Positions 1 to 42,225 of a DNA stretch of 42,225 nt are shown piece after piece (positions within the stretch are counted from its first letter, which is position 1; every line of letters starts with the position of its first letter). The notes beneath the pieces are model-generated. The model was not told where the DNA came from. It saw only the letters and a list, made by a program, of their open reading frames with translations, and searched no databases. Both the position numbers and the translations under genes were made by a program. The stretch comes from a virus. The stretch lies in IMG/VR virus record IMGVR_UViG_3300011116_000294, positions 1 to 42,225 of that record. One strand, written 5' to 3'.

Positions 1-1289
1 GGAAGTTCCAAGCGGCCAAAAATCGTCGTCTGTCGTCCCTTGAATGCCATGATATTCTGTGCAAGATCGGGGAGGTTGTTGTTGTGGGTGGTGTGCGGCG
101 TTCTGCGATGATCTCTTTAAGCGATCTAAGTGATGATCGTATGGCACACGCTAAAGCAGGAGCATGGTGGGAACAACAAGGACAGCGTAGCCTTGCTAAC
201 AACTCTGCTGTTTATGATGTAAAGCCTTCAGTAGGGCAATTTATGCGTGAATGGTGTTCGATCTATGAAAGCCATTCAGGTGAACGTGGTATCTTTAACA
301 GAGATGCGTCGAAGAAGCAAGCAGCTATCAATGGTCGTAGAGATCCCAACCATGACTTCGGTACGAATCCTTGCTCAGAGATTATCCTTCGTCCTTACCA
401 GTTCTGTAACCTAACAGAGGTCATTGTTCGTGATACTGACGGTATTGAAGACTTAATGTACAAAGTACGTGTAGCAGCGATTCTAGGCACTTGGCAGAGC
501 ACAATGACTAACTTCCCTTACCTACGTAAGATCTGGGAAAAGAACACCGCTGAAGAGCGTCTATTGGGTGTATCACTGACAGGTATCTACGATCATCTGT
601 TACTGAATGATCCTGATGATAAAGCGTTACCAGCAAGGTTGGAGATGTTGAAAAATGAAGCAATCTTGGCTAACGAAGTTACAGCAAATGCTCTTAATAT
701 CCCTGTCTCTGCTGCTATCACTTGCGTCAAGCCTTCTGGTACTGTGTCTCAGCTTTGTGGCACTGCTTCTGGCATTCATCCTCAACATGCCCACTATTAC
801 ATTAGGCGTGTACGATCGGATAAAAAAGATCCTCTCACGGCGTTTATGATCGAACAAGGTATTCCTAGTGAACCTTGTGTGATGAGACCAGACAGCACTA
901 CTGTGTTCTCATTTCCTATGAAGGCTCCTGATGGCGCTGTCACTAGGGATGATGTAGATGCAATATCTCATCTTGAGTTGTGGCGTGTGTACCAGCTTCA
1001 TTGGTGCGAACATAAACCATCAGTAACTATCTCAGTTAATGAGAATGATTGGCCTACTGTAGGGGCTTGGGTGTATAACAACTTTGATATCTGTACTGGT
1101 GTATCGTTCCTGCCAATGGATGGAGGGACATATCGCCAGGCTCCCTATGAGACGTGTAGTAAGGAAGACTATGAAGCCTTGGTAGCTAAGATGCCCACAA
1201 ACATCAATTGGGATATGCTTAAAGAGAATGATGATAACGTTGAGGGCGCACAGCAACTTGCCTGTGTTTCCGGTGTGTGTGAAATTTAA
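1..1289 (+). CDS. nrdJ: Class II ribonucleotide reductase, 3' part (5' truncated by window edge)
   Basis: This is the C-terminal part of the B12-dependent ribonucleotide reductase whose complete copy lies at 37892-39790. The first in-frame codon here begins at base 3; the internal ATG at 84 is not a real start. It carries the NPCSE active-site loop, the CVKPSGTVSQ segment and the C-terminal redox pair (CVSGVC). It is truncated only because the window opens inside the gene. Confidence 0.95.
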   Translation, partial: KFQAAKNRRLSSLECHDILCKIGEVVVVGGVRRSAMISLSDLSDDRMAHAKAGAWWEQQGQRSLANNSAVYDVKPSVGQFMREWCSIYESHSGERGIFNRDASKKQAAINGRRDPNHDFGTNPCSEIILRPYQFCNLTEVIVRDTDGIEDLMYKVRVAAILGTWQSTMTNFPYLRKIWEKNTAEERLLGVSLTGIYDHLLLNDPDDKALPARLEMLKNEAILANEVTANALNIPVSAAITCVKPSGTVSQLCGTASGIHPQHAHYYIRRVRSDKKDPLTAFMIEQGIPSEPCVMRPDSTTVFSFPMKAPDGAVTRDDVDAISHLELWRVYQLHWCEHKPSVTISVNENDWPTVGAWVYNNFDICTGVSFLPMDGGTYRQAPYETCSKEDYEALVAKMPTNINWDMLKENDDNVEGAQQLACVSGVCEI

Positions 1290-1297
1290 ATAAAAAA

Positions 1298-1317
1298 AGA
1301 CCCCTGCAAAGGGGTCT
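1298..1317 (-). terminator. Rho-independent terminator ending the leftward transcript
   Basis: A perfect stem GACCCC/GGGGTC (1299-1304 with 1311-1316, extendable by one A-T pair) with a six-base loop. Read leftward, the stem is followed by a run of seven T residues (complement of the A-run at 1292-1298), as expected of an intrinsic terminator for the minus-strand virion/lysis transcript. Read rightward there is no T-run, so it should work poorly for the plus strand. It lies between the convergent lysozyme and ribonucleotide reductase genes. Confidence 0.8.
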
Positions 1318-1339
1318 ATAAAGGTCACTAAGGAAAACT

Positions 1340-1513
1340 ATGCCGAATATATGGGGTTGGTCTTTTCTACCAGGGTTTATGTTAGGGATTTGCTACTCTG
1401 ATGATTTTGTCGTAACTGACGAGGACGGAACGGAGATCCCTCTCGAAGGGTTCTTCGTCTTTGTTAACATTGCTATCTTTAGCTTTGTTGTTGGATGGGC
1501 TAAGGAGGAATAA
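1340..1513 (+). CDS. Small hydrophobic protein, antisense to lysozyme gene
   Basis: A 57-codon plus-strand ORF beginning at ATG 1340 with AAGGA placed six bases upstream. The product starts MPNIWGWSFLPGFMLG and has two hydrophobic stretches (about residues 5-18 and 39-53) separated by an acidic segment rich in D and E. That pattern would suit a small two-span membrane protein. It overlaps the 3' end of the lysozyme gene (from 1382) on the opposite strand and follows the ribonucleotide reductase gene, so plus-strand read-through would express it. I do not recognise the family. It may be real or a chance ORF; the ribosome binding site is the best support. Confidence 0.45.
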   Translation: MPNIWGWSFLPGFMLGICYSDDFVVTDEDGTEIPLEGFFVFVNIAIFSFVVGWAKEE

Positions 1514-1954
1514 CTTTGCTTCATCCTCACGACGAAGAACCAAGCCTTTGGTTACTTTACCTGCTGCAAGATTCCAACGCTTTAGTTCTTGAGCAGCTTC
1601 CTCCCATCGTTCTTGGTTTATTTTTGTTCGCATCGTGGATGATCTAAGCCTAGCAACACCTAGGTTGTAAGTCCAACTAAGTATCGCAGCAGCTTTGTTA
1701 TCGTGTTTCGTCAACACTGGACAGGCTTTGTAGACTTGTAGCAGGAACTTCTCTGCATCAAGATCAAATAAGGCTTGTCCTCTTTCTTTTGTTATCTCAG
1801 GATCATCTAAGGTAACCTTATCTCCGTTCTCATACAGCGTAGATCCCCAACCTATGGTGGGTACACCAGCACTGCATAGATAAGGTTTACTTCTCCATCC
1901 TTCGAATCTCTTGATTAACGGTTCAGCTATGGTGATTACTTTCTTGATTCCCAT
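1382..1954 (-). CDS. Endolysin, T4-type lysozyme (GH24 family)
   Basis: A 190-residue muramidase expected to hydrolyse the glycan strands of peptidoglycan at the end of infection. The catalytic region is near the N terminus: FEGW with the general acid E18, then a YLCSAG segment, then TIGWGST with T33. The spacing matches the E-8aa-D-5aa-T triad of T4 lysozyme, but the middle residue is C27 rather than D, a variant I believe occurs in other phage lysozymes. The rest (TYNLG, RR near the C-terminal third) also fits the fold. There is no clear signal peptide, so release should depend on the holin just upstream, whose 3' end overlaps this gene by 19 bases. AGGA lies five bases before the start. 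It is the last gene of the leftward unit. Confidence 0.92.
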   Translation of the reverse strand: MGIKKVITIAEPLIKRFEGWRSKPYLCSAGVPTIGWGSTLYENGDKVTLDDPEITKERGQALFDLDAEKFLLQVYKACPVLTKHDNKAAAILSWTYNLGVARLRSSTMRTKINQERWEEAAQELKRWNLAAGKVTKGLVLRREDEAKLFLLSPSNNKAKDSNVNKDEEPFERDLRSVLVSYDKIIRVANP

Positions 1955-2400
1955 ACTCGTCCTACAAACCAGAACGTTATAATCAAGGACAACATACCTT
2001 CATCGTAGTCAGTCCATCCTGACAACAACACTGATGTCCAAGAACCATCCTGAAGAAAAGCTAAGTACAAACCTGCTACCTTTACAGCAGTGTAAAAGAA
2101 TACAAACCAGTACGTCACTGCTGGTCTAACCAAAGCAGATAGCGATGCTACCCACTTCCAGGCTTTGCTATCAGACTCTGCTTGTTGTTTGAATGCTTCA
2201 CCGATAGCATCTAATTCATGCTCTTGTAGACGCTGATAACCATGCTGTAGAGCAAACTCTGCTTGCATCTTAGCGATAGAGACTTCAACATCTAACTTCT
2301 TCAGTTCATGTTCTCTTTCAAACTTCCTATCTAAGATCTTTAAGACCTCTGGAGCAAGACGAAAGATTCCACCGATAAGAGCACCGATGAGTTCAAACAT
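1936..2400 (-). CDS. Putative holin (GTA/3TM holin type)
   Basis: A 154-residue protein: an N-terminal hydrophobic or amphipathic segment (FELIGALIGGIFRLAPEVL), a long charged helical region (about 25-80), then hydrophobic segments at about 88-103, 105-115 and 135-149. This layout resembles the three-TM holin family known from gene transfer agents and phages, and its place directly before lysozyme supports a membrane-permeabilising role. Its ATG overlaps the stop of the preceding virion gene (TAATG at 2400), implying coupled translation. The assignment rests on topology and neighbourhood, not on a sequence motif. Confidence 0.7.
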   Translation of the reverse strand: MFELIGALIGGIFRLAPEVLKILDRKFEREHELKKLDVEVSIAKMQAEFALQHGYQRLQEHELDAIGEAFKQQAESDSKAWKWVASLSALVRPAVTYWFVFFYTAVKVAGLYLAFLQDGSWTSVLLSGWTDYDEGMLSLIITFWFVGRVWESRK

Positions 2401-4973
2401 TACTGCATCCCCTCAGGCATGTTAGCCTGGATAGCTGGTGTAGCTCTTACAGCACCCATTGCAGCATCATTGATTGCCATCTCTAACAAGTTAACACCGA
2501 ACTTCTGTGCTGACTTCAGTGCTGAGTTAACTTTCGTTAAATCTAAAGATCCATCAGCCTTAGGTGTAAAAGCCTGTGACAACTTCTTAACTTCTTGGGG
2601 ATTAAGTAATAAAGCCTTAAGCTGAGTATCAGTAGCTTCTGCTGTCTGTTTTGCCCAGAACTTAGATAACAAGGATGTTACTACATACGGTGCTGATGTA
2701 AACCGATCACGTACTTGTGATGCTATAGACTCTGGCGTAGTACCTGTTATACGCTCAATCTCTGTTTTAGGTACTTCCTGTACGTTAAACTTAACGTTAG
2801 CAGGATTGTCCGCTAATCTCCTAGAAGCTTCTGCCAAACTCTCTACGTTTTTGATGTAAGTAGGACCAAAGACTTTATCGTAGGTAGCCTTTCTAGTCCT
2901 ATCAGTTAGTGCTGCAATAGGATCAGAAGCGGACAACACATCATCTAACATGAATGATCGTACAGCGTTCAGAGTATCTACGTTACTTCCATAAGTACGT
3001 AAAAACTGATCTACGTTAGCTGGTTTGCTGTATAGACCACTTACGATCTCTTGTGCTGTTTTACCTTCTAGTTGAAGTAGCTTATTCTTCTTAGCTTCTG
3101 TGAAGGCATTGTTGATTCTTACCTTTTCTGCGTTGAGAGCTGTAACATCACTAATAGCAAGACGAACATCATCAGCTCTAGTCCCAAGTAGCGAAAGTGT
3201 TGGATTGTTTTCCTTTAACCATTTACTAGCAGCTTTTGGATCAATAACACCATCTTTGATAACTGCTTTATCAAAGTCAATAATAAAAGCTTTTTTGGCT
3301 AAATCAAAACCTTCACTACCTGTTGCTGCTAAGAATTGACTTAATGCTGATCTATTCTTAGTAAGGACAGGAAGAACAGTCTCATCAAACTTAGCTCTAT
3401 CTACTTGTTTAATAGCTTCTTGGTTGTAAGGTAAACCTACATTCTCTCTAAAGGCTGCATCAGCAGCTTTGTATCTTGTTGAGAATTCTTCAGGTAACGC
3501 ATATATAGCATCATCAACCTTTGTACGAAGTTCTCCTAATAAACGAAGCTCTTTAGGATCGTTTGAACTACGTAATGCTTTGTTTACTGCTTGTTTCAAA
3601 GAGTCTAAATAACTAATATCAAGATTATTAAAAAGCTGTGTCTCTTGATTAGGGCTAAAGTGTTTGTTTATCTTATTCCACAATGAAGGAAAAGTACCAA
3701 ACACATCTGCTGCTTGTTTCTGATTAGCGAATGTGTAGATATCCTCCACACTGTTTGCTGGTAATACAATGTTGTTTTGTTTAGCAAAATCAAAAGCAGA
3801 ATCATACAACGGGCTAGTAGCTTCTCTAGCAGCATCTTCTTTGGTTTCTACTAACTTTTTGACGCGAGAACCTAACTGCTGTTGATCAGCGACATTAAAG
3901 CTAGACTCTTTAGCAATCTGTTTATTCAGCGCATCTAGCCTACGTTGTTGTACCTTATCAAGAGGTATATCCCTAACAGTTTGTTCGATGACTGTATTAG
4001 CTGTTGCTGGTTGTCCGAACAACCGTGTAGCTCTTCCCTCCAAAGCCTGTTGAGCTTGTTCAAACTGTTGACCGTATTGACTACGGAATACAGGATCTCT
4101 GGCAGCTAAACTCCTAACTTGATCAACCAAGACTGGATTACTATTTAAGATAGCAGTTGCTGGTAGTTGTACACCAGTAGTACGAGCTATCTCATCAGCT
4201 CTCTGGATGTTAGCGGCAATGTTAGGATCAGCGTCAGCAGCAGCACGTAAGATGTTTTCTACAGCACCGCTAGCTTCACGCTGTATTTCTTCCTCTGGAA
4301 CAGTACCACTGAGACGTTGTTTAGCTTGTTGTATCTTAGGAGCAACTCTGTCATATCCTAGCTTAGCAGCTCTAAAGCCAAGCTGAGATTGTCCTAAACC
4401 ACCAGTAATACCACCAGTTAAAGCACCTACAAACTGACCAGGATCACCAGCGATGTTTTGACCTACTTGACCACCAAACTCTGCTGTCATCCCTGGTATT
4501 AAACCTTGCAAGACTCTAGTAACAATACCACCACTACCAGAAGCAATGTTAACAGGAGACCCAGCAGACTCAATAGCAGCTCCTACAAGCCGTGATGCTT
4601 TATCAGGAGCAGGTATTTGCTGGTACCCTACTGCTTGTTGTGTTCTTTGCTCTACAGGCTGAATAAACTGTTTTTCAATCTGTTGTGTTAGACTAGGCTC
4701 TGCTGATGGAGTCTGTAGAGGAGCTTCCATACCAGCAACAGCTCTCATAATATCAGGAACAAACCTAGCTACAGTTCCTTTAGCAACATCAGTTAAGTAT
4801 TGACCAGGAGTAACACCAGTATCCTGTGGTCTGTTACGTTGAAATACCTTAGATAGTTCTTTAGGTGTTACACCAGCCTGTGTAGGTAGTGTAGCAGCAA
4901 TCTCATCAATCTCATCGTCTGTAAGAGGCTTAGTAGTCCTTACAGTTCTACCGTTAATCGTATAAGTAGGCAT
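2400..4973 (-). CDS. Large internal virion protein
   Basis: An 857-residue protein beginning MPTYTINGRTV, with a short beta-like N-terminal segment followed by long helical, Ala/Gln/Lys-rich regions; residues about 135-200 are Gly/Ala-rich and could contact membrane. Length, composition and position as the last and largest of three consecutive virion genes before the lysis genes suit the ejection/internal core proteins of podoviruses. I see no transglycosylase or peptidase motif. AAGGA stands six bases before the ATG. The copy at the right edge of the window is truncated. Confidence 0.75.
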   Translation of the reverse strand: MPTYTINGRTVRTTKPLTDDEIDEIAATLPTQAGVTPKELSKVFQRNRPQDTGVTPGQYLTDVAKGTVARFVPDIMRAVAGMEAPLQTPSAEPSLTQQIEKQFIQPVEQRTQQAVGYQQIPAPDKASRLVGAAIESAGSPVNIASGSGGIVTRVLQGLIPGMTAEFGGQVGQNIAGDPGQFVGALTGGITGGLGQSQLGFRAAKLGYDRVAPKIQQAKQRLSGTVPEEEIQREASGAVENILRAAADADPNIAANIQRADEIARTTGVQLPATAILNSNPVLVDQVRSLAARDPVFRSQYGQQFEQAQQALEGRATRLFGQPATANTVIEQTVRDIPLDKVQQRRLDALNKQIAKESSFNVADQQQLGSRVKKLVETKEDAAREATSPLYDSAFDFAKQNNIVLPANSVEDIYTFANQKQAADVFGTFPSLWNKINKHFSPNQETQLFNNLDISYLDSLKQAVNKALRSSNDPKELRLLGELRTKVDDAIYALPEEFSTRYKAADAAFRENVGLPYNQEAIKQVDRAKFDETVLPVLTKNRSALSQFLAATGSEGFDLAKKAFIIDFDKAVIKDGVIDPKAASKWLKENNPTLSLLGTRADDVRLAISDVTALNAEKVRINNAFTEAKKNKLLQLEGKTAQEIVSGLYSKPANVDQFLRTYGSNVDTLNAVRSFMLDDVLSASDPIAALTDRTRKATYDKVFGPTYIKNVESLAEASRRLADNPANVKFNVQEVPKTEIERITGTTPESIASQVRDRFTSAPYVVTSLLSKFWAKQTAEATDTQLKALLLNPQEVKKLSQAFTPKADGSLDLTKVNSALKSAQKFGVNLLEMAINDAAMGAVRATPAIQANMPEGMQ

Positions 4974-4987
4974 TCTTATTCCTTAGG

Positions 4988-6259
4988 TTATTCAACAGTA
5001 TATGTAGTGCCTGACTTTGTTTTTCTTTGTACTGATACAACACCAGGGGTTTGCCCAAAAGCTTCTTCAAACGATGGGAAGATAGCATTAGCATCACCGC
5101 CAGATTCTTTTTTAATTGCCTGTCTGAATGGGTTTAACCTACGTTCGTATTGATTTTGTTCTCTCTTACGTAAAGCAACAAGAACAGCTCTACGATCTTC
5201 GTTAGTAACTTTAGTTGGTTTACCAGAAACAAAATCAACAATCCTATTAGCAACACGCTCATCAAGAGAACCAGTGTTAGCTAAACCTCTAATTTCAGTA
5301 GCTGCTTTCTGAGAATCACCAAAGATTGATGCAATCTCTTGACGTAAAGCAGCTTCAGAGAAAGGTGTGTTTTGATCTATCAGTGATATTGAACGATCAA
5401 TAGACTGTACTCTATCAAAGATTGGTTTTGTAGCTTTTTGTCCTTGATCAACCAAAGCAGCAGTTTGTGGTGTATTAAGAACAACATTGGTTGTTGAACC
5501 ACCTCTTTCTACCTGTCCAGTGAACGGTACTTCTTTTCCTTGGCTATCGAAGGTAAACTGCTTACGTGTTTCAGGATCATAGTAAACTACTTGCCCTGTT
5601 GTTGATACACCTACTTTATTTGGTTCTTTTGCTGCTCTTGGCTCTCTTGTACTTTCTTTCGTTATGTAATTATTTAGCTCATCTCTTCTTGTTTCAAGCC
5701 TTGTTCTAACCTGAGGATCTTGTTCTGTTTGTAAAGCTTCATCAATAGCATCTCTAGCTTCTTGGTACTGAATCAAAGATGGTACTTTAGCTGTTTTGGC
5801 TTGGTCTGCTTTACGTAATGCTTCTAGCGTCTGTGCTGCAATCTTACCAATCTCATAAGATGTCTTAACCTTACCTTGTTCAGCCTTCTCTCTATCAGCC
5901 TTCATTTTAGTCAATCGCTCAGAGGCTGACAATGCTTGCTGTGTTAATCCTCTTTTGTTCGCTTCCTGAACAAACAACTCTAAAGCCTTCTCAGGATCGC
6001 TACCATCCCACTGTGAAGCCACTACTTTCTTTACTGCATCCATCTCAGTAGCTTCTTTCAATGCTGGATCTTCGATACCGAACAAACCAGCAATGTTCCT
6101 ACCAGCACGTTGACCAGCACTGGCTGCTTGGTATATTAAACCTTGACCAGGAGCTAACTGCGCTTGACGAAGTGCTAAATCTTGATCAGCAGCCTGTTGA
6201 GCCCGTAATATATCAGTAGGGGTAGGGCCAAATAAACCCATTTGTTGTTGCTGTGCCAT
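4988..6259 (-). CDS. Internal virion protein
   Basis: A 423-residue protein with a Gln-rich N terminus (MAQQQQMGLFGPTPTD), strongly helical and charged through about residue 215, then a Gly/Thr/Val-rich middle and a helical C-terminal third. Such low-complexity helical proteins between the tail genes and the lysis cassette are typical of podoviral internal core or ejection proteins. The ribosome binding site (AAGGAATAGTAATG) is nearly the same as that of the next gene, suggesting equal output. No catalytic motif was recognised. Confidence 0.7.
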   Translation of the reverse strand: MAQQQQMGLFGPTPTDILRAQQAADQDLALRQAQLAPGQGLIYQAASAGQRAGRNIAGLFGIEDPALKEATEMDAVKKVVASQWDGSDPEKALELFVQEANKRGLTQQALSASERLTKMKADREKAEQGKVKTSYEIGKIAAQTLEALRKADQAKTAKVPSLIQYQEARDAIDEALQTEQDPQVRTRLETRRDELNNYITKESTREPRAAKEPNKVGVSTTGQVVYYDPETRKQFTFDSQGKEVPFTGQVERGGSTTNVVLNTPQTAALVDQGQKATKPIFDRVQSIDRSISLIDQNTPFSEAALRQEIASIFGDSQKAATEIRGLANTGSLDERVANRIVDFVSGKPTKVTNEDRRAVLVALRKREQNQYERRLNPFRQAIKKESGGDANAIFPSFEEAFGQTPGVVSVQRKTKSGTTYTVE

Positions 6260-6268
6260 TACTATTCC

Positions 6269-8164
6269 TTAGAGAAATAATCCAATGTCTTCATTACCAA
6301 ACCCTAAACCAGTACCAAAACCGATTGTGTTTAAGTTACCAGCAGCATTAGGGTTAGTAAAGAAGTTAACACCACTACTAATAGCATTAGTAATATTTCC
6401 AACATTAGCACCATTAGCACCTAACAAGTTATTAGCAACATTAGTCCTACCAATTGCTAAAGCATCTAGTGCAGCCTGTTGAGAAGCTAAGTTGGAAGCA
6501 ATACCTGTACGTTCTGTTTGAGCCATCTGCCCAAGACCTTGAGCACCTACGTTAAGTGCTGACGTATAACCTTGTGCTGCTGGTTGAGCATAGAGTTGAG
6601 CTGCTGCTATTCTTCCTTGCTGAGCCATCTGACCTAACTGACCAGACAACTGCTGTTGTTGTGCTTGTAACCCTAACAAGTTACTGATAGGACTGTAAGC
6701 AGCGTTACCTTGACCAATTAACGTACCACGCTCACCTAAAGCAGCTTGCCTAGACTGTAGTTCTCTTTCTAGTTGCTGTCTAGCAATAGCTTGTTCCTGT
6801 GCTAGCAATTCTGGTGAAGAACCACCAAAAGCAGACCCACTTACACCCAATCTACCTTGAGCACGTAGACGGTCCTCTGTTGCTAACCGTTGACGTTCAA
6901 TCTCTGGTGCAGACAACGCAGCTATTTTATTATAGTAATCTTTAGCTAACTGATCAACGTTAGTCATCTCAGCAGCCTGTGCAGACTGTGCTGCTACCCT
7001 AGCAAAAGGATTATATAGTGCTTCACCAACGTTAGTTAACGTAGTCTCTACAGCACCTGTCTCAGGATTAACTCTAGTACCAAACAACTGATTAGTAACA
7101 CCATAAGGTGTAAAGTTACCAACCATACCTGCTGCTGTTCTACCTACGTTCTCTAACCCTTGTTGTCCGAACAACCCTAAGTTAGTGTATTGGGTTTTTA
7201 GTTGGTTAGATAGTGTATTGTACTGTTCTTGGCTAATCTGCCCTTGTTGTCTTAACTTGTCAGCAGCATCCTGTACCATTGCTAAGTTAACACCACTACC
7301 TACTATGTTTCCTAACAAGTTATTATCTCCCCCACCTAGCAATGCTTTAGCAGCAGTAGTGGCTGCATTAGCTATCGTAGATCCTGGTAAAGTAGTTCCT
7401 GCTTTAGCGGCTCCAGCAGCGTTTGCGGCTGTTCCAGCCAAACCAGCAGCTCCTGCGGCTAAACCAGCGTCTAATAAACCACCAGTAGCTCCTACAATTT
7501 CAGGGATGTTAGCAAGTCCTGTTGCTTCTAAAGCGGCTAATGTTTCTGGAGAAAGACCAGCAAAAGTGCTAGCTAAACCAGCTTCAGCACCTAGAGCACC
7601 AGCACCAGTTGCAGTGGCTCCAGCGCCAGCACCTGTTAAGCCTAAAGCCTCTCCTAACAAAGGAGCACCAAAGTATGCAGCAGCAACAATAGCAGCAGGC
7701 TTAAGTATATTATCTCTGAACTTTAACCAGTTACTCTGCTTTACCTTGTCACTAGCTAGTGTTAAACCACCTTGTTCGTTAGGAACCATGAACAAGTCAT
7801 AACCTTCAACATCACCAGTTTTACCGCCTGTTTTACCTAACTTAAGACTACCACCTTCAGATACTTTACTTTCCTGAACAACATTACCTGTTGTACCGTC
7901 TTTGTATACAACTTTATCACCTATAACCTGTGCTGATAACTTAGATGGATCAGAGACACCCATCCTGTTTAGCTCATCGAACAAGAATACAGCATCTCTG
8001 GCAAACAAGTTACCAAAAGGTGTATCTATCTTACCTGTATCGTAGTTCTTATCAGCAATGTTCTTAGCTTGGTTAAGTAAACCTAAAGTGACATTAGGTG
8101 TACCAACAGGAGTAGCTAGTATGTTATCTAACGCTGCTACTTTAGCGTCTATAGAAGTGCTCAT
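6269..8164 (-). CDS. Internal virion protein with hydrophobic Ala/Gly-rich core
   Basis: A 631-residue protein. Residues about 150-285 are a long Ala/Gly/Leu-rich stretch with runs such as GAGAGATATGAGALGAEAG that could insert in or cross a membrane. The C-terminal half is Gln/Ala-rich and helical. It is the first of three adjacent putative ejection proteins; a membrane-active region would fit a role in forming the DNA-ejection conduit, but that is inference. Its start overlaps the end of the 70-codon gene upstream at 8164. Confidence 0.7.
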   Translation of the reverse strand: MSTSIDAKVAALDNILATPVGTPNVTLGLLNQAKNIADKNYDTGKIDTPFGNLFARDAVFLFDELNRMGVSDPSKLSAQVIGDKVVYKDGTTGNVVQESKVSEGGSLKLGKTGGKTGDVEGYDLFMVPNEQGGLTLASDKVKQSNWLKFRDNILKPAAIVAAAYFGAPLLGEALGLTGAGAGATATGAGALGAEAGLASTFAGLSPETLAALEATGLANIPEIVGATGGLLDAGLAAGAAGLAGTAANAAGAAKAGTTLPGSTIANAATTAAKALLGGGDNNLLGNIVGSGVNLAMVQDAADKLRQQGQISQEQYNTLSNQLKTQYTNLGLFGQQGLENVGRTAAGMVGNFTPYGVTNQLFGTRVNPETGAVETTLTNVGEALYNPFARVAAQSAQAAEMTNVDQLAKDYYNKIAALSAPEIERQRLATEDRLRAQGRLGVSGSAFGGSSPELLAQEQAIARQQLERELQSRQAALGERGTLIGQGNAAYSPISNLLGLQAQQQQLSGQLGQMAQQGRIAAAQLYAQPAAQGYTSALNVGAQGLGQMAQTERTGIASNLASQQAALDALAIGRTNVANNLLGANGANVGNITNAISSGVNFFTNPNAAGNLNTIGFGTGLGFGNEDIGLFL

Positions 8165-8376
8165 CAGTATGTCCCATCATCATAGACAACACCACCAGTA
8201 GGTAACGTTACTGTACCAGTGAATGTAGGGGATGCAGTATCTGCTTTGGATGCTACCGCAGAAGCTATGTTGTCGTACTCAGTGTTGATCTCAGTACCTT
8301 TAATTAGCTTTGCTGGATTACCAGATACCAGCGAATCCTTAGCAGCAAAGTTAGTTGTTTTGACGTAGTTACTCAT
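8164..8376 (-). CDS. Small tail-fibre-like protein
   Basis: A 70-residue protein starting MSNYVKTTNFAAKD, with a C-terminal SPTFTGTVTLPTGG motif. That motif is the kind of repeat seen in phage tail fibre shafts, and the N-terminal part resembles the short head of fibre or attachment proteins. It may be a stand-alone attachment subunit or a relic of a longer fibre. It sits between the tail nozzle-like protein and the internal virion proteins, with overlaps on both sides (start overlaps the preceding gene by four bases). Confidence 0.65.
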   Translation of the reverse strand: MSNYVKTTNFAAKDSLVSGNPAKLIKGTEINTEYDNIASAVASKADTASPTFTGTVTLPTGGVVYDDGTY

Positions 8377-9899
8377 GCTAATTTACCTGTCTTAAAGTAT
8401 ACGTCCATCTGTTGAATAGATAGGGAATCAGTAGATATGTTGGCTTCAATACCAATCTGAAAGACTCTACCTGTTCCACTTAGATTTACTTTGGTGTTGT
8501 TAACGAATGCACCGCTGTTGTACTCTGCGATGTTGTATTCGCTGATGTTGTACTCTGATCTTGTTGTACCGCCTACGTTGTTGATCTGTGATATTGAATA
8601 CAATGAACTGTAGTCAACCGCACAGTACAAAAATACGTTAGTGTTTAGACCACCGATAAGAAACAAAGACATCTTCTTTAGCATCTTCAGCACTGATGGT
8701 GCTGTAGCATCTAAGTGTGCTGTGTAGTATGCAAACCTGAATGAATCACCGTTGTCTGATGCAAGAGCACCATAGTTACCGATGTATCCTAACCTACCTA
8801 AGTACAACTTACGATCTTTAGTGGTAGCTAATGACTTAGGTGCTATTGTCCACTTTGTTACTCTACAAGAGTTATCCTGTAGCCTACTCTTTAAGTCAAA
8901 ACAGTATGAAATACCTGCTGTAGGGAATGACAACAGATAGAAACCATCTTTTTCATAGTAGGCAGATCTAATGTTATCTACACTGTTGTTCGTGGTGAAG
9001 TCTGCTAACAGATCATCACGGATGTTCCTAGAGACATCGAACAAAGGAGGAGATTTCTCTTGGATAATCCTTCCTAGACTACGAACACCTGTATCAGATA
9101 GGAAGAAGATATCAGATCCTACATCCTGTACAGAATCTCTAGCAACACAGCCTACACCATCAATGACTTCTACCAATGACAAGTTAGTTGATGGATCTGT
9201 GGTAGCACCTGAGTAGATAACAATACTTTTCTTACAAAATATGATTAGATAGCCATTAAAGGCTGCTAATGCTACGATTGAATCAGTTCCGTTAGTGAAT
9301 GCCTTTTCTATGCTGATGGAACCAGCGTTACCACCAGTCCATTTATGACCTGTTAACGCATCAGACCACCATACAGTAGTTTTATCAGTGGTGGTGTCAG
9401 CAACCCATATACGACCATAAGCACCTAGAACTTCATTAGCAAGTTGTACAGTACCTGAATAACCAGCATGAGCGGACATCAGTGTCCATGTGTTACCTGC
9501 ATGGTCATACATGATAGGATCATGAGCACGTTGGAAGAAGTATGTATGATTGTTAAAGCTAACTGCTTTCCAGTTCTGTGCTGTCCACGTAGAACCAGTA
9601 TACTTAAGAGTTAGTGTTGTTGTACCTGTGTAGATCTTGTTGTCACCGATAGATGCAAGTTCTGTTGTACCGTCTTTCTTGACAATCTCATACAACATGG
9701 TAGGCTCTGTACCTACATAACCTACAGAAGTGTTTAAGTTGTCCCATCCTTTACGGGATGCTATACGACCATACTGATCAATGACAGCATTGTCAGCTCT
9801 AAGAGAAAACTCTTTAGGAAGACCTAACGATGAATCCTGTGTGTTAAGTCCAAAGAAGCCTGGAGCAAGAAGACTAACTGATTTTAACTCAGCAGCCAT
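8373..9899 (-). CDS. Tail tube/nozzle-like virion protein
   Basis: A 508-residue, beta-rich protein (many Gly, Thr, Ser and aromatic residues, for example KAVSFNNHTYFFQR and FNGYLIIFCKKSIVIYSG), consistent with a propeller-like tail tubular B or nozzle protein. An SEYNISEYNIAEYN repeat lies near the C terminus. It directly follows the adaptor-like gene, the gp11-gp12 order of T7-like phages. I place the start at 9899, where ATG overlaps the upstream stop (TAATG), rather than at the in-frame ATG at 9914. The family assignment rests on length, composition and order. Confidence 0.75.
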   Translation of the reverse strand: MAAELKSVSLLAPGFFGLNTQDSSLGLPKEFSLRADNAVIDQYGRIASRKGWDNLNTSVGYVGTEPTMLYEIVKKDGTTELASIGDNKIYTGTTTLTLKYTGSTWTAQNWKAVSFNNHTYFFQRAHDPIMYDHAGNTWTLMSAHAGYSGTVQLANEVLGAYGRIWVADTTTDKTTVWWSDALTGHKWTGGNAGSISIEKAFTNGTDSIVALAAFNGYLIIFCKKSIVIYSGATTDPSTNLSLVEVIDGVGCVARDSVQDVGSDIFFLSDTGVRSLGRIIQEKSPPLFDVSRNIRDDLLADFTTNNSVDNIRSAYYEKDGFYLLSFPTAGISYCFDLKSRLQDNSCRVTKWTIAPKSLATTKDRKLYLGRLGYIGNYGALASDNGDSFRFAYYTAHLDATAPSVLKMLKKMSLFLIGGLNTNVFLYCAVDYSSLYSISQINNVGGTTRSEYNISEYNIAEYNSGAFVNNTKVNLSGTGRVFQIGIEANISTDSLSIQQMDVYFKTGKLA

Positions 9900-10549
9900 T
9901 ATGACCACTCCCATGTTGTTTCATCAGCATAGCGTTCTGATTCAATAGCTACGTATGATGCAACTGCTTTACGGTACAGATCTGCTTGTTGCTCAGATAA
10001 CCTACCACCATCTTCACCACGTTCATTGATAGCACGAAGATAAGCACCTTGGATAACTAACTCTGATGGTACATAGATAACATCTGAAGATACTGACAGA
10101 TCAGCCTGTGGAACAACACAGTCTACCTTCACAGTAATCGAAGATCCTGGTATAGGCCATAGATCAATAGTGATCTCACCAGAAGTGTTAGAATTACCTA
10201 CAGAGAAGTACTGTGGTGTACCGGACACTGTACCTTGTAAGTTAGTCCACTCGTGCATCTGATTCTGTGTTGCCTGAGTTAAGTCTCTCTTTACTGATGG
10301 TATGTACACCACTAACAACTTACTACGTGGATTAGAACCTGTGATAGCATAGTTCTGTGTACCATTAACAGCATTGATGGTCTTCGTTGTACGAAGAATA
10401 GACCAACTCCAGGTATCTTCTACTTCACGTTTAGCTTCGTTAACAAAGTCAGCAACTAGCTTAACGTATGGTGTATCAGATACAGTTGAGGCTTCAGTTT
10501 CCCGAAGCCTTCGTAGTACACCGTTAACACAATCTAAGTACGTAGCCAT
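9899..10549 (-). CDS. Head-to-tail adaptor (tail tubular protein A-like)
   Basis: A 216-residue protein, helical at the N terminus (MATYLDCVNGVLRRLRE, VKLVADFVNEAKREVEDTW) and C terminus (SEQQADLYRKAVASYVAIES), with a beta-rich middle. This helix-beta-helix layout and the N-terminal pattern match the gp11-like connector proteins that join portal to tail in podoviruses. It precedes the nozzle-like gene. An HNH endonuclease gene has been inserted immediately upstream. Confidence 0.75.
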   Translation of the reverse strand: MATYLDCVNGVLRRLRETEASTVSDTPYVKLVADFVNEAKREVEDTWSWSILRTTKTINAVNGTQNYAITGSNPRSKLLVVYIPSVKRDLTQATQNQMHEWTNLQGTVSGTPQYFSVGNSNTSGEITIDLWPIPGSSITVKVDCVVPQADLSVSSDVIYVPSELVIQGAYLRAINERGEDGGRLSEQQADLYRKAVASYVAIESERYADETTWEWS

Positions 10550-10552
10550 ATG

Positions 10553-11059
10553 TCACCATTTTACTTTATCAGCAACAGAGGAGCAAAGATTTAAAAACTC
10601 ATCAATAGTTAATAAACCTCTCATCATATTGATTTTTTTATGTACTAACTGTACGTTTTCTACTGTATAACCAATGTTGTTATCTATCCTATCTATTGAT
10701 GCTGTGTGTTCCCAACCAACTTTACTCCAGCCTATAGATAAACCAGATAAAACACATAACCCATCTTGTTCTTCATAAAGTTCATTTATAAATTGAGGGG
10801 TTAGCTCCCATAAATAACCACGAGTCAAAGCGCTTTTATAAAAAGACTCATACCATGCTAATCTAACTGCACCTACCATACCTGAAGGATGGTTGTTAAT
10901 ATTACTACACCTTTTACAAGGTTGTTTAATGTTATGAGACCCTATGCAATAGTTTCTTCTTAGATGGTTTACTTCAGCATTACATGAAGGACAATAACGT
11001 ACCCATCTTCCTTCTTCGTTTTTAAAAACACCATCAGGTACTTCTAAAGGAAAAGGCAT
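10553..11059 (-). CDS. HNH homing endonuclease (free-standing)
   Basis: A 168-residue protein with an N-terminal cysteine cluster (YCPSC, NYC, CKRC) that could bind zinc. The C-terminal HNH core reads CVLSG, then SIDRIDNNIGYTVENVQLVHK. Such genes encode site-specific nucleases that copy themselves into cognate alleles. Its ATG overlaps the stop of the upstream gene (TAATG at 11059), and it ends three bases before the adaptor gene. Its last residues, ADKVKW (10556-10573), echo the ADREKW near the end of the upstream gene (11068-11085). The original 3' end of that gene may therefore now form the tail of the nuclease. Function confident; insertion history inferred. Confidence 0.88.
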   Translation of the reverse strand: MPFPLEVPDGVFKNEEGRWVRYCPSCNAEVNHLRRNYCIGSHNIKQPCKRCSNINNHPSGMVGAVRLAWYESFYKSALTRGYLWELTPQFINELYEEQDGLCVLSGLSIGWSKVGWEHTASIDRIDNNIGYTVENVQLVHKKINMMRGLLTIDEFLNLCSSVADKVKW

Positions 11060-11325
11060 TATTTACTCCACTTCTCACGATCGGCCCAGTAAGCCGCAGA
11101 CATTTTACCTTTAGCAATGTTCTTTGCATGTCTAGCTTTGAAGGATTTATTCCTTGCAGAACCTTCAGGGGAACCAGAAACACCTTGTTGACCAAATCTA
11201 ATGGTCTTAACTTGATCACCGTCCTTTGCTACAACAATGTGTGATTTGGTAGGATGTCCAGGTGTTTTTTTAGGGCGATTATATCCGGACACTCCTGCTC
11301 TTTCTAACCTAGAATCTTTCTTCAT
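11059..11325 (-). CDS. Small basic protein (DUF6321-like)
   Basis: An 88-residue protein rich in Lys, Arg and Gly with conserved-looking segments KKTPGHPTKSH, IRFGQQGVSG and KSFKARHAKNIAKGKMSA. These match a family I recall as DUF6321, common in virion regions of aquatic podoviruses; function unknown. High charge and small size suggest a nucleic-acid-associated or minor virion role. It is the last of four small basic genes chained by ATGA overlaps, and its 3' end abuts an HNH insertion. Confidence 0.75.
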   Translation of the reverse strand: MKKDSRLERAGVSGYNRPKKTPGHPTKSHIVVAKDGDQVKTIRFGQQGVSGSPEGSARNKSFKARHAKNIAKGKMSAAYWADREKWSK

Positions 11326-11468
11326 TTCTTCTTAGCAGTTTTTGCTGCCTCCTTGAAGTCTTTGGTTGTTGGAGCACCTTTAGTGCCTGGCTTTCTCATC
11401 TTCTCACCAGAGCCTTCAGCGATACGCTTACGCTTGGCTTGTATGTTCGCATACAGTCCTGGTTTCAT
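11322..11468 (-). CDS. Tiny lysine-rich protein
   Basis: A 48-residue ORF starting MKPGLYANIQAKRKRIAEG and ending KTAKKK. Its stop overlaps the next start and its start overlaps the previous stop (both ATGA), which strongly supports translation. About a quarter of residues are Lys or Arg. The family is not securely recognised; it may be a DNA-binding or head-associated peptide. Confidence 0.7.
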   Translation of the reverse strand: MKPGLYANIQAKRKRIAEGSGEKMRKPGTKGAPTTKDFKEAAKTAKKK

Positions 11469-11623
11469 TTCTTCTTCTTAGGCTTAGACATACCAGCCTC
11501 TGACAAAGCAATAGCAACTGCTTGTTTACGAGACTTAACAACAGGACCACCTTTACCACTATGAAGAGTACCTTCTTTGTACTCTCTCATGACTTTACGT
11601 ACTTTAGCTGGTTTCTGTTTCAT
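11465..11623 (-). CDS. Tiny basic protein (DUF6496-like)
   Basis: A 52-residue ORF beginning MKQKPAKVRKVMREYKEG, followed by TLHSGKGGPVVKSRKQAVAI and a C-terminal KPKKKK. The KVxKVMREYKxGxLHSG and VKSRKQAVAIALSEAG pattern matches a phage family I recall as DUF6496, of unknown function. ATGA overlaps at both ends place it in a coupled chain. Confidence 0.75.
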   Translation of the reverse strand: MKQKPAKVRKVMREYKEGTLHSGKGGPVVKSRKQAVAIALSEAGMSKPKKKK

Positions 11624-11766
11624 GATGGATAACCCATCTTCTTCTCTTTAGCTTTCATAGCCTTTGATTCTTTTTTCTCGTGCATCTTCTTAGCTTTCTT
11701 TGATGCGTATTCTTCTGCTTCTTTCTTACCTTTAGCGGTATAAGGAAACTTTTTATTGTTCACCAT
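11620..11766 (-). CDS. Tiny lysine-rich protein
   Basis: A 48-residue ORF (MVNNKKFPYTAKGKKEAEEY at its start, MKAKEKKMGYPS at its end) with alternating Lys and Glu, predicted helical. It overlaps the putative holin-like gene by 14 bases upstream and the next small gene by ATGA downstream. Similar lysine-rich peptides of unknown role occur in virion regions of other podoviruses. Confidence 0.7.
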   Translation of the reverse strand: MVNNKKFPYTAKGKKEAEEYASKKAKKMHEKKESKAMKAKEKKMGYPS

Positions 11767-11956
11767 CGGCATTTGTCTTTCCTTTCTTTTTAAACATACA
11801 CTGTACGGTATCTGTTTCCCATATACGAATAGCAGTCCATACGATCGTTAGGACAGCAGCTATAGCAGGTAACAACTCAGCTAACGTACCTACTACAGTG
11901 ATTATCGATATAGCATCACCAACCTGCTTTATTGACTCATCAGTGTGAAGAGCCAT
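11753..11956 (-). CDS. Small membrane protein, possible second holin
   Basis: A 67-residue protein with a polar N terminus, a hydrophobic region at about residues 16-46 (long enough for one or two spans; it includes AELLPAIAAVLTIVWTAI) and a basic Lys-rich C terminus (MFKKKGKTN). This resembles small class II holins, but it lies far from the lysozyme, so the role is uncertain. The ATG begins one base after the preceding stop (TAACATG). Confidence 0.6.
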   Translation of the reverse strand: MALHTDESIKQVGDAISIITVVGTLAELLPAIAAVLTIVWTAIRIWETDTVQCMFKKKGKTNADGEQ

Positions 11957-11957
11957 G

Positions 11958-12209
11958 TTACACCAACGCTTGTATCTGCTGTTGTAGTGCTGCTAATTGA
12001 GCTAACAAGTCTTCTTTGGTTGGTGTAGGTCTTTGTATTTGTTCTGTTGATACTATAGTTGACTCTGGTGCTGAAAACACACCTTCGTTGTAAGACCATC
12101 CTATACCACCAACAGGACAGTATACCCATCCTTGTTGTACTGCGTACTCATGTTCAGCAATAACTATGTTTACAACAACATTGTTTTCAATGATCGCAAA
12201 AGTATTCAT
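11958..12209 (-). CDS. Fibre-associated protein, possible chaperone
   Basis: An 83-residue protein starting MNTFAIIENNVVVNIVIAE, with a GGIGWSYNEGVF segment and a C-terminal coiled coil (KEDLLAQLAALQQQIQAL). The beta N terminus followed by a short coiled coil is typical of small proteins encoded next to phage tail fibres, some of which act in fibre assembly. I choose ATG 12209, which follows the stop of the fibre gene by one base; a TTG at 12221 is possible but less likely. Confidence 0.6.
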   Translation of the reverse strand: MNTFAIIENNVVVNIVIAEHEYAVQQGWVYCPVGGIGWSYNEGVFSAPESTIVSTEQIQRPTPTKEDLLAQLAALQQQIQALV

Positions 12210-12210
12210 G

Positions 12211-13068
12211 TTAGTACTCAATCACTAAAATACCTTGTTTACCGGAACCACCACTAACAGATGCAGCAGTGTACGAAGTCCTTGCTGCTCCGCTGCCACC
12301 GGAACCATATGCTTTACCAGCAGTACCAGCGCCATTTGGTCCTCCTTTTGCTCCCCCACCCCAATAAGAGGATCCTCCGTAACCGCCATCCGGCTCACCG
12401 GTATAACCACCAACATCTGAAAAACCTCTTATTGTACCACCATCTCCACCATCAATGTTAATATTTCCGTTTGAGGCTGATCCACCGGACCCACCTTCTA
12501 TAGTACCATAAACCCAAGCAGGAGCACCAGCACCACCGTTAGCTGTGTAAGTTGTAGCTCCTATAGTTATTGATGTATTTCCACCAGAGGATCCTGTACC
12601 AGCTATCCCTGTACCTCCAGCACCTATTGTGTATGAGTAAGTAGAACCCGCAGTAACTGATACAATCGCAATGCAAGTACCACCAGCACCGCCACCAGCA
12701 CATCTGAAGTCTCCTGCGTTTAAACCGCCACCAGAGCCACCACCACCTGTTAAAGTTATCTTTACTTTAGTAACGCCAGTAGGTACTGTCCAAGAACCAG
12801 ATGAAGTAGCTACAACAATGTTAGTAAACCCGTTGTATTGAGCTAATGGTGAGGTAGAACTATTAGTAATGTTCACACCATCAATCGTACCACCAGTGAT
12901 GTTTACATTGTTGGCATTCTGTGATGCAATCGTACCTGTCAATGTCTGCACAGCAGTACCATCACCAACAAACAGTTTCTTGTCAGTGGTGTTAACAGCA
13001 AGTTGTCTGTTTTCTAACGATGCAGGTACTGCACCAGCAGTTGAAGATCCTTTGATCTTTATAGCCAT
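12211..13068 (-). CDS. Glycine-rich tail fibre / adhesin
   Basis: A 285-residue protein. Residues 1-45 (AGAVPASLENRQLAVNTTDK, VGDGTAVQTLTG) form a fibre-type N-terminal module likely to attach to the virion. After a linker comes a domain beginning GSWTVPTGVTKVKITLTGGG and continuing as glycine-rich sequence to the end. The same domain plan occurs twice in the 574-residue protein at 17570-19294. Glycine-rich sandwich domains form the receptor-binding tips of some phage adhesins, so host recognition is likely by analogy. Confidence 0.75.
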   Translation of the reverse strand: MAIKIKGSSTAGAVPASLENRQLAVNTTDKKLFVGDGTAVQTLTGTIASQNANNVNITGGTIDGVNITNSSTSPLAQYNGFTNIVVATSSGSWTVPTGVTKVKITLTGGGGSGGGLNAGDFRCAGGGAGGTCIAIVSVTAGSTYSYTIGAGGTGIAGTGSSGGNTSITIGATTYTANGGAGAPAWVYGTIEGGSGGSASNGNINIDGGDGGTIRGFSDVGGYTGEPDGGYGGSSYWGGGAKGGPNGAGTAGKAYGSGGSGAARTSYTAASVSGGSGKQGILVIEY

Positions 13069-13069
13069 G

Positions 13070-13234
13070 TCACGCCTCTTTAGAGTTCTTCGTAACCTTT
13101 GGTTTATTATCTTGTTTTGTTTCTTTCTCTTCTGTTACTTCTTCATAATCAGGATGTCTACGCATCTCTTTAATATCAAAATCATAGTGTACTTCTAGTA
13201 AGTTATTTGACCATATACATCTAAATGTTGCCAT
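13070..13234 (-). CDS. Small acidic/charged head-region protein
   Basis: A 54-residue ORF beginning MATFRCIWSNNLLEVHYDFD, with a MRRHPDYEEV motif and a Lys/Glu-rich C terminus. Short proteins with an HPxYEEV motif commonly follow the major capsid gene in podoviruses; function unknown. AGAGG lies about six bases before the ATG. It follows the capsid terminator, so its output should be lower than that of the capsid gene. Confidence 0.65.
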   Translation of the reverse strand: MATFRCIWSNNLLEVHYDFDIKEMRRHPDYEEVTEEKETKQDNKPKVTKNSKEA

Positions 13235-13253
13235 AGTAACCTCTTTGTTAAAA

Positions 13254-13271
13254 GAGCCTCCGAAGAGGCTC
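13254..13271 (-). terminator. Terminator after major capsid gene
   Basis: A perfect 7-bp stem GAGCCTC/GAGGCTC closed by a TTCG tetraloop as read on the minus strand, followed by TTTT. It starts 14 bases after the capsid stop codon. Its placement suggests attenuation that lets the capsid be made in excess over downstream tail genes. Confidence 0.85.
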
Positions 13272-13284
13272 CTTCTTAGTTATA

Positions 13285-14979
13285 TCAACCAGGGATGATC
13301 AAAGCAACAGCGGCATCGTTACGCAGCTCTGCTGTACCGTACAGGGTATCAGCAGTATACAGCGTTGCTAGATACTCTTGCTTGTACTGAGCTTGTGAAC
13401 GAACAGCCATCTGCTCTGCAAGCACCATAGCATCTTTATGGAACATCAAACATGCACGAGGAGCAGTACCAGAAGTGCTGTAAGCAGTGTCAGCGTTGCT
13501 GGTGACGAACACCTTAACACCGTACACATCACCGATCTGACCGTTACGGATGGTGTTGTTAGTGCCTTGCTCACCAACAAAGGCTTGTTCAGTGAAACGA
13601 GCAAGACCCATCAGCGTGTTACGAGCAACAGGAGGAATCACCAAGCAACGACCATCTTGAGGTACGTTAGCATCATCAAGACGCTGGATGGTACGACGAA
13701 TAGCTGCATCAGTGATTGCAGTTGCGTTACCAGCACCAGCACCACCAACGAAGGCTGTAGTACCGTCACCACCGATGTAGGCAGTGGTTGTACCAGAAAC
13801 ACTGTAGTCACCAGTAGCACCAGCAGCGTGAGAACCGTTGAACAGACGACCAATCTGGATCAGATCCGTATCAACCTGTGCTGCAAGAGCATAACCAGCA
13901 TCTTCAGTGTAGAAACGACGAAGCGAAGCCAGTGCTTGAACTTCAACGATGTCTTCGATAAGACGTGAGTACTCATAGTGCTTGTTGATGGTAACTTGCA
14001 CTTCAGATTCAACGTTAGCCTGAATCGTTACAGCAGTGTTAGCTGCTTTAGCGAAGGCTGCACCACGGGTGGGGCTAGGAATGTGAAGCGTATCACCTTT
14101 CTTACCACGCATAGACATTTTATTAACAAGATTAGCCATAACAAGCGCTTTCTTGTACGATGCAATCATTATGTTACGAACATACCGTTTCCGCATGTTC
14201 TCTTTAGGTTTCCCTAAAGTTCAGACTATATCATCACTGTATTACTACAGGCTAGGCGCTTCGGAACTACTTAGTTCCTACTCCTTGCGGATAGTCGTTG
14301 AACCTTTATTTCTGCAAGCCCCTGTGATTTAAAGCAGATACAAGTTTAGGTATCTCTAATTCTCTAGTTGAGTATTCAGACCTATGCCACTTATTGTCTC
14401 TGGATTGGACCCATTCCCACACTAAGTTAGCTTGTTCTTTTTTCTCAACTAAACAATCTTTAATTACAGGTAATAGCTTATTTAGTCGTTTGAAACCCTC
14501 TATACTAATATTCCAGTATTCTTTTTGAGTTTCTTTACGAGGTTTGTAATGTGTTATGTGGTAACTTACTTCTAATCTGTCTAAAACACTACAGAATGCT
14601 TTAATGATTGGTTGACTTGTGTTAGCTACTCTAAGCCCTGGTTTATATTCGTTTTTACGATCACCACCACGACTCCACAATCCTATACAACCTTCACCAT
14701 CAATGATACCACAAAACCATCCAAACTCAAACGCAGAAATACTTGGCTGCTGATTGTCCATTGTTCATTCTCCAGATTGTCGCCTAATAAGCACTGTGAG
14801 ACTTTAGAAGTTTCCAGCAATTCACCTAGTTTTACGAGATCTATTGCGTCAAATCTCGTCCGACCAAATCTCCTATTTAACGGTCGGTATTATCCCCGAG
14901 ATATTTAAGGGATAAATTTATCTGCGTTGGTCTTGTTGACAATGGTGGAACTACCACCAGGATATGCGGCTGAAGCCAT
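13285..14979 (-). CDS. Major capsid protein, split by a group I intron
   Basis: Exon 1 (14979-14908) encodes 24 residues starting MASAAYPGGSSTIVNKTNAD and ending KFIP; AAAGGA lies about eight bases upstream. Exon 2 runs from near 14170 to 13285 and encodes about 290 residues, including IASYKKALVMANLVNKMS, KKGDTLHIPSPTRG and KHYEYSRLIEDIVEVQAL, typical of a phage capsid of HK97-type fold found in podoviruses. Unspliced, exon 1 meets a stop (CCT TAA) at once. The ATG at 14196 that opens the longest continuous frame lies in the intron and is not the true start. The mature protein forms the head shell. The exact 3' splice site is unresolved. Confidence 0.88.
14167..14907 (-). mobile_element. Group I intron in major capsid gene
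   Basis: Reading the minus strand, the 5' exon end TTATCCCT pairs with GGGGATAA just inside the intron, giving a P1 helix with the classical U-G pair at the splice site (after 14908). Near the 3' end the core pairing GACTAT/ATAGTC (14291-14296 with 14224-14229) sits in TTCAACGACTATCC and GATATAGTCTGAAC contexts, typical of T4-type P7. Two hairpins with GAAA loops follow (14202-14219 and 14178-14200), as for P9 elements. The 3' splice site must be in frame after a G and lies between about 14166 and 14199; I could not fix it. The intron encodes a LAGLIDADG endonuclease. Confidence 0.88.
14306..14761 (-). CDS. LAGLIDADG homing endonuclease, intron-encoded
   Basis: A 151-residue protein with one LAGLIDADG-type motif, FGWFCGIIDGEG (about residues 12-23), where the acidic residue D21 should bind metal. 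A single motif implies action as a homodimer. The remainder (VANTSQPIIKAFCSVLDRL, YWNISIEGFKRLNKLLPV) fits the alpha-beta fold of the family. It would cleave intronless capsid alleles and spread the intron. The gene lies wholly within the intron. Confidence 0.92.
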   Translation of the reverse strand: MDNQQPSISAFEFGWFCGIIDGEGCIGLWSRGGDRKNEYKPGLRVANTSQPIIKAFCSVLDRLEVSYHITHYKPRKETQKEYWNISIEGFKRLNKLLPVIKDCLVEKKEQANLVWEWVQSRDNKWHRSEYSTRELEIPKLVSALNHRGLQK

Positions 14980-15003
14980 TTTTAATTTCCTTTAAAGTTT
15001 AGG

Positions 15004-15783
15004 TTATCGAACCCTACCTTCGCTATAAGCATCCATGATGTCTGGTTGTAGTGCCATATAGCGTTCAGGGTCAGTCATTTGAAGCCGAATAAGATCAGTT
15101 CGACGATAAATTTTCTTGCTCGTTTCTCCAGTACCACCATCAATTGCTACTGTAGCTGCCTTGAGTTGTTTGTTATTCTGTTCGGACAATGTCTGAGCAG
15201 CTTGTTGAACGAACTCTTGTTTGATTCTTTTGACTGCTTTGAAGTTACTTAGTAACTCATTAGCTGCGTCAAAGTCAAAACTGTTGTTAGCTTCTATGAA
15301 CAATCGTTGACGTATCGGAGACTCTTTAACCCATTCAGTAAACTCAGGATCTGACGATACCTGTGTATAATCTGGATGAGTCTGAGCTAGCCTGTTTGCT
15401 GTTTGTAACCTAGCCATCTGTAGCGCAGCCTGTTGAGCTTGTACCACTGATGGATGGTTTTCTACTGCTTTGTTAACTGCCTTAACAGGATCGGCAAAAA
15501 AGTCAGTATCATCTTCGACAGCTTTAGCAGGTTCTACCTGCGGTGTGATTTGCCTCTTAATAAGTTCATCTGCTAACTTACGAACTTCACCAACTTCTTG
15601 TGCTTGACGACCAATTAACTTTTCAGCCTCTTGGTACATCTTTACAATGTCTTCGTACGATTTACCCTTTAACTTCTCAGGGATCGCTACTTCCTGTGTT
15701 GGTGCTGCTTCAGCCTTAGCCTCTTCAGCTTGAAATTCATCGCTTACGATGTCCTCATCTTGAGATTCAACGAAATTCGCCAT
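15004..15783 (-). CDS. Scaffolding protein
   Basis: A 259-residue, highly charged helical protein: acidic N terminus (ESQDEDIVSDEFQAEEAK), a central EKLKGKSYEDIVKMYQEAEK segment and a Gln/Ala-rich middle. It lies immediately upstream of the capsid gene, the standard position of podoviral scaffold. It should guide procapsid assembly and then leave the head. I choose ATG 15783, which has AGGAG six bases upstream, over the in-frame start at 15810. Confidence 0.85.
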   Translation of the reverse strand: MANFVESQDEDIVSDEFQAEEAKAEAAPTQEVAIPEKLKGKSYEDIVKMYQEAEKLIGRQAQEVGEVRKLADELIKRQITPQVEPAKAVEDDTDFFADPVKAVNKAVENHPSVVQAQQAALQMARLQTANRLAQTHPDYTQVSSDPEFTEWVKESPIRQRLFIEANNSFDFDAANELLSNFKAVKRIKQEFVQQAAQTLSEQNNKQLKAATVAIDGGTGETSKKIYRRTDLIRLQMTDPERYMALQPDIMDAYSEGRVR

Positions 15784-15836
15784 CTGTTCTCCTAGTCGGG
15801 TATAACCCAATTGTTAGGAATTAAAAAAAGCCTAAG

Positions 15837-16076
15837 TTATCCCTCGTAGTAGGACTTAGACTGTGCCACCTTTGCTACTTGTTCATGCACCGTTGCCCAA
15901 CGATCATAAGCAGTTGGGAAAGCACCTGTGATGCCTTCTAGCTTACTTCTTGGCGATGCTAGTTGTCTTTGTGCTAACAGATCACAGTGCGGACACTGTA
16001 TCTCTTTGATGTAGTGATCTGTGTATCTCTCAGTGACGTGTCCGTTGTCACAGATAAAGTCATTCAGTATCCTCAT
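15837..16076 (-). CDS. Small zinc-ribbon-like protein
   Basis: A 79-residue protein with an N-terminal zinc-binding pattern: C9 and H13 in FICDNGHV, then C28-x2-C31 in IQCPHCD. The spacing resembles short regulatory zinc ribbons. Genes of this kind often precede the scaffold gene in aquatic podoviruses; the role is unknown. It overlaps the preceding gene by 17 bases. Confidence 0.65.
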   Translation of the reverse strand: MRILNDFICDNGHVTERYTDHYIKEIQCPHCDLLAQRQLASPRSKLEGITGAFPTAYDRWATVHEQVAKVAQSKSYYEG

Positions 16077-16305
16077 TGACCAATTCCTCGTAGGCTTTTT
16101 CCCATACTTCTTTCATGGTGAGTAGCCAATCTAGTGCTTTTAGTTGACCTTTACGCTGATGTAACTCTTCGATGGTTTCTACGGTGGTGATGTCAGCAAC
16201 AGCATCTCTGTACTCTTGAGCATCTTCCAGTAGTGTTTTCCATCCTGGATGAGCAAGTAAATCAAAGCGCTCTTCGTAGTACTGTATTAACTTAGTAGTA
16301 TCCAT
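16060..16305 (-). CDS. Conserved phage protein of unknown function
   Basis: An 81-residue, acidic, helical protein (YYEERFDLLAHPGWKTLLED, ETIEELHQRKGQLKALDWLL). The LLAHPGWKxL and KGQLKALDWLL segments look like a recurrent family near podoviral scaffold genes; function unknown. It is the first gene after a strong promoter whose predicted start point lies at the ATG, so its message may be leaderless. I see no Shine-Dalgarno sequence. Confidence 0.65.
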   Translation of the reverse strand: MDTTKLIQYYEERFDLLAHPGWKTLLEDAQEYRDAVADITTVETIEELHQRKGQLKALDWLLTMKEVWEKAYEELVNEDTE

Positions 16306-16312
16306 TGTTGTT

Positions 16313-16341
16313 ATTTTACCACATCTTTATGAATTTGTCAA
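16313..16341 (-). promoter_or_regulatory. Sigma-70 promoter for the scaffold/capsid block
   Basis: On the minus strand TTGACA (16341-16336), a 17-base spacer and TAAAAT (16318-16313) give a near-consensus promoter. The predicted start is about 16306, next to the ATG at 16305. A second TTGACA lies 23 bases upstream (16364-16359) without a matching -10. It would boost scaffold and capsid expression independently of the terminase-side promoter. Confidence 0.75.
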
Positions 16342-16360
16342 GCATGTTTCAATGCTTTTG

Positions 16361-16723
16361 TCAAGATATTTCTTTCCAACTAACAGTATCTTCATCCCAG
16401 CTATACATCTTTCCGTCCGTTGGCATAGCAACTGGTGCCACCCATTGGCAGGTGTCGGGGTCTAGGTTCCAGCTCTCAAAAGGTCTCGGAGGCACAAAGC
16501 CATCGATAGGCGGTGGCATGTAAGAGTAACCAATGCCCGCGTAGTTCTTGCGAAACTTAGCGTTGTAGCTGGTCTGTTTCCAAACCCCACCAAGAATCTT
16601 TTCTAAGTGTGCTGAACCAATGTGTTCTTTCTCTATGCCAGCAGCATCTGAAGTATCTTTGTTATCAACAACTACAACCTGAGTTACTACGTTGTTTTCA
16701 TCTAACTTAGCGAAATGCGCCAT
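16361..16723 (-). CDS. Conserved fibre-region protein
   Basis: A 120-residue protein beginning MAHFAKLDENNVVTQVVVVD, with FRKNYAGIGYSY, a proline-rich PPPIDGFVPPRPFESW and MPTDGKMYSWDEDTVSW. This pattern matches a conserved family of unknown function that I associate with tail-fibre regions of cyanophages and other aquatic phages. It overlaps the oxygenase gene upstream by 17 bases, so the two may be coupled. Confidence 0.75.
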   Translation of the reverse strand: MAHFAKLDENNVVTQVVVVDNKDTSDAAGIEKEHIGSAHLEKILGGVWKQTSYNAKFRKNYAGIGYSYMPPPIDGFVPPRPFESWNLDPDTCQWVAPVAMPTDGKMYSWDEDTVSWKEIS

Positions 16724-17342
16724 CTTCAGCCTCCAGCTTTAATCCAGTTAAATCCATTTCTTCCCCGACAAGACCAACGGGGAAGGTATTAAACGATAGT
16801 GAGATTCTTGTGTCATCGCCTTTGACTTCAGGAACCATATGCGTCAGTGACGATGGAAACAGAATCAGCTTTCCTGCTGTGGCTTCAAACCACCAGCTTT
16901 CACTGTTATATGCGTTCCACTGCTCAGGCGGAAACTTGATCTGCTGCCAGCCATCTTTGTAAAAATAAATCCTATCATCAGCGTTTGTCTGCACATAGAA
17001 CACGCCTGAGATGTAACTGTTGGGATGTGCATGTTTGTGGTGATATTGCCCAGGCTCCGAGTAGTTACACCAGCTTTGGGTAATTCGTAGGCTTACGTTG
17101 TGCTTGGGATTGACTGTGCTTTTGAAGTAATCCGAGACGCTATCTTCAATGAACGAACGCAGTGAGGTCAGCGCAGGATCACGCAGTACAAAGTTGTTGG
17201 TAGATGTGGTGTTACCCATGTTGGGTCTTGTTGGTAGTTCACGGATGAAGAACAGCTCCTCATCGCTCAGAGGTCTACCAAGCTCTGAAAAGCCAACAGG
17301 GATGGGGAATAAGTTATGCAACTGCACGTTCAAATTCCTCAC
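16707..17342 (-). CDS. 2-oxoglutarate/Fe(II)-dependent oxygenase-like protein
   Basis: A 211-residue protein with the iron-binding region HHKHAHPNSYISGVFYV (H104, H106), a distal SSLTHMVPEV (H168) and an R in DDTRISLSFN (R179) that would bind 2-oxoglutarate. This is the layout of the phage 2OG-Fe(II) oxygenase family. The substrate is unknown. Its place among fibre genes suggests modification of virion proteins such as the collagen-like one, which is only inference. Overlaps with both neighbours imply co-translation. Confidence 0.8.
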   Translation of the reverse strand: MRNLNVQLHNLFPIPVGFSELGRPLSDEELFFIRELPTRPNMGNTTSTNNFVLRDPALTSLRSFIEDSVSDYFKSTVNPKHNVSLRITQSWCNYSEPGQYHHKHAHPNSYISGVFYVQTNADDRIYFYKDGWQQIKFPPEQWNAYNSESWWFEATAGKLILFPSSLTHMVPEVKGDDTRISLSFNTFPVGLVGEEMDLTGLKLEAEDGAFR

Positions 17343-17568
17343 GGGCTATGCCCATCTCTTTCAGTTGCTCGTCGGTGTAAATCGTAGGGATGCTGTCCTC
17401 AAACTCTCTGATCTTGTCAATAACCCAATACACTTCTTCAATGCTTGGGCATGGCCGTGGATCATCCCACCTTGTAAAGACGTTGTTTGATATTTCCCAC
17501 TTCGCACCTGGGCGAAGCAAGTGCATAGCTGTATCAATGCCTAGAAATTTGTAAACTTTTGTAGTCAT
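17314..17568 (-). CDS. Conserved small phage protein
   Basis: An 84-residue protein (MTTKVYKFLGIDTAMHLLRP, RWDDPRPCPSIEEVYWVID, IPTIYTDEQLKEMG). Tail-fibre regions of aquatic phages often carry similar short proteins of unknown role. It overlaps the oxygenase by 29 bases and starts one base after the glycine-rich fibre gene ends, so it belongs to the same coupled block. Confidence 0.65.
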   Translation of the reverse strand: MTTKVYKFLGIDTAMHLLRPGAKWEISNNVFTRWDDPRPCPSIEEVYWVIDKIREFEDSIPTIYTDEQLKEMGIAREEFERAVA

Positions 17569-17569
17569 G

Positions 17570-19294
17570 TTATTGATTGATTTTGATGATTACGATACCG
17601 GAGCCGCCGTTTGCGCCACCTAAGTTTGGAGCAGCTTCATTTCCGCCACCACCGCCGCCGCCTCCGGTGTTTGCTCCTCCGGCAGTAGCTGCGGCTCCTG
17701 AATTACTACCAGCACCACCTGATGGAGCACTGCCACCAGTTCCTGCTGTGCCGCCCTGATAAGACCCGCCACCACCACCTCCTGAGTATGCTACTGACGA
17801 ACCACTAATTGTTGAGGTAGTTCCTGCCCCGCCATTACCATTACCAGTGGAAGTGCCATTAGTTCCTGTTCCAGTAGAAGCATTAGAACCGCCACCACCG
17901 CCGCCGCCATAATTTGGCGCAGACGCATTTCCAGACCCGCCATTCCTGCCTTGTTGTGTATTTGAAGGTGCGCCGTTACCACCATCAGAAGATGCAGCAG
18001 GTGTGTTTCCAGGGCCACCAGCACCTCCAAAAACACCGCCACCACCAGATCCACCAGGGCCACCAGCATTTGCTGCACCACCGTTATAACCAGCCCCGTA
18101 ACCACCTCCGGTAGAGGTTATGCTTGAAAATGTAGAGTCTCCACCTTTAGTACCATTTGTGACTCCAGCAGCACTATTATTTGCACCGCCGACACCGGAA
18201 GCTCCAACGGTAATTGCATACTCCGTTCCTGCTGTCACGCTCAAAGCGGTTCCTGTTCTGAATCCACCTCCGCCACCTCCACCGCCGTGACGACCACCGC
18301 CGCCACCACCCCCGCCAACCACAAGATAGTCAACGCTGGTAACACCTGTCGGGCATTTCCAAGTAGTAGTGCCTTTGAACGTAAATACAGTTTGGCTTGG
18401 TACGGTGTACTTCAGGATAACAATGCCGGAGCCGCCTGCGCCGCCTACCGCAGTTTCATTTGCGCCACCACCACCTCCGCCAGTATATGCCGTTCCAGGT
18501 GCTGATGCGTTACCGCCACCACCTGTACCACCAGTCCCAGGAGTTCCAGGTGCGTTATATCTTCCACCACCACCACCACCCGCATAAGTTACAGATGAAC
18601 CAGTAATGGATGACGCCGTCCCGTTGCCGCCATTCCCAGCAACCTCTGAGGGGTCTGACGCATTACCACCTGTTCCAGTTGCTCCGCCGCCACCACCAGC
18701 AGCACCACTAATGGTTGATCCTGAACCTCCATTATTTCCTTGAGAAGGAGATGTTGAAGGAGTATTGCCTGCCCCACCAGAACCACCTAAATAACCGCTA
18801 CCGCCACCTGACCCTCCAGATGCACCTGCGCGACCAGTAGTTGGACTGGATGGGCCTCCTCCATAACCTCCGCCATTTGATGTAATGGTGCTAAATACAG
18901 AATTTTGCCCTGATGTTCCATTAGTGCTGACCGGCCCTCCGGCTCCGCTACCGCCAACAGTGACTACGTAATCCGTTCCAGCAGTTACTGAAAGACCTGT
19001 TCCAGTTCTAAAACCACCAGCCCCGCCACCGCCACCGCCGCCCCTAATTGAATTCCAACCACCGCCGCCACCACCGCCACCACCAACAACCAAATACTCA
19101 ACCTCTGTAACACCAGTAGGGCAAGTCCAAGTAGACGTAGCGGTAAAGGTTTGGACGACAATATAACCACCAGCTAAAGGCCAGATGCCTTGACGTTTAG
19201 CAATCATCTGCTCCATCAGTGACCAAACACCTTTAGCAGAGCCTGTTGTTGGTATGTTTGCGGGGCCGATTACCCCGCCGTTACCTCTTGGCAT
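17570..19294 (-). CDS. Tandem-duplicated glycine-rich fibre / adhesin
   Basis: A 574-residue protein. The N-terminal 45 residues (NGGVIGPANIPTTGSAKGVW) probably attach to the virion. Two homologous glycine-rich domains follow. The first begins near TFTATSTWTCPTGVTEVEYL (about residue 48) and the second near TFKGTTTWKCPTGVTSVDYL (about residue 305). Each continues with VVGGGGGG, FRTGT-LSVTAGT and a terminal IVILKY or IVIIKI strand. The poly-glycine texture resembles sandwich-type adhesin tips, so receptor binding is likely. A related domain occurs at 12211-13068. The DNA is GC-rich compared with neighbours because of the Gly codons. Confidence 0.8.
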   Translation of the reverse strand: MPRGNGGVIGPANIPTTGSAKGVWSLMEQMIAKRQGIWPLAGGYIVVQTFTATSTWTCPTGVTEVEYLVVGGGGGGGGGWNSIRGGGGGGGAGGFRTGTGLSVTAGTDYVVTVGGSGAGGPVSTNGTSGQNSVFSTITSNGGGYGGGPSSPTTGRAGASGGSGGGSGYLGGSGGAGNTPSTSPSQGNNGGSGSTISGAAGGGGGATGTGGNASDPSEVAGNGGNGTASSITGSSVTYAGGGGGGRYNAPGTPGTGGTGGGGNASAPGTAYTGGGGGGANETAVGGAGGSGIVILKYTVPSQTVFTFKGTTTWKCPTGVTSVDYLVVGGGGGGGGRHGGGGGGGGFRTGTALSVTAGTEYAITVGASGVGGANNSAAGVTNGTKGGDSTFSSITSTGGGYGAGYNGGAANAGGPGGSGGGGVFGGAGGPGNTPAASSDGGNGAPSNTQQGRNGGSGNASAPNYGGGGGGGSNASTGTGTNGTSTGNGNGGAGTTSTISGSSVAYSGGGGGGSYQGGTAGTGGSAPSGGAGSNSGAAATAGGANTGGGGGGGGNEAAPNLGGANGGSGIVIIKINQ

Positions 19295-19302
19295 AATGAC
19301 TC

Positions 19303-19677
19303 CTAGCTAATATCTTCGTAGCTGCAAACAATCTTCAAATCGCTTGCTGTACCAGCCGTAGCACCTAGTGATGTGTTTTCCTCAAGATACACATAAGCAT
19401 CTTTGTCAATCACCACAAGTGTAGCATCTGCTGGTACTGTAACCGTAGAAGCAATCGGCGTTGCTGTACCACCTAATGACGCAGCAGAGTAGTAGTTGAT
19501 TGTGATTTCAGCGTTACTCGTTCCATCTACGTTAGCTACATATAGAGCATTGATTTTTAATACTTTACCAGATGACGCTGCGTTACTAAGAATTGATGTA
19601 GCTGATGTTGTACTTAAATCAACAGTGACTGTTTTACCAACAATGGTTGTTGGTGAAAGTAAATTAGGAGCTGCCAT
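19303..19677 (-). CDS. Conserved beta-rich virion protein
   Basis: A 124-residue protein of almost entirely beta character: MAAPNLLSPTTIVGKTVTVD, then SSGKVLKINALYVANVDGTS, then ATLVVIDKDAYVYLEE and an LKIVCSYEDIS ending. This matches a small family I associate with aquatic phage virions, of unknown detail. It sits between two fibre genes and is likely a structural or fibre-linked protein. Confidence 0.7.
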   Translation of the reverse strand: MAAPNLLSPTTIVGKTVTVDLSTTSATSILSNAASSGKVLKINALYVANVDGTSNAEITINYYSAASLGGTATPIASTVTVPADATLVVIDKDAYVYLEENTSLGATAGTASDLKIVCSYEDIS

Positions 19678-19685
19678 ATTTATCC

Positions 19686-20945
19686 CTATCCAAAAATCAT
19701 TGCTGCTGTAACTGGACTAAAACCACTACCGCCACCACCACCTGAAATAGTTACTGTAACTGCATTACCAACTGCTGTTGCAGTTACACCAGAACCAACA
19801 AAGTTAAAGGAAGACACTGTTGATGTAATCTGTGTTCCTTCATCACTTACAGGAATTGTTGCTGATGCGGTTGGTGTTGCCCATGTCCCATCACCACGCC
19901 AAAATGTTGTTGAAGAAGCTGCTGTACCTGAGTTAAGATTTCCTACAGGAAGATTACCAGTAACACCAGTAGATAACGGAAGTCCAGTAGCATTCGTTAG
20001 TGTTGCTGAGCTTGGTGTACCTAGCGCACCGCCATTGACAACAAAAGCACCTGCGCTACCTGTGTTAACACCTAAAGCGGTAACAACACCAGTTCCTGTG
20101 GTTAGGTTAGTAAAACCACCTGTTCCGTTGTTGGCTATAAGTTGATTAGCTGTTCCTGTTGTCGGAGGGGCGTAATCAGTTGATGCTGTAGCTGTTGTAA
20201 AACCAGTTCCATTACCTTTTAGTATACCATTTAATGTTGTGCTAACTGCTAAAGTACCTGATGTTGTTACTGGCGATCCTGTTACAGAAAAACCAGATGG
20301 CATTGTTAAAGCAACACTTGTAACTGTACCAGAACCACCACCACCTGTACCGTTTGCTGCTGCTGTGATACGACCTTGTGCATCAACAGTGATGTTAGCG
20401 TTGGTGTAGGAACCTGCTGTTACGGCTGTGTTCGCTAAGTTAATAGTTCTATTAGCGGACAAATCACCACCACCAGATAACCCAGTACCAGCAGTGATTG
20501 TTGTTGTTCCTAACGCATAACCCGCAGAGGCGTGGTTACCCCAACCGTATGCTGTGTTCCAATTACTTATGTTCGTTGATGTGATACCACTAGCAGCACT
20601 AGCAGTAAACACAGGATCTGTTTCTGATGTTAGATAACCTGCTGAAGCATGATTACCCCATCCATACGCAGTATCCCAGTCAGACTGTTTAGCTGTGGTT
20701 GGTATAGCATAACCAGCCGTGTACGATACTGCTAACGTACCTGAAGAAGTTACTGGAGAACCTGTTACAGTTAATCCAGTAGGAACTGACATAGCTACTG
20801 ATGTTACTGAACCAGAGGCAGCTAAGTTAGCAATGCTTTGTACGGTTGTTTTGTAAGTAACACCACTTTGTACAACAGGAACTACCTCAGTACCTGATAG
20901 TGGTGTTGTTGCGTTTGATAGAGCTGATATCTTTACGTCAGCCAT
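19686..20945 (-). CDS. Repeat-rich tail fibre protein
   Basis: A 419-residue, Ser/Thr/Gly-rich protein. The N terminus ([20 protein letters not shown]) is a typical fibre head motif. Internal repeats include [12 protein letters not shown] twice (about residues 92-140) and a long TSV-x-[22 protein letters not shown] unit twice. It also has an [11 protein letters not shown] segment. These are features of tail fibre shafts. It lies between portal and scaffold together with other fibre-type genes. Confidence 0.8.
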
Positions 20946-20947
20946 GT

Positions 20948-21508
20948 CTACTCCATGATAATGTAATCACCAGACTCTGTTGTCAAGCGATCACCACTTT
21001 CTGTTGTTAAGTAATTAACCTGATCTAACCAAGCCTGTAAGTATGTAAACGGTGCTTTACGCCATTCACCATCTTGTTTGACAACAAAGTAATCTGGTTG
21101 AGGAAACTGTCCAGCAGTTGGTAAACCATCTAAGCTAAAGTTCTGTGTGTTTGAAACATAGATAGAATCTGCTTTAGATGGTATGGTAGGCATTTCACCA
21201 GCACTAACATCAATGCCATTAGATAACCTAAGAACCAGTGAGTTATCCATGTCGATGTAAGCATCAACAACGGATACACCTGGCTTACCATCTTTACCGT
21301 CTTTACCATCAACACCATCTCTACCGTCTTTACCGTCTCTTCCAGGTAAACCATCTTTACCTGCATCACCTTTTGGACCTTGCAGCCCTTGTTCTCCTTG
21401 TGGTCCTTGCAGTTTCTTGATGGTATCTGCTTTGGAATCAAGTTCAGATACCTTCTTCTTTAACTTACCAACAACTGAAGCTAGTTGTAGTAGCTTTTCC
21501 TCATCCAT
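20948..21508 (-). CDS. Collagen-like fibre protein
   Basis: A 186-residue protein in three parts. Residues 1-32 are an N-terminal coiled coil ([20 protein letters not shown]) that could trimerise the chain. About 14 Gly-X-Y triplets follow at about residues 34-77 (for example [19 protein letters not shown] and [19 protein letters not shown]). The C-terminal domain ends in a doubled TTESGD motif. Bacterial and phage collagen-like stretches form triple-helical rods without hydroxyproline. It probably serves as a fibre or spacer on the virion and begins two bases after the portal gene ends. Confidence 0.85.
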
Positions 21509-21510
21509 GA

Positions 21511-23487
21511 TTACTCACCAAGAGCATCAGTAAACTGCTTATCTACTTGCTTTTTAGCCTCCATTTGCATCTTGGCGATGTTTTCATTGCTTTTGATATC
21601 TTCTTCCTTCAACATCAACTCAGCAATCTTGATTCTGCGTTGGAATTCACGCTCTGCTGAGTCATCATTGTTAGGAAGGTTCTGAGTGGCTGCATTAACG
21701 ATCTTAGCTCTTACCTCTTCAGGCATTAACTGAGCCTCTATAGACGCTTTCTGAGCCTCTGCTGCTGCTTTCTGTGCTCTAGCTTGCTTTTCCTGCACAG
21801 TTGCTTGTGCATCCGCTAATTGAAGCTGTGTAGCTTGCTGTTGAGCCTGTTGTTGCTCAGGATTTGGCTGTGTTAGCTGCTGAAGTTGTTGTAGAAGACT
21901 CTCACGGTTAGGTAATGATGAGTATTCAACAATACCTTGCAGTAACAAAGGTACGATAGGACTATTTGGTCCTAACGTAGACATCATTGCCATCATTTGA
22001 GCCTGTTCAAACTCTCTAGCAACCATTCCTAACGTACCGGACGGTATAAACTCAAAGTCCTGTACTGGATAACGATCAGGAGCAAACTGCATATACCGCC
22101 ATGCAGCCTTTTGAACGAACGGAATAAGGAAATCTTCTTGGAAATTAACTAACGCTCTCTTGTTTTTCTTGATGATACCGCTAACAGCCATCGCTAATCC
22201 TGCTGCTGCTGCATCACCACCGCTTACTTGAGCAGGTAAGTTCGCTGTATCTAGCGTACCTGTTGCTTGTAGCATCATTCTTTCGAACAACTGTGCTGTT
22301 TCTATGTTTGTTTTGTCAGTAACACCAAACTTAAAGGGTTGTAGGATCTCTTGTGGGTTACCATTAACCATGATAGTCTTACCAGGACGTATCTCAAACT
22401 TCTGTCCACGAGGTAATCTAGAGGCATCTACAGCCATCATAGGTGCTGTTGTAAGCCCTAAAGAGTCTACATGACTACGAATCTGTGCATCAACAGCCTT
22501 TTGCATGTTGTATGCTTTCTCAGCAGTGCCTCTACCCCAGAAACGACCAGGAACACTATCAGCTTGGTAAGCAATGATAGGTCTATCCTGCATCATGAAA
22601 GGATTCTCTTCTGCTTTTAACAGTGATTCACCGTTAGCAATGACAATCAATGCCTCAACCATGTCAGAATACAGCTCTTCTTCTTCAGAAGTAACCTCAT
22701 CTGGGTTCTCTAACAACCGTTTAGGTACTAAACCGTAATACCTCAATAGTAATATTTTATCAGATTGATAGTAAGTTAAGTCTTGTGTAGGTTCTAAGTC
22801 AGTATCAACAGCAGCATCTCCAACACTAACTTGTCTGTAAACACCATCTTCCATACCTTTAATGACGGTATGACGACCTACATACTCTTCTACAGCACAT
22901 CCTAAAGCATCAGCAATGTTAGCTGCATTAGGATCAATAAGAAAGTTTCTGGGGTTAATAGGTTTTAAGTCTACGGACACACGAACAGAAGACTGTACAC
23001 CAATCATGCTCAGTCCTGGGTTCGCTGAAGGCTGTGTAGAAGGCTTTAGTTGCTTCTTTTGCTTAACAATAAGTTCACCAATACCAGTACCGTAGATCTC
23101 AGCTAAGGTCATGACATTACCAATCTGCTTCCTGATTCGATCTTTCTTAAAGTCTTCAGTTAGCCTTGTACGCATGATCTCAATGTCTGCTTTGTTTTGA
23201 TCTTCGCTATCATCAACGATATCAAAGAACACTCCTTTAGCAAACACTGCTTCTTCCATGTCTGATTGTTTGTTGTCCACAGCTTGCTGTAGTGCAGGAC
23301 TGATGAGCTTTGATCGCTCTGAAGACCTAGTTTTATCTTCATCAGCCCAAAGACCACGCCATAGACGTTCATATTCATCCCAACGATCTAGGTAGTTCTC
23401 ATCACGATGGTCTCGCCATTGGTTACAGCGATCCATGACAAAAGCTACTAGAGCATTTTGAGGAGTTAGTTCAGAATCAAATTTCAT
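21511..23487 (-). CDS. Portal protein (head-tail connector)
   Basis: A 658-residue protein following the large terminase gene by two bases. It begins MKFDSELTPQNALVAFVMDR and includes KLISPALQQAVDNKQSDMEE, YGTGIGELIVKQ and a VPGRFWGRGTAEKAYNMQKA segment typical of podoviral portals. The C-terminal 120 residues are Gln/Ala-rich and helical, as expected for the barrel region. It forms the dodecameric channel through which DNA is packaged. Length and position fit well. Confidence 0.9.
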   Translation of the reverse strand: MKFDSELTPQNALVAFVMDRCNQWRDHRDENYLDRWDEYERLWRGLWADEDKTRSSERSKLISPALQQAVDNKQSDMEEAVFAKGVFFDIVDDSEDQNKADIEIMRTRLTEDFKKDRIRKQIGNVMTLAEIYGTGIGELIVKQKKQLKPSTQPSANPGLSMIGVQSSVRVSVDLKPINPRNFLIDPNAANIADALGCAVEEYVGRHTVIKGMEDGVYRQVSVGDAAVDTDLEPTQDLTYYQSDKILLLRYYGLVPKRLLENPDEVTSEEEELYSDMVEALIVIANGESLLKAEENPFMMQDRPIIAYQADSVPGRFWGRGTAEKAYNMQKAVDAQIRSHVDSLGLTTAPMMAVDASRLPRGQKFEIRPGKTIMVNGNPQEILQPFKFGVTDKTNIETAQLFERMMLQATGTLDTANLPAQVSGGDAAAAGLAMAVSGIIKKNKRALVNFQEDFLIPFVQKAAWRYMQFAPDRYPVQDFEFIPSGTLGMVAREFEQAQMMAMMSTLGPNSPIVPLLLQGIVEYSSLPNRESLLQQLQQLTQPNPEQQQAQQQATQLQLADAQATVQEKQARAQKAAAEAQKASIEAQLMPEEVRAKIVNAATQNLPNNDDSAEREFQRRIKIAELMLKEEDIKSNENIAKMQMEAKKQVDKQFTDALGE

Positions 23488-23489
23488 TG

Positions 23490-24746
23490 TTAGTATCCTG
23501 CAACAGGGTCTAGGACTTCGTACTCTTCTTCATCCAAGTTTTGATTCCAATCTGCAACCTGGATTTGGTCAATGTAACTTACAGCATCAATCAAGTCATC
23601 ATGCGTCTTTGAATCAGGGAACTGCATAAGCTGATCAATGAACTTGTTATTCCAGTCTGCTTCATTCAACACAATCCTACCGTGTTCGAACCGTCCTTGT
23701 AATGACCAAACAATCCTATCTGTTTTCTTCTTGTTACCATGTGTTAACTCTTCAATACGAGGATAGTAATTTAACCTCCTCATCAAATCATTCATGTAAG
23801 GCATCACTGCATTCTTCAGTGCGCCTTTCTCAATCCCTACAGCATTAACTCTATAGTCCTTAGCAGCCTTTAGAATCCTTACTGCTGTTTCTCGGACATC
23901 CCATCTACCATATTGAATGTCAGCAACCCACCAGCCTTTAGTGTTAACCTTAACAATAGCTATCGCTGTTTCATCCAACTTAGAATTCTTCGCTTTGTTC
24001 GTCTGAGATGAATCCGTAAAACCACATAGATCCACCGCAATGAAGTAGTTACCATCTTCAGGTTCTTCATCACTGACTTTAATCCATTCATCTTTGAAGA
24101 TCTCCGACTGTGCTGCTTCAAAGGAAGCCATAAACTCTTGTCTGAAAGCAAAGCTAGACATTGATCCTCTAGCAGCTTCAATCTCTTCAGGGTCTAACAA
24201 CGGATTATCAAAGCTGGTAAAGTGCCATGACTTGTAATGCTCATCCTTACCAGTATCACCTAACTTAAATAGTTCATAGAAATGGTTTCTACCCATTGGT
24301 GTACCTATGAACATTGCTCTACCCTTCTGATCCGCTAAAGCAGGTCTAAGGATTTGTTCGAACACTTGTGGCTTCATGTCTGCGTACTCATCCATCACTA
24401 AGTACTTAAGACTAACACCACGCATAGTCTCTGGTCTATCAGCACCCTTTAGTGAAATGATAGCGCCATTGACCAAGGTAATCTGCATGTTGTTGACGTG
24501 ACTACCTTTGATAACTGGATGTCCTAGCTCTAACAGCGTAGTCCACATGATATCTCTAGCTTGTCCCTGCGTTGGTGCTACATACCAGACATGACCTTTA
24601 TCAGTCTGTAGAGCCTCTATGATCAGTGTCCAAGCTGCTAATCTTGACTTACCTGTACGTCTACCAGCAGCGATGATCTTAAACCGTACAGGGTCTTTAA
24701 AGACCTCCTGTTGCCATGGTAGAAGAGCTACAGTCAAATTACTCAT
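23490..24746 (-). CDS. terL: Terminase large subunit
   Basis: A 418-residue packaging motor. The N-terminal ATPase has Walker A AAGRRTGKS (26-34) and Walker B YLVMDE (115-120). The C-terminal RNase H-like nuclease has an acidic residue in FIAVDLCG (D239) and a THDDLIDAVSY motif near 382-392. The DNA is translocated through the portal and cut by this protein. The start overlaps the small terminase stop by eight bases. The packaging type (headful or cohesive end) cannot be read from this window, although the circular permutation of the contig is compatible with headful. Confidence 0.95.
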   Translation of the reverse strand: MSNLTVALLPWQQEVFKDPVRFKIIAAGRRTGKSRLAAWTLIIEALQTDKGHVWYVAPTQGQARDIMWTTLLELGHPVIKGSHVNNMQITLVNGAIISLKGADRPETMRGVSLKYLVMDEYADMKPQVFEQILRPALADQKGRAMFIGTPMGRNHFYELFKLGDTGKDEHYKSWHFTSFDNPLLDPEEIEAARGSMSSFAFRQEFMASFEAAQSEIFKDEWIKVSDEEPEDGNYFIAVDLCGFTDSSQTNKAKNSKLDETAIAIVKVNTKGWWVADIQYGRWDVRETAVRILKAAKDYRVNAVGIEKGALKNAVMPYMNDLMRRLNYYPRIEELTHGNKKKTDRIVWSLQGRFEHGRIVLNEADWNNKFIDQLMQFPDSKTHDDLIDAVSYIDQIQVADWNQNLDEEEYEVLDPVAGY

Positions 24747-25224
24747 CTTCTTCTTCGTAATCTATCAAGGTAGCTTGTACGTCAACAGGTTCATGCTCAA
24801 TCATCTCTACTGGGGTATCATTCACTCCAGTAATGTTGATGGTAATGGCTCTAGAGCCTCCAGCAATACCTTTATCCTCAAAGTAAGACACTGGCAACAT
24901 TCTATCAACACATAACTTCAGTGCTGCCATTTGATCCTTATCATCATCATTCAGAGCCTTATGTACTATCTTTCTAATGATAGCCTGTGAGTGTGTTAGC
25001 AACAACGAAGCTGTTAGCTCTTTAATCCTTGCTGCTTCACCAGGAGGTCTACCTCTTTTAGGTCTCTTAATGTACTTTTGTACTTCTTCCTTCTTAGGTC
25101 TTCCTCTTTTTCGTTTTTTGACAGCCACTTTCTTTTCTTCATTGACTGCCACGACATCCTGGCTGACCGATGAAGGTAGCGAACAAGAAGAAGATATTAC
25201 ATCTTCAGTTTTAATTTCGGACAT
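24739..25224 (-). CDS. Terminase small subunit-like protein
   Basis: A 161-residue protein: Ser/Val-rich N terminus, a very basic region (KKRKRGRPKKEEVQKYIK, then KRPKRGRPPGE) with two AT-hook-like RGRP motifs, a helical middle and an acidic C terminus. Directly before the large subunit, it should recognise the packaging site. The start is ATG 25224, with GAGGG five bases upstream; a GTG three bases earlier is in frame but badly spaced. It is the first gene after the leftward promoter. Confidence 0.8.
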   Translation of the reverse strand: MSEIKTEDVISSSCSLPSSVSQDVVAVNEEKKVAVKKRKRGRPKKEEVQKYIKRPKRGRPPGEAARIKELTASLLLTHSQAIIRKIVHKALNDDDKDQMAALKLCVDRMLPVSYFEDKGIAGGSRAITINITGVNDTPVEMIEHEPVDVQATLIDYEEEDE

Positions 25225-25377
25225 CACTACCCTCTATATAGTTTCTCTGCCGGAAGGCAGGACTGTAAGGTGTATATAATTTTATGTATCTACAATGTAG
25301 TGTATGACGATAAGTTATATGTCTACTACTGAATTGTTTTTATATGATGTTTGTTCATAGCCTACATAGAAGGACTT

Positions 25378-25406
25378 ATTGTAGCATATTTTTAAGAATT
25401 TGTCAA
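25378..25406 (-). promoter_or_regulatory. Leftward sigma-70 promoter for virion genes
   Basis: On the minus strand TTGACA (25406-25401), a 17-base spacer and TACAAT (25383-25378). The predicted start is about 25371, giving a leader of about 147 bases before the small terminase ATG at 25224. It shares the CTTGACAAATTC sequence with the promoter at 16313-16341. Confidence 0.85.
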
Positions 25407-25959
25407 GTTATTTCTTCATATTCAGTGCAGAATCTGTGTTTGAACCAGTGCAGATTACATGCAAGAATCATGCCAACATAGGCTATGGCGGGACTCCATT
25501 AACATGGTGTCTTAGGCTCCGCAGAGGCTTTGTTTATAAGCTATTGATTCTTAAGAGATTTCTTAATAGTAATGGATTATCATTAACATTGTCTATTTTA
25601 CTCTTTTTTGTGTCTAAGAAGCACCACAACAATCTTCATCACTACTACACCCCTCCCCCCTATGTCGTATACTGTATACAGAATACAGTGGAGATGCTGC
25701 AAGATAGCAGCAAGATAGCGTAAGTTAACGTAAGTTACTGCATAGGCTGTGCAGTCTGTGCTGGTTACTGTGCAGGTAGCTGTGCAGGTGGAAGAGTGTA
25801 TCGATGAAGCATCCTACAATGACACTTGATTGACTCTACAGATACACCTACAGTGACACCTAAGACTGTGCAGATGTTCCACGTGAAACTGTTGTGTTCG
25901 AACAACACTACCGTTCATCCTGGATTATTATCCGTTCATCGGATAGGCCTGAAATGCCA

Positions 25960-25988
25960 TTGACAAGGAAAAATCAGATAGTTAGTAT
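25960..25988 (+). promoter_or_regulatory. Rightward early promoter
   Basis: TTGACA (25960-25965), a 17-base spacer and TAGTAT (25983-25988), with a predicted start near 25995, 44 bases before the first early gene. Two copies of CCGTTCATC (25911 and 25932, 21 bp apart, two helical turns) lie just upstream and could bind an activator or repressor. Confidence 0.8.
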
Positions 25989-26038
25989 GCATACACCGAC
26001 AAAGCAATTCCGCTAAGTCAAATAACTAGGAGCAAATC

Positions 26039-26305
26039 ATGAACAAATCAACTTACAAAGTATTATCAATCGACGCTTGGGCAGATGGTGACGATGGATG
26101 GACATGGAATGCTTGGTATAACGCAGGCACTATAACCTTAGACATAGACTCAGAATACGATGATATCTTACAAGCAATGGTTGATGAAGGTTACATCACA
26201 AACCCATCATTAGGCGATATCGATGACGATCAGTACAATCTAGTAATTGTCGATAAGTTTACACGTGAGCCTATCTTCGCTATCGAGTACGGATCAACAA
26301 TCTAA
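26039..26305 (+). CDS. Early acidic protein of unknown function
   Basis: An 88-residue, strongly acidic protein starting MNKSTYKVLSIDAWADGDDG, with WTWNAWYNAGTI and many Asp residues. It has a clear AGGAGC ribosome binding site six bases upstream and is the first gene after the early promoter, so it should be made first on infection. Early acidic proteins often target host factors, but I see nothing specific to support that here. Confidence 0.75.
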   Translation: MNKSTYKVLSIDAWADGDDGWTWNAWYNAGTITLDIDSEYDDILQAMVDEGYITNPSLGDIDDDQYNLVIVDKFTREPIFAIEYGSTI

Positions 26306-26322
26306 TCATAGGACTAACAATC

Positions 26323-26625
26323 ATGAGCAAATCAACTTACAACGGCTGGGCTAACTACGCTACTTGGAGAATCAACCTAGAGATCTTCGATGGTATGACA
26401 GCACGGGATCTTACTGGTAGATCTGTACATTGCATGTCAGAATTGAGGACTGCCTGTCAGGAATATGCTGAGGAATTAATTGAGGCAACATCAAACGAAG
26501 GTCTTGCACGTGATTATGCTTTAGCATTCTTGTCCGATGTTGACTGGTGGGCTATTGCTGATCATTTATTAGCTAATACTGACGACGAATACGAAGAAGA
26601 ATCGGAAGAGGAGGAGCAAGTATGA
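26323..26625 (+). CDS. Conserved phage protein (DUF7249-like)
   Basis: A 100-residue protein beginning MSKSTYNGWANYATWRINLE, the hallmark of a common phage family of unknown function (I recall DUF7249), with an acidic Glu-rich tail. Its N-terminal MSKSTY is like that of the preceding gene, though the rest differs. Its stop overlaps the next start (ATGA at 26622). Confidence 0.8.
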   Translation: MSKSTYNGWANYATWRINLEIFDGMTARDLTGRSVHCMSELRTACQEYAEELIEATSNEGLARDYALAFLSDVDWWAIADHLLANTDDEYEEESEEEEQV

Positions 26626-26783
26626 AGATCGTAGGATATCTAGTCACGTACTATCTAAGCCTCGAAGGTGGTTTAGAGCACTTGGACAGGTTCGATACGT
26701 TAGATGAAGCTGAAGACTTCGTTGATCGATTAGAACCTGAAGAGTTTTGGATTAACCCTATCGTAGACTTATCAGGAGAGTAG
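26622..26783 (+). CDS. Small early protein
   Basis: A 53-residue ORF (MKIVGYLVTYYLSLEGGLEH, RFDTLDEAEDFVDRLEPEEF) with an ATGA overlap to the preceding gene. The sequence looks like a small alpha-beta domain. Not recognised. Confidence 0.7.
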   Translation: MKIVGYLVTYYLSLEGGLEHLDRFDTLDEAEDFVDRLEPEEFWINPIVDLSGE

Positions 26784-26785
26784 AC

Positions 26786-26875
26786 ATGCAATCTAGTGAT
26801 CTTGTGTTGTATCTTGGTGGCAGTGCTTTTGGTGTATTGTTCGCCTTCATGCTCTTTATAGGACTATCTATATGA
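26786..26875 (+). CDS. Tiny single-span membrane protein
   Basis: A 29-residue ORF with a hydrophobic stretch covering residues 7-29 (including LYLGGSAFGVLFAFMLFIG). It starts two bases after the previous stop and its TGA overlaps the next ATG. The seamless chain supports translation despite its size. Role unknown. Confidence 0.6.
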   Translation: MQSSDLVLYLGGSAFGVLFAFMLFIGLSI

Positions 26876-27075
26876 TTCAGTTATATTTCAATGGTAAACC
26901 CTGTGAGATAGTCAGCAGAGACTCTTCAGACGGTACAGTCTGTATACGTTACGCCGCTGATCATCCTAATTGGCCCTTTCCGAATTATACTTGGGTGGAT
27001 CCCAGCGTATTGTCTAAGCTTAGGCAATCACAAAAGCAGAAAGCCTTAGAAGACATCGAGGAGGCGCCCTTTTAA
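26872..27075 (+). CDS. Small early protein
   Basis: A 67-residue protein (MIQLYFNGKPCEIVSRDSSD, HPNWPFPNYTWVDPSVLSKL) with a small beta-rich N-terminal part and a charged C terminus. ATGA overlap with the membrane peptide upstream. Not recognised. The following 80 bases (27076-27155) contain no gene, only the ribosome binding site region of the next one. Confidence 0.7.
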   Translation: MIQLYFNGKPCEIVSRDSSDGTVCIRYAADHPNWPFPNYTWVDPSVLSKLRQSQKQKALEDIEEAPF

Positions 27076-27155
27076 CCTCGGTACAGTGCGAAGGTCAACC
27101 TGAACACGATCGTGCCTTCTAGTCCCCTTAAAATACGTTTAAAAGGTATTCCTGA

Positions 27156-27329
27156 ATGACTAAAGAACTGTTAGATGAGTTGTTGTACTTAATCGAGCTT
27201 CAAATTAAAGCTAACATAGCCCTTGCATTAGGTCATGCTGATGCTGCGGACAAGGAAGCAGAAAGAGAGCATGTTCAGTATTACAGACTTGTTTCGTTGA
27301 TTGACTCACTGAAGGATGATCTTAAATGA
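27156..27329 (+). CDS. Small helical early protein
   Basis: A 57-residue, all-helical ORF (MTKELLDELLYLIELQIKAN, ADAADKEAEREHVQYYRLV), likely a coiled coil. AAAAGG lies upstream and the TGA overlaps the next ATG (27326). Not recognised. Confidence 0.7.
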   Translation: MTKELLDELLYLIELQIKANIALALGHADAADKEAEREHVQYYRLVSLIDSLKDDLK

Positions 27330-27523
27330 GATGTTTATCATGCAATGAAGCCTTAAGTGACTACGAAGCCTCCAGGCGTAGTGTTCGAACACACCAGTAC
27401 ATTGACTTATGTAATGATTGTTTTCGCTATGTACGTGATGAGATCGCTGCTGTAGGCAATGTACGATTGATCAATGAAGGAGATGATGACATTGTAAGCA
27501 AACGTAACATTGATGAAGAATGA
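27326..27523 (+). CDS. Small zinc-finger protein
   Basis: A 65-residue protein with two CxxC knuckles: RCLSCNEALSDYEASRR (C3, C6) and IDLCNDCFRYV (C29, C32), a pattern common in small phage proteins. It probably binds one zinc and may act in transcription or DNA transactions, but nothing specific is visible. Confidence 0.8.
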   Translation: MRCLSCNEALSDYEASRRSVRTHQYIDLCNDCFRYVRDEIAAVGNVRLINEGDDDIVSKRNIDEE

Positions 27524-27524
27524 C

Positions 27525-27553
27525 TTGACAACTTTGTTTTTCTCTGATACCCT
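27525..27553 (+). promoter_or_regulatory. Possible rightward promoter
   Basis: TTGACA (27525-27530), a 17-base spacer and TACCCT (27548-27553). The -35 is perfect and the -10 weak. It lies in one of the few early-region gaps, directly before a long inverted repeat, and could transcribe the genes from 27684 on. Confidence 0.45.
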
Positions 27554-27571
27554 AAATCTATATAGGCTATG

Positions 27572-27649
27572 TAGGCTAAATAGTCTAAGTACTAAGTATA
27601 TATTAAATATTATACATAGATATACTTAGTACTTAGACTATTTAGCCTA
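27572..27649. repeat. Perfect 30-bp inverted repeat, AT-rich
   Basis: Arms 27572-27601 and 27620-27649 are perfectly complementary (30 bp; outermost pair T-A) around an 18-base AT-rich spacer. The arm contains AGGCTAAATAGTCTAAG and ACTAAGTATAT. The structure has no T-run on either side, so it does not look like an intrinsic terminator. It could be a replication origin, a cruciform protein-binding site, or an RNase III-type processing hairpin in the early message. Confidence 0.9.
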
Positions 27650-27683
27650 TGTACAGTAGGGCTTAACTAAAGGAATGTTCGAA

Positions 27684-27872
27684 ATGTATGATGAACCTGT
27701 GGTTGATGATGGCTTTGATGGAATCACTAAGGGTGAATATGATGATATGCACGAAGATCTCAGCATCAATGACGTGTTAAATCGTTTTGTTCGCTTATGT
27801 CAAGAGTATGGGTTTTACTTCATGATGCGTCAGTTAACTAAGGCTCTGAACGCTAAAGGATTCAACGTATGA
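27684..27872 (+). CDS. Small acidic protein
   Basis: A 62-residue protein (MYDEPVVDDGFDGITKGEYD, then VLNRFVRLCQEYGFYFMMRQ), acidic at the N terminus and helical at the C terminus. I prefer ATG 27684, about nine bases after AAAGGA, to the in-frame ATG 27675, which abuts that sequence. Its stop overlaps the next start (ATGA). Not recognised. Confidence 0.65.
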   Translation: MYDEPVVDDGFDGITKGEYDDMHEDLSINDVLNRFVRLCQEYGFYFMMRQLTKALNAKGFNV

Positions 27873-28153
27873 GAAAGCGTATACAGCCTAGAAAGCGTAA
27901 GCCTAACCCTTATGTAGACTACTTAGAGACTAACGGTGGGACTTGTTCGATCACTGATCTGATAACAGCATTCCCCAACAAAAGCAAGAATTCATTGTTG
28001 AATGTAATGCAAAAGCTAGTGGAAAACTACACTGTTGACAGGGATATTTACATACATGGTGACAGACAGAAGCATATCGTTTACTCTTTAGGGTGTTATC
28101 CTACGAAGGACAACACTGGTATCTGTTGGCATAACCCTTTTAATCTGAGGTAA
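27869..28153 (+). CDS. Basic protein, possible winged-helix DNA binder
   Basis: A 94-residue protein with a very basic start (MRKRIQPRKRKPNPYVDYLE) followed by a likely helix-turn-helix region (SITDLITAFPNKSKNSLLNV, MQKLVENYTVDRDIYIHGD). The order suggests a small winged-helix domain, which would fit a transcription or replication role. I do not recognise a named family. Confidence 0.65.
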   Translation: MRKRIQPRKRKPNPYVDYLETNGGTCSITDLITAFPNKSKNSLLNVMQKLVENYTVDRDIYIHGDRQKHIVYSLGCYPTKDNTGICWHNPFNLR

Positions 28154-28155
28154 GT

Positions 28156-28437
28156 ATGGCAGAGAACAAGAATGCAAAGACACCAACGGATAGTGCAACA
28201 GGTTTTATCGACGGTGTGTGGTATGGGCCAGGGCCTACGGCGTGGCAGTGTCAATGCGGTAAACCCTATACGGTTACTTGTATTTCAAGCAAACCACCAA
28301 AGCGTGAGTGGCTTGGGCTGACGGATGATGCTGTGTTTGAGCTAGCAGATACAAATCTCTACGATGGTGGTAAGAATTATGGTGTGCTTGCCTTTGCAAA
28401 AGCCATTGAACAAGCCTTAAAGGAGAAAAATCAGTGA
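28156..28437 (+). CDS. Conserved phage protein of unknown function
   Basis: A 93-residue protein with WQCQCGKPYTVTC (two or three cysteines that could bind metal), a REWLGLTDDAVFEL segment and a C-terminal helix (GVLAFAKAIEQALKEKN). The EWxGLTDxE and AFAxAIExxLKEKN pattern is frequent in small phage proteins encoded near primases; function unknown. It ends by overlapping the helicase start. Confidence 0.7.
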   Translation: MAENKNAKTPTDSATGFIDGVWYGPGPTAWQCQCGKPYTVTCISSKPPKREWLGLTDDAVFELADTNLYDGGKNYGVLAFAKAIEQALKEKNQ

Positions 28438-30038
28438 ACTACTTAGCCACTCATGTTGGCTGTGATGATTGTGGATCTAGTGATGCATTGTCCGTATCTG
28501 TTAATGACAAAGGAGAGACTTGGTCACACTGTTTTGCTTGTAATACGAATACTAAAATGTCTGAACATGATGACAACTTCAGACAAAAGCATACAAAGTC
28601 TGCTAAGGTGATTCCAATGCTAGATGGTAAGTATCAGTCTATACCGCTAAGAAACCTCTCCAGAGATGCTTTAAAAGCCTTTGGTGTGATGATCACTGAT
28701 GAGGGTGGCGTAGCTTTTCCCTACCATGATGCTGATGGTAAGGTCACTGCATACAAGGTAAGGCATGATGCAATGAAGACTGACTGCACTATCAAAGGTG
28801 ATTGGTCTAAGGCTACTTTGTTCGGACAACATTTATTCCCTAAAGGAGGTAAGAGCATTACCATCACTGAAGGTGAATTTGATGCTGTTGCTGTCTATCA
28901 AATGAATGGTATGAGGTATCCAGTAGTAAGCATACGCAATGGCGCACAATCAGCACTAAAGGACTGCAAGGACAACTATGAATTTATTAACTCTTTTGAA
29001 ACCATTGTTATCAGCTTTGATGCTGATGAAATTGGTAAGCAAGCTGCTACGAAGGTAGCTGATCTGTTCGGTGCTAAGGCTAAGATAGTCAAGCACAGGC
29101 AACCACACAAAGATGCTAATGACTATCTCAAAGATGAGATGATTAAGGAGTATATCCAGGACTGGTTTGCTGCTGAGGTCTATGTACCTGATGGGATCAT
29201 CGAAGGATCAAAGCTTTGGGAAGAGATCAACACACCAGCGATTAAAGCCTCTTGTGACTATCCTTGGACTGGTCTTAATGCTTTGACCTATGGTATCCGT
29301 AAAGGTGAGCTGGTGACGTTTACAGCAGGTTCTGGACTAGGTAAATCACAGGTACTGAGGGAGATCGTATACCACATACTGTGTAAGACTGAGGACAACA
29401 TAGGGTTAATGTTCCTTGAGGAGTCTACTGTTCGCACTGCTAAAGGTATCATGTCTATCCATGCGAACAAACCACTACATCTACCTGACACAGCGTACAC
29501 TGATGAGGAGTTTAGAGATGCCTTCGAGCACACTCTTGGCACTAATAGGGTTTATCTTTTTGATCATTTTGGGAGTACATCAATTGACAACATACTATCA
29601 AGAGTCAGATTCATGGCTAAAGGACTCGGATGTAGCTTTGTTGTGTTGGATCATATTAGTATTGTCGTCAGTTCTGGCGATGTTGGCGATGAACGTAAAG
29701 CATTAGATGAGATCATGACCAAGCTTAGGATGATTGTGCAGGAGACAGGCATAGCACTGTTGATTGTCAGTCATCTTAAGAGACCAGACGGTAAAGGCCA
29801 TGAAGAAGGTGCAGCTACTTCACTAGGTCAGCTTCGAGGATCTGGTAGCATTGCACAGTTGTCTGATATGGTGATCGGTATGGAAAGGAATGCACAGCAT
29901 GATGATGAACGTGAACGCAATACCACCAGGATTAGGGTCTTAAAAAATCGTTTTTCAGGTGTGACTGGCCCTGCTTGTAACGTGTTTTACAATCACAACA
30001 CAGGAAGGCTTAGTGAAGTATTTGACGAAGATCTTTAA
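28434..30038 (+). CDS. Bifunctional primase-helicase (T7 gp4-like)
   Basis: A 534-residue protein; T7 gp4 has 566. An N-terminal zinc-binding domain (C10, C13, C33, C36) is followed by a TOPRIM primase core with ITEGEFDAVAVYQ and FDADEIGKQAA. The hexameric helicase has Walker A GSGLGKSQ (about 299-306) and Walker B VVLDH (about 403-407). It unwinds DNA ahead of the polymerase and lays down primers. The start codon is GTG, overlapping the previous stop (GTGA). The C-terminal 33 codons (29940-30038) appear to be a replacement: a diverged copy of the same end lies at 30599-30700, beyond an HNH gene. Confidence 0.93.
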   Translation: MNYLATHVGCDDCGSSDALSVSVNDKGETWSHCFACNTNTKMSEHDDNFRQKHTKSAKVIPMLDGKYQSIPLRNLSRDALKAFGVMITDEGGVAFPYHDADGKVTAYKVRHDAMKTDCTIKGDWSKATLFGQHLFPKGGKSITITEGEFDAVAVYQMNGMRYPVVSIRNGAQSALKDCKDNYEFINSFETIVISFDADEIGKQAATKVADLFGAKAKIVKHRQPHKDANDYLKDEMIKEYIQDWFAAEVYVPDGIIEGSKLWEEINTPAIKASCDYPWTGLNALTYGIRKGELVTFTAGSGLGKSQVLREIVYHILCKTEDNIGLMFLEESTVRTAKGIMSIHANKPLHLPDTAYTDEEFRDAFEHTLGTNRVYLFDHFGSTSIDNILSRVRFMAKGLGCSFVVLDHISIVVSSGDVGDERKALDEIMTKLRMIVQETGIALLIVSHLKRPDGKGHEEGAATSLGQLRGSGSIAQLSDMVIGMERNAQHDDERERNTTRIRVLKNRFSGVTGPACNVFYNHNTGRLSEVFDEDL

Positions 30039-30045
30039 AATGTGA

Positions 30046-30074
30046 TTGACAAAATCTGTTTTTCATGGTACAAT
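30046..30074 (+). promoter_or_regulatory. Promoter of the HNH insertion
   Basis: TTGACA (30046-30051), a 17-base spacer and TACAAT (30069-30074), eight bases after the helicase stop. The HNH ATG is 20 bases beyond the -10 and has AAGGAG before it. This is one of the best promoters in the window and appears to belong to the inserted element. Confidence 0.85.
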
Positions 30075-30094
30075 GGGCTTTTAAGGAGTAAAAA

Positions 30095-30598
30095 ATGCCA
30101 AGTAGCAAAGAAAACAGAGTTGAAAGCAACAAAAGATACTATCAAAAACACAAAGAAAGAATTTTAGAGTACCAAAAAACTTACTTTGAGGTTAACAAAG
30201 AACATGTTCTCAAGACTATACATGAGTACAGAGATTCTAATAGAGATTTGATTAGGGAAAGACAACGTGAATCTTATCGTAAAAAAATAATAATTCGTAT
30301 GTTGTCAGCAGCTAGAATAAGGGCTGAAAAAAGAGGGCTTGATTTTAATATAGATGAAACTGATATTGTAATTCCTGAAAAGTGCCCTCTACTAGAAATA
30401 GAAATTAAGATAGCTGATAAAGTAGCAAACGCAAACTCACCTAGTTTAGACCGTATAGACTCATCAAAAGGATACGTAAAAGGAAATGTTATGGTTATAT
30501 CTTACAGAGCAAACACCATAAAAAGCAACGCAACACCTTCTGAACTACTAAAATTAGCTTCTAACCTTATAAAATATGTTAGTCAACAACACGAGTAA
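30095..30598 (+). CDS. HNH homing endonuclease
   Basis: A 167-residue protein. The N-terminal half is very Lys/Glu/Tyr/Arg-rich and helical (RYYQKHKERILEYQKTYFEV), likely a DNA-binding arm. The C-terminal HNH-type core reads KCPLLEIEI, then SPSLDRIDSSKGYVKGNVMV, then SYRANTIKSNA. It should cut a helicase allele lacking the insertion and promote its own transfer. It has its own promoter and ribosome binding site. Its stop is immediately followed by the stranded old helicase end. Confidence 0.9.
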   Translation: MPSSKENRVESNKRYYQKHKERILEYQKTYFEVNKEHVLKTIHEYRDSNRDLIRERQRESYRKKIIIRMLSAARIRAEKRGLDFNIDETDIVIPEKCPLLEIEIKIADKVANANSPSLDRIDSSKGYVKGNVMVISYRANTIKSNATPSELLKLASNLIKYVSQQHE

Positions 30599-30700
30599 TT
30601 ATCAAATACGTACAAGACCATCACAGGTCCAGCCTGTAACGTCTATTACAGCCACTCAACAGGAAGGTTATCAGAGGTCACACAAGATGAAGACTTATGA
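30599..30700 (+). pseudogene. Stranded original 3' end of the primase-helicase gene
   Basis: Starting right after the HNH stop codon, the frame reads LSNTYKTITGPACNVYY, then SHSTGRLSEVTQDEDL and a stop. The functional helicase ends LKNRFSGVTGPACNVFY, then NHNTGRLSEVFDEDL. From TGPACN onward 20 of 25 positions match, but many shared codons differ at synonymous sites. The remnant has no start and is a displaced coding end. Its last 14 bases overlap the next gene's start (30687), presumably the ancestral arrangement. Confidence 0.9.
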
Positions 30701-30857
30701 AGATTTGAAAGAGGATACGAAACGATTTGCTTTACAGCAGATACGTACAGGGTCTACAATGGGTGAAGTAGTTTGTTCGTTCGAAGAGATCATCAACGAG
30801 ATCAGGAAGACATCAGACTACGTAGAGGCTATGCAAGATGCTAATAGGAGACCATAA
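30687..30857 (+). CDS. Small helical protein
   Basis: A 56-residue protein (MKTYEDLKEDTKRFALQQIR, GEVVCSFEEIINEIRKTSDY). The ATG at 30687 lies within the stranded helicase end. An in-frame ATG at 30576 would run through the HNH tail and remnant and is not credible. Its stop overlaps the next start (TAATG). Not recognised. Confidence 0.75.
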   Translation: MKTYEDLKEDTKRFALQQIRTGSTMGEVVCSFEEIINEIRKTSDYVEAMQDANRRP

Positions 30858-31033
30858 TGGCTGATGTACAAAGTATTGAAGAGCATGAGGATGGCACAGC
30901 TACACTACACTTGGATCTTACTGATGAAGAGATTAAGATACTTATTCAGTGGGCTGTCAAAGAAGCAATTAAGTTAGCTTTCTTAAAGGAAAAGAACTTT
31001 GATTGGGGTTTGAACAATGAAGCAAACACTTAG
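30857..31033 (+). CDS. Small acidic protein
   Basis: A 58-residue ORF (MADVQSIEEHEDGTATLHLD, LTDEEIKILIQWAVKEAIKL), a short beta hairpin followed by a helix. TAATG overlap upstream and 17-base overlap downstream. The LTDEEIKxLIxxAVxEAIK pattern is seen in small phage proteins of unknown role. Confidence 0.7.
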   Translation: MADVQSIEEHEDGTATLHLDLTDEEIKILIQWAVKEAIKLAFLKEKNFDWGLNNEANT

Positions 31034-31208
31034 AGATATGATGAGCCAATGCTGGGATAACCGCATGGATTGTGAGCACTTTGACTTTGAGAAGTTTGCT
31101 GAGATGGTAGCCTTCCAAGCCAGTGAAGAAAGGTTAGATCGCTGTATCGAAGTCTTAGAGAGAAGAGGTTACGCTGATGCAGCAGACATCATCAGGGGAG
31201 AGGGTTAA
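31017..31208 (+). CDS. Small protein of unknown function
   Basis: A 63-residue protein (MKQTLRDMMSQCWDNRMDCE, FEKFAEMVAFQASEERLDRC), helical, ending in a VLERRGYADAADIIRGEG segment. Overlaps its neighbours at both ends (TAATG at 31208). Not recognised. Confidence 0.7.
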   Translation: MKQTLRDMMSQCWDNRMDCEHFDFEKFAEMVAFQASEERLDRCIEVLERRGYADAADIIRGEG

Positions 31209-31387
31209 TGTGGGTAATGGATAGGCTGTTAGCTGACCACGCAGAGCTAAAGAAGAAGTATGATACACTGCTAGAAGACTATCAGAAACTGGTACATAAA
31301 TATGAAGAGCTTAGTGCTGGACATCGAAACAGACATGAAGCAGACTGTTATCTTCTGCGTAGTCACGAAGGATCTGACAACAAGTGA
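31208..31387 (+). CDS. Small coiled-coil protein overlapping the polymerase start
   Basis: A 59-residue ORF (MWVMDRLLADHAELKKKYDT, LLEDYQKLVHKYEELSAGHR). Its ATG overlaps the previous stop (TAATG), and its last 86 bases overlap the polymerase exonuclease gene in another frame. The first 36 residues form a clear coiled coil; the overlapping part looks less natural. The start is well supported by the coupling. Confidence 0.55.
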   Translation: MWVMDRLLADHAELKKKYDTLLEDYQKLVHKYEELSAGHRNRHEADCYLLRSHEGSDNK

Positions 31388-32090
31388 GGTGGTATGTCAT
31401 ACTCATCCAAGTACACTAAAGCCTCTTATAGAGGATTGCGACACAGTGATCGGACACAATCTAATCAGCTTCGACGGTTACCACCTTCGGAGATTGTGGA
31501 ACATTACGATACCACTCAAGAAGGCCTCAGATACGCTCGTGCTGTCGAGGCTATGGAATCCCAGTATCGAAGGAGGTCACAGTCTAGAAGCATGGGGGAA
31601 AAGATTAGGGAATCACAAGATTGAGTTCCAAGACTTCACTGCTTTGACACAAGAGATGATTGATTACTGTATCCAGGATGTTAACCTTACTGGTGAACTT
31701 CATCACAAACTATGCGGAGAGTTGAAAGACTTTTCACAGCAAAGCATTGACATCGAACACAAGGTACAGTTCATTGTTGCACAGCAGGAAAGACATGGAT
31801 TCAAACTAGACATCCCGTTATGTACTGAGTTTATCTCTCAGTTAACTACGAAGTTATCAACCATTGAGGAGAATCTACAGACTATATTTCCACCGATCAT
31901 CACTGAACGTGTTAGTGAGAAGACAGGTAAGAAGCTAAAGGATCATGTTGAAGTGTTTAACCCAGGCTCCAGAGATCAGATAGGACGTAGACTGATATCT
32001 CTAGGCTGGAAGCCTGAGAAGTTCACTGAAACAGGTAAGCCAATGGTTGATGAAGTTATTTTAGATCGTTTAATAAAGGATTGTCTATAA
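31302..32090 (+). CDS. DNA polymerase, N-terminal half: 3'-5' exonuclease domain
   Basis: A 262-residue protein matching the first part of T7-type family A polymerases. The proofreading exonuclease motifs are intact: VLDIETD (D7, E9), HNLISFDG (N53, D58) and YCIQDV (Y122, D126). It continues through the FNPGSRDQIGRRLISLGW segment of the thumb region and ends LDRLIKD-CL. In T7 gp5 the sequence carries on directly into the helix found at the start of the separate gene at 32928. The stop overlaps the start of a 52-codon ORF (TAATG at 32090). The two halves probably assemble into one enzyme. Confidence 0.92.
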   Translation: MKSLVLDIETDMKQTVIFCVVTKDLTTSEVVCHTHPSTLKPLIEDCDTVIGHNLISFDGYHLRRLWNITIPLKKASDTLVLSRLWNPSIEGGHSLEAWGKRLGNHKIEFQDFTALTQEMIDYCIQDVNLTGELHHKLCGELKDFSQQSIDIEHKVQFIVAQQERHGFKLDIPLCTEFISQLTTKLSTIEENLQTIFPPIITERVSEKTGKKLKDHVEVFNPGSRDQIGRRLISLGWKPEKFTETGKPMVDEVILDRLIKDCL

Positions 32091-32248
32091 TGTTTATTAG
32101 CAGAGAGCAGCAAGTAGTAGTAGAATACCGTCAAAAAATAGGTTATGTTTGTGAAAAACTAGGCAACGGTTATTGGTTATGTTTTAAAGGAAAACACAAA
32201 ATGATCATAAATGGCTTAGGATACGACACATACACAGGAATACAATGA
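32090..32248 (+). CDS. Small ORF in the polymerase-splitting cassette
   Basis: A 52-residue ORF (MFISREQQVVVEYRQKIGYV, CEKLGNGYWLCFKGKHKMII) with a basic, beta-like character and a GYDTYTGIQ end. It begins on the polymerase stop (TAATG) and ends on the methyltransferase start (ATGA). I do not recognise it. It might be a partner of the methyltransferase, a small DNA-binding protein, or a relic of the element that brought the cassette. Confidence 0.65.
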   Translation: MFISREQQVVVEYRQKIGYVCEKLGNGYWLCFKGKHKMIINGLGYDTYTGIQ

Positions 32249-32931
32249 ATGAGTTGGCTCTTTTCGCGGGCTCTGGTGGAGGCTTGCTTGCCACGCAAAT
32301 GCTTGGATTCAGAACAGTTTGCGCTGTTGAGTTGGATTGGTACTGCCGATGCGTTCTCACACAGCGACAAAATGATGGACACTTTAGAACCCCATTCCCG
32401 ATATGGGATGACATTCGTACCTTTGACGGCAGACCGTGGCGCGGCATTGTTGATGTCGTCACTGGAGGATTTCCTTGTCAGGCTTACAGCAAAGCCGCAG
32501 CAGGAAAAAACACAGCCGATGATCTTTGGCCGGAAATGCGCCGAGTCGTGGCAGATGTCGCTCCCAGGTACGTCTTTGCCGAAAACGTCAGCCGAGTTGC
32601 AATTGACCAAGCGGCAGACGACCTTGAACAGATGGGTTACAAAACCAAAGCAATTCCCCTTAGTGCGGCAGACTTGGGTGCAGACCACATACGGGAAAGA
32701 TATTGGTTACTTGCATACACCGACAACGAAAGCAAACTTTTCCTGTCTAAGTATGCAAAAGCACAAAGGATGTCAGAATTTTGTAACAGTGTTTGGGAAA
32801 CCTACACCGGAGAACTTCGAGTATCTGATGGGTTGGCCTATAGGATGGACAGACTTAAAGCCCTTGGGAACGGACAAGTTCCTATTGTGGCAGCAAGCGC
32901 ATGGTATACACTAAGTTCTTTGATAATATGA
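32245..32931 (+). CDS. DNA (cytosine-5) methyltransferase
   Basis: A 228-residue enzyme with the ordered motifs of C5-cytosine methyltransferases: I FAGSGGG (7-13, AdoMet binding), IV GGFPCQAYS (catalytic C78), VI AENVSR (E113), VIII HIRERYW (R150, R152) and X ALGNGQVP (206-213). The target-recognition region between VIII and X is only about 45 residues, so it is a minimal enzyme. It should methylate phage DNA at an unknown site, probably as protection from host restriction. No cognate endonuclease is present. Its codons look more GC-rich than those of flanking genes, suggesting transfer. It is joined to both neighbours by ATGA overlaps and interrupts the DNA polymerase. Confidence 0.93.
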   Translation: MNELALFAGSGGGLLATQMLGFRTVCAVELDWYCRCVLTQRQNDGHFRTPFPIWDDIRTFDGRPWRGIVDVVTGGFPCQAYSKAAAGKNTADDLWPEMRRVVADVAPRYVFAENVSRVAIDQAADDLEQMGYKTKAIPLSAADLGADHIRERYWLLAYTDNESKLFLSKYAKAQRMSEFCNSVWETYTGELRVSDGLAYRMDRLKALGNGQVPIVAASAWYTLSSLII

Positions 32932-33815
32932 AAGATACTGAAAAGTTAAAAAAGGCCGCAAAAATGATACGTGAGTATCTACTTATCCAGAAGCGTATAG
33001 CACAGGCTACATCATGGCTAGAGCACGTTGCTGATGATGGTAGGGTACACGGTAAGGTTATCACTAACGGTGCTGTCACAGGGCGTATGACGCATCACAG
33101 CCCTAACATGGCACAGGTTCCTGCTGTCAATGCTGACTATGGTGAAACATGTAGACAAGTATGGACTGTAGATCCTGGTAATGTCTTGGTTGGTTGTGAT
33201 GCTTCAGGGTTAGAACTACGTATGTTAGCTCACTACATGAAAGACGATGAGTACACGAAGGAGGTGATCAATGGGGATGTCCACACTAAAAACCAACTCG
33301 CTGCTGGTCTTGAAAGTAGGGCGCAAGCAAAGACGTTTATCTATGCCTTTCTCTATGGAGCAGGGCCGTCTAAGATTGGATCAATTGCTCAAGGGAGCGC
33401 CGAAGAAGGAAAGAAACTCATCGCCCGCTTCCTTAAGAATACGCCAGCTCTCAAGACACTTAAAGATAAAGTTAGCAAGTATGCAGAGAAGGGGTATTTA
33501 CCTGCCCTTGACGGTCGTCGATTATGGGTACGGTCGGAACACGCAGCACTTAATACGTTGCTTCAAGGAGCTGGTGCGATCTCGATGAAGCAAGGTCTGA
33601 TCCACCTACATGAGTCACTGAAGAAACATAAGATACCTGCACACTTTGTGGCTAACGTCCATGATGAATGGCAGATAGAATGTCCTATGAAATATGCTGA
33701 TGATGTTGGTAAACTCGCTGTAGCAGCTATTGAGAAGGCTGGTGTTACCTTGGGTTTACGTTGTCCTCTAACGGGTGAATACAAAGTAGGAAACAACTGG
33801 AAGGAAACACACTGA
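32928..33815 (+). CDS. DNA polymerase, C-terminal half: polymerase domain
   Basis: A 295-residue protein starting MKDTEKLKKAAKMIREYLLI, at the ATG that overlaps the methyltransferase stop (ATGA); an ATG at 32901 is in frame but lies within that gene. All family A polymerase motifs are present: A GCDASGLELR (D91), B RAQAKTFIYAFLYG (R131, K135, Y143) and C NVHDEWQ (H245, D246, E247). Together with the 262-residue N-terminal half it gives 557 residues, somewhat shorter than T7 gp5. Joining the halves at the shared Lys-Asp restores one uninterrupted frame. It synthesises phage DNA, presumably in complex with the exonuclease half. Confidence 0.93.
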   Translation: MKDTEKLKKAAKMIREYLLIQKRIAQATSWLEHVADDGRVHGKVITNGAVTGRMTHHSPNMAQVPAVNADYGETCRQVWTVDPGNVLVGCDASGLELRMLAHYMKDDEYTKEVINGDVHTKNQLAAGLESRAQAKTFIYAFLYGAGPSKIGSIAQGSAEEGKKLIARFLKNTPALKTLKDKVSKYAEKGYLPALDGRRLWVRSEHAALNTLLQGAGAISMKQGLIHLHESLKKHKIPAHFVANVHDEWQIECPMKYADDVGKLAVAAIEKAGVTLGLRCPLTGEYKVGNNWKETH

Positions 33816-34030
33816 TGATTACCAACTTTGATGAGATTGATTCTCTTGTCGTAACTATTAAGATAGGAAAGGATGATGCTGGTTATGTAACAATGGACGT
33901 TCAGAGTGATAAGTTAGTATCAAACCGTATGATGCTGGCACTGCTACACTCTATTGCTGAATCAGTTACAGAATCAATGATGGCTGAGATACAAAGTAGA
34001 ATTTTGCTTGACAAATTTAAGATGCACTGA
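33815..34030 (+). CDS. Small protein of unknown function
   Basis: A 71-residue protein (MITNFDEIDSLVVTIKIGKD, VTMDVQSDKLVSNRMMLALL), with a beta N-terminal half and a helical, Met-rich C-terminal half. Its ATG overlaps the polymerase stop (TGATG). The promoter for the next gene lies in its last codons. Not recognised. Confidence 0.7.
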   Translation: MITNFDEIDSLVVTIKIGKDDAGYVTMDVQSDKLVSNRMMLALLHSIAESVTESMMAEIQSRILLDKFKMH

Positions 34031-34036
34031 TAAACT
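34008..34036 (+). promoter_or_regulatory. Promoter for the single-stranded-DNA binding protein
   Basis: TTGACA (34008-34013), a 17-base spacer and TAAACT (34031-34036). The predicted start is near 34043, leaving a leader of about 23 bases that contains GAGGAA before the ATG at 34066. It would give extra transcription of SSB, a protein needed in bulk. Confidence 0.75.
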
Positions 34037-34065
34037 GTTACTGTATTTTCACTGAGGAAATTAAC

Positions 34066-34467
34066 ATGGAACAAAAACCTGTACGTATTGAAGCAACCTT
34101 GATGTGGCCATTCCTTGATAAGCCTAACGACATGACTGGTAAGTATCAAGTAGATCTGACTAATTTGTCGGACAAGGCTGTTAAGGCTTTGGAAGATATG
34201 GGTATCTCTGTTCGCAACAAAGAAGATAAAGGCTTCTTTATCACTACTAAGAGTAACCATACCATCAAAGCACTTGATAAGAACGGTGATGAGGTGCTTG
34301 CACACATTGGTAACGGTACAAAGGCTGTGTGTGTTATAGGCTCATACTCATGGACCTTTAAGAATAAGAAAGGTGTATCACCTTCACTGAAGAAGCTAGT
34401 GATCACTGACTTGGTTACTTACAGTGCACAGCCTAAGCAGGAAGAAGAAACAGAAGACGTACTGTAA
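34066..34467 (+). CDS. Single-stranded-DNA binding protein
   Basis: A 133-residue beta-rich protein: VRIEATLMWPFLDKPNDMTG, a KGFFITTKSN strand, GNGTKAVCVIGSYSWTFKNK and KKLVITDLVTYS. It ends in an acidic tail (EEETEDVL), the feature by which phage SSBs contact polymerase and helicase. The GTKxxVxxxxYxWxFxxKxGVSxxxxKLxI pattern fits SSBs of T7-like and related aquatic phages. Its stop overlaps the next start (TAATG). It coats single strands at the fork. Confidence 0.82.
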   Translation: MEQKPVRIEATLMWPFLDKPNDMTGKYQVDLTNLSDKAVKALEDMGISVRNKEDKGFFITTKSNHTIKALDKNGDEVLAHIGNGTKAVCVIGSYSWTFKNKKGVSPSLKKLVITDLVTYSAQPKQEEETEDVL

Positions 34468-35162
34468 TGAAGCTAATGCCAATCATTGATGGTGACATTC
34501 TCTGCTACCGTGTAGGCTTTGCCTGTAACGAGGAAACAGAGAAGGTTGCTATCAGAACGATGGCAGACATGTTAGAGGAGCTAGTCTTCATTGAACTCTC
34601 CTCTAACATACATGTCGGTTATCTAACCGGTAAGAACAACTTTAGACATGACATTGCTAAGACACAGCCTTACAAAGGAAACAGAAAAGATGCGCCTAGG
34701 CCCATTCATCTTCATCGTCTTCGTGAGTATCTTATTACTGCTTGGGACTTCAGAGTGGCTGATGGACAAGAGGCTGATGATGCAATTGGAATCCATGCCA
34801 CGCTCTTACGTGACCAATCAGTCATCGTAACCATTGACAAAGACTTAGACATGATTCCTGGTCATCACTATAACCCTGTTAAGAAAGAGCATTATTACGT
34901 GGATGACAAAGAAGCTATAAAGAACTTCTATCGTCAGATCCTAACTGGTGACAAGGTAGATAACATCGAAGGATTACGTGGTATTGGCCCTAAGAAGGCT
35001 GATAAGATCCTAGGTGACTTTGATACTGACCTAGCCATGTATGAGGCTGTTCTGAAGGCTTATGACGGCGATGCTGAACGTGTGTTAGAGAACGGACAAC
35101 TACTGTGGATTAGACGTAAGGAGGGTGAGCTATGGCAACCACCGACACCATCGTGTACTTAG
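34467..35162 (+). CDS. 5'-3' exonuclease (flap nuclease / T7 gp6-like)
   Basis: A 231-residue protein of the PolI N-terminal nuclease family. Acidic metal-binding residues lie in IIDGDILCYR (D8, D10), GQEADDAIG and TIDKDLDMIPG. A helix-hairpin-helix DNA-binding region follows in GDKVDNIEGLRGIGPKKADK. It should degrade host DNA and remove RNA primers. It overlaps the SSB stop and the start of the following gene (30 bases). Confidence 0.9.
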   Translation: MKLMPIIDGDILCYRVGFACNEETEKVAIRTMADMLEELVFIELSSNIHVGYLTGKNNFRHDIAKTQPYKGNRKDAPRPIHLHRLREYLITAWDFRVADGQEADDAIGIHATLLRDQSVIVTIDKDLDMIPGHHYNPVKKEHYYVDDKEAIKNFYRQILTGDKVDNIEGLRGIGPKKADKILGDFDTDLAMYEAVLKAYDGDAERVLENGQLLWIRRKEGELWQPPTPSCT

Positions 35163-35449
35163 AATGGGTAGATGCTGTAGCATCTTCTGGATGGCAACTT
35201 AAGGGTAAAGGTTCTATAGCTAGTTGTAAAGCTATTGGCTTTCTGACTCATGAGACAGATGATGAAGTACATCTAGCAGCAGCAGTAGGCGATAACGAAT
35301 GTAATGCTGTGATGATTATTCCTAAAGGATGGATAAGCCAATGGACGGAGATTGACATTGAAGCCTTCAAGCGCAAAAAACAAAGGAAGACTGCTGCAAA
35401 AGTTGGTAGTACAAAAGCTAAGAGACACTTTCAACCTAAGCGAACATGA
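35132..35449 (+). CDS. Conserved phage protein of unknown function
   Basis: A 105-residue protein: VYLEWVDAVASSGWQLKGKG, a CKAIGFLTHETDDEVHLAAA strand pair and a very basic C terminus (FKRKKQRKTAAKVGSTKAKR). The YLEWVDAxASxGW and IGFLxxETDDxxxLA pattern recurs in aquatic phages; role unknown. Strong GGAGG-type site before the ATG. The C-terminal part overlaps the next gene. Confidence 0.75.
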   Translation: MATTDTIVYLEWVDAVASSGWQLKGKGSIASCKAIGFLTHETDDEVHLAAAVGDNECNAVMIIPKGWISQWTEIDIEAFKRKKQRKTAAKVGSTKAKRHFQPKRT

Positions 35450-35783
35450 TTGCAAAAGCACACCAATGGGTACACAGGGCGAGGATGTCTGGCTCTCGAC
35501 GAATGCACTGGAACGATTTAGGTACGGCATTGAGTGCAAGAACAGAGCAAGAATCGCAGTCTACACTGACTACGAACAAGCAATACGGCACTGTGAAGGC
35601 AAAGACAAAGAACCCCTCCTAGTCATCAAGCAGAATAGATCTGATCCTTTAGCACTGGTTAGTCTTGATCACTTCATTGACCTAGCATCAAAGGCTAAAC
35701 TGTGGGAACTGCATCAGAAACAGAAGACTGTAGAGGAAAGTAAACAAGCTACCAGGATGAGAAAGGTTTATGGCAAACATTAA
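35358..35783 (+). CDS. PD-(D/E)XK-type nuclease, possibly Holliday junction resolvase
   Basis: A 141-residue protein starting MKPSSAKNKGRLLQKLVVQK, with GTQGEDVWLS and YGIECKNR, which fit the D...ExK catalytic core of the PD-(D/E)XK superfamily. T7-like phages carry a resolvase (gp3) in this area, so branch resolution before packaging is a reasonable guess. I choose TTG 35358, which has GGAG seven bases upstream; TTG 35352 is poorly spaced. It overlaps the previous gene by 92 bases. Confidence 0.7.
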   Translation: MKPSSAKNKGRLLQKLVVQKLRDTFNLSEHDCKSTPMGTQGEDVWLSTNALERFRYGIECKNRARIAVYTDYEQAIRHCEGKDKEPLLVIKQNRSDPLALVSLDHFIDLASKAKLWELHQKQKTVEESKQATRMRKVYGKH

Positions 35784-36474
35784 AGTAGACTACATTGACC
35801 ACATGGGTGATGACTTAACCGTAGTCAATGCTGCCCGTGTTAGCTTCGATAAAGAGTCAGAGGCTGTTGATTGGTATGACACAGAGCAAGGTAATCACTA
35901 TTTCCCTTTACCTGTGTTAGAACCTAAAGACATCAAACTAATTAACTATCTAGCTAAACACAACCATTGGAGTCCATTCAGTCATTGCTTTATTCAGTTC
36001 AGAGTTAAAGCACCGATCTTTGTAGCTAGGCAGTTGATGAAGCATACAGTAGGGTTAGCCTGGAATGAGGTAAGTAGGCGCTATGTAGACAGTGAACCAG
36101 AGTTCTATCAGCCTACGTATTTCAGACGTAAAGCACCTAATGTCAAGCAAGGAAGTTCATCAGAACCTGTAAAAAGTCACACTGATTGGCATGAAACAGT
36201 TGACAAGTACACAGGAACTATGTTAGCATTGTATGACGCTATGCTCAAGGAAGGTATTTGCCCTGAGCAAGCTAGGATGATCCTCCCTCAATCCATGATG
36301 ACTGAATGGTATTGGAGTGGGAGCCTTTACGCCTTTGCTAGAGTATGTCACCTAAGATTAGCAAAGGAAGCCCAAGCAGAGACAAGGATCGTTGCAGAAC
36401 AAATCTGCCGAACCTGCTCTGAAGTATTCCCTAATGCCTGGGAAGCCCTAATGAATGGAGATGAAGATGAGTAA
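35770..36474 (+). CDS. thyX: Flavin-dependent thymidylate synthase
   Basis: A 234-residue ThyX homologue that makes dTMP from dUMP with methylenetetrahydrofolate and FAD. It has VDYIDHMGDD and NAARVSF at the N terminus and HNHWSPFSHCFIQFRVKAPI before the signature. The signature here is ARQLMKHTVGLAWNEVSRRY (87-105), where most ThyX proteins have RHR-x(n)-NExSxRY: K91-H92-T93 replaces RHR and the loop is one residue longer. The C-terminal segment (CPEQARMILPQSMMTEWYWS) is normal. It overlaps the preceding nuclease gene by 14 bases. It works with the ribonucleotide reductase in dNTP supply. Confidence 0.93.
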   Translation: MANIKVDYIDHMGDDLTVVNAARVSFDKESEAVDWYDTEQGNHYFPLPVLEPKDIKLINYLAKHNHWSPFSHCFIQFRVKAPIFVARQLMKHTVGLAWNEVSRRYVDSEPEFYQPTYFRRKAPNVKQGSSSEPVKSHTDWHETVDKYTGTMLALYDAMLKEGICPEQARMILPQSMMTEWYWSGSLYAFARVCHLRLAKEAQAETRIVAEQICRTCSEVFPNAWEALMNGDEDE

Positions 36475-36787
36475 TAGTAAAATTAGTCTGCATGTGTCGA
36501 TAATGTCAGAAGATGATGAAGAAGTACAGAAGTATCACGCTGATCATGGTTTTCCATTAAACCACATGGTTGATATCAATGTTACTTACGATAGTGGTAT
36601 TGCTTGGCCTACGTTGTTAGAGAAAGCCTGTGAAGCTATCGGTGCTTATTACGGCTATGATGTCAAGGATAAAGTGTTTGTTGAACAATTCGGACATATC
36701 GTTAACATATTCGGACATGAAGAAAACCTTCGCAAACAAACAGACATAACTGGCTATACAGACGCTGATGAGAATCCTACTACTTGA
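36467..36787 (+). CDS. Small acidic protein of unknown function
   Basis: A 106-residue protein (MSNSKISLHVSIMSEDDEEV, YDSGIAWPTLLEKACEAIGA). I choose ATG 36467, with GGAG six bases upstream, over ATGs at 36455 and 36461 that lie in the ThyX tail. The DSGxxWPxLLxxxxxAIGxxYGYD pattern looks conserved-like, but I cannot name a family. It overlaps both neighbours. Confidence 0.7.
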   Translation: MSNSKISLHVSIMSEDDEEVQKYHADHGFPLNHMVDINVTYDSGIAWPTLLEKACEAIGAYYGYDVKDKVFVEQFGHIVNIFGHEENLRKQTDITGYTDADENPTT

Positions 36788-37502
36788 TATTGAATCAGCA
36801 CCCAACACTGCGTATGTCTGGGGTTTGTTCCAACAGAACATCAGCATTAGCCAGATCGTAGACAGTAGCAGTGTTTTGTGTTGGTCCGCTAAGTGGTATC
36901 AGGGTGATCAGTTAATGTTCAGTAGTATCCTAAACGGTAAGAAGACTATGTTAAAGAAGATCCATAGTCTTTTAGATGAATGTGATGCTGTTGTACATTA
37001 CAATGGAACTAGGTTTGACATACCAACTCTTAACAAAGAGTTCCTAGAGGCTGGTATGTCTCCTCCAGCACCTTACCATCAGATTGATCTGTTAAAGACT
37101 GCTAGAAAGGAATTTAGGTTTCCTAGTAACAAGCTAGACTATGTAGCTAGAGCGTTAGGATTAGGACAAAAGACTAAGCATGAAGGCTTTGAGCTTTGGA
37201 TTAAGTGTATGAACAAAGACAAAGCAGCATGGGAAGTCATGGAACAGTACAATAAACAGGATGTCATATTGCTGGAGAAGGTTTATGAGCGATTTCTTCC
37301 CTGGATTCGAACCCACCCTAACGTCTCAGTCAACAAAGACCACCGAAGCTGTACCCGCTGCGGTAGCATCAATCTACAAAGGCGTGGATGCAGTACCTCG
37401 CTCACTGGAAAGTACCAACGCTATCAATGCCAAGACTGTGGTGGTTGGCAACAACAAAGAAGGAGTGAACCAATTGCTGCCGAAATACTCAAACCAAGCT
37501 AA
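36768..37502 (+). CDS. DnaQ-like (DEDD) exonuclease with C-terminal zinc finger
   Basis: A 244-residue protein. The exonuclease domain has ILLLDIESAP (motif I, D and E), HYNGTRFDIP (motif II) and EQYNKQDVILLE (motif III). The C-terminal 50 residues form a zinc finger, CTRCGSINLQRRG then YQCQDCGGWQQ. This two-part layout occurs in phage RNase H-like nucleases of uncertain task; it is distinct from the polymerase proofreading half at 31302-32090. Its zinc-finger region overlaps the next gene in another frame. Confidence 0.85.
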   Translation: MRILLLDIESAPNTAYVWGLFQQNISISQIVDSSSVLCWSAKWYQGDQLMFSSILNGKKTMLKKIHSLLDECDAVVHYNGTRFDIPTLNKEFLEAGMSPPAPYHQIDLLKTARKEFRFPSNKLDYVARALGLGQKTKHEGFELWIKCMNKDKAAWEVMEQYNKQDVILLEKVYERFLPWIRTHPNVSVNKDHRSCTRCGSINLQRRGCSTSLTGKYQRYQCQDCGGWQQQRRSEPIAAEILKPS

Positions 37503-37716
37503 ACAGGTTGGTGGTGATCATTACAAACAGACAACACTACAACCTTGGGATGTTATCTCAGCATGGTCACTAGATCCTTGGTTAGCTAATGTTGTTAAGT
37601 ATGTACAGAGACACCAACGAAAGAACGGTAGAGAAGATCTACTTAAAGCAGTACACTATCTGGAGTATGTGATTGAGAACTACGATACCGTGATTAAGAA
37701 GTACTATAAGGAGTGA
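37285..37716 (+). CDS. DUF3310-domain protein
   Basis: The C-terminal 75 residues are a clear DUF3310 domain: QVGGDHYKQTTLQPWDVISA, WLANVVKYVQRHQRKNGRED and LLKAVHYLEYVIENY. The family is common in phages, often near nucleotide-metabolism genes; the exact role is unknown. The start is uncertain. ATG 37285 with AGAAGG upstream gives 143 residues, but the first 65 overlap the exonuclease gene and look unstructured. A TTG at 37470 preceded by AAGGAG would give a minimal protein. Confidence 0.8.
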   Translation: MSDFFPGFEPTLTSQSTKTTEAVPAAVASIYKGVDAVPRSLESTNAINAKTVVVGNNKEGVNQLLPKYSNQAKQVGGDHYKQTTLQPWDVISAWSLDPWLANVVKYVQRHQRKNGREDLLKAVHYLEYVIENYDTVIKKYYKE

Positions 37717-37718
37717 CT

Positions 37719-37895
37719 ATGGCTTTAACGATTCTGGACTTGTTTGATAAACTAAAGAGGCTAGATGAAATATCTCTACTTGAGATATTGAACATAACAA
37801 CAGAAGAACTGGTAGATAGATTTGAGGACAGAATCGAAGCCATGTTTGACCAACTTGTTGACGAAATAGATGACACCGAAGAGGACGAAGAATGA
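37719..37895 (+). CDS. Small acidic helical protein
   Basis: A 58-residue protein (MALTILDLFDKLKRLDEISL, LEILNITTEELVDRFEDRIE) with an acidic Asp/Glu tail. AAGGAG lies five bases before ATG 37719, a better start than GTG 37713. LLEILxITxEELVDRFEDRIE is a pattern I have seen in small phage proteins of unknown role. Its TGA overlaps the ribonucleotide reductase ATG. Confidence 0.75.
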   Translation: MALTILDLFDKLKRLDEISLLEILNITTEELVDRFEDRIEAMFDQLVDEIDDTEEDEE

Positions 37896-39790
37896 AGTTA
37901 ACTAACTACTCAAGTTTTATCCACAAAAGCCGCTACAGTCGTTTCATTGACGAACAAGGCAGACGTGAGAACTGGAGTGAAACAGTTGAACGCTATATGG
38001 GATTCATGAAGAAACAACTGTTAGACAAACACAAGTATGAGATTCCACAACATATATACAAGACAGTCCACAAAGCAATCCTAAACATGGATGTAATGCC
38101 TTCGATGCGTTGTATGATGACTGCTGGAGAGGCACTTGAGCGTCAGAACATTGCTGGTTATAACTGTAGTTATCTGCCTATCGACGACCCTAAATCCTTT
38201 GATGAGGCGATGTATATCCTCCTGTGCGGTACAGGCGTTGGATTCTCAGTAGAGGCTAAGTATGTTAATCAACTCCCTGAAGTCCCTGATCAGTTATTCG
38301 ATAGTAAAACTACTATCGTGGTATCCGACAGCAAAGAGGGCTGGGCTAAAGCATTACGACAACTCATTGCTTTACTATACGCTGGAGAAATTGCAACCTG
38401 GGACGTATCCAAAGTTAGACCTGCTGGCTCAAGACTTAAGACCTTTGGAGGCAGAGCTTCTGGTCCAGAACCCCTCGTTGAACTATTCAAATTTGTTATT
38501 AGGAAGTTCCAAGCGGCCAAAAATCGTCGTCTGTCGTCCCTTGAATGCCATGATATTCTGTGCAAGATCGGGGAGGTTGTTGTTGTGGGTGGTGTGCGGC
38601 GTTCTGCGATGATCTCTTTAAGCGATCTAAGTGATGATCGTATGGCACACGCTAAAGCAGGAGCATGGTGGGAACAACAAGGACAGCGTAGCCTTGCTAA
38701 CAACTCTGCTGTTTATGATGTAAAGCCTTCAGTAGGGCAATTTATGCGTGAATGGTGTTCGATCTATGAAAGCCATTCAGGTGAACGTGGTATCTTTAAC
38801 AGAGATGCGTCGAAGAAGCAAGCAGCTATCAATGGTCGTAGAGATCCCAACCATGACTTCGGTACGAATCCTTGCTCAGAGATTATCCTTCGTCCTTACC
38901 AGTTCTGTAACCTAACAGAGGTCATTGTTCGTGATACTGACGGTATTGAAGACTTAATGTACAAAGTACGTGTAGCAGCGATTCTAGGCACTTGGCAGAG
39001 CACAATGACTAACTTCCCTTACCTACGTAAGATCTGGGAAAAGAACACCGCTGAAGAGCGTCTATTGGGTGTATCACTGACAGGTATCTACGATCATCTG
39101 TTACTGAATGATCCTGATGATAAAGCGTTACCAGCAAGGTTGGAGATGTTGAAAAATGAAGCAATCTTGGCTAACGAAGTTACAGCAAATGCTCTTAATA
39201 TCCCTGTCTCTGCTGCTATCACTTGCGTCAAGCCTTCTGGTACTGTGTCTCAGCTTTGTGGCACTGCTTCTGGCATTCATCCTCAACATGCCCACTATTA
39301 CATTAGGCGTGTACGATCGGATAAAAAAGATCCTCTCACGGCGTTTATGATCGAACAAGGTATTCCTAGTGAACCTTGTGTGATGAGACCAGACAGCACT
39401 ACTGTGTTCTCATTTCCTATGAAGGCTCCTGATGGCGCTGTCACTAGGGATGATGTAGATGCAATATCTCATCTTGAGTTGTGGCGTGTGTACCAGCTTC
39501 ATTGGTGCGAACATAAACCATCAGTAACTATCTCAGTTAATGAGAATGATTGGCCTACTGTAGGGGCTTGGGTGTATAACAACTTTGATATCTGTACTGG
39601 TGTATCGTTCCTGCCAATGGATGGAGGGACATATCGCCAGGCTCCCTATGAGACGTGTAGTAAGGAAGACTATGAAGCCTTGGTAGCTAAGATGCCCACA
39701 AACATCAATTGGGATATGCTTAAAGAGAATGATGATAACGTTGAGGGCGCACAGCAACTTGCCTGTGTTTCCGGTGTGTGTGAAATTTAA
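37892..39790 (+). CDS. nrdJ: Ribonucleotide reductase, class II (adenosylcobalamin-dependent)
   Basis: A 632-residue monomeric-type B12-dependent reductase that makes deoxyribonucleotides without oxygen. C92 in GYNCSYLPI and C339 form the active-site disulfide pair. C328 in NPCSE is the thiyl-radical cysteine, and E330 the nearby acid. C328 and C339 are 11 residues apart, as in the Lactobacillus enzyme. C625 and C630 (CVSGVC) form the C-terminal redox shuttle. The host must make or import cobalamin. The ATG overlaps the previous stop (ATGA). From 38502 on the gene lies in the terminal repeat. Confidence 0.95.
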   Translation: MKLTNYSSFIHKSRYSRFIDEQGRRENWSETVERYMGFMKKQLLDKHKYEIPQHIYKTVHKAILNMDVMPSMRCMMTAGEALERQNIAGYNCSYLPIDDPKSFDEAMYILLCGTGVGFSVEAKYVNQLPEVPDQLFDSKTTIVVSDSKEGWAKALRQLIALLYAGEIATWDVSKVRPAGSRLKTFGGRASGPEPLVELFKFVIRKFQAAKNRRLSSLECHDILCKIGEVVVVGGVRRSAMISLSDLSDDRMAHAKAGAWWEQQGQRSLANNSAVYDVKPSVGQFMREWCSIYESHSGERGIFNRDASKKQAAINGRRDPNHDFGTNPCSEIILRPYQFCNLTEVIVRDTDGIEDLMYKVRVAAILGTWQSTMTNFPYLRKIWEKNTAEERLLGVSLTGIYDHLLLNDPDDKALPARLEMLKNEAILANEVTANALNIPVSAAITCVKPSGTVSQLCGTASGIHPQHAHYYIRRVRSDKKDPLTAFMIEQGIPSEPCVMRPDSTTVFSFPMKAPDGAVTRDDVDAISHLELWRVYQLHWCEHKPSVTISVNENDWPTVGAWVYNNFDICTGVSFLPMDGGTYRQAPYETCSKEDYEALVAKMPTNINWDMLKENDDNVEGAQQLACVSGVCEI

Positions 39791-39798
39791 ATAAAAAA

Positions 39799-39818
39799 AG
39801 ACCCCTGCAAAGGGGTCT
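39799..39818 (-). terminator. Second copy of the leftward terminator
   Basis: Same GACCCC/GGGGTC hairpin and A-run as at 1298-1317. Here it can be seen directly after the complete ribonucleotide reductase gene, nine bases beyond its stop. Confidence 0.8.
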
Positions 39819-39840
39819 ATAAAGGTCACTAAGGAAAACT

Positions 39841-40014
39841 ATGCCGAATATATGGGGTTGGTCTTTTCTACCAGGGTTTATGTTAGGGATTTGCTACTCT
39901 GATGATTTTGTCGTAACTGACGAGGACGGAACGGAGATCCCTCTCGAAGGGTTCTTCGTCTTTGTTAACATTGCTATCTTTAGCTTTGTTGTTGGATGGG
40001 CTAAGGAGGAATAA
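39841..40014 (+). CDS. Second copy of the small hydrophobic antisense protein
   Basis: Repeat copy of the 57-codon ORF at 1340-1513, seen here downstream of the complete ribonucleotide reductase gene, from which it could be co-transcribed. Confidence 0.45.
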   Translation: MPNIWGWSFLPGFMLGICYSDDFVVTDEDGTEIPLEGFFVFVNIAIFSFVVGWAKEE

Positions 40015-40455
40015 CTTTGCTTCATCCTCACGACGAAGAACCAAGCCTTTGGTTACTTTACCTGCTGCAAGATTCCAACGCTTTAGTTCTTGAGCAGCTT
40101 CCTCCCATCGTTCTTGGTTTATTTTTGTTCGCATCGTGGATGATCTAAGCCTAGCAACACCTAGGTTGTAAGTCCAACTAAGTATCGCAGCAGCTTTGTT
40201 ATCGTGTTTCGTCAACACTGGACAGGCTTTGTAGACTTGTAGCAGGAACTTCTCTGCATCAAGATCAAATAAGGCTTGTCCTCTTTCTTTTGTTATCTCA
40301 GGATCATCTAAGGTAACCTTATCTCCGTTCTCATACAGCGTAGATCCCCAACCTATGGTGGGTACACCAGCACTGCATAGATAAGGTTTACTTCTCCATC
40401 CTTCGAATCTCTTGATTAACGGTTCAGCTATGGTGATTACTTTCTTGATTCCCAT
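39883..40455 (-). CDS. Second copy of the lysozyme gene
   Basis: Repeat copy of 1382-1954; the 190-residue product is the same. Confidence 0.92.
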   Translation of the reverse strand: MGIKKVITIAEPLIKRFEGWRSKPYLCSAGVPTIGWGSTLYENGDKVTLDDPEITKERGQALFDLDAEKFLLQVYKACPVLTKHDNKAAAILSWTYNLGVARLRSSTMRTKINQERWEEAAQELKRWNLAAGKVTKGLVLRREDEAKLFLLSPSNNKAKDSNVNKDEEPFERDLRSVLVSYDKIIRVANP

Positions 40456-40901
40456 ACTCGTCCTACAAACCAGAACGTTATAATCAAGGACAACATACCT
40501 TCATCGTAGTCAGTCCATCCTGACAACAACACTGATGTCCAAGAACCATCCTGAAGAAAAGCTAAGTACAAACCTGCTACCTTTACAGCAGTGTAAAAGA
40601 ATACAAACCAGTACGTCACTGCTGGTCTAACCAAAGCAGATAGCGATGCTACCCACTTCCAGGCTTTGCTATCAGACTCTGCTTGTTGTTTGAATGCTTC
40701 ACCGATAGCATCTAATTCATGCTCTTGTAGACGCTGATAACCATGCTGTAGAGCAAACTCTGCTTGCATCTTAGCGATAGAGACTTCAACATCTAACTTC
40801 TTCAGTTCATGTTCTCTTTCAAACTTCCTATCTAAGATCTTTAAGACCTCTGGAGCAAGACGAAAGATTCCACCGATAAGAGCACCGATGAGTTCAAACA
40901 T
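40437..40901 (-). CDS. Second copy of the putative holin gene
   Basis: Repeat copy of 1936-2400; the 154-residue product is the same. Confidence 0.7.
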   Translation of the reverse strand: MFELIGALIGGIFRLAPEVLKILDRKFEREHELKKLDVEVSIAKMQAEFALQHGYQRLQEHELDAIGEAFKQQAESDSKAWKWVASLSALVRPAVTYWFVFFYTAVKVAGLYLAFLQDGSWTSVLLSGWTDYDEGMLSLIITFWFVGRVWESRK

Positions 40902-42225
40902 TACTGCATCCCCTCAGGCATGTTAGCCTGGATAGCTGGTGTAGCTCTTACAGCACCCATTGCAGCATCATTGATTGCCATCTCTAACAAGTTAACACCG
41001 AACTTCTGTGCTGACTTCAGTGCTGAGTTAACTTTCGTTAAATCTAAAGATCCATCAGCCTTAGGTGTAAAAGCCTGTGACAACTTCTTAACTTCTTGGG
41101 GATTAAGTAATAAAGCCTTAAGCTGAGTATCAGTAGCTTCTGCTGTCTGTTTTGCCCAGAACTTAGATAACAAGGATGTTACTACATACGGTGCTGATGT
41201 AAACCGATCACGTACTTGTGATGCTATAGACTCTGGCGTAGTACCTGTTATACGCTCAATCTCTGTTTTAGGTACTTCCTGTACGTTAAACTTAACGTTA
41301 GCAGGATTGTCCGCTAATCTCCTAGAAGCTTCTGCCAAACTCTCTACGTTTTTGATGTAAGTAGGACCAAAGACTTTATCGTAGGTAGCCTTTCTAGTCC
41401 TATCAGTTAGTGCTGCAATAGGATCAGAAGCGGACAACACATCATCTAACATGAATGATCGTACAGCGTTCAGAGTATCTACGTTACTTCCATAAGTACG
41501 TAAAAACTGATCTACGTTAGCTGGTTTGCTGTATAGACCACTTACGATCTCTTGTGCTGTTTTACCTTCTAGTTGAAGTAGCTTATTCTTCTTAGCTTCT
41601 GTGAAGGCATTGTTGATTCTTACCTTTTCTGCGTTGAGAGCTGTAACATCACTAATAGCAAGACGAACATCATCAGCTCTAGTCCCAAGTAGCGAAAGTG
41701 TTGGATTGTTTTCCTTTAACCATTTACTAGCAGCTTTTGGATCAATAACACCATCTTTGATAACTGCTTTATCAAAGTCAATAATAAAAGCTTTTTTGGC
41801 TAAATCAAAACCTTCACTACCTGTTGCTGCTAAGAATTGACTTAATGCTGATCTATTCTTAGTAAGGACAGGAAGAACAGTCTCATCAAACTTAGCTCTA
41901 TCTACTTGTTTAATAGCTTCTTGGTTGTAAGGTAAACCTACATTCTCTCTAAAGGCTGCATCAGCAGCTTTGTATCTTGTTGAGAATTCTTCAGGTAACG
42001 CATATATAGCATCATCAACCTTTGTACGAAGTTCTCCTAATAAACGAAGCTCTTTAGGATCGTTTGAACTACGTAATGCTTTGTTTACTGCTTGTTTCAA
42101 AGAGTCTAAATAACTAATATCAAGATTATTAAAAAGCTGTGTCTCTTGATTAGGGCTAAAGTGTTTGTTTATCTTATTCCACAATGAAGGAAAAGTACCA
42201 AACACATCTGCTGCTTGTTTCTGAT
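40901..42225 (-). CDS. Internal virion protein, 3' part (5' truncated by window edge)
   Basis: Repeat copy of the 3' portion of the 857-residue internal virion gene at 2400-4973. The frame runs off the window's right end; the ATG at 42205 is an internal methionine, not the start. Confidence 0.9.
   Translation of the reverse strand, partial: QKQAADVFGTFPSLWNKINKHFSPNQETQLFNNLDISYLDSLKQAVNKALRSSNDPKELRLLGELRTKVDDAIYALPEEFSTRYKAADAAFRENVGLPYNQEAIKQVDRAKFDETVLPVLTKNRSALSQFLAATGSEGFDLAKKAFIIDFDKAVIKDGVIDPKAASKWLKENNPTLSLLGTRADDVRLAISDVTALNAEKVRINNAFTEAKKNKLLQLEGKTAQEIVSGLYSKPANVDQFLRTYGSNVDTLNAVRSFMLDDVLSASDPIAALTDRTRKATYDKVFGPTYIKNVESLAEASRRLADNPANVKFNVQEVPKTEIERITGTTPESIASQVRDRFTSAPYVVTSLLSKFWAKQTAEATDTQLKALLLNPQEVKKLSQAFTPKADGSLDLTKVNSALKSAQKFGVNLLEMAINDAAMGAVRATPAIQANMPEGMQ

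What the first reader, a model, noticed from the sequence alone, without database searches (positions are those of the whole stretch)
14166..14979. Group I intron with LAGLIDADG gene in the major capsid gene, 24 codons from the start
Seen: P1 pairing TTATCCCT/GGGGATAA with the U-G at the splice site, the P7 pairing GACTAT/ATAGTC in canonical context, and two GAAA-capped hairpins near the 3' end. Exon 1 encodes MASAAYPGGSSTIVN...KFIP. Without splicing the capsid would stop after 24 residues. Phage group I introns are usually found in DNA metabolism genes; capsid introns are less common. Gene callers will start the capsid inside the intron.
Basis: partly seen in the sequence, partly recalled or inferred. 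Interest (0 to 1): 0.62.

Follow-up and report, generated by a model that had tools for sequence, protein, structure and literature searches.

The report
Coreless mini-intron borrowing neighbour's ribozyme
In a family of uncultured phages the major capsid gene is broken twice, by a 35-41 base scrap carrying group I intron splice signals but no ribozyme core and, seven codons later, by a complete self-splicing intron, which suggests that one catalytic RNA cuts out both.

Summary
The capsid CDS is exon 1 (24 codons) / a 35-nt element A (14907-14873) / a 7-codon microexon, EIWSDEI (14872-14852) / a 685-nt group IA-type intron B with a LAGLIDADG gene (14851-14167) / exon 3. Element A has its own guide (P1 with U·G, P10), a terminal G and a stem S pairing its middle with the microexon, but no catalytic core. 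The same layout is in seven other phages (IMG/VR), down to 52% capsid and 46% endonuclease identity; A is 35, 36, 39 or 41 nt. Eight base pairs covary on both sides across P1_A, P10_A, S, P1_B and P10_B. A and B always occur together and move as a unit between capsid lineages. Of 163 related loci 138 read straight through; others carry intron-sized insertions at A's site or 10 nt downstream. Best explanation: A is a core-less group I mini-intron excised by intron B's core. Anatomy and covariation are shown; the shared-core chemistry is inferred. Closest precedents: the 63-75-nt Phialophora introns and Twort exon skipping.

The parts
14908..14979 (-). Capsid exon 1, 24 codons (MASAAYPGGSSTIVNKTNADKFIP); its last 8 nt TTATCCCT (14915-14908) form the 5' strand of P1_A
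14873..14907 (-). Element A: 35-nt core-less mini-intron TAAATATCTCGGGGATAATACCGACCGTTAAATAG, ending in G; begins with an in-frame TAA stop
14890..14902 (-). Guide of A: GGGGATAA (14897-14890) pairs with exon 1 (P1_A); ATCTC (14902-14898) pairs with microexon start GAGAT (14872-14868) (P10_A)
   Evidence: double-sided change in P1_A (L084, L175) and P10_A (L192)
14882..14887 (-). 5' strand of stem S, CCGACC; pairs with GGTCGG (14865-14860) in the microexon
   Evidence: 42 of 42 cells paired, three pairs with double-sided changes (CGCTCC/GGAGCG in L175, CACTCC/GGAGTG in L192); recovered by unconstrained folding
14852..14872 (-). Microexon 2, 21 nt, EIWSDEI; also supplies halves of P10_A, S and P1_B
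14167..14851 (-). Intron B, complete group IA-type intron, 685 nt, ending in G
14834..14847 (-). Guide of B: GATCTCGT (14841-14834) pairs with ACGAGATT (P1_B); GCAAT (14847-14843) pairs with exon 3 ATTGC (P10_B)
   Evidence: double-sided changes in P1_B (L192) and in two pairs of P10_B
14824..14829 (-). P3 5' strand CTAGGT; partner GCCTAG at 14257-14252
   Evidence: TTAGGT/GCCTAA in L081 and L083, CTGTGT/GCACAG in L175
14306..14761 (-). LAGLIDADG homing endonuclease ORF inside intron B (151 aa, GIIDGEGCIG motif), in the P6 loop
14224..14296 (-). P7 (GACTAT 14296-14291 / ATAGTC 14229-14224), P7.1/P7.2, P3', P8
14178..14219 (-). P9 (14219-14202, GAAA loop) and P9.1 (14200-14178)
13285..14166 (-). 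Capsid exon 3 (IASYKKALVMANLV...), remainder of the major capsid protein

Best explanation
The capsid pre-mRNA holds two group I introns around a 7-codon microexon. Intron B is complete. Element A keeps only what marks its splice sites: a P1 helix with U·G at the 5' site, a P10 that would form as a contact between the P1_A loop and the loop of stem S, and a terminal G. It has no catalytic core. The three tandem hairpins P1_A, S and P1_B sit directly upstream of B's core. The core of B most likely accepts P1_A as substrate in cis: guanosine cleaves after CCCU, and the freed exon 1 attacks the site after element A's terminal G. The same core also accepts P1_B and splices B. The product is FIP-EIWSDEI-IASYKK. 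A, the microexon and B travel as one mobile unit with B's endonuclease. Shown: the anatomy, the coding continuity of intronless relatives, covariation, co-occurrence in every case seen, and co-transfer. Inferred: that A is removed as RNA, that B's core does it, and the order of steps.
For: Eight phages share the layout. Joining exon 1, microexon and exon 3 restores the uninterrupted protein of relatives in all eight. 221 of 231 pair cells hold, eight pairs have double-sided changes over five helices, and 0 of 2000 strand permutations reach the number of paired cells. Stem S changes three pairs while the Ser codon moves TCG to AGC or AGT, so the microexon is under coding and RNA constraint together. 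Unconstrained folding returns exactly P1_A, S and P1_B. Neither A nor B was seen alone in 163 capsid loci or in pattern and protein scans. Subtypes of A follow subtypes of B, not the capsid. No second group I core lies in the window. Intronless L001 matches exon 3 at 866/882 but differs at 6 of 21 microexon positions, all synonymous, as expected if the microexon came in with the element. A scan not told the microexon sequence found the most divergent member.
Against: No RNA data: neither excision has been observed. A 35-nt element has nothing that can itself catalyse, so sharing of B's core is the economical reading but not a demonstrated one. P1_A must reach the core across S, the microexon and P1_B, with P1_B competing for the same dock. 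Exon skipping (exon 1 to exon 3) would also be in frame and could occur as well. Seven distinct sequences is a small set for covariation, and most double-sided changes come from two divergent members.
Confidence: 0.72

Rival explanations
1. One large intron (14907-14167) with P1_A as its only working P1; the microexon is skipped and the capsid reads FIP-IASYKK.
For: P1_A, S, P1_B and then the core is topologically possible for a single intron; the skipped product is in frame; group I exon skipping is reported in phages Twort and SIOphi (PMC11878797).
Against: P10_A matches the microexon, not exon 3. P10_B covaries with exon 3 and P1_B with the microexon's end, so B's own guide is in use. The microexon keeps EIWSDE[I/V] through synonymous changes in all eight. 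The residues are conserved in uninterrupted relatives.
Confidence: 0.08
2. Element A is excised without intron B's core: by itself, helped by exon sequence, or by a core or host factor acting in trans.
For: Fungal Phialophora introns of 63-75 nt with P1, P7, P10 and a pairing of intron middle with 3' exon are reported to splice, with help from exon RNA (PMC3160393).
Against: A is about half that size and has no P7. It is never found without B. No other group I core was detected in the window.
Confidence: 0.1
3. Ribosomes skip element A by translational bypass (as in T4 gene 60 or mitochondrial byps) or by frameshifting.
For: A stop codon directly follows the CCT codon in six of eight members, as in T4 gene 60; A is short and structured.
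Against: The codon before resumption is TAG, TTG or CTG, never one that fits the take-off CCT. Lengths of 35, 36, 39 and 41 nt keep no common frame. The conserved features are group I guides, covarying with the exons.
Confidence: 0.03
4. Element A is a dead relic of a lost intron, or an assembly error, and the capsid gene is broken.
For: Intron-sized insertions with a LAGLIDADG ORF occupy exactly the same site in seven relatives, so a deletion relic is easy to make.
Against: Eight contigs carry it, with covariation and retained coding. Decay would not keep three compensated pairs in stem S.
Confidence: 0.04

Closest known systems
Phage group IA introns with homing endonucleases, including the mycobacteriophage LittleE capsid intron (PMC3706429)
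   Same: Intron B: P1 with U·G, P10, P3-P9 core, terminal G, endonuclease gene in a loop, capsid gene host
   Different: LittleE has a single intron in its capsid gene; here a core-less partner intron and a microexon are part of the element
Small degenerate group I introns of Phialophora, 63-75 nt (PMC3160393)
   Same: [quoted passage not shown] most of the core missing
   Different: Those are in fungal nuclear rRNA, keep a P7, end in U, and no neighbouring intron core is invoked; A is 35-41 nt, ends in G, lacks P7 and always sits 21 nt from a complete intron
Exon skipping by group I introns in Twort orf142 (Landthaler and Shub 1999, cited in PMC11878797) and phage SIOphi
   Same: Group I introns in one phage gene with cross-talk between splice sites of neighbouring introns
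   Different: As cited, an exon is skipped between introns; here one of the two introns has no core at all
Euglenid reduced (group III) introns and twintrons, reduced from group II (from general knowledge)
   Same: Shrunken introns thought to depend on catalytic parts supplied from elsewhere
   Different: Group II lineage, plastid, trans factors; here group I, probably in cis, in phages

Membership tests
Group I intron (intron B) | P1 with U·G at the 5' splice site and P10 to the 3' exon | tested here: met
   both helices covary
Group I intron (intron B) | P3-P8 core with P7 guanosine site, terminal G | tested here: met
   P3, P8 and P9 show compensatory changes; Rfam RF00028 E 3e-7
Group I intron (intron B) | Rfam RF00028 curated gathering score | tested here: not met
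   35.9, 38.2 and 41.4 bits against 50; the endonuclease gene splits the core, so the score is split
Group I intron (intron B) | Self-splicing activity | not testable with these tools
   needs RNA
Group I intron (element A) | P1 with U·G, P10, terminal G | tested here: met
Group I intron (element A) | Own P3-P8 catalytic core | tested here: not met
   35-41 nt, nearly all accounted for by guide, stem S and 3' end; no core between 14907 and 14873
Phialophora-type small group I introns | Pairing between intron middle and 3' exon | tested here: met
   stem S
Phialophora-type small group I introns | P7 within the small intron; terminal U | tested here: not met
   no room for P7; all eight end in G
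Translational bypass element (T4 gene 60 / byp) | Landing codon fitting the take-off codon | tested here: not met
   CCT against TAG/TTG/CTG
LAGLIDADG homing endonuclease | LAGLIDADG motif and domain | tested here: inconclusive
   Pfam LAGLIDADG_3 22.2 bits against cut-off 22.5; GIIDGEGC invariant in aligned members

The most novel reading that the evidence does not exclude
A single group I ribozyme core routinely splices two introns in one transcript: its own, and a neighbouring 35-41-nt intron that consists only of guide and splice-site signals. The pair, with the microexon between them, forms one mobile element, in which A may also mask the target site of rival homing introns.
Probability: 0.65. 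Interest if true: 0.87.

Novelty: new variant of a known kind. Interest (0 to 1): 0.78.

Why it matters
If right, this is a natural case of a group I intron reduced to its splice signals that depends on a neighbour's catalytic core. That is the kind of step proposed for how self-splicing introns became dependent on shared machinery, for which group II offers examples but, as far as I know, group I does not. It would be among the smallest group I-type introns known, in an essential and highly expressed gene, and it can be tested with one short transcript. It also warns that annotation will miss both the microexon and the start of the capsid gene.

Tried and rejected
Frameshift and bypass were rejected on landing codons and lengths. 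Internal re-initiation: no start codon sits in frame before the microexon in the window (TAG there; TTG in L012, L084 and L192, CTG in L175). Another group I core in the window acting in trans: none found. Relatives in bacterial and archaeal genomes and in INPHARED phages: none for the endonuclease. The MAFFT alignment A3 shifts stem S by one column in L175 and L192, so I counted pairs on a hand-set alignment; that alignment leans toward the structure, which is why I also cite the unconstrained fold and the scan not told the microexon sequence. In that scan, L189, L239 and L221 were treated as chance: four hits were found in shuffled sequence. The insertions in L005 and L006 look like group I introns by eye (guide, terminal G, LAGLIDADG ORF) but gave no RF00028 match at E<=0.1, so I do not claim a tested core for them. 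Landthaler and Shub 1999 is not held.

Full report
What is in the sequence. On the minus strand the capsid gene starts at 14979 and reads MASAAYPGGSSTIVNKTNADKFIP, then stops at TAA. The best relative of exon 3, L001, is intronless and reads FIP-EIWSDEI-IASYKK without a break. The gene is therefore interrupted twice. The first interruption, element A, is 35 nt (14907-14873). The second, intron B, is 685 nt (14851-14167) and contains the LAGLIDADG ORF.

Intron B. It has its own P1 (ACGAGATT/GATCTCGT, U·G at the splice site), its own P10 (GCAAT with exon 3 ATTGC), a P3-P9 core of IA type with P7.1/P7.2, and a terminal G. Rfam RF00028 matches both halves of the core at 35.9 and 18.8 bits, below the curated 50, most likely because the endonuclease gene splits it; the homologues L175 and L192 score 38.2 and 41.4. 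P3 (CTAGGT/GCCTAG, TTAGGT/GCCTAA, CTGTGT/GCACAG), P8 and P9 change in a compensated way.

Element A. It has a guide: GGGGATAA pairs with exon 1 TTATCCCT (U·G at the 5' site), and directly next to it ATCTC pairs with the first five bases of the microexon. It ends in G. Its middle, CCGACC, pairs with GGTCGG in the microexon (stem S). The remaining bases leave no room for a core. Two of a million composition shuffles give a guide this good with a terminal G. An unconstrained fold of 14925-14818 returns exactly three tandem hairpins, P1_A, S and P1_B (z -2.7). The two halves of P10_A then lie in the loops of P1_A and S, so P10_A would be a loop-loop contact that brings the two splice sites of A together.

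Relatives. A DNA pattern for A, one for the microexon with its flanks, and the endonuclease protein all found the same five further contigs. A profile of the endonuclease added L175. A scan of 74 contigs with the same core motif, looking only for P1 + P10 + terminal G and not told the microexon sequence, recovered all of these and added L192. In the eight, A is 35 nt four times, 36 nt twice, 39 nt and 41 nt, and joining the exons always restores the capsid protein. L192 is 52% identical to the window in capsid and 46% in endonuclease.

Covariation. Over seven distinct sequences 221 of 231 cells pair, and eight pairs change on both sides: one in P1_A, one in P10_A, three in S, one in P1_B, two in P10_B. 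None of 2000 strand permutations reaches the number of paired cells. Stem S is the strongest single case: CCGACC/GGTCGG, CGCTCC/GGAGCG, CACTCC/GGAGTG, while the serine codon goes TCG, AGC, AGT. The microexon is thus held by coding and RNA pairing at once. The set is small and most changes come from two divergent members.

A and B are one unit. Of 163 capsid loci (some contigs counted twice because two searches fetched them), 138 are uninterrupted, 6 are cut too short to judge, 7 carry an intron-sized insertion at A's site, 7 loci (6 contigs, since L068 and L095 are the same one) carry one within the Ser codon of EIWSDE, and 5 carry A plus B; none has A or B alone. L083 and L084 have nearly the same capsid exons (96-97%) but different A (75%) and B (89%). 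L084 and L012 share A (97%) and B (95%) with more distant exon 3 (85%). So A follows B, not the capsid. L001 shows the empty site: exon 3 866/882 identical and its first 170 bases identical, yet 6 of 21 microexon bases differ, all synonymous. The microexon came in with the element.

Mechanism. Because A has splice signals but no core, was never seen without B, and the window has no other detectable group I core, the economical reading is that B's core accepts both P1_A and P1_B. Shown: anatomy, coding continuity, covariation, co-occurrence, co-transfer. Inferred: RNA excision of A, use of B's core, cis action, order. Exon skipping may occur as a side product; it is in frame and has phage precedents.

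Compared with what is known. Group I introns in phage capsid genes are known (PMC3706429). Very small group I introns with P1, P10 and an intron-exon pairing are known from Phialophora, but they keep P7, end in U, and are larger (PMC3160393). I found no report of two introns sharing one core; the library searched lacks most subscription journals. Element A fails the group I membership test on the core; it works like a group I intron only if a core is lent to it.

Evolutionary guess. Three sites within about 21 nt of this gene are used by different insertions, so the target is contested. Element A may be what remains of an intron at the first site after its core was lost, tolerated because B could splice it, and possibly kept because it masks the site from rival endonucleases. 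This is untested.

Noticed in passing
L005, L010, L017, L048, L049, L063, L066 (site FIP^EIW); L006, L008, L013, L067, L068, L094 (within the Ser codon of EIWSDE): Two further intron-like insertions of roughly 600 nt with LAGLIDADG-like ORFs sit in the same short stretch of the capsid gene in related phages: three insertion sites competing for one target. They look like group I introns by eye, but L005 and L006 gave no Rfam match at E<=0.1.
   Followed up: partly
L001:1-22 and exon 3; window 14166-13285: L001 is a near-identical intronless allele (exon 3 866/882) whose microexon differs at 6 of 21 bases, an apparent snapshot of a recent homing event with co-conversion.
   Followed up: yes
window 14196-13285: The ORF as a gene caller would take it starts at an ATG inside intron B (MRKRYVRNIM...) and so adds ten intron-encoded residues and loses exon 1 and the microexon.
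   Followed up: yes
window 14761-14700: The start of the endonuclease gene (MDNQQPSI) overlaps strands of the ribozyme core (P4/P6), which probably explains why these codons are the most conserved of the ORF.
   Followed up: partly
window 37892-39790: A ribonucleotide reductase (phrog_367, B12-dependent insertion domain) in a phage genome of about 42 kb.
   Followed up: no
L081, soon after 1440: L081's capsid reading frame breaks 51 codons into exon 3, unlike its near twin L082; possibly a contig chimera.
   Followed up: no
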